Shown piece after piece: positions 1 through 35,128 of a stretch of 35,128 bases of DNA; the stretch's first letter is position 1, and each line of letters starts with the position of its first letter. This stretch comes from Acidaminococcaceae bacterium (lineage in GTDB: Bacteria; Bacillota; Negativicutes; Acidaminococcales; Acidaminococcaceae). Below the pieces are notes generated by a model. It was not told the origin of the DNA and searched no databases. It saw only the letters and a program-made list of their open reading frames with translations. Both the position numbers and the translations under genes were made by a program. The stretch lies in the NCBI GenBank assembly GCA_022653215.1, contig JALCSJ010000003.1, positions 1 through 35,128 on the forward strand. Reading direction: 5' to 3'.

Positions 1-14
1 AGTTCCTGATCCAT
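1..14 (-). CDS. 5' start of a truncated downstream gene (4 codons, M-D-Q-E); by synteny after ybeY possibly dgkA, not provable
   Basis: Minus strand reads ttttGGAGGctgataaaATGGATCAGGAACT, a Shine-Dalgarno 8 nt before ATG, running off the window edge. Confidence 0.4.
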
Positions 15-18
15 TTTA

Positions 19-501
19 TCAGCCTCCAAAAAATTCTTCGGATAAATCCATTTCTCTAAGAACAGCTTCTTCTTCTTTGCGCATAACAGTTTTGTCTGCT
101 TCTTTCATATGGTCATATCCTAAAAGATGCAAAATTCCATGGACAGCCAAATAGGTCATTTCCCGGGGCAATCCATGACCGAATTCTTCACCCTGAGCTA
201 CGGCTTTGGGAGCCGAGATTATAATGTCACCCAGTAAATGTTCTGTATCGCTGTCTAGGACTTCCGGTTCTTCTTCTCCTTCGTCTAAAGCAAAAGAAAG
301 CACATCTGTTGGTCTGTCTACTTTACGATATTGTTTGTTTAAAGCATGAATTTCCTCATCGTCTACAATTGTAATATCTACTTCTACTTTGTCGCCTAGC
401 TTTTGCCGCTTGGCCACAATATTCATAGCACCTTTTAAAAGCTTTTCCATTTCTTCGGGAATAACTACTTTATCCTGCTTGTTTTCTAATGATACAATCA
501 T
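19..501 (-). CDS. ybeY: Endoribonuclease / rRNA maturation factor YbeY
   Basis: 160 aa; HGxLHLxGYDH motif (HGILHLLGYDH) and DVLSFALDE; adjacent to phoH. Confidence 0.95.
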   Translation of the reverse strand: MIVSLENKQDKVVIPEEMEKLLKGAMNIVAKRQKLGDKVEVDITIVDDEEIHALNKQYRKVDRPTDVLSFALDEGEEEPEVLDSDTEHLLGDIIISAPKAVAQGEEFGHGLPREMTYLAVHGILHLLGYDHMKEADKTVMRKEEEAVLREMDLSEEFFGG

Positions 502-1499
502 GGTTCTCCCACCCTTTTAGCTGATTTCGCAATTTCTACTTGCTTGTCATATTCATCATAGGCTCTGATAATCTTTGCCACTATTTCATGTCTCACTACA
601 TCCGCCTCGGAAAAATGCACAATGCCAATACCGGGAGTAGCACGAAGCACATAAGCTGAATTTGTCAGTCCCGATTCCTTGCCATTAGGTAAATCCACTT
701 GGGTAGCATCGCCTGTTATAACCATCTTCGAGCCAAAGCCAAATCTGGTTAATACCATTTTCATCTGCTCTGGAGTAGTGTTTTGAGCTTCATCCAAAAT
801 GATAAAGGAATCGTTTAAAGTTCTGCCACGCATATATGCCAGAGGTGCTACTTCAAGAACACCCTTGGCTAAATATTTTTGGAAAGTTTCTAATCCCAGC
901 ATTTCATAAAGAGCATCATATAAAGGCCGTAAATAGGGGTCTACTTTTTCCTGCAGATCCCCCGGCAAAAAGCCCAGTTTTTCTCCTGCTTCTACCGCAG
1001 GTCTGGTCAAAATTATCCGTTCCACTTCTTTACCCCGGAGAGCTTTTACTGCCATAGCTACTGCCAAATAAGTTTTTCCTGTACCGGCCGGGCCAATACC
1101 AATGGTAATAACATTATTTTCGATAGTCTCTAAATACGTCAACTGACCCATGGTTTTCGCCTTAACCTGGCGTCCCCTGTTGGTCACTAAAATCGTTTGG
1201 GAATCCATTTTGCGGAGACTTTCTTCTTTGCCTTCCGACAGCATTTTCAAGCTGTAACGGACTTCGTGACTGGTTATGGGCAAACCCTGCCGATATAGAT
1301 AGAGCATTTCTTCTATTAATTTTGCTGCCAATTCTACAGCACTTTGCTCTCCTGATGCCGTAATAACATTGCCTCTGGCTACCAAGGTGCAGTTTACGTC
1401 ATCCTGCATAATATGCAGCAGTTCATCATTTTTCCCTAAAATACCCAGCATTTCCTGTTGGTCACGTACTTCAAATCTAGTTTCGCTTTTCTCCGGCAA
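498..1499 (-). CDS. phoH: PhoH family ATPase
   Basis: 333 aa; Walker A GPAGTGKTYLAV, LTRPAVEAGEKLGFLPGDLQEK, FIILDEAQNTTPEQMKMVLTR. Confidence 0.95.
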   Translation of the reverse strand: MPEKSETRFEVRDQQEMLGILGKNDELLHIMQDDVNCTLVARGNVITASGEQSAVELAAKLIEEMLYLYRQGLPITSHEVRYSLKMLSEGKEESLRKMDSQTILVTNRGRQVKAKTMGQLTYLETIENNVITIGIGPAGTGKTYLAVAMAVKALRGKEVERIILTRPAVEAGEKLGFLPGDLQEKVDPYLRPLYDALYEMLGLETFQKYLAKGVLEVAPLAYMRGRTLNDSFIILDEAQNTTPEQMKMVLTRFGFGSKMVITGDATQVDLPNGKESGLTNSAYVLRATPGIGIVHFSEADVVRHEIVAKIIRAYDEYDKQVEIAKSAKRVGEP

Positions 1500-1514
1500 A
1501 AATATCCCTCCCCT

Positions 1515-2111
1515 CTACTGTTCCTCTTTAATTTCTATATTTTTAATAACGACAGGCTGTACAGGTTTATCCCGTCCATCTGTTTTTACTCTCCCGATTT
1601 TTTGTACAACATCCATGCCTTTAATAACTTTGCCAAAAATAGCATGTTTATTATTCAGCCACTCGGTGGGAGCCAAAGTAATGAAAAATTGGCTGCCCCC
1701 TGTATTAGGTCCAGCATTAGCCATGGAAAGAACACCGGCACTGTCGTGTTTCAGCTTAGGAGAAAATTCATCCTTAATGGTATAGCCGGGACCGCCTGTA
1801 CCGGTACCTGTGGGGTCACCGCCCTGAATCATAAAACCATCAATAACTCTATGGAAAGTGCAGTTTTTATAAAATCCTTCTTTAGCCAGTTTTATGAAAT
1901 TAGCACAAGTAACAGGTGCCTCTTTAGTAGCAAGTTTAACTTGAAATTCTCCCATGTTGGTAATAAAAACAGCTGTGGCTGGTTTTACAGAGGGATTTGC
2001 AGCAGCCTTTTTCTCTGCAGTACCTGCTCCTGCCTTTTTTTCTTGTCCCCCACATGCTGCTAAGAACACACAACAAACCGCTATCAATGCTATACTGAAT
2101 ATTTTTTTCAC
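1515..2111 (-). CDS. Cyclophilin-type peptidyl-prolyl cis-trans isomerase, predicted lipoprotein
   Basis: Signal peptide with lipobox-like [29 protein letters not shown] and NTGGSQFFI cyclophilin motifs. Confidence 0.93.
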
Positions 2112-2199
2112 TATTCATACCTCCAATTTTTTCTTTACATATCTATTATACTGTTTATCTTAGAAAAAACCAATAATCTAGACAAATATTAACCGAAAC

Positions 2200-2229
2200 T
2201 TGACAAGCTTCCCTTCTATAAGCTAGAAT
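2200..2229 (+). promoter_or_regulatory. Sigma70-type promoter for tRNA-Val and the following small ORF
   Basis: TTGACA (2200-2205), 18 nt spacer, TAGAAT (2224-2229). Confidence 0.7.
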
Positions 2230-2248
2230 GACAACAGTAACTTATTGG

Positions 2249-2325
2249 GGAACTATAGCTCAGATGGTTAGAGTACCACGTTGACATCGTGGGGGTCACT
2301 GGTTCGAGTCCAGTTAGTTCCACCA
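2249..2325 (+). tRNA. tRNA-Val (anticodon GAC), CCA encoded
   Basis: Acceptor GGAACTA/TAGTTCC; anticodon stem CCACG/CGTGG with loop TTGACAT; T arm CTGG-TTCGAGT-CCAG; terminal ACCA. Confidence 0.95.
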
Positions 2326-2346
2326 CATTTTTAGGAAGTGAGCATT

Positions 2347-2532
2347 ATGGAACAAATGTATTATTGTGACGACGGTCACGGTGATTATAACAGAAGCTAT
2401 GAAGGTCATTATGAAATAGACTATGCGGACTATTCCACTGACCACAGAGACAACAATTTCAGGAACTACGAAAAGAAGGTTCCCAAAACCAAAAAAGAAC
2501 GTATTAAGAACATCCTTAATCACTATGAATAA
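2347..2532 (+). CDS. Uncharacterised 61-aa Tyr/Asp/His-rich small protein with basic C-terminus
   Basis: SD AGGAAG upstream of ATG 2347; MEQMYYCDDGHGDYNRSYEGHYEIDYADYSTDHRDNNFRNYEKKVPKTKKERIKNILNHYE; followed 2 nt later by a strong terminator; the ORF track GTG at 2338 lies within or next to the SD. Confidence 0.65.
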   Translation: MEQMYYCDDGHGDYNRSYEGHYEIDYADYSTDHRDNNFRNYEKKVPKTKKERIKNILNHYE

Positions 2533-2534
2533 AC

Positions 2535-2575
2535 AAAAACACTTTGCAGCTTACGTTGCAAAGTGTTTTTTCTAT
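2535..2575. terminator. Bidirectional intrinsic terminator between the small ORF (+) and ileS (-)
   Basis: aaaaacactttgca-gcttacgt-tgcaaagtgttttttct; A/T tracts on both sides. Confidence 0.85.
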
Positions 2576-2580
2576 TATCT

Positions 2581-5382
2581 TTAGTCCTTTACTACAGCGC
2601 TGCAGCGAGCGCACAAAGTCGGATGCTCTGGATCCTGACCAACAGTATCGCTGTAAATCCAGCAACGTTCACACTTGTGACCTTCTGCCGGTTTAACAGT
2701 AACCTTCAGATCTTCACGACCTGTAGCCTCTGCTCCCTCAGCTACACCTTCTACAATAACAGCCTGAGAAACAATCAGCAAACTAGCCAAATCTTTTTCT
2801 ACAGATTTGAGAATCTGCAAAGCTTCTCCTTCGGCATGCAGCTCAACCTTAGCATCCAAGGAGTGACCAATGGTCTTAGCACGACGGGCATTTTCCAATA
2901 CTTTCGTGATTTCTCCACGGACAGCAATGAAATTATCCCATTTAGTTTCCAAATCTTTATCAATATATTCCTCATGAACCTTGGGCCATGGAAGCATCTG
3001 TACGCTCTTAGGCGCATCAGCAGGCTTGTTCATGAACTGATAAACTTCCTCCATGGTAAAGCTCAGAACCGGTGACAGCATTACAATTAAGTCCTGCATA
3101 ATTTCATACATAGCAGTTTGTGCACTGCGGCGTTTCTTGTCATTTGGCTTGGAAGTATATAATCTGTCCTTAATGATATCCATGTAGAAAGCACTCATTT
3201 CCAAGGTGCAGAAATTGTGAATAGCATGATATAAAACATGGAAATCATAGCTTTCATAAGCTGCGGTAACATCTTTCTTTAAAAGCTGAGTGTGCATCAA
3301 AGCCCATTTATCCAGTTCTTCCATTTCTGCAAAAGGCACTGCGTCTTTTTCATAATCAAAATCACTGGTATTGCCTAAAATATAACGAATGGTATTACGA
3401 ATCTTACGATATACTTCAGACAGTTGTTTTAAAATATCCTTAGAAATTCTGATATCAGCTTTGTAATCGGAAGAAGCTGCCCACAAACGGACAATATCAG
3501 CTCCGTATTGTTTAATAATATCCTGAGGAGCAATAGTATTGCCGATGGACTTACTCATCTTCTTGCCTTCACCATCCACTACATAGCCATGGGTCAGGAC
3601 TTCCTTATAAGGAGCGTGACCGGTTACGGCTACAGAAGTTAACAGGGAAGATTGGAACCAGCCTCTATGCTGGTCACTGCCTTCCAAATACATATCAGCA
3701 GGCCAATGTAGTTCCGGACGCTTTCTCAGTACAGACATATGTGTTGAACCGCTGTCGAACCACACATCCATAATATCTGATTCTTTACGGAAATGAGTGC
3801 CGCCGCACTTAGGACACTTAGAGCCTTCCGGCAGAAGTTCCTCAGCACTGTGAATCCACCAGGCATCACTGCCCTCTTTTTCAAAAATGCCGGCAACTTT
3901 GGCAATAGTATCTTCATTAACTAAAGGTTCACCGCAATCCTTGCAATAAAACACCGGAATAGGCACACCCCAGGTTCTCTGCCGGGAAATACACCAGTCA
4001 TGACGATCTGCCACCATGTTGTGAATACGTGATTCACCCCAGGAAGGAATCCATTTTACTTCATCGGAAATTGCTTTTAAAGCTTGGTCTCTGAATCCAT
4101 CAACTGAAGCAAACCATTGCTCCGTTGCTCTGTAAATAATCGGGTTCTTGCAGCGCCAGCAATGGGCATACTGATGGCGAATAGTTTTCTTGCCAAGGAG
4201 CACTCCCAATTCTGCTAAATATTTAAGTACAGGGATATTAGCATCAAAAACAAACATGCCTTGGAAACGTTCTCCTGCTTCTGCGGTTAATTTGCCTTGT
4301 GCATCTACAGGGCAAAGAATAGGCAGCTTGTATTGAACGCCGGTTAAATAGTCAACGTCACCATGACCGGGAGCTGTATGAACGCAACCGGTACCTGTTT
4401 CCAGGTCAACATAGTCAGCAAGGCAAACTAAGGATTTGCGATGATTGTATTCCGGGAAAGGATGTTCACATTCAGCATATTCCATTTCACGGCCCATGGT
4501 TGTTCCCAAAACTTTACCAAAAGTCAGACCGCAGTCTTCGGCCACTTTGTTCATTAATTCTTTGGCCATAAAGAGAACTTCATCGCCATTTTCCACCCAG
4601 ACATATTCAAAGTCAGGATTTAAAGTAATGCCGACGTTGGCAGGAATAGTCCAAGGTGTGGTAGTCCAAATTACCATATATGCTTTTTTGCCCTTAGCTT
4701 CAGCCGGCATTTTGCCGTTATCTTTCACAATGGGCATCTTTACGTAAATGGTCGGCGTCTTCATATCACCGTATTCGATTTCTGCTTCAGCTAAAGCTGT
4801 CTCGCAGTGAGGACACCAGTAAACAGTTTTCTTGCCTTTGTAGATATAGCCTTTATTGGCCATAGCACCAAAGACTCTGATCTGATCAGCTTCCAATTCA
4901 GGCTTTAGGGTAATATATGGATGATCCCAGTCTCCCAGTACACCAAGACGTTTAAATTCTTCTCTTTGTATATCAACCCATTTCAAAGCATACTCTTTGC
5001 AGCGTTTGCGCAAAGTCAGTGCATCCATGGAATGACGGTCAATTCCTTCGGCATTTAAGCAGGCATGCTCAATAGGCATACCATGAGTATCCCAACCAGG
5101 TACATAAGGAGTGCCAAAGCCTTGGGCATATTTGTACTTCATGACAATATCTTTCAAAACTTTGTTTAAAGCATGACCCATATGAATCTTGCCGTTAGCA
5201 TAAGGAGGACCATCATGCAAAACCCATTTAGGTAAGTCTGCATGGAGCTTTTCCTTTTCTTCATAAATATTATTGTCCTGCCAAAACTTCAGCATTTCAG
5301 GTTCTCTTTGAGGAAGCCCTGCCCTCATAGGGAAATCTGTTTTAGGCAAATTTAATGTTTTTCCATAATTATCGTTGCTCAC
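2581..5382 (-). CDS. ileS: Isoleucyl-tRNA synthetase
   Basis: 933 aa; HMGHALNKVLKD (HIGH-type), KMSKSIGNTIAPQ (KMSKS), C-terminal zinc cysteines CERCWIYSDTV...CARC. Confidence 0.98.
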   Translation of the reverse strand: MSNDNYGKTLNLPKTDFPMRAGLPQREPEMLKFWQDNNIYEEKEKLHADLPKWVLHDGPPYANGKIHMGHALNKVLKDIVMKYKYAQGFGTPYVPGWDTHGMPIEHACLNAEGIDRHSMDALTLRKRCKEYALKWVDIQREEFKRLGVLGDWDHPYITLKPELEADQIRVFGAMANKGYIYKGKKTVYWCPHCETALAEAEIEYGDMKTPTIYVKMPIVKDNGKMPAEAKGKKAYMVIWTTTPWTIPANVGITLNPDFEYVWVENGDEVLFMAKELMNKVAEDCGLTFGKVLGTTMGREMEYAECEHPFPEYNHRKSLVCLADYVDLETGTGCVHTAPGHGDVDYLTGVQYKLPILCPVDAQGKLTAEAGERFQGMFVFDANIPVLKYLAELGVLLGKKTIRHQYAHCWRCKNPIIYRATEQWFASVDGFRDQALKAISDEVKWIPSWGESRIHNMVADRHDWCISRQRTWGVPIPVFYCKDCGEPLVNEDTIAKVAGIFEKEGSDAWWIHSAEELLPEGSKCPKCGGTHFRKESDIMDVWFDSGSTHMSVLRKRPELHWPADMYLEGSDQHRGWFQSSLLTSVAVTGHAPYKEVLTHGYVVDGEGKKMSKSIGNTIAPQDIIKQYGADIVRLWAASSDYKADIRISKDILKQLSEVYRKIRNTIRYILGNTSDFDYEKDAVPFAEMEELDKWALMHTQLLKKDVTAAYESYDFHVLYHAIHNFCTLEMSAFYMDIIKDRLYTSKPNDKKRRSAQTAMYEIMQDLIVMLSPVLSFTMEEVYQFMNKPADAPKSVQMLPWPKVHEEYIDKDLETKWDNFIAVRGEITKVLENARRAKTIGHSLDAKVELHAEGEALQILKSVEKDLASLLIVSQAVIVEGVAEGAEATGREDLKVTVKPAEGHKCERCWIYSDTVGQDPEHPTLCARCSAVVKD

Positions 5383-5395
5383 GATTTACACCTCC

Positions 5396-5650
5396 AAAAA
5401 AAAAATAAATCCCGCTCCCCGAAGGGACGAGATATTGTTACCCGTGGTACCACCCTAATGACAGTTTCCTGCCACTCATAAGTTTTAACGTTCTTAACAC
5501 GGTTTGTCTTACTATCGGTTCAGGCAAACAGCTCGGGAGTGATTTTCTGCCTTAAAGCTTTCGTATGGACTCACACCGTCTCCATCTCGCTCAAAACCAA
5601 ATCAGGCTTTAAAGATTACTGTCTCCGTCATAGCATTTATTTTCTCAAAT
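5396..5650 (-). promoter_or_regulatory. T-box leader, Ile-specific, of ileS
   Basis: T-box AGGGTGGTACCACGG; specifier region GAAA-ATC-ACTCCCGAGC with ATC (Ile) at 5543-5541; AGTA motif; GC-rich stem and T-run before the ileS SD. Confidence 0.92.
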
Positions 5651-5672
5651 TGTTGTTATTATACAACAATTT
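5647..5672. repeat. Perfect inverted repeat AAATTGTTG-N8-CAACAATTT overlapping the ileS -10
   Basis: AAATTGTTG 5647-5655, CAACAATTT 5664-5672; the 8-nt spacer contains the -10 hexamer. Confidence 0.8.
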
Positions 5673-5687
5673 ACAACCCTCTGTCAA
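5658..5687 (-). promoter_or_regulatory. ileS T-box promoter
   Basis: Minus strand TTGACA (5687-5682), 18 nt, TATAAT (5663-5658). Confidence 0.75.
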
Positions 5688-5720
5688 CGTAACACAAGAT
5701 TTCCTGTGCAACACTTTCTG

Positions 5721-6392
5721 CTAACGAGGAAATCTATTTAAGAACTTATAATCAAAAACAGACAAATCCTGTTCTCCGAATAAATAACTTGTGTCATTCA
5801 AACTAAATATCGTATTTTCATGCCATCTGTTGATTCCCAGAATGGTCACGGAAGCAGGTCTGATATCAAAAGAAATGTTTTTCGCGAAAACATCCTCAAT
5901 AGAAAGTTCCAGCCAGGTAAAAAGCATGTTTTGAATAGCACCTTTGTGGGACACTATAATAATATTTTCGGCCGTTGGCAGAATCTCCTGAAAACCTTTA
6001 CGGCAGCGTTTAAAAAACTCCCGTCTGGTTTCTCCTTCATCATAATTCTTATGATCTAATTCCCGTCCGTCCACAGGCCCGTGATAATATTTACGGGCTG
6101 CTGTTTCCGTCAGGCCTGCTGCTTTGCCATTATTTTTTTCTCTTAAGGATTTCTTGGTAATAACAGGAATATCTCCCATTGCCTGAGCAATAATTTGGGC
6201 ACCCAAAAAAGACCGGCGCAAATCACTGGCAAAAATTTTAGGTTCTTCTCTACCCGCAAAACTTTTCGCCAATTTCTTAGCCAGGGTTTTCATCTGTTTT
6301 TCCCCTACAGGGGTCAAATCAGAATCCGTCCACCCACCGGTTAGATTATGAATATGATGTGTTGCCTCTCCATGGCGCACCAGTATAATCAT
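5721..6392 (-). CDS. Histidine phosphatase (phosphoglycerate mutase-like) family protein
   Basis: LVRHGEA motif, FASDLRRSFLGAQ, IIVSHKGAIQ; start placed at MIILVRHGE after the GGGGG SD rather than the track start at 6407. Confidence 0.88.
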   Translation of the reverse strand: MIILVRHGEATHHIHNLTGGWTDSDLTPVGEKQMKTLAKKLAKSFAGREEPKIFASDLRRSFLGAQIIAQAMGDIPVITKKSLREKNNGKAAGLTETAARKYYHGPVDGRELDHKNYDEGETRREFFKRCRKGFQEILPTAENIIIVSHKGAIQNMLFTWLELSIEDVFAKNISFDIRPASVTILGINRWHENTIFSLNDTSYLFGEQDLSVFDYKFLNRFPR

Positions 6393-6408
6393 ATTGCCCC
6401 CTTGCAAT

Positions 6409-7197
6409 CTAGATAAAACGTTTGAGCGTAATGCTGGTTCTTCCTTTTTTTGTTAAGCCTTTTATTTCGTCTACTTCCACCCTGCCTCTGGAACGGAAGG
6501 AAATAATATCTCCTTCGTTAACAGCCTGGGAAGCACTTTTAGCTTCCTGCCAGTTAATTTTTACGTTTCTGGCTTTTATCTCATCAGACATATGAGACCG
6601 AGAAACACCGTACCCTGCTGCTGCTACTGCATCTAAACGCAGAGCCGCCACAGTAGCCTTAATTATTTTGACCTGTTCGGTTCTTTCCTGTAAATCAGTT
6701 AAAGGAATAGTCGTTATTTCTACAGGAGCGGCTCCTATTTTTTGTAAATTAGCTAAAATAAAAGGCTCCATGGTACTATCAGCCACAAACTGGGCTCCTT
6801 CGGGAATAAAAATAATGTCTCCCAGCACTTCACGTTTGCACCCTATACCCATAAAAGCACCTAAAATATCACGGTGATTTATATCATAGTAACGTTTATC
6901 CCACTTTACAGCATATGCTTCAATCCCAAAATCCGGATTACCATAAAACTCTTCGCTGACAAAAGCTACTTTTGCCCGCTCAGGATTTTTCAGACCTCCG
7001 TCTGTTTGGATTTTAACATTGGGAAAATTGGCAGCAACAATTTCTGCTACATTTTGCCCATGAGGATCCAAAAAATCACTTACTTTATATTTACGGCTTT
7101 TACGGGCGCCTTCTGCCAAATCCAGCAATTTGCTGGCTACTTGCTCATCGCCGCCGGCCTTAAAATACCGTAAAACCTTTTCCCTATCAGCCATCAC
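6409..7197 (-). CDS. S4-domain RNA-binding protein, YlmH family
   Basis: 262 aa; C-terminal S4 domain (LDAVAAAGYGVSRSHMSDEIKARNVKINWQEAKSASQAVNEGDIISFRSRGR); located in the ylm cluster. Confidence 0.88.
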   Translation of the reverse strand: MMADREKVLRYFKAGGDEQVASKLLDLAEGARKSRKYKVSDFLDPHGQNVAEIVAANFPNVKIQTDGGLKNPERAKVAFVSEEFYGNPDFGIEAYAVKWDKRYYDINHRDILGAFMGIGCKREVLGDIIFIPEGAQFVADSTMEPFILANLQKIGAAPVEITTIPLTDLQERTEQVKIIKATVAALRLDAVAAAGYGVSRSHMSDEIKARNVKINWQEAKSASQAVNEGDIISFRSRGRVEVDEIKGLTKKGRTSITLKRFI

Positions 7198-8021
7198 TTA
7201 TTTCCTTTCAAAGCCTCGCTGCGATCAAGTACAGCCTGCACCGCATCATACATAGCCCCTCTCACACCATGAAGCTCCATAGCGTGAATACCGGCAATAG
7301 TAGTACCCCCGGGACTGGTAACCTGATCTCTTAATTGAGCAGGATGAATACCTGTCTCTATAGCCATTTTACCGCTGCCTGCAAAGGTCTGAGCGGCCAA
7401 CTGGATAGCCAAATTTCTGGGCAGTCCTGCCATAACTCCTGCATCTGCCAAAGCATCAATAAGAACAAAGCAGTACCCCGGTCCGCAGCCGCTAATAGCA
7501 GAAACTGCTTCCATGGAAGATTCCTCCAGAACCACAATTTCTCCGCAGGAGCCAAAAATGTTTTTAACTGCTTCCAAAGCAACTTTCGTAGTCTTTTGGT
7601 CAGGAGCAATTGCGGACATACCTGCTCCCACAGCCAAAGGTGTGTTGGGCATTACCCTTACAACAGCTCTATCAGGTATCATACCTTGAATCATACTAAT
7701 ATCAATACTGGACATAATGGACACAACTGTAGCTTTGGCGGGAATTGCTTGTGCCAATTCAGGTGTCAAAACAGTTTTTGCCATTTGAGGTTTTACTGCT
7801 AAAACCACAAAGTCAACATCGGCCACAGCTTGTTTGTTATCTGCAAAACATTTTACACCATATTGTTTAGAAAGATATTCTCTTCTTCCTACGGTAGGAA
7901 CACCGACGGTTACGTCCTTTTTAGTCAGTAAACCTGCTTTTAATATTCCCTTTAAAATTGCTTCACCCATAGCTCCACAACCAATAAAAGCTACCTTACC
8001 CAGTGTTTTTATCTTCCCCAT
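7194..8021 (-). CDS. proC: Pyrroline-5-carboxylate reductase
   Basis: FIGCGAMGEAI, VVRVMPNTPLAVGAGM, SGCGPGYCF, RDQVTSPGGTTIAGI. Confidence 0.96.
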   Translation of the reverse strand: MGKIKTLGKVAFIGCGAMGEAILKGILKAGLLTKKDVTVGVPTVGRREYLSKQYGVKCFADNKQAVADVDFVVLAVKPQMAKTVLTPELAQAIPAKATVVSIMSSIDISMIQGMIPDRAVVRVMPNTPLAVGAGMSAIAPDQKTTKVALEAVKNIFGSCGEIVVLEESSMEAVSAISGCGPGYCFVLIDALADAGVMAGLPRNLAIQLAAQTFAGSGKMAIETGIHPAQLRDQVTSPGGTTIAGIHAMELHGVRGAMYDAVQAVLDRSEALKGNK

Positions 8022-8524
8022 GGTGTTGTATTCCCCCTATCAACATAACTTGTATTTTCTGCATCTATATCAACATTTTGTGGTGCACAAACCAAAATGC
8101 TTCTGCCAATTTTTTTCAGACTGCCATTTAGGGCATAAACCGTACCGCTGATAAAATCAATAATACGTTTCATAACATCGCTGTCTGTATCTTCAAAGTT
8201 AATTACTACAGGTTGATTTTTCCGCAAATAATCTGCTACTTTCTGAGCATCATCAAAATTAACCGGCTCAATAACAACTACTCTCACCTGTTTAGTAGCT
8301 AAGGGCATGGAAATCAGTTTATCATCAGATTTCTCTTTGCTAAAACCAAAAATCGATTTATCTTTACGGGCAAAACGATCATCCCGTTCTTTCCATCTTT
8401 TAGCGCCGAACATAGGAGCCACAGCCGTTGCTTCCTCTTTGGTTTCTTCTTGTTCCGGCAAGCTTAGTTCATCATCTTCGCTGTACAAGCCAAAAATTTC
8501 GCAAATCTTATCAACTATTTTCAT
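8009..8524 (-). CDS. sepF: Cell division protein SepF
   Basis: 171 aa; VRVVVIEPVNFDDAQKVADYLRKNQPVVINFEDTDSDVMKRIIDFISGTVYALNGSLKKIG. Confidence 0.95.
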   Translation of the reverse strand: MKIVDKICEIFGLYSEDDELSLPEQEETKEEATAVAPMFGAKRWKERDDRFARKDKSIFGFSKEKSDDKLISMPLATKQVRVVVIEPVNFDDAQKVADYLRKNQPVVINFEDTDSDVMKRIIDFISGTVYALNGSLKKIGRSILVCAPQNVDIDAENTSYVDRGNTTPWGR

Positions 8525-8542
8525 TTATTTCACCATTTCTCC

Positions 8543-9247
8543 TTAAAATTTTTGTGAATAATCCCTGGCGCCAAAAAGTGCTGTCCCAACCCGTACTTCA
8601 TTAGCTCCTTCTTCCACGGCAATCCAATAATCATGAGTCATGCCCATGGACAGAATATTACAGGTTTCTTTGCCTACTATTTTTTGCAGAGCCAAAAAAT
8701 CCCTGTAACCTGCCGCAAAAACAGGACGGGTTTCTTCCACATTGTCTGTGGCCTGAGCTATAACCATCACACCTCTTACTCTCACATGAGAATAAGCAGC
8801 CAGTTTACCTGTCAAAGCCACAAAATCTTCAGGACTTAACCCACTTTTTTGTGGTTCTCTGGCCTCATTAATTTGCAATAAAACATCTTGAATCTTATTG
8901 GCTTCTTCAGCTAATTTATCAATACGGTCCAAAATTTCTGTGCTATCCACAGATTCTATGATATCAAACAGTTCAACAGCATGTTTCGCCTTGTTCTTTT
9001 GTAAATGTCCTATTAAATGCCAGATTCCTCCGGCCGGCAATATCGCCTTTTTGTGCTGAGCTTCCTGAACTCTGTTCTCACCAACATTCTTTAGTCCTGC
9101 GTTCAAAGCTTCCGTCACGATTTCCGCTGGATGATTTTTAGTTACAGCCACAATAGTCACAGCATCACCTGTGACTTTAAGCTCTGTGCGTTTAGCCAAA
9201 GCTTCCTTTATTTTATTTTGTACCATTGCCAGATTATCTGCTAACAT
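8543..9247 (-). CDS. YggS family PLP-binding homeostasis protein (PLPBP)
   Basis: AVTKNHPAE, VGENRVQEAQHK, WHLIGHLQKNK, LSMGMTHDYWIAVEEGANEVRVGTALFG. Confidence 0.95.
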   Translation of the reverse strand: MLADNLAMVQNKIKEALAKRTELKVTGDAVTIVAVTKNHPAEIVTEALNAGLKNVGENRVQEAQHKKAILPAGGIWHLIGHLQKNKAKHAVELFDIIESVDSTEILDRIDKLAEEANKIQDVLLQINEAREPQKSGLSPEDFVALTGKLAAYSHVRVRGVMVIAQATDNVEETRPVFAAGYRDFLALQKIVGKETCNILSMGMTHDYWIAVEEGANEVRVGTALFGARDYSQKF

Positions 9248-9259
9248 ATTAATTACCTC

Positions 9260-10063
9260 TTAACTTCGATAAATTATGGCAGCCAGCCTACCGGTTTTTC
9301 CCTGTTCTGCCCTATAGGAAAAATATTTATCATTATGATCTTTGGTGCAATATTCAGCGCACAAAATATTTTCCCCAGGAATACCTAGCTTTTCTAATTG
9401 TTCTGTGTTAACCTGCCACAAATTTAAAAACCAATGTTTTTCCCTGGCAGGAATAAAGCAATCATGAAATTCTTTTGCTTTGTCCCAGACACTTTTATCC
9501 ACTTCATAACAGCAAGGGCCAATGGATGGTCCAATAGCCGCCACAATGTTTTTCATTTCTGTTCCATACCTGTCATGCAAAAGCTGAGCACCTTTAGCAG
9601 CAATATTGCTGACGGCACCTCGCCATCCGGCATGAACCAACGCTATACCCTTGCCTTTGGTGTCAATAAGCATAACCGGCACACAGTCAGCAAAGAAAAG
9701 CATTAATGGTACTTGTGACAAATCAGTCACTAAACCATCTGTATCTTTTATTGTATCAGCATAGTCATAGGCACCTCTGCCTACTAATTCTTTAGTTACA
9801 ACAATTATATTATTCCCGTGAACCTGGGCACAAGTAGTAGCCTTTTCGGGAGCATAACCCAAAGCCTTTGCTGTTTGGATTCTGTTAGCCAAGACTTTTT
9901 CCTTTGTATCGCCTACATGTAACGCCATATTCAGTCCCCCCGGCACCAAATCACTGCTGCCGCCGGTGCGACAAGTAAAGCCATGGACAACGCCAAATTT
10001 TTCCAAGGAAGGAAAATAGCCAAACTCCAGACTATTACAGGTTTTGAAAGCGAATTCTGCCAT
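9260..10063 (-). CDS. pgeF: Polyphenol oxidase / peptidoglycan editing factor PgeF family (YlmD, laccase-domain)
   Basis: QVHGNNIIVV, DGLVTD, FADCVPVML, HAGWRGAV, IGPSIGPCCYEV. Confidence 0.93.
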   Translation of the reverse strand: MAEFAFKTCNSLEFGYFPSLEKFGVVHGFTCRTGGSSDLVPGGLNMALHVGDTKEKVLANRIQTAKALGYAPEKATTCAQVHGNNIIVVTKELVGRGAYDYADTIKDTDGLVTDLSQVPLMLFFADCVPVMLIDTKGKGIALVHAGWRGAVSNIAAKGAQLLHDRYGTEMKNIVAAIGPSIGPCCYEVDKSVWDKAKEFHDCFIPAREKHWFLNLWQVNTEQLEKLGIPGENILCAEYCTKDHNDKYFSYRAEQGKTGRLAAIIYRS

Positions 10064-10115
10064 AATTCCTCCTACAAGATAAATTTATGCATATATATTA
10101 TAGACCAAAATACAG

Positions 10116-10145
10116 AAAAAGGCGACATATTTTGTCGCCTTTTTC
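10116..10145. terminator. Intrinsic terminator between pap and pgeF
   Basis: aaaaaggcgac-atatttt-gtcgccttttt. Confidence 0.85.
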
Positions 10146-10153
10146 GGATTTCT

Positions 10154-11632
10154 CTATTTTTCTAAGGCTTGCTCCATTCTCTTGATCATTGTTTCCATTA
10201 CTTTAATACGGGCATAAAATTTGCTTTTTGCTTCTACAACTGTCCAAGGAGCTTCTTTTGTATCAGTTCTGTAGAGCATTTCATTAACAGCAGCTTCATA
10301 AGCACCCCATTTATCACGGTTTCGCCAATCCTCCTCCGTGATTTTCCAGGTCTTGTCCGGATCATTCTCTCTGGCTTTGAATCTATCATACTGCTCATCT
10401 TTATCTATTTGCATCCAGAACTTCTGCACTATAAAACCCTGCTTGGCCCATTGAGCTTCCATATCATTAATTTCCTGATAGGCTCTGCGCCATTGCTGAA
10501 CTGTAGCAAAGCCTTCCACTCTTTCTACCAGAACTCTTCCGTACCAGGTTCTATCAAATATCGCTGTTTCACCGGGTGCCGGAATATGCTGCCAAAAACG
10601 CCACAGATAATGAAAGCGCTTTTCCCAATCATTGGGAGCACGAACAGGATTAACCATATACCCTAAGGGATCCAGTCCTGCTGTCAGTCGCTTTATAGCT
10701 CCACCTTTGCCCCCTGCATCCCAGCCTTCAAAGGCCACGATAGTACTGATTTTCTTTTCATACAGTTTGAGCTGCAGTTCTCCAAGCCGCTTTCTTAATT
10801 TTTTGTACTTTTCTTCGTAAGCTTTTTCGGAAATGGCTTTGGTCAAATCATAGTTACTTAAAATATCAGGTACTGTTTCATCGTTGACACTAGCAGGTTT
10901 TTCCGGTTTTTCTTGCTTTCGTTTTTGCAAAGCAAGGGTCAATTCTTCAATTAAAATTTTCAAAGTTGTAATAATGCCCGTACGTTTGTTTTCCAAAGGA
11001 ACAATATGCCAGGGAGCATAATCCATATCTGTTTTTGCCAACATATCTTCATATACTTTTTCATAAGCCTTATAATTGATGCCTTCAATACCACCCGGTG
11101 TAAGGCTCTCCCACTGACTTCCTGATGTTTGAAAACCTTTGGCAATATTTTTCTCTTGTTGTTTGGCAGATATATGGGTAAATATTTTTAGAATAACATA
11201 ACCTTCATCTGTTAATTCTTTTTCAAAGGCATTAATTTCCCCGAAACTAACATGGTACCATTCGCTGGCCTCATCTTTATCTCCTACGGCATGTTCATTC
11301 CGCAAAAAATACCAGGCTCTGTGGTGAATGTTAATTTGGCCTGCAGCCGGCAATTCTTTCCAAAACTGTGCAAAAAATGGCTCCTGTTTTTGTTTCTCCG
11401 TTGTTTTAGATGCGGAAAAGACTCTGAAACCGCGAGGGTCTAAAGCAGAGATAAGCTTATTAATTAAAAGTCCTCGCCAAGAACCTCTAAAACCTTCGAA
11501 AAGAATAATAACCGGAATTTCTGCATCACGAAGTTCACGCTGCAAAGCTCCCAGCTTTTCCAATAGTTTAGGGAACTGCTCTTCGTAGTCACTTTTTTTT
11601 ATTTTCTTTTTAAGATTTACTTTCTCCAGCAT
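10154..11632 (-). CDS. pap: Polyphosphate:AMP phosphotransferase, two-domain PPK2 family
   Basis: 492 aa with two tandem PPK2 domains; second domain has intact Walker A GWDAGGKGG and FDRTWYGRVLVERVEG, first has degenerate GFRGSWRG. Confidence 0.9.
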   Translation of the reverse strand: MLEKVNLKKKIKKSDYEEQFPKLLEKLGALQRELRDAEIPVIILFEGFRGSWRGLLINKLISALDPRGFRVFSASKTTEKQKQEPFFAQFWKELPAAGQINIHHRAWYFLRNEHAVGDKDEASEWYHVSFGEINAFEKELTDEGYVILKIFTHISAKQQEKNIAKGFQTSGSQWESLTPGGIEGINYKAYEKVYEDMLAKTDMDYAPWHIVPLENKRTGIITTLKILIEELTLALQKRKQEKPEKPASVNDETVPDILSNYDLTKAISEKAYEEKYKKLRKRLGELQLKLYEKKISTIVAFEGWDAGGKGGAIKRLTAGLDPLGYMVNPVRAPNDWEKRFHYLWRFWQHIPAPGETAIFDRTWYGRVLVERVEGFATVQQWRRAYQEINDMEAQWAKQGFIVQKFWMQIDKDEQYDRFKARENDPDKTWKITEEDWRNRDKWGAYEAAVNEMLYRTDTKEAPWTVVEAKSKFYARIKVMETMIKRMEQALEK

Positions 11633-11685
11633 TTTACCGCCCCCTGCAAACTTATCAATATATTTTTCCGTTAATTATTTGCCTT

Positions 11686-12204
11686 TCATTGTACAAAACG
11701 GAAAGGTTTAATAGCTCTGGGTTTATCTAGAACTTGAGCCATAACAAAGCCTGCTTTTATACTGTTTTTGTTAAGTTTTCCCTTCCAAGGATTATCTACT
11801 GTCAATGGGTTTAAAGCATCTTCATCAGATAAAGACGTTAAATTCTGTTCCTCTGCTACAGTATCTTCATCTATCATAGGTTCTGCATCCATGTTCTCTG
11901 CTACCATAGGTTCCGCTTCCATAGTTTCAGCTTCCATAGGCTCACTGACCATATCGGGAACATCCGTGTCTTCAGCTATCCAATCAATAGGATTAGAAGA
12001 ATATTTTTTTGGATTTTTTCTAATTAAGGGTTGTTCTTTAACTGCTTCTACCTTTTGAGAAAATCCCATTAACAGCTCTTCTAAAGTTTTAGGTTGAGGC
12101 CGCTTAACATTAGATTGTTGTCTCCTGCTTTGTTTTTCTTTTTTCTGATAATGATTAATAAATATCATTGTTATCCATAAAGCAAATAACATAAAGGTTT
12201 TCAT
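11686..12204 (-). CDS. Uncharacterised single-pass membrane protein with pentapeptide [E-x-M-x-A] repeats
   Basis: N-terminal TM MKTFMLFALWITMIFINHYQKK; EPMEA-ETMEA-EPMVA-ENMDA-EPMID-EDTVA repeats; downstream of nfeD-floA on the same strand. Confidence 0.75.
   Translation of the reverse strand: MKTFMLFALWITMIFINHYQKKEKQSRRQQSNVKRPQPKTLEELLMGFSQKVEAVKEQPLIRKNPKKYSSNPIDWIAEDTDVPDMVSEPMEAETMEAEPMVAENMDAEPMIDEDTVAEEQNLTSLSDEDALNPLTVDNPWKGKLNKNSIKAGFVMAQVLDKPRAIKPFRFVQ
11855..11944. repeat. Six imperfect 15-bp tandem repeats within the 11686-12204 ORF
   Basis: Units such as GCTACCATAGGTTCC, GCTTCCATAGTTTCA, GCTTCCATAGGCTCA. Confidence 0.85.
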
Positions 12205-12217
12205 AGTTCATGCCCCC

Positions 12218-13213
12218 TTATTGGGCTGTTTTAGGATCAGAAGAGTTGGTGTCAGGACTGGCCTGGGAAATAGTCTTTCTCATATCTGTATCAGCATTAA
12301 TGTTATTCATTCTATAATAATCCATTACACCAAGTCTGCCGTTCTCTAAGGCTAAAGCCAGTGCTGTAGGTACTTTTGCCTGAGCTTCTACAACTTTTGC
12401 CTGCATTTCTTGAGTATGAGCTTTCATCTCTTGTTCTTGAGCTACAGCCATGGCACGACGCTCTTCGGCTTTAGCTTGAGCAATGCGCTTATCTGCTTCT
12501 GCCTGATCTGTCAATAATTTGGCACCAATGTTACGTCCTACATCAACATCAGCAATATCAATGGACAGAATCTCAAAAGCAGATCCAGCATCCAGACCCT
12601 TTTGCAATACCGTCTTAGAAATATGGTCAGGATTTTCCAAAACTTCACTATGATTAACAGCAGAACCAACACTGGTAACAATGCCCTCTCCGACACGGGC
12701 AATAATAGTTTGTTCACCGGCGCCTCCGACTAATCTGTCAATATTAGCGCGTACTGTAACTCTGGCTTTTACTTTTAATTCAATACCATTTTTAGCAACA
12801 GCGGAAACAACAGGAGTTTCGATAACCTTCGGATTAACACTCATTTGTACTGCTTCCAGTACATTACGTCCTGCCAGATCAATAGCACAGGCTCTTTCAA
12901 AAGTCAAAGGAATTTCCGCTCTGTGCGCAGCAATTAAAGCGTCAATAACGTTATCCACATCACCACCTGCCAGATAGTGTGCTTCCAGCTGATTAGTACC
13001 TATGGCAATACCGGCTTTATTCGCCTTTACCAAGGGCATAACAATCTTTCCGGCCGGCACACGACGCAGCCTCATACCTATTAAGTTAAAAATACTTACA
13101 TCCACACCTGCAGCCATGGCAGAAATCCACAAACCCACAGGAACAAAATTCAAGAATACAACAATTACAACAATTGCCAAAATAATAATCAAACCACTGC
13201 CTAAAATGTCCAT
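12218..13213 (-). CDS. floA: Flotillin-like protein FloA
   Basis: 331 aa; [23 protein letters not shown], long Ala/Glu coiled coil, [28 protein letters not shown]. Confidence 0.95.
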
Positions 13214-13215
13214 GA

Positions 13216-13806
13216 TCAGTTCTCCTTTTTTACAAATATTTTATTGCCTACCACTTTATTTACTACTATTTTAGTGCCAGCCGGGAAAAATTCTCCCTCT
13301 GTGACAACGTCCAGCCGTTCCCCATCTATAATTGCCACTCCGCTTGGCCGCAGCAAGGTTTCTGTTTTTCCTTTTTTCCCTGTATACTCAGCTAAGTTAT
13401 TTTGCTGAGGTGTTATAGATTGTGGTTTGTTTTTTAGTACAAGCCTCTGCCAAAGGGGATTTTTCGGCAATGATTTAATCACGATTCCTACTAGCATGAG
13501 CACTACAACGACGCCTATTGCCAGTACTATTAATGTAGCACGGCTAGCTCCCAAAGCATAATAAGCACTTGCTAAAAAACAAAGCAGTCCTGCTATGCCG
13601 CAGATACCAAAACCCGGAATAAATAATTCTATAAATAAGAGAACCGCCCCTATGCCAAATAACATCAAAGCAGTCCAATCCAAATCCCATTCATTTGGAC
13701 TATAACCAAGATCCAATGGTTCTACTAAATTTCCTGCTGCAGCGCCTACAGGAGAAATTGCAAAACATAAGAATAAAATTAAATATAACCAATAATATTT
13801 TTTCAT
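13216..13806 (-). CDS. NfeD family membrane protein
   Basis: Multi-TM N-terminus and C-terminal OB-like domain ([54 protein letters not shown]); adjacent to floA. Confidence 0.9.
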
Positions 13807-13826
13807 GCCTCAGCACCTCCCTTTGT

Positions 13827-13850
13827 TAATTAGTTATTACTTACTAATTA
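13827..13850. repeat. Perfect inverted repeat TAATTAGT-N8-ACTAATTA overlapping a candidate nfeD-floA -10
   Basis: 8-bp arms at 13827-13834 and 13843-13850; minus-strand TATAAT at 13852-13847. Confidence 0.6.
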
Positions 13851-13864
13851 TAGCATAGAAATAT

Positions 13865-13905
13865 AAAAAATCCGCAAACAGGTTTTACCCCATTTGCGGA
13901 TTTTT
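13865..13905. terminator. Intrinsic terminator downstream of yqeY
   Basis: aaaaaatccgcaaa-caggttttacccca-tttgcggattttt. Confidence 0.85.
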
Positions 13906-13907
13906 AA

Positions 13908-14357
13908 TTATTTCAGTAATTCCCGTACGAAAGCACTAATTTTACCGCCTTCGGCACGACCTTTGGCTTTGGCCATTACTGCGCCCATTACCTTCCCCAT
14001 ATCTTTCATGGTTTTGGCTCCGGTTGCGGCAATAGTTTCTTGGACCATGGCTTTCAGATCCTCGTCGCTTAACTGTTCCGGCAAATACTTTCTCAGTATG
14101 GCAATTTCCTGCTCATTTGCTTCTACCAAATCAGTGCGGTCAGCCTTTTTGAATTCTGTGATAGAATCCTCTCTTTGCTTAACCTCTTTCATGAGCAAAG
14201 CACATACTTCATTGTCATCCAGCTCTTTTTTCGCATCAATTTCCTTGTTACGAATCGCGGCCCAAGCCATACGGATAACAGCTAAGCGTTGCTTACCTGC
14301 TTCCCTATCCTTCATAGCTTGTTTCATATCTGCTGATAAAGTTGCTCGTAATGACAT
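13908..14357 (-). CDS. GatB/YqeY domain-containing protein
   Basis: 149 aa; MSLRATLSADMKQAMKDREAGKQRLAVIRM ... LRKYLPEQLSDEDLKAMVQ ... KDMGKVMGAVMAKAKGRAEG. Confidence 0.95.
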   Translation of the reverse strand: MSLRATLSADMKQAMKDREAGKQRLAVIRMAWAAIRNKEIDAKKELDDNEVCALLMKEVKQREDSITEFKKADRTDLVEANEQEIAILRKYLPEQLSDEDLKAMVQETIAATGAKTMKDMGKVMGAVMAKAKGRAEGGKISAFVRELLK

Positions 14358-14372
14358 CTTAATGCCCCCAAA

Positions 14373-14549
14373 TTATCTAAACTTGCGCTTTCTGGCAGCC
14401 TCAGATTTCTTCTTGCGTTTTACGCTAGGTTTTTCGTAGTGTTCGCGCTTCCTAACCTCAGAAAGAACACCAGCTTTTTGCGTAGCACGTTTGAAACGAC
14501 GCAAAGCGCTGTCTAAGGATTCAGTTTTGCCTACTTTTATCTCTGTCAC
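14373..14549 (-). CDS. rpsU: 30S ribosomal protein S21 (absent from the supplied ORF track; 58 aa, GTG start)
   Basis: Manual translation [70 protein letters not shown] upstream. Confidence 0.96.
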
Positions 14550-14644
14550 TTGTTATCCCTCCCTCCACGAACTCATTCGGGAAGTGTATTATTCTATACA
14601 CACTAGGTTATTATAGCCTAAAACCCTCTACTCTGTCAACAAGA

Positions 14645-14980
14645 TTAACAGGGCGGCCACCCTAATGCTTTTCCGCCTAAAACATGGAAATGCAGATGTG
14701 GAACAGATTGTCCCCCATCCTCTCCCGTATTTACTACTACTCTAAAACCTTTTTCCTCAATACCCAACTGCTTTACTATTTCCGGAAGTTTGTTCTTCAC
14801 ATATACTACTATGTCATCAGAAGCAGTAAGGATATTTTGGGTATGCTCTTTAGGTATAATCAAAACATGAACCGGTGCCCCTGGATTAAGGTCGTTGATA
14901 ACGATGATTTTATCATCTTCATACAACTTTTTACTGGGGATTTCACCTGCTACTATTTTACAGAAAATACAATCAGTCAT
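14645..14980 (-). CDS. HIT family (histidine triad) protein
   Basis: DCIFCKIVAGEIPSKKLYEDD, HLHFHVLGG; ATGACTGA overlap with the mtaB stop supports a start at 14980 rather than 14989. Confidence 0.95.
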   Translation of the reverse strand: MTDCIFCKIVAGEIPSKKLYEDDKIIVINDLNPGAPVHVLIIPKEHTQNILTASDDIVVYVKNKLPEIVKQLGIEEKGFRVVVNTGEDGGQSVPHLHFHVLGGKALGWPPC

Positions 14981-16301
14981 TATTTTCACCCCCTTGCGTG
15001 TTTTCTATTATATCACCTAAAACTCCATCTAAGAAAGTTTTTTCTATCTTTATGGGCAAAATTTTTCCGGTTAAATCTTCAGCACTTTGGCAAAAGGTCC
15101 GCACATAATTAGGTGTCAGCCCTTCCCAAAGACCTTCTTTGTTACGCATTTCCCAAAGGACTTCATAGGTATTGCCTAGCAAAGACCGACAGTAGTCCTC
15201 ATGCAGCATCTTGTCTAAATCCCCCAATTCCGCTGCTCTTAACTGTTTTTCCTGTTCAGGTACCTGATCTGTCATAGTAGCAGCCGGAGTTCCCTGCCGC
15301 CGGGAAAAAGGAAAAACGTGAATTTTGCTAAAATTACATTTCTTGGCAAAAGCCATTGTTGCAGCAAAATCTTCGGCTGTTTCCCCCGGAAATCCTACGA
15401 TAATGTCCGTAGTAATGGCAATATCCGGAACTTTTGCCCTTATGCCGTCCAGCAATTTTTTAAACTTAGCTGTAGTATAAGGCCTGTGCATATTTTTCAG
15501 GGTTTTATCACAGCCGGCCTGCAATGGCAAATGCAAATGAGGACACAATCTTTTGTCTTTAGCCATAATTTCCAGCAGATGGCCGTCGACTTCTACTGAC
15601 TCAAGAGAGCCTAACCGTAACCGCTTTAATTCCGGCACAGACAAAGCTGCCTCTACTGCTCCATCTAAATGAGAAGCACCTTCTTTTTCATGTCCATAAG
15701 CACCTAAGTGAATACCAATGAGTACCACTTCCTTAAAACCTTCCAGCACCAAAGAACCAACTTCCTCCCTTATGCTGTCCAAACTTCTGGACCGTAAAGG
15801 ACCTCTGGCGTAAGGAATAATACAGTAAGAACAATATTGATTGCAGCCTTCTTGAATTTTCAGGAAAGCTCTATCCTTGGTGGACTCAACTCCCGCTGCC
15901 AAATCTTCAAAGCTGCCATTAAAACTATGTACTTGGTTAATAGCCTTTTCCGGATGACTGTCCAAAGCACCATTCACCAGTGCAACAATATTTTTTCTGT
16001 CCTGGTTGCCAACCAGTAAATCCACCCCTGGAATTTTTGCCACTTCTTCCGGTGCCGTCTGAGGATAGCATCCGGTAACAACAATCAAAGGACTGCCGGC
16101 TTTTCTGGCAGCCCTGTGAATTATTTTTCGAGATTTACTCTGACCCATGTTGGTAACAACACAGGTATTAATCAAATATACATCCGCCGGTTCAGTAAAA
16201 TCGACGACCTTATAACCACTCTGGGTAAAAAGTTTTTCCATGGATGCTGTGTCTGATTGATTGACTTTACAACCCAAAGTATAAAAAGCAATGGTACGCA
16301 T
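14973..16301 (-). CDS. mtaB: tRNA (t6A37)-C2 methylthiotransferase MtaB
   Basis: TLGCKVNQSDTASME, radical SAM CNQYCSYCIIPYARGPLRSR, IIVGFPGETAEDF. Confidence 0.95.
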   Translation of the reverse strand: MRTIAFYTLGCKVNQSDTASMEKLFTQSGYKVVDFTEPADVYLINTCVVTNMGQSKSRKIIHRAARKAGSPLIVVTGCYPQTAPEEVAKIPGVDLLVGNQDRKNIVALVNGALDSHPEKAINQVHSFNGSFEDLAAGVESTKDRAFLKIQEGCNQYCSYCIIPYARGPLRSRSLDSIREEVGSLVLEGFKEVVLIGIHLGAYGHEKEGASHLDGAVEAALSVPELKRLRLGSLESVEVDGHLLEIMAKDKRLCPHLHLPLQAGCDKTLKNMHRPYTTAKFKKLLDGIRAKVPDIAITTDIIVGFPGETAEDFAATMAFAKKCNFSKIHVFPFSRRQGTPAATMTDQVPEQEKQLRAAELGDLDKMLHEDYCRSLLGNTYEVLWEMRNKEGLWEGLTPNYVRTFCQSAEDLTGKILPIKIEKTFLDGVLGDIIENTQGGENND

Positions 16302-16306
16302 TAATT

Positions 16307-17044
16307 CTAGCCTCCCAAATTTCCTGTTTCATATAAAATAGCAGCTATGGCAGCAAGTCCTGCCGTTTCTGTCCGCAATATCCGCCGGCCCAGACTGACT
16401 GCAGTCATACCTGCTCCTTGCGCCAATTCTAATTCTTCTTTAGAAATACCGCCCTCCGGTCCAATAAGAAGTAATATGTCAGTTAAGTTGCCCGGCTTTT
16501 GCAACACTTCTTTTAAGCTTCGTTTATCTTCCACTTCATAAGCAACTATTTTTGTGGTCACATCTTTATACTCATTTAAAATTTGTGTCAGGGATGTTGG
16601 TACCATAACCTGAGGAACTATGTCCCGCTTGCTTTGTTTGGCTGCTTCTGCGGCAATCTTTTGCCATCTGAGCTGTTTTTTCTCTCCTTTGGCAGTATCT
16701 AACCTTACCACGGAGTTTTCCATGGCCACAGGGCAAATTACGCTGACACCCAATTCTACTGCTTTCTGGACAATGAAATCCATTTTGTCGCTTTTGGGCA
16801 ATCCCTGTGCCAAGATAATTTTCACAGATGGTTCATGGTTCTCTTCTATTTTCTCTACTAGGTTAATTGTAACCTGTTCAGAAGTTATGTCCTGTATTTT
16901 CATAAGAGCACAAATCTGATCCAAGCTGACAATTTGCAGGGTGTCCCCTACCTGCATTCTCAGCACCTTGCTAATATGATGTGCATCCGGTCCTGTTATA
17001 TCCATGGTTTCTTGAAAATTTTTCGTCAAAAAAAATCTGTGCAC
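16307..17044 (-). CDS. rsmE: 16S rRNA (uracil1498-N3)-methyltransferase RsmE
   Basis: HHISKVLRMQVGD, QGLPKSDKMDFIVQKAVELGV, LIGPEGGISKEELE, SLGRRILRTETA. Confidence 0.95.
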   Translation of the reverse strand: MHRFFLTKNFQETMDITGPDAHHISKVLRMQVGDTLQIVSLDQICALMKIQDITSEQVTINLVEKIEENHEPSVKIILAQGLPKSDKMDFIVQKAVELGVSVICPVAMENSVVRLDTAKGEKKQLRWQKIAAEAAKQSKRDIVPQVMVPTSLTQILNEYKDVTTKIVAYEVEDKRSLKEVLQKPGNLTDILLLIGPEGGISKEELELAQGAGMTAVSLGRRILRTETAGLAAIAAILYETGNLGG

Positions 17045-17045
17045 G

Positions 17046-17990
17046 TTACTCTTCCTTTCCCATAAGGATGGCTGCCCAGCCTCCTCGCCGGTTAATCTTC
17101 TTTATGGTCATTCCTGCTTTCTCAGCAGCCTGTTCTACGTCTTGAACCCTGTCTTCAATAATGCCGCTGGCTAAGAACAAACCACCTGGCAAAAGCTTAC
17201 CCGGTACATCCTGCAGCAAAACAATAATAACGTTAGCAATAATATTAGCTACTATGATATTTGCCTTTCCTGCTGTACCTGTCAGCAGATCACCCTGCTT
17301 AACTTCAATCACTTGGTCCAGTTTATTCATTGCCACATTCTCTCTGGCAACTTTTACTGCCGTGGAATCATTATCTACGGCCTTTACACTTTTCGCTCCT
17401 ACCAGCGCCGCCGCAATGGCCAGAATCCCGCTGCCGGTACCCACATCAAATACCAGACTGTCAGGTTTTACTATTTTTTCCAGTTCAGCCATGCACATAG
17501 CAGTAGTATGGTGAGTTCCTGTTCCAAAGGCCATTCCCGGGTCAATGTGAATTATCTTCTCACCCGGCTTAGCCTTATATTCTTCCCAGCTGGGTTTAAT
17601 TACCAAGCATTTACCAATATGCGTAGTATGAAAGTACTGCTTCCATTCATTAGCCCAATCTTCTTGGGAAATTTTTTGAAAAAGGGTCGAGCCGAATTGA
17701 AACTTGCCAATGCGCTGTTCTATCGTTTTAAGGCCTATCTCTATTTCAGCTAATTTATTCCGGAGTTTAGCATCCTCAGGATAATAGGCAGTAATAGTGA
17801 CTACCTCAGTATTGGTCTGTTCCGGAATATCGCACAATTCCCAGTTAGCCGTTTTCCGCAAATCATTAATCAAAACAGGGTCCTCAATAACAACACCATT
17901 ATTAGAAGCTCCTGCCTCTCTCAGCATATCTGCCACTGCTTCTACCGCCCCATGATTTACTTTTACGCTGACTCCTAACCATTCATCCAT
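17046..17990 (-). CDS. prmA: Ribosomal protein L11 methyltransferase
   Basis: DPGMAFGTGTHHTTAMCM, VFDVGTGSGILAIAAALVGAKSVKAVDND, ANIIANVI. Confidence 0.95.
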   Translation of the reverse strand: MDEWLGVSVKVNHGAVEAVADMLREAGASNNGVVIEDPVLINDLRKTANWELCDIPEQTNTEVVTITAYYPEDAKLRNKLAEIEIGLKTIEQRIGKFQFGSTLFQKISQEDWANEWKQYFHTTHIGKCLVIKPSWEEYKAKPGEKIIHIDPGMAFGTGTHHTTAMCMAELEKIVKPDSLVFDVGTGSGILAIAAALVGAKSVKAVDNDSTAVKVARENVAMNKLDQVIEVKQGDLLTGTAGKANIIVANIIANVIIVLLQDVPGKLLPGGLFLASGIIEDRVQDVEQAAEKAGMTIKKINRRGGWAAILMGKEE

Positions 17991-18034
17991 GTCACTATCT
18001 CCTCGTCACTTATTGTCTTTCATAGTATAACATA

Positions 18035-18063
18035 AAAAGGACGCGAGTAATCGCGTCCTTTTC
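18035..18063. terminator. Hairpin between dnaJ and prmA
   Basis: aaaaaggacgcg-agtaat-cgcgtcctttt. Confidence 0.75.
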
Positions 18064-18064
18064 T

Positions 18065-19246
18065 TTATTTCTTAAACATATTTTTGACTTTGTCGAAAAA
18101 GCCTTTTTCTTCAGGATTGATATTGTCCCCGCCGATGATTTCAAACTTACGCAAAGCGTCCTTTTGTTTCTCATCCAGTTTAGTAGGAACTACAACCTTT
18201 AGACGAACCAATTGATCACCTTTAGTACCGTCACGGAGACTGGCAATACCTTTACCCTTCAACCGTAAAACTTTTCCCGGCTGAGTGCCTTCCGGCACTT
18301 TCATGATCACTTCACCATAAAGAGTAGGTACTTTAATCTCTGCGCCTAATGTAGCTTGAACTATACTGATAGGTACTTCACAGGTTACAGTAGTGCCGTC
18401 ACGGCCAAAGAATTTATGTGGTTTCACATACAGATAAACATACAAATCACCTGTCGGTCCACCATTGGTTCCTGCTTCGCCTTTACCGGCTACTCTTAAA
18501 CGAGAGCCATTATCAACACCTGCAGGAATCTTCACAGTAATTGTGCTGCGTTTCTTCATATGACCTGTACCACCGCAGTCTTTGCAAGGGTGAGTAATAA
18601 TTTTACCTGTACCATGACATTTACGGCAGGGCTGCACATTAACCATCTGACCAAACATAGTACTTTGTGTTACACGGACTTCACCTGTACCATGGCAGTC
18701 AGGACAAGTCTCAGCTGATGTGCCGGGCTCAGCGCCTGAACCATTGCACCGTTCACAGGTTTCTTCTCTGTTAAGGCGAACATTTTTTTCTACACCGAAA
18801 GCAGCTTCTTCAAAAGTCAGTTCCATATCCAGGCGCAAATCTGCCCCGGCACGAGGACCATTTTTCTGAGCACGGCTGCGTCCGCCCTGACCACCGAAGA
18901 ACATGTTGAAAATATCATCCATGCCTTCGCCGCCACCGCCAAAACCGCCGAATCCACCTTGGAATCCGCCAAAGCCTCCACCGAAGGGGTTGCCTCCTCC
19001 GGCACCGCCACCGCCGTTTTGGAAAGCAGCGTGACCGTATTGGTCATAGGCAGCACGTTTTTGTTCATCGGACAAAACACTATAAGCCTCGTTGCATTCC
19101 TTAAACTTTTCGGCAGCTTCCGGATTATCCTTATTCAAATCAGGATGATACTTACGCGCCAGTTTCCGATATGCTTTTTTCAACTCATCGGCTGTGGCAG
19201 TTTTCGCCACCCCCAGCACATCATAATAATCTCTTTTTTCAGCCAT
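18065..19246 (-). CDS. dnaJ: Chaperone protein DnaJ
   Basis: HPD motif in [16 protein letters not shown] region, four CxxCxGxG zinc repeats. Confidence 0.98.
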
Positions 19247-19267
19247 TAGTATCTCCCTCTAAGAATA

Positions 19268-21121
19268 TTATTTCTTGTCTTTATCGTCTACTACTTCTGC
19301 ATCAACTACATCATCTTCAGGTTTCTTTTGTTCTGCGCCAGCTCCGGCACCGGTATTTGCACCGGCTCCGGCTTTTGCACCGTTAGCCTGATTTTGCTTG
19401 TAAAGTTCAGCAGATAAATCATACAAAGGTTTCTGTAAAGCTTCAGTATCGCTCTTAATCTTAGCAGAATCGTTACCCTTCAAGGTTTCTTTCAAGGTAT
19501 CGATAGCAGCTTGTACTGCTTTAATCTTGTCATCATGGCCTTTACCCTGCATATCTTTAACAGTCTTTTCAGCCTGGTAAACCATGGTATCAGCCTGGTT
19601 ACGAACTTCTACGTCTTCTTTGCGTTTCTTGTCGGCAGCAGCATTAGCTTCTGCTTCTTTAACCATCTTGTCTACTTCGTCCTTGTTCAAAGAACCGGAA
19701 GAAGTAATGGTAATCTTCTGCTCTTTGCCGGTACCCAAATCTTTGGCGCTAACATTAACAATACCGTTAGCATCAATATCGAAAGCAACTTCGATTTGAG
19801 GAACTCCGCGAGGAGCCAAAGGAATACCGCCTAATTCGAAACGACCCAGAGTTTTATTATCGGCAGCCATTTCACGTTCACCTTGCAGTACGTGAATATC
19901 AACGGAAGGCTGATTATCGGCAGCAGTTGAGAATACTTGTTTCTTAGATGTAGGAATAGTGGTGTTACGATCAATAATCTTGGTGAATACACCGCCCATG
20001 GTTTCAATACCCAAGGACAAAGGAGTTACATCAAGAAGCAGAACGTCTTTAACATCACCGGCCAAAACACCGGCCTGAATAGCAGCACCAACAGCTACAC
20101 ATTCATCAGGGTTTACGCCGTGAGCAGGTTCTTGACCAAATAATTTCTTAATAGCTTCCTGAACAGCAGGGATTCTGGAAGAACCGCCAACCAGTAAAAC
20201 CTTGTTAATATCTTTGGTACCCATCTTAGCATCATCCAAAGCTTTATGCACACAGGTAAAGGTTTTGTCTACCAGATCTGCAGTCATTTCTTCGAATTTA
20301 GCTCTGGTCAAATCCATATCCAAATGTTGAGGGCCATTAGCACCTGCAGTAATGAAAGGCAGGTTAATATTGGTGGTCAGCATGTTGGACAATTCAATCT
20401 TTGCTTTTTCAGCAGCTTCACGAATACGCTGCATAGCCATCTTATCACCGGTTAAATCAATGCCGGTCTTTTTCTTGAATTCATCAGTCATCCAGTTCAT
20501 GACTCTTTCATCAAAGTCATCGCCGCCCAGATGAGTATCACCGTTGGTGGATTTAACTTCGAATACGCCGTCACCTAATTCCAAAATAGATACATCGAAA
20601 GTGCCGCCGCCCAAATCATAAACCAAAATTGTCTTGTCTTCAGCTTTATCCATACCATAAGCCAAAGCAGCAGCAGTAGGTTCGTTAATAATACGCATTA
20701 CTTCCAGTCCGGCAATCTTACCGGCATCTTTGGTAGCCTGACGTTGGCTGTCGTTAAAGTAAGCAGGAACAGTAATAACTGCCTGGGTCACTTTTTCTCC
20801 TAAATACTTTTCAGCATCACCCTTCATTTTTTCCAGAATCATAGCGGAAATTTGTTCAGGGGTATAATCTTTGTTGTCAATGTGAACCTTGAATTGAGTA
20901 CCCATTTGACGTTTGATAGAACTAATAGTTCTGTCAGGATTTGATACAGCCTGACGTTTTGCTAATTGACCGACCAAACGTTGGTCATCTTTCGTGAAAC
21001 CAACAACAGAAGGAGTTAAATTACCACCCTCCTGAGTAGGAATAACGGTAGCAGCACCGCCTTCCATAACAGCTACAACAGAGTTTGTCGTACCTAAATC
21101 AATACCAATTATCTTAGACAT
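19268..21121 (-). CDS. dnaK: Chaperone protein DnaK
   Basis: [61 protein letters not shown]. Confidence 0.99.
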
Positions 21122-21193
21122 AATAGTTTCCTCCCTATCTCGTTATCTTTTAATTTGAATTTATATTATCACCGATATGTGCTCGGTTAGCAA

Positions 21194-21892
21194 CTAAGAA
21201 TTATGTACTACTCGTACTTTACTGTGGCGAATAATATTGTCGCCAATCTTGTACCCCTTTTCAGCTACTAAATCTATCGTTTCATCAGGCAAATCAGAGG
21301 CAGTATTCTGCATAACAGCTTCATGGAACTGAGGGTCGAATTTTTGTCCCTGAGCCGGGATTTCTTCAATCTTCAATGCTTGGAGAGCCTGCTGGAACTG
21401 CTTATGAATCTTTGTCATGCCTTCATGCATGGCCTCAGCAGTGGCACCTTGTTGTTTCATGCTGTCTTCAGCTCTTTCAAAGTTATCCAGGACTTTCAAA
21501 AACTCTTTGGTCACACTGGCCGTAACAAAAGCTGCCAGTCTTTCCTGATCCTGAGCACTGCGTTTTCTAACATTGCTGAAGTCTGCCTGCAGACGAGCCA
21601 ACTGATTTTGTAATTCTTCAATCTTTTTATCACGAGGGTCCGGTTGAGTAGCTTCTGCAGCCTTGGCCTGTTCAGCAGTTTGTTCTTGAGTTTCTGCTGT
21701 TTCTGGTTGTTCTTGAGCTTGCTTAGCTTCAGCATCCTTAACTGCTTCTTCCTCAGCTTCTGCAGTTTTTGCCTGCTCAGCTTTTTCTTGTTGGGCTTTT
21801 GCCTGTTCAGCAGTTTTATTATGATCCTTGCGATAAAGATTTTCGTGCCGGTTTTCTTTGTTAAAACCATGGCTATGATTATGATTATGCAC
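21194..21892 (-). CDS. grpE: Nucleotide exchange factor GrpE with His-rich N-terminal extension
   Basis: C-terminal GYKIGDNIIRHSKVRVV; coiled coil; N-terminus MHNHNHSHGFNKENRHENLYRKDHN. Confidence 0.95.
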   Translation of the reverse strand: MHNHNHSHGFNKENRHENLYRKDHNKTAEQAKAQQEKAEQAKTAEAEEEAVKDAEAKQAQEQPETAETQEQTAEQAKAAEATQPDPRDKKIEELQNQLARLQADFSNVRKRSAQDQERLAAFVTASVTKEFLKVLDNFERAEDSMKQQGATAEAMHEGMTKIHKQFQQALQALKIEEIPAQGQKFDPQFHEAVMQNTASDLPDETIDLVAEKGYKIGDNIIRHSKVRVVHNS

Positions 21893-21904
21893 TATACTTC
21901 CTCC

Positions 21905-22951
21905 TTATTTGTTTGCTTCACTCATTTTATTAAATACCACATGCATATACTTTTGCAGATAATCCATTACGGAGATAACTTTCTTATACTCCATTCTGGT
22001 AGGTCCTAATACAGCCAGAGTTCCTACTACCTGCCCGTTTAAACGGTAAGTAGCCTGAATCATGCTGCAGTCCTGTATGCCTGTGAAGGTATTTTCGCTG
22101 CCAATGGTAACTCTTAATCCGGAATTAGTTCCCGCATTAAGCATATCTTTCAGCACCTGTTCTTCTTCCAGAACTCCCAACAGTTCTTTTATTCTGTTGG
22201 CATCTTGAAATTCCGGCTGATTAAACAACTGCTTGGTACCACCTAAAAACATTTTTTCTTTCTTCTGGCCCTGCTGCATTTGTGTTACGGCTTTCAAAAG
22301 AGAAGAAAACAGCATCTTATCTCCCTGAATTTCCTGATGGGCATCGTGCAAAACTTCGGAATCAATGGTATCCAGATTCATGCCATGTAACTTATTGGTA
22401 ATATTTCTGGCCAAATAATCCAGTTCATCCTGCTGCATACCTAAAGGAATTTCCACAACGCAATTATCAATCTGACCATCTTCGGTAATCAAGCAAAGAA
22501 TTGCCTGATGTTCATTTAATGGTAGAAATCTCATATAAGAAAACTTGCTGGTTGTTTCCTTATTGGCTAAAACCAATGATACGTTTTTGCTCATACGGGA
22601 AAGGATTTTTGCCGTAGACTGAAAAATATCATCAATGTTACGAACTCTTTCCTTATACCAGTTATCAATGAGAGCAATATCATTGGGAGTTAAACTGCCG
22701 GGTTTAATCAATGAATCTACATAATACCTATATGCTTTGCTGGAAGGAATACGGCCGGCAGAAGTATGAGGCTGATCCAAAAAGCCCAACAATTCCAAAT
22801 CCGACATTTCATTACGAATGGTAGCCGGACTAATACCAAGATTATATTTTCTTGCTATAGTGCGAGACCCAACAGGCTCAGCAGTAGCAATATAATCTTC
22901 AATAATAATTTGAAGAATTTGTCTTTGTCTATCACTCAGCACTGTTATCAT
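21905..22951 (-). CDS. hrcA: Heat-inducible transcription repressor HrcA
   Basis: LSDRQRQILQIIIEDYIATAEPVGSRTIARKYNLGISPATIRNEMSDLELLGFLDQPHTSAGRIPSSKAYRYYVD. Confidence 0.98.
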   Translation of the reverse strand: MITVLSDRQRQILQIIIEDYIATAEPVGSRTIARKYNLGISPATIRNEMSDLELLGFLDQPHTSAGRIPSSKAYRYYVDSLIKPGSLTPNDIALIDNWYKERVRNIDDIFQSTAKILSRMSKNVSLVLANKETTSKFSYMRFLPLNEHQAILCLITEDGQIDNCVVEIPLGMQQDELDYLARNITNKLHGMNLDTIDSEVLHDAHQEIQGDKMLFSSLLKAVTQMQQGQKKEKMFLGGTKQLFNQPEFQDANRIKELLGVLEEEQVLKDMLNAGTNSGLRVTIGSENTFTGIQDCSMIQATYRLNGQVVGTLAVLGPTRMEYKKVISVMDYLQKYMHVVFNKMSEANK

Positions 22952-22966
22952 CTCTCTTTCTGTCTG

Positions 22967-22993
22967 TTAGCACTCTTTAGTGTAGAGTGCTAA
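22967..22993. promoter_or_regulatory. CIRCE operator (HrcA binding site)
   Basis: TTAGCACTC-tttagtgta-GAGTGCTAA, exact consensus. Confidence 0.98.
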
Positions 22994-23005
22994 CATCTGA
23001 TAATA

Positions 23006-23034
23006 AAGATACACCCTATTAGACAAAATGTCAA
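23006..23034 (-). promoter_or_regulatory. hrcA operon promoter
   Basis: Minus strand TTGACA (23034-23029), 17 nt, TATCTT (23011-23006), just upstream of CIRCE. Confidence 0.6.
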
Positions 23035-23049
23035 TAGGTTTACAAAATT

Positions 23050-24195
23050 TCACATGAATTTTTCAAACACTCTGTTGCCAAACTGCATGCCTTTTGCCGT
23101 AAGTCTTAAGACATTACCATTTTCCGTCCATTCCACAAGGTTTTGCAGCTCACACTCAGTAACTTCTTTACTATATTTTTTCTTGAAATCAACGCCAAAA
23201 CGTTCTTTTATTTCTTCTATATTAATACCGTCTATAGTACGTAGTCCCATGAAGATACACTCTTCCAGCTGAATATCCGATGTGAGTTTCTCTATGTCCT
23301 GTTTTCCCCCAGCCAGATATGCGGCCATGGTTAAAGGCCCTGTGCGTCTTTCTCTGCCGGTAAAGCTTACTGCTCCTATACCAAAGCCTAAATAAGGTAA
23401 ATAATGCCAGTAAACCAAATTGTGCTGTGCTTCTTCTCCCGGTTTGGCAAAATTGGAAATTTCATAATGTCTGAGACCATGTTCAGGTAAGTATTTGACT
23501 ATAAAATCATACATGTCGCCTACCATATTATCATCCGGTAGTTTAAGCTTGCCTTCTTTAATATCTTTGGCTAAAGGGGTACCTTTTTCTACGCTTAAGC
23601 TATAAACAGAAATATGAGTAAGTCCAAGTTTTACCAGCTCTTCCACGGAGCTTTTCACTGAATTTAATGTCTGACCGGGGTAGCCAAAAATCAAATCTCC
23701 GTTTATTTTTTTAAATCCTGCTTTTTGGGCCATGTCCAAAGCAGCAAGAGCTTCTTTCTTATTATGAATTCTCCCCATAGTTTTTAATTCTTTGTCATGA
23801 AGAGATTGAATTCCCATGCTGATTCTATCAAAGCCAAGGTTTCTGTAGGCCTTTAGCTTTTCCCCGTCCACAGTGCCCGGGTTAACTTCAATGGTAGCTT
23901 CAGCCGGCCGTTGCCATAAACCCTTGGCCTTTAAAGCGTACACAATCTGTTCCAAGCAAGAAAGTGGCAAAACGCTGGGAGTCCCTCCCCCAAAGTAAAT
24001 CGTGGCCCTTGGATTAACAGGCATGATTTTCCTATAACGGCCAATATGCCGGCATAATTGCTCAGTATAGGCTACCATCTTGTTCCCCTCCACCTGAGGG
24101 AAAGAAGTAAAATCACAGTATTGACATTTTTGCAAGCAAAAAGGGATATGTATATATATCCCTTGTAATATTTCCCATTTATTCATCTGCTTCAC
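23050..24195 (-). CDS. hemW: Radical SAM heme chaperone HemW (coproporphyrinogen III oxidase-like)
   Basis: YIHIPFCLQKCQYCDFTSF, YFGGGTPSVLP, NPGTVDGEKL, GIQSLHDKELKTMGR, HYEISNFAKPG. Confidence 0.94.
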   Translation of the reverse strand: MKQMNKWEILQGIYIHIPFCLQKCQYCDFTSFPQVEGNKMVAYTEQLCRHIGRYRKIMPVNPRATIYFGGGTPSVLPLSCLEQIVYALKAKGLWQRPAEATIEVNPGTVDGEKLKAYRNLGFDRISMGIQSLHDKELKTMGRIHNKKEALAALDMAQKAGFKKINGDLIFGYPGQTLNSVKSSVEELVKLGLTHISVYSLSVEKGTPLAKDIKEGKLKLPDDNMVGDMYDFIVKYLPEHGLRHYEISNFAKPGEEAQHNLVYWHYLPYLGFGIGAVSFTGRERRTGPLTMAAYLAGGKQDIEKLTSDIQLEECIFMGLRTIDGINIEEIKERFGVDFKKKYSKEVTECELQNLVEWTENGNVLRLTAKGMQFGNRVFEKFM

Positions 24196-24198
24196 CTT

Positions 24199-26001
24199 TT
24201 ACTTATCAACTTTAAGAATGGCCATAAAAGCTTCCTGAGGCAGTTCCACGGTGCCAACCTGCTTCATGCGTTTTTTACCGGCTTTCTGTTTTTCCAAAAG
24301 CTTACGTTTACGAGTAATATCGCCGCCGTAACACTTAGCCAGAACATCTTTGCGCATGGCACTGACAGTTTCTCTGGCAATAACTTTGCTGCCGATTGCT
24401 GCCTGAATGGGAATTTCAAAAAGCTGTCTGGGAATTACGCTTCTGAGTTTTTCTACCAATGCTCTGCCTCTGACCTGAGCTCTATCTCTATGAACAATGG
24501 CAGAAAGGGCATCTACCGGCTCACCGTTAAGCAGAATATCTACCTTAACTAAATTAGAAGGTCTATAGCCATGAAGTTCATAATCCAAGGAAGCGTACCC
24601 TCTGGTTACTGATTTCAGCCTGTCAAAATAGTCAAAGATAATCTCGCTTAGAGGCAATGCATAATGAATCATTACTCTATTTTCGTCAAGATAGGTCATA
24701 TTGCTGTATTCCCCGCGCTTTTCCTGACTAAGTTCCATAACCGGACCAACGTAATCTTTGGGAACGATAATAGTTGCATTCACAAAAGGTTCTTCTACAT
24801 GGTCAATAACTGTCTGATTGGGGAAAAGTGAAGGATTATCCACCATTTCAATTTGGCCGTTAGTGAGAAAGACTTCATATATAACGTTTGGTGCCGTAGT
24901 TAATAAAGTAAGATCATATTCACGTTCCAGTCGTTCTTTAATAACATCCATGTGCAGCAAGCCCAGAAAACCACAGCGGAAACCAAAGCCCAAAGCAGCT
25001 GATGTTTCCGGTTCAAAAAGCAGGGCTGCATCATTTAGCTGGAGTTTTTCCAAAGCATCCCTTAAGTTATCATAGTCGGAATTTTCCACAGGATAAAGTC
25101 CGCAATAAACCATGGGGGTTGCTTTCCTGTAACCGGGCAAAGGAACAGCCGCCGGATTGTCATTAGAAGTAACAGTGTCTCCTACTCTGGCATCCCGAAC
25201 GTTTTTAATGGCTGCAGCAATAAAGCCAACCTGACCTTCACCTAAAGAACCTACGTCAACTAAAGCCGGCTTGAATACGCCTACGTCCGTTACTTCGAAC
25301 ACTTTACCCGTAGCCATCATACGAATGGACATACCTTTATGGATTTCACCGTTGACAATACGGATATAAAGCATTACCCCTTTATAGGCATCATATTTGG
25401 AATCTACCACCAAAGCCTGAAGAGGTGCATCGCTGTCTCCGCTAGGTGACGGAACCCGCTTTACTACTGCTTCCAACACATCGTCTATGCCTATGCCTGT
25501 TTTAGCACTGCATAAAACCGCTTCGGAAGCATCAATACCCAGAACATCTTCAATTTCCTTTTTGACTTTGTCAGGGTCTGCACTGGGTAAATCAATTTTG
25601 TTGATAATGGGAATAATCTCTAAGTCATGTTCCATGGCCAAATAAACATTGGCCAAAGTCTGAGCTTCAATTCCCTGAGTTGCATCGATAACCAAAAGAG
25701 CTCCTTCACAGGCAGCCAAAGACCTGGATACTTCGTAGTTAAAGTCTACATGACCGGGAGTATCGATTAAATTTAAGATATAGTCCTGTCCATCTTGAGC
25801 TTTATAGTCCAGCTGCACAGCCTGAGCTTTAATGGTTATACCTCTTTCCCTTTCCAGGTCAAGGTTATCAAGAATCTGGTCTTCCATTTCTCTTTTAGTC
25901 AGAGTCCCGGTTCTTTCAATCAACCTGTCTGCCAGGGTAGATTTACCATGGTCAATATGGGCAATTATAGAAAAATTTCTGATATTTTTACTTTGTTTCA
26001 T
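24199..26001 (-). CDS. lepA: Elongation factor 4 (LepA)
   Basis: 600 aa; [38 protein letters not shown]-terminal [25 protein letters not shown]. Confidence 0.98.
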
Positions 26002-26060
26002 GGAAATTTGCTCCTTACGATAATGCTTAATTATACCATGTTTAGTTACTGCTGTCTAAG

Positions 26061-27596
26061 TTAGTTTTCATCATCTGTTTCTGACGAATTACCGGTCTCG
26101 GTTGGTTCATATTTTTCTGCATCGGCTTCTTTAGATACTCGGTCCCACTCTTTACTGATAGTTTCACCTATTATTTGTTTCACCAAAGCAGTGGGGTGGA
26201 GTCCTTCCACTGCCATATCGGTAGGCAAAAGCTCCGGTCCGAAAGGCATGGCTGCCAGTACATCTACATGTACCTGAGACCTGATATATTCATTAACTTC
26301 GGCAAATTTTTCCTGCCAATTATCACAGGTTGGTTCGTCAAAGCATTTTTTTATATTGTCCGGGTTGATGGGCAACAGGGTAAGAAAAATCGGTTTAATG
26401 TTATTTTTTAAGCATTTTTCTTTTATTTCCTGTAAATCATTAATGACTGATTCAGCAGTTACGCTGCTTCTTAAGCTATTGGTTCCTCCCATTATTAATA
26501 AATAATGAGGGTGGAATGGTAAAACATCATTTTCAAACCTGGCTAAAAGGGTAGCACTGGTATCTCCGCTGGCAGATAAATTAACAGCAGGGAACTTTAA
26601 ATAATGCACCCAGCTATAGGTAAACACCGCCGGTGAATAAGACATATCTCCACCGCCATGAGAAATACTGTCCCCAAAAACTCCCACTTGCCAGCCTACA
26701 CTGGGATCTGTCATAAAATGCCTGGTTGGACTATAAGTACCGATTGGTTTATTCTCTGCATCAAGGGCTCTTGCCCGCCAGAAAAACGGCTGAGACCCCA
26801 TTCTGGGATAATCGTCATAGACATCTGCTATATTAAAGATTTTACTCCAGATACGATATTTAGAAGGTGCAATCCCCAAAGGATTTTCAGGTTCCTTATT
26901 TGTAAGCTCTACTTCATATTTAGCTGCTCCCGGAACTGGTACGAAAGAATAAACAGGATAAAGAAGTACGGAACCGTTGCTGCTACTGATGTCATACTCA
27001 GCTAAGGGCTGTGGATAATTAATCCCGGGATTTTTAGCATCTATATATATTGGTTCGAAATCCGAAAAACCGCTAAGTGGTACTTTATCTATATTCATAG
27101 CTCTAACCCGCCATGCTAAATCCTTGGCATTAATATAAGGCGTCAAATCAAATTCATAGGTATTTGTATAAATATTTGCTGAGCTATAAACCAGCATAGG
27201 CTGCTTAGTAGGCTGTCCCTGTTTGTCTTTATTATAGCCTGCCCAAAGTTGGAACTCAAAACGCACAGCCATATTATACGGTTCCCAAGCAAACAGACTG
27301 TGCAAAGGAGCTGGATTGTTCTTGCCAAAGTGACTGATAGTTTTTAAAGCCACAAGTCCTGATGTTTCTCTTATGGTCTTATCTGGCATAATTGCCGTTG
27401 CTTTTTCTGTATTGTTAGGAGCAGTTGTTTTTTTAGTCTGCTTGGCCTTAGCCACCAGTTTATCCTGTTCTTGCATTATCTCCATCAAAGGAGAATTATT
27501 TTTGCTGGTCTCTGCCATTGATTTTTTTGCTTGGGCCGTGGCAGTAAAGGTTGTCAGACTAAGTATGACAGCCATTGCTAGATTAATTTTTTTCAT
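26061..27596 (-). CDS. Secreted SGNH/GDSL hydrolase-like protein with N-terminal fibronectin-type-III-like region
   Basis: Signal peptide MKKINLAMAVILSLTTFTATAQA; block I GVFGDSISHG, block III MGGTNSLR, block V EGLHPTA; WRVRAMN / WRARALD beta-sandwich-like repeats. Confidence 0.82.
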   Translation of the reverse strand: MKKINLAMAVILSLTTFTATAQAKKSMAETSKNNSPLMEIMQEQDKLVAKAKQTKKTTAPNNTEKATAIMPDKTIRETSGLVALKTISHFGKNNPAPLHSLFAWEPYNMAVRFEFQLWAGYNKDKQGQPTKQPMLVYSSANIYTNTYEFDLTPYINAKDLAWRVRAMNIDKVPLSGFSDFEPIYIDAKNPGINYPQPLAEYDISSSNGSVLLYPVYSFVPVPGAAKYEVELTNKEPENPLGIAPSKYRIWSKIFNIADVYDDYPRMGSQPFFWRARALDAENKPIGTYSPTRHFMTDPSVGWQVGVFGDSISHGGGDMSYSPAVFTYSWVHYLKFPAVNLSASGDTSATLLARFENDVLPFHPHYLLIMGGTNSLRSSVTAESVINDLQEIKEKCLKNNIKPIFLTLLPINPDNIKKCFDEPTCDNWQEKFAEVNEYIRSQVHVDVLAAMPFGPELLPTDMAVEGLHPTALVKQIIGETISKEWDRVSKEADAEKYEPTETGNSSETDDEN

Positions 27597-27654
27597 TTAA
27601 ATCACTCTGCTTTCCTAAAATCTTTTATGTTCAATATATTTGTCTATATATGCC

Positions 27655-27684
27655 AAAAAAGGCTGACAAAATGTCAGCCTTTAT
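27655..27684. terminator. Intrinsic terminator downstream of rpsT
   Basis: aaaaaaggctgac-aaaat-gtcagcctttatt. Confidence 0.8.
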
Positions 27685-27700
27685 TCTCGTACAGTTTTGC

Positions 27701-27964
27701 TTATTTAACTGCATTTACTTTCTTGGCTAAGCGGGACTTTTTCCGCGCAGCAGCCTTTTTATGAATAGTACCCTTGCGAGCAGCTTTATCCAATAAACCG
27801 GCAGCAACCTTCAAAGTAGCTTGTGCTTCGTCTTTAGATCCGGCAGCAGCTTGTGCTTCAACCTTACGGGCTGTAGTACGAATCTTAGCTTTTACTTGAC
27901 CATTGGCAACCCGACGTTCTTCATCGGTTTTTACACTACGAATGGAAGATTTAATATTCGGCAT
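27701..27964 (-). CDS. rpsT: 30S ribosomal protein S20
   Basis: MPNIKSSIRSVKTDEERR...; SD GGAGGTGAAGAA before ATG 27964; the track start at 27985 translates the SD. Confidence 0.96.
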   Translation of the reverse strand: MPNIKSSIRSVKTDEERRVANGQVKAKIRTTARKVEAQAAAGSKDEAQATLKVAAGLLDKAARKGTIHKKAAARKKSRLAKKVNAVK

Positions 27965-28035
27965 TTCTTCACCTCCAGCAATCAACTTTACCGAAGTATT
28001 TTACCATTATTATAGAATTTACGCAAGTCCATAAA

Positions 28036-29730
28036 TTAAGCATTTTTTAGAGAGCGATTCATGGCATTAACGACCCCCAATAATGAAGTTGTATTAATAT
28101 TAGGATTAATGCCTACTCCAAAGACATGTTCACCATCCGGCCGTTTTAATTCAATATAGGCAATAGCCTTGGAATTAGATCCCTGAGAAATGGCGTGTTC
28201 ATGATAATCAATAAATTCATAGCCTTTTACTCCGATTGTCTGCAGGGCATTAAAGAAAGCATCAATGGGGCCATTACCATGACCGGTAATGTAAGTATCT
28301 TTGCCTCTCACCTCAACATTGCCTTCAAAAGTAGTACGGGCCTCGCCCCCTTCATGATCCGGCTGTTCCTCGGAAATCTTATGCTTTTTAAGAGCATAAA
28401 TGCCTTTGTAATCAACATATTCTTTGTTGAAGATGCTTACTATCTTAGTAGAGCTTAGTTCATCACCATAATTATCCGCGGCATCTTTCACTACCTTACC
28501 GAATTCCACCTGCATAGCTTTAGGAAGCCTGTACCCGACTGTCTGTTCCATGACAAAAGCTGCTCCCCCTTTGCCTGACTGACTGTTAATTCTGATAACC
28601 GGTTCATACTCACGGTTAATATCCGCCGGATTAATTGGCAGATAAGGTACTTCCCAGTAAGGAGTATTGGTATCCGCCATATAGGCAAGGCCCTTACGAA
28701 CTGCATCTTGATGGGAGCCGGAAAAAGCCGTGAAGACCAGTTTCCCTGCATAGGGATGTCTGTCATCAATGGGCATTTTTGTCACTTGTTCACAAACATC
28801 TTTTATGTGATTAATATGACTAAAATCCAGCTTGGGATCAACATTATGGGTATACATATTTAGTGCAACGTTCACTATATCAACATTGCCGGTTCTTTCT
28901 CCGTTGCCGAACAAAGTTCCCTCTACTCTGTCTGCCCCTGCCATAATAGCTAACTCCGTAGCTGCTACGCCTGTTCCTCTGTCATTATGAGGATGAATAC
29001 TGATAATAGATCTTCCGTCCTTTTTTAAAGCTCGGCAGCAGTATTCAATCTGGTCAGCATAGGTATTGGGAGTAGACATTTCAACAGTTGATGGTAAGTT
29101 TAAAATAACCGGGTTTTCCTTCGTGGCACCCAAAGCATCCAAAACTGCATCGCAGATTTCTATGGCATAATCCATCTCTGTACCGGTAAAACTTTCCGGT
29201 GAGTATTCATAGCGAATATGCATGCCGCTTTTAGCCACTTCTTCTTCGGTAAGCTGCTTAATCAGCTTTGCCCCTTCAACGGCAATTGCCGTAATACCGT
29301 CTTTACCCTTGTTAAAAACAATTTTTCTCTGTAAAGCAGACGTGGAATTATAAAAATGAATAATCACATTTTTAGCTCCCTGTACTGCTTCAAAAGTTTT
29401 CTTAATCAGTTTGGGCCGAGCCTGAACTAATACCTGAATGGTAACATCATCCGGTATGTAGTTTTTTTCGATTAACGTCCGCAAAATTTCATATTCGGTT
29501 TCTGATGCAGAAGGGAAACCCACTTCAATCTCTTTAAAACCAATATCTACCAAAGTTTTAAACAATAAAAGTTTTTCTTCCAGCTGCATCGGTGTAACCA
29601 ACGCCTGATTACCATCTCGTAAATCTACACTGCACCAAATAGGCGGTGCGGTAATTTTCTTATTCGGCCATTGCCTATCCGGTAATTTTACTCCCATAAA
29701 CGGTAAATACTTCTTAACTGGTTGATGCAT
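28036..29730 (-). CDS. leuA: 2-isopropylmalate synthase (yeast/corynebacterial-type LeuA)
   Basis: WCSVDLRDGNQALVTPM, HPHNDRGTGVAATELAIMAGADRVEGTLFGNGERTGNVD; SD AGGGAGG before ATG 29730, after a Leu T-box. Confidence 0.95.
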   Translation of the reverse strand: MHQPVKKYLPFMGVKLPDRQWPNKKITAPPIWCSVDLRDGNQALVTPMQLEEKLLLFKTLVDIGFKEIEVGFPSASETEYEILRTLIEKNYIPDDVTIQVLVQARPKLIKKTFEAVQGAKNVIIHFYNSTSALQRKIVFNKGKDGITAIAVEGAKLIKQLTEEEVAKSGMHIRYEYSPESFTGTEMDYAIEICDAVLDALGATKENPVILNLPSTVEMSTPNTYADQIEYCCRALKKDGRSIISIHPHNDRGTGVAATELAIMAGADRVEGTLFGNGERTGNVDIVNVALNMYTHNVDPKLDFSHINHIKDVCEQVTKMPIDDRHPYAGKLVFTAFSGSHQDAVRKGLAYMADTNTPYWEVPYLPINPADINREYEPVIRINSQSGKGGAAFVMEQTVGYRLPKAMQVEFGKVVKDAADNYGDELSSTKIVSIFNKEYVDYKGIYALKKHKISEEQPDHEGGEARTTFEGNVEVRGKDTYITGHGNGPIDAFFNALQTIGVKGYEFIDYHEHAISQGSNSKAIAYIELKRPDGEHVFGVGINPNINTTSLLGVVNAMNRSLKNA

Positions 29731-29756
29731 TTTTAAATCCTCCCTGTTTCTGGGCA

Positions 29757-30031
29757 ATAAAAAATCGCCCCAATTATAATTATAGGGGCGAGGAATAATC
29801 CGCGCGGTACCACCCTGCTTCGGTTGCTAAACGCAACCCTCTCGGTCTCCAACAAGACCTTAACCTTTAACGGAGCTTACCGTCTTGAGCTAAGTATCGC
29901 CCAAGCAACTCGAGGGTGAGTATACAGATACTGACAACCATCGGCTTGCACCGTCCGCCGACTCTCTACAGGCTTGTTCAGTAAATTTTATCCCTGTCAC
30001 AGTTTTTAATAAAAAACATATTTAGTTGATA
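29757..30031 (-). promoter_or_regulatory. T-box leader, Leu-specific, of leuA
   Basis: AGGGTGGTACCGCG; specifier GTATA-CTC-ACCCTCGAG with CTC (Leu) at 29920-29918; terminator TCGCCCC...GGGGCGATTTTTT. Confidence 0.93.
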
Positions 30032-30037
30032 GTTGCA

Positions 30038-30066
30038 ATTATAGTAAAATGATTTATGTTTGTCAA
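30038..30066 (-). promoter_or_regulatory. leuA promoter
   Basis: Minus strand TTGACA (30066-30061), 17 nt, TATAAT (30043-30038). Confidence 0.88.
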
Positions 30067-30108
30067 TAACTTTGTAAACATTTTTCTTTATTTTCTTCAC
30101 AATCTTCC

Positions 30109-30137
30109 TTGACAGATGTGTTTTGCTATGCTATATT
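30109..30137 (+). promoter_or_regulatory. metQ promoter
   Basis: TTGACA (30109-30114), 17 nt, TATATT (30132-30137). Confidence 0.85.
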
Positions 30138-30143
30138 GATACA

Positions 30144-30414
30144 CAACTTGATAAGTGCTATGAAGAGAATAGTAAATAAAGATTATTGACACAGAGATCT
30201 CTCGCAGTGGTGAAAGAGAGAACAAGAAACTTTATTGAAGATGGCCTCTGAGCAGATTGGTCGAATATTTTAGACCTTCCGGGTGTGCCCGTTACAGCGC
30301 TGGAGTATTGATAGCGAGAGCTTGCGTACTTGAGAAGGCTTAACCTGTGAAGGTTAGGTGAATTAGGGTGGTATCACGGAGCTTCCGTCCCTTTATGGGG
30401 GTGGAGGTTTTTTT
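30144..30414 (+). promoter_or_regulatory. T-box leader, Met-specific, of metQ
   Basis: AGGGTGGTATCACGG at about 30365-30379; specifier GAAG-ATG-GCCTCTGAGC with ATG at 30241-30243, aligning with GAAA-ATC-ACTCCCGAGC of the ileS leader; stem III AACCT-gtga-AGGTT; T-run at 30408-30414. Confidence 0.9.
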
Positions 30415-30463
30415 ATTTCCCATTCAAACACTACAAGTAAAACATCTGAGGAGGAAGATAATT

Positions 30464-31321
30464 ATGATTTGGACAAAGAAAGTAGCAACATTATTGGTGG
30501 GTTTATCTGTAATAGGAGCAGTAGTCGGTTGCGGCGGCACCCAAGAAAAAGCTAAGCCTGCAGCTAAACAGGAAAGCAAAATAGACACATCCAAACCTGT
30601 GAAAGTAGGCGTAAATCCAGGGCCCCATGCGGAAATCATGGATAACGTAAAAAAACTTGCCGCTAAAAAAGGACTGAATATTGAAGTCGTTGAGTTTAGT
30701 GATTTCGTAACTCCCAATAGTGCCTTGGCGGCAGGAGAAATTTGGGCCAATTGTTTCCAGCACGAACCTTTCTTGAAAGCAACTTTGAAAAAAGAGCCTA
30801 AATTTGATTTGGTTAAAGCTTTTAATACTGCACTTTTCCCTATTAATATTTATTCTAAAAAATTAAAACCCGGTGATGCTATTCCCGACGGAGCAAAAAT
30901 CGCTATTCCCAATGATCCTACCAACGGTGGCCGTTCTATTTTAATGCTGGCCAATCACGGATTATTGAAAGTGAAAAATCCCAAGGACATTAGTACTACT
31001 GTTCATGACATTACAGAAAATCCTCACAATTTCACTTTTATTGAACTAGAAGCTGCTGCCATTCCCCGCAGTCTTGACGATGTAACCTGTGCGGCCATCA
31101 ACACTACTTATGCTATGAACGCAGGATTAAATCCTGCCAAGGATCCTATTGTCAAGGAAACTGCTGATTCATTCTATGTCAATATTGTGGCAGTTAAGAA
31201 AGAAACTTTAAACGATCCTCGTTTGAAGATATTCAAAGAGGTTTACCAATCCAAGGAAAATGGTGAGTTCATTAAATCTCATTATCCCGGATCTGTTGTT
31301 TTGGGCTGGAAAGAAAAATAA
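30464..31321 (+). CDS. metQ: MetQ/NlpA family methionine ABC transporter substrate-binding lipoprotein
   Basis: MIWTKKVATLLVGLSVIGAVVGCGG lipobox; VKVGVNPGPHAEIMDNVKKLAAKKGLNIEVVEFSDFVTPN; SD GAGGAGG before ATG 30464. Confidence 0.93.
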   Translation: MIWTKKVATLLVGLSVIGAVVGCGGTQEKAKPAAKQESKIDTSKPVKVGVNPGPHAEIMDNVKKLAAKKGLNIEVVEFSDFVTPNSALAAGEIWANCFQHEPFLKATLKKEPKFDLVKAFNTALFPINIYSKKLKPGDAIPDGAKIAIPNDPTNGGRSILMLANHGLLKVKNPKDISTTVHDITENPHNFTFIELEAAAIPRSLDDVTCAAINTTYAMNAGLNPAKDPIVKETADSFYVNIVAVKKETLNDPRLKIFKEVYQSKENGEFIKSHYPGSVVLGWKEK

Positions 31322-31335
31322 AAATTTTATAAAGC

Positions 31336-31383
31336 AAGGACTGCATAACAATGACTTTTGTCATTGTTATGCAGTCCTTTTTT
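31336..31383 (+). terminator. Intrinsic terminator of metQ with a 20-bp perfect stem
   Basis: aaggactgcataacaatgac-tttt-gtcattgttatgcagtcctt followed by tttt. Confidence 0.9.
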
Positions 31384-31392
31384 ACCACAATT

Positions 31393-32466
31393 TTATTTCG
31401 CGTCAGGAATTTCAGTTAAGTATTTAAGCGTAGAGCCATCTTCCATGTCAACTTCCGTAAATAGCACATCCTGGGTCGTTGTGCTGAAGTCTGCAGCAAT
31501 GACAGCTTTGTCTGCCGGATCTTGTCCGTTTAAGTGCCAAATATTGCTGTAGCCCCATTTTTTCTGTTGATCGGCTGATAGGTCCAAATTCTTGGAATCG
31601 AAGTCTCTGGAGAAGATTTGGGTGCCTTTGGCATCATAAACCAGGACCTGGCCTTTCACTCGTTTAACTTTGGGGTCCAAAAGTTCAAAAGAAAAGGTTG
31701 CATGAATTGCGTAAGCAGGAATACCGCTTTCGTTTTCGGTCACTTTTTTTATGCTGAAAGTTTTACTGCCGTCTTTAACAGCCCTGACTTTTTCACCGAT
31801 TTTCTCTTTGATTGGTTTATTCAGTTCCAGCAATTTGGCTAAAACTGCAGCATCTCTGTTTTTAACAAAAGTTTGCAAGCCGCTTAAGTGTACCAGTCGC
31901 CAGGTTCCGTCTTCCAGTCTGTTCATGGTAATAGCCAGAGGAAATTCCTGTTGCAACGCTTTATCATAGAGTTTACAAGTAACTACCGTAGTATCATTAT
32001 GTCTTGCTGTTTTGTCGATACCCTTAAACTCCATGTTAAGAAAACCCATTCTTTCTATAGCCGCTGCCGCAATGGCAAAACCATCGTTATTAGTGTCAAT
32101 GGGCTGGAAAACACCTTGTTGGACATAGGTTCTGATTTGACTGTTAAAAGCCGGCAAAGCAATATTTTTTACCATAGCCACAAAATTGTCTTTAAATGGT
32201 CCCGATTCTTCACCGGTCATAACCGTTGTATCAATCATAACTGTGACCATATCATCAGAAAGACGACTAACGTCAACATGTTTTTCGAAAGCAGCATCGT
32301 CATGCTGCGCAATAGCTTTCTGAATTAGTCCCAAACTGTACTGAGGTGATCTCAGCCAGTAAAATTTATAGAAAGCCGCAACTCCAACGATAGCTAAAAA
32401 TATTAGTGCGAGAAATATTCTCAGGATTTTTCCATGAGTTTTTTTGCTTGGTTCTTCTGTTGCCAT
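31393..32466 (-). CDS. Membrane-anchored protein with DUF2939-like domain
   Basis: N-terminal TM (ILRIFLALIFLAIVGVAAFYKFYWL), then YSLGLIQKAIAQHDDAAFEKHVDVSRLSDDMV. Confidence 0.6.
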   Translation of the reverse strand: MATEEPSKKTHGKILRIFLALIFLAIVGVAAFYKFYWLRSPQYSLGLIQKAIAQHDDAAFEKHVDVSRLSDDMVTVMIDTTVMTGEESGPFKDNFVAMVKNIALPAFNSQIRTYVQQGVFQPIDTNNDGFAIAAAAIERMGFLNMEFKGIDKTARHNDTTVVTCKLYDKALQQEFPLAITMNRLEDGTWRLVHLSGLQTFVKNRDAAVLAKLLELNKPIKEKIGEKVRAVKDGSKTFSIKKVTENESGIPAYAIHATFSFELLDPKVKRVKGQVLVYDAKGTQIFSRDFDSKNLDLSADQQKKWGYSNIWHLNGQDPADKAVIAADFSTTTQDVLFTEVDMEDGSTLKYLTEIPDAK

Positions 32467-32503
32467 GTTTACTGCTCCTTATAATTGATTTTTTGTTTTA
32501 AAA

Positions 32504-33679
32504 TTAATGATGGAACAATCTAACGCCTGTCATAGCCATAACCATGTTATATTTATCACAGGTTTCAATAACATTATCGTCCCTGATGGACCCACCAGCC
32601 TGAGCTATGAATTTAACGCCGCTCTTATGTGCACGCTCAATATTATCACCAAATGGGAAGAAAGCATCAGAACCTAGTGCAACATCTGTATTCTTGGCAA
32701 GCCATTCAGTTCTTTCTTCTCTTGTAAATGGTTCCGGCTTCGTAGTGAAAAATTGTTGCCAGGTTCCCTCTCTCAAAACATCCATGTAAGCATCGGAAAT
32801 GTAGACATCGATTGTATTGTCCCTATCAGGACGCCTAATATCAGCTTTGAATGGCAGGTTTAAAACTTTGGGGCATTGTCTCAGCCACCAGTTATCTGCC
32901 TTGCCACCGGCCAGTCTTGTGCAGTGAACACGGGATTGTTGCCCGGCTCCTACTCCAATGGTCTGACCATCTTTAGCATAGCACACAGAATTGGACTGGG
33001 TATATTTCAAGGCAATTAAAGAAACGATTAAATCACGAACTGCCTCGGCAGTAAAGTTTTTATTTTTAGTAGGAATATTCTTTAATAATTCCGGTGTGAT
33101 TTTAACATTGTTGCGCAATTGCTCAAAGGTTACCCCAAAAATTTCTTTTCTCTCTATTAGTTCCGGAATATAATTCGGATCAATCTTAATCACATTATAT
33201 GTGCCTTTGCGTTTGGTTTTTAAAATCTCCAGAGCTTCAGCAGTATAGCCGGGAGCAATGATTCCGTCCGATACTTCTCTTTTCAGCAAAGTAGCAGTAG
33301 CTGCATCACAAACATCTGACAGTGCCACAAAATCACCATAGGAAGACATACGGTCCGCACCTCTGGCTCTGGCATAGGCAGTAGCTATGGGGGACAATTT
33401 TAAATCGTCTACAAAATAAATTTTCTGTAGAACGTCACTAAGAGGTACGGCAACAGCAGCTCCGGCCGGGCTAACGTGTTTAAATGAGCCGGCAGCGGGA
33501 AGTCCCGTAGCTTCTTTCAATTCTTTTACTAATTGCCAGTTATTTAAAGCATCCATAAAATTAATATAGCCGGGATTGCCATTAAGAACTTCAATAGGCA
33601 ATTCCCCGCCATTTCTCATGAACAAGCGGGCAGGCTTCTGATTGGGATTACAACCATACTTTAATTTTAATTCTTTCAT
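32504..33679 (-). CDS. Standalone phosphoribosylaminoimidazolecarboxamide formyltransferase (AICAR transformylase domain of PurH, no IMP cyclohydrolase domain)
   Basis: MKELKLKYGCNPNQKPARLFM, FKHVSPAGAAVAVPL, QSNSVCYAKDGQTIGVGAGQQSRVHCTRLA, DAFFPFGDNIERAHKSGVKFIAQAGGSIRDD; SD AGGAGAG before ATG 33679. Confidence 0.94.
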   Translation of the reverse strand: MKELKLKYGCNPNQKPARLFMRNGGELPIEVLNGNPGYINFMDALNNWQLVKELKEATGLPAAGSFKHVSPAGAAVAVPLSDVLQKIYFVDDLKLSPIATAYARARGADRMSSYGDFVALSDVCDAATATLLKREVSDGIIAPGYTAEALEILKTKRKGTYNVIKIDPNYIPELIERKEIFGVTFEQLRNNVKITPELLKNIPTKNKNFTAEAVRDLIVSLIALKYTQSNSVCYAKDGQTIGVGAGQQSRVHCTRLAGGKADNWWLRQCPKVLNLPFKADIRRPDRDNTIDVYISDAYMDVLREGTWQQFFTTKPEPFTREERTEWLAKNTDVALGSDAFFPFGDNIERAHKSGVKFIAQAGGSIRDDNVIETCDKYNMVMAMTGVRLFHH

Positions 33680-33699
33680 TTTGACACTCTCCTTTAGAA

Positions 33700-33726
33700 A
33701 GAAAAGAACCGGCCCCAGGCCAATTC
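33700..33726 (-). terminator. Attenuator hairpin of the ZTP riboswitch expression platform
   Basis: Minus strand GAATTGGCC-TGG-GGCCGGTTC (9-bp stem with G-U pairs) then TTTTCTTTC. Confidence 0.75.
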
Positions 33727-33792
33727 TGCCCAGACGGTCGGCTTTAGCAATCATGCTTCACGTGGTTATCCACTTCCGTCAGTCACATGATC
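33727..33792 (-). promoter_or_regulatory. ZTP (pfl motif) riboswitch aptamer
   Basis: Minus strand ATCATGTGACTGACGGAAGTGGATAACCACGTGAAGCATGATTGCTAAAGCCGACCGTCTGGGCA; conserved GTGACTG.CGG..GTGG..AACCAC and CCG..TCTGGGCA segments; upstream of a purine (ZMP-using) gene. Confidence 0.88.
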
Positions 33793-33803
33793 TGTATATA
33801 AAT

Positions 33804-33832
33804 ATTATATAATTCTGGGTGTACCTTGTCAA
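33804..33832 (-). promoter_or_regulatory. Promoter of the ZTP-riboswitch/AICARFT transcript
   Basis: Minus strand TTGACA (33832-33827), 17 nt, TATAAT (33809-33804). Confidence 0.85.
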
Positions 33833-33839
33833 CGGACCC

Positions 33840-34733
33840 TTAAACTCCTGTACCGTCAAAGGATGGAATAAATTCTTTATCTGCCGCATCCTCTTCCTGC
33901 ACAAACCCATCCTCAATCGTACTATTAAACAAATAATCTTCAACTTCCCCATATTCCTCTTTGGTAACTTTACGATTAATTTCCGGATAATCTGCCGCCC
34001 TGCCGCAAGGAACATATTGATGCATTAAGCTAAACATCACCTGTCCCGGTCGAAAGGTCTTTGCCACCCAATCAATAACTGCCTTACTGTCTTTAGTACA
34101 ACCGGGCATAATTAAATGTCTGATAATCACGCCTTTTTCCATTAACCCGTTTTCTCGCAATTTATAGGGTCCCACCTGCCGATACATTTCCCGAATAGCA
34201 GCAGTGGCCAAGGAAAAATATTCTGGGGCGTGACTGTATTTTTCCGCTAATTTAGCATCGTGATATTTTAAATCCGGCAAATAAATTTGCACTTTCCCTG
34301 CCAATTTCTTTAGCGTTTCCACTTTTTCAAAACCGGAAGAATTATATACTACCGGCACCGACAACGGCTCTTGCAAGGACTGTGTTATAGCCTCCACATA
34401 ATGAGCTGCCGTTACAAGATTAATATTATGAGCTCCCTGGGCAATTAAATTATGATAAATTTCCCGTAAATGTTCCACGGAAACTTCTTTGCCCTGCTCT
34501 TTAAAGCTAATATCGTAATTCTGACAAAAAACGCAATGCAAATTACACCCGGTGAAAAACACCGTGCCGCTGCCTTTGGTCCCGCTAATACAAGGTTCTT
34601 CCCAATAGTGCAAACCGGCCCTGGCGATTTTCGGCAGCCAACCACTATGGCATACTCCGTATTTACCCGATGAGTCCGCTTTTTCCGATCTATCAACATT
34701 ACAATTACGAGGACATAAATTACATAAAGTCAT
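33840..34733 (-). CDS. Radical SAM protein, PflA-like (COG1313-type putative pyruvate formate-lyase activating enzyme)
   Basis: CNLCPRNCNVDR, GTVFFTGCNLHCVFCQNYDIS (CxxxCxxC), LPDLKYHDAKLAEKYSHAPEYF, HLIMPGC. Confidence 0.88.
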   Translation of the reverse strand: MTLCNLCPRNCNVDRSEKADSSGKYGVCHSGWLPKIARAGLHYWEEPCISGTKGSGTVFFTGCNLHCVFCQNYDISFKEQGKEVSVEHLREIYHNLIAQGAHNINLVTAAHYVEAITQSLQEPLSVPVVYNSSGFEKVETLKKLAGKVQIYLPDLKYHDAKLAEKYSHAPEYFSLATAAIREMYRQVGPYKLRENGLMEKGVIIRHLIMPGCTKDSKAVIDWVAKTFRPGQVMFSLMHQYVPCGRAADYPEINRKVTKEEYGEVEDYLFNSTIEDGFVQEEDAADKEFIPSFDGTGV

Positions 34734-34745
34734 TACCCTTGCTCC

Positions 34746-35128
34746 TTAGACTTCAATCTCTTGCGGCTTTGATAATTCTACATAACCTTCTATATAGCTT
34801 GCCAGAATTTTACCCCCGTTTTTTTCTACACGGGCGATAATAGTTCCGGCGGGCTGTTTTAATTTGAAGCCGAAACTTCCGTTAGCAGCCCTATTCAACC
34901 AGCTTAAAGCTAATGCTGTAGCCTGAGACCCTGAGCCACAACTGCCTTCCCAGTATGTAGTATTAACAGCTTGTGCATAAACAATTGGAACCATAGCATA
35001 TGTTTTGGTGTTAAAGAATATTGTTCCCAAAGCTGCCGGGTATTTCTTAGCATATATAGCTTTTTTTACTATTGCAAAAATTTCTTCAGATGGCTCCACA
35101 TCTCTTAAAACGATATGAATAATTCCTC
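34746..35128 (-). CDS. C-terminal part of a diaminopimelate-epimerase-fold protein (possible amino-acid racemase), truncated by the window edge
   Basis: Frame stays open past the track start (GIIHIVLRD-VEPSEEI...); EGSCGSGSQATALALSW resembles the C-terminal catalytic-Cys loop of DapF-fold enzymes. Confidence 0.6.
   Translation of the reverse strand, partial: GIIHIVLRDVEPSEEIFAIVKKAIYAKKYPAALGTIFFNTKTYAMVPIVYAQAVNTTYWEGSCGSGSQATALALSWLNRAANGSFGFKLKQPAGTIIARVEKNGGKILASYIEGYVELSKPQEIEV

Follow-up and report, generated by a model that had tools for sequence, protein, structure and literature searches.

In E. coli, tRNA genes and protein-coding genes are found on mixed tRNA-mRNA transcripts, such as thrU-tyrU-glyT-thrT-tufB, metY-rimP-nusA and tyrT-tpr, and secG leuU is reportedly another bacterial transcript of this kind, in work attributed to Mohanty and Kushner. 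The 5' end of a tRNA is generated by RNase P. RNase E-type processing of tRNA precursors has been described in E. coli (PMC3985628).

The locus analyzed here lies at positions 2200-2570 of a 35,128-nt stretch of DNA from an Acidaminococcaceae bacterium, and the whole stretch is called the window below. It resembles the mixed transcripts in that a protein gene and a tRNA would lie on one RNA and be separated by RNases, but its protein is lineage-specific and has only 61 aa, the link occurs in one genome, and the arrangement has the appearance of a deletion product. Its resemblance to the E. coli RNase E-type processing consists of an RNase E/G family gene in the window genome, a CCA in all tRNAs read and an AU-rich stretch 3' of the CCA, but in this organism such processing is a prediction. 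Like taxon signature proteins, the protein is short, single-copy, near-universal in one family and undetected in relatives outside it, but the libraries searched contained no described signature protein with the DDGHGDYNRSY/DYADYSTD core.

Structure of the tRNA-Val(GAC)-ORF locus

The locus starts with a sigma-70-type promoter on the plus strand (TTGACA-18-TAGAAT, 2200-2229, 11 of 12 positions matching) upstream of the tRNA, and most of the relatives read had a comparable -35/-10 pair 5' of tRNA-Val. The tRNA-Val(GAC) with its encoded CCA occupies 2249-2325 (+) and was identified by ARAGORN and by Rfam RF00005 (68 bits). It is followed by a 21-nt AU-rich spacer, CATTTTTAGGAAGTGAGCATT (2326-2346, +), which contains the Shine-Dalgarno (SD)-like AGGAAGTGAG just 5' of the ATG at 2347 and is the likely processing region. 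The ORF at 2347-2532 (+, TAA at 2530-2532) encodes the 61-aa protein, and a 16-pair intrinsic terminator at 2535-2570 (+) starts 2 nt past the stop; the terminator can also be read on the minus strand, where the convergent ileS ends. A T-box leader lies upstream of ileS at 5420-5640 (-). The preliminary description had listed this promoter, the SD and ATG 21 nt past the CCA and the terminator 2 nt past the stop, and all were recovered at the same positions. It had also reported no terminator after the CCA at 2325, and our scan found none between tRNA-Val and the ORF in the window.

A consensus scan from the tRNA start to the ATG found no second promoter, and the best match scored 6 on the scale of the scan. 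The tRNA and the ORF are thus on the same strand, close together and with neither a promoter nor a terminator detected between them, which is the arrangement of a tRNA-mRNA dicistron. Because both a promoter and a terminator are absent between the two genes, the simplest reading is that they are co-transcribed in the window genome as a putative dicistronic RNA. The ORF might have kept its own promoter within the tRNA or the spacer, independent of the tRNA promoter, since consensus scans miss types other than sigma-70; but the best match of 6 is lower than the level that the relatives' upstream regions reach after shuffling (about 8), and we consider such a promoter improbable. In the part of the genome examined, the tRNA-Val(GAC) to which we assign co-transcription was the only tRNA with a well-formed ORF directly 3' and no terminator, and for most of the cluster-end tRNAs there, the distance to an intrinsic terminator was no more than about 20 nt.

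Predicted processing of the transcript

Transcription from the promoter at 2200-2229 would pass the tRNA, continue into the ORF and end at about 2570. Thirty distinct tRNAs were read in the window's genome, and every one of them encodes its CCA. The processing RNases were searched in this genome and 12 relatives, and RNase E/G was over the cut-off in the window's genome and in 12 of the 13 in total, while RNase PH was over the cut-off in just two. Canonical RNase Z, the sign of RNase Z-dependent tRNA 3' processing, did not pass the curated cut-off in any of the 13 genomes, of which the window's own is incomplete. Since RNase E/G is present, canonical RNase Z and mostly RNase PH are under the cut-off, and the CCA is encoded, the likeliest step to separate the tRNA from the mRNA would be an RNase E/G cut in the AU-rich CAUUUUUA. 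This cut would give an mRNA having a short 5' UTR with an intact SD, and AGGAAGUGAG would be left for ribosome recruitment.

Distribution and constraint of the small-protein family

A single-sequence search with the 61-aa ORF found strong homologues in 52 of 59 Acidaminococcaceae genomes and in 37 of the 38 high-quality genomes of the family, and each genome that carried a homologue had a single copy. The profile search of 381 class genomes returned the same 52 matches, all within Acidaminococcaceae, and no homologue was detected in the 322 class genomes outside this family. A profile search of a phylum sample of 399 genomes also gave no homologue except that of the window's own genome. The named homologue records were mostly from Acidaminococcus, Phascolarctobacterium, Succiniclasticum and Candidatus Avacidaminococcus; the label Acholeplasmataceae was given to two MAG records, but their counterpart contigs fall in family f1 (G022, G042). 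No homologue was found in phages, plasmids or viral contigs. The window protein had no match in Pfam and NCBIfam, comparison of 26 homologues with Pfam, NCBIfam and PHROG gave weak scattered matches only (best E 0.0024, PHROGs), and searches of the PDB by sequence and by profile gave only chance matches. Our literature searches found no paper naming the 61-aa protein.

The alignment of 26-29 homologues contained 15 invariant columns, and the family core was DDGHGDYNRSY...DYADYSTD. The window protein has the features that define the family, which are a DDGxGxYxxSY ... DYxDYST core and a basic C-terminal tail. The dN/dS check that had been suggested gave a median of 0.11 in pairs whose dS was between 0.1 and 1; only close pairs were used for this value, because the raw pS against the window was saturated (above 1 in places, in a short sequence). 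Judged by its homologues and by this codon-level comparison, ORF 2347-2532 is a genuine protein-coding gene under purifying selection and no chance ORF. The new element is an uncharacterised, conserved signature protein family of Acidaminococcaceae. A single-copy and strongly constrained protein that is shared throughout this family of common gut and rumen bacteria, yet is missing in the searched family libraries, makes a good target for the study of family-specific function.

Predicted features of the protein

Of the 61 residues of the protein, 9 are Tyr and 7 are Asp. The acidic, Tyr-rich stretch of residues 1-41 has a net charge of -7 and the basic stretch of residues 42-61 one of +4, in line with the acidic/aromatic N-terminal part and Lys/Arg-rich C-terminus noted earlier. 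The AlphaFold2 model from 29 homologues (mean pLDDT 60.4, pTM 0.25) was mostly unstructured with one helix at 49-60, of low confidence, so the protein is predicted to be largely disordered with a single basic C-terminal helix. As the likeliest mode of action we tentatively suggest, in a weak proposal that stays short of an even chance, that the Tyr/Asp motif may bind a conserved partner and the basic helix may contact RNA, DNA or an RNP. An EF-hand reading of DDGHGDYNRSYE was set aside, for its spacing is unlike that of the canonical loop. The neighbours of the homologues include ileS, FAH (an FAA_hydrolase gene) and a gene that we take, from its sequence, to be pyruvate-phosphate-dikinase-like. 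No constant operon partner was found among these neighbours, and because they vary between genera, an operon partner gives no functional hint.

The tRNA link in relatives

Sequence of 300 nt or more upstream of the ORF homologue was available for 48 relatives, and this stretch contains a tRNA in none of them, so the proposed conserved position after tRNA-Val did not hold. In five genomes from three genera (L058, L059 and L061 of g2, L062 of g12 and L063 of g7), the same tRNA-Val(GAC) lies on the strand of the ORF, at an upstream distance of about 1.0-1.2 kb. An intrinsic terminator follows tRNA-Val in each of the five, and a reverse-strand FAH gene (identified by PF01557) lies between tRNA-Val and the ORF. 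The other relatives have the ORF at different loci. A terminator was present 3' of the ORF homologue in 35 of 46 relatives, and scanning the sequence 5' of the ORF homologues for promoters gave a mean of 9.1 against 8.1 for shuffles, which is a modest excess. The ORF homologue is probably transcribed alone as a rule in Acidaminococcaceae.

The 21-nt clean spacing, the good SD and the absence of another promoter in the window genome would suit a selected regulatory device that ties the level of the small protein to tRNA-Val maturation or growth rate, but such a device is hard to reconcile with the lack of a tRNA in the upstream stretch of all 48 relatives, with the terminator that relatives have after the tRNA and with the ORF at other loci, and we think it unlikely. 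A conserved tRNA-ORF device is not supported; the protein is conserved and its position is not. Of the coupling of the peptide to tRNA maturation in a tRNA-mRNA dicistron, as first proposed, the real gene and co-transcription as the simplest reading stand, but the arrangement is unconserved and the five relatives with the tRNA nearby have a terminator. The dicistron is likely real in the window genome, yet derived and unconserved.

Origin of the arrangement in the window

The gene order of L063 is ybeY-phoH-ppiB-tRNA-Val-FAH-ORF-ileS-gpm, which is the window order plus FAH, and the tRNA-FAH-ORF order was also found in genera g12 and g2. The 21-nt spacer of the window thus stands where these relatives have about 1 kb with the tRNA terminator, the FAA_hydrolase gene and the ORF promoter region. 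In the IleS tree, g12, g1, g17 and g2 formed one clade and g7 was in another, with ultrafast bootstrap values of 86-88 (moderate support) around the window's genus. Because g7 sits apart from the g12/g1/g17/g2 clade, the order with FAH probably came first and was lost in the window; the direction, deletion here against FAH insertions elsewhere, rests on parsimony and on these moderately supported branches. Since the window retains the flanking gene order without the terminator-FAH block, a deletion probably fused two transcription units. This deletion would have taken the tRNA-Val terminator, FAH on the reverse strand and the promoter region that belonged to the ORF itself, and the ORF, left 21 nt past the tRNA CCA, would now depend on the tRNA-Val promoter.

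The assembly of the window genome is fragmented, with 95 contigs and a completeness of 63%, and the arrangement rests on one sequence because a single genome of its genus was searched. An assembly artefact that joined the tRNA to the ORF, with FAH really present, would fit such a genome and a single observation, but the gene order of relatives is kept on both flanks, next to the junction the ORF has an unbroken frame, SD and terminator, and FAH had no close match elsewhere in the part of the genome examined (only a remote one with 27% identity), so we give this explanation very little weight. We therefore prefer the deletion, and have good confidence that the window carries the local copy of a single-copy family protein, put behind tRNA-Val by a deletion; this confidence extends to the gene and to how it is arranged, but leaves out the mode of action. 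Because the tRNA link is unconserved and a deletion is probable, the 'coupling to tRNA maturation' looks like a lineage-specific accident. The wider proposal, that an undescribed near-universal Acidaminococcaceae small protein, whose Tyr/Asp motif hardly varies, does a family-specific core job and was rewired by deletion onto a tRNA promoter in the window lineage, is in our opinion slightly favoured. The window would then be a naturally occurring example in which a conserved gene outlived the loss of its own promoter under a tRNA promoter, and the deletion rewiring, if true, a natural experiment in promoter capture.

Other RNA elements in the window

Two further T-box leaders were found back to back and pointing apart at 29781-30009 (-) and 30151-30395 (+), and a ZMP/ZTP riboswitch aptamer was found at 33721-33796 (-).
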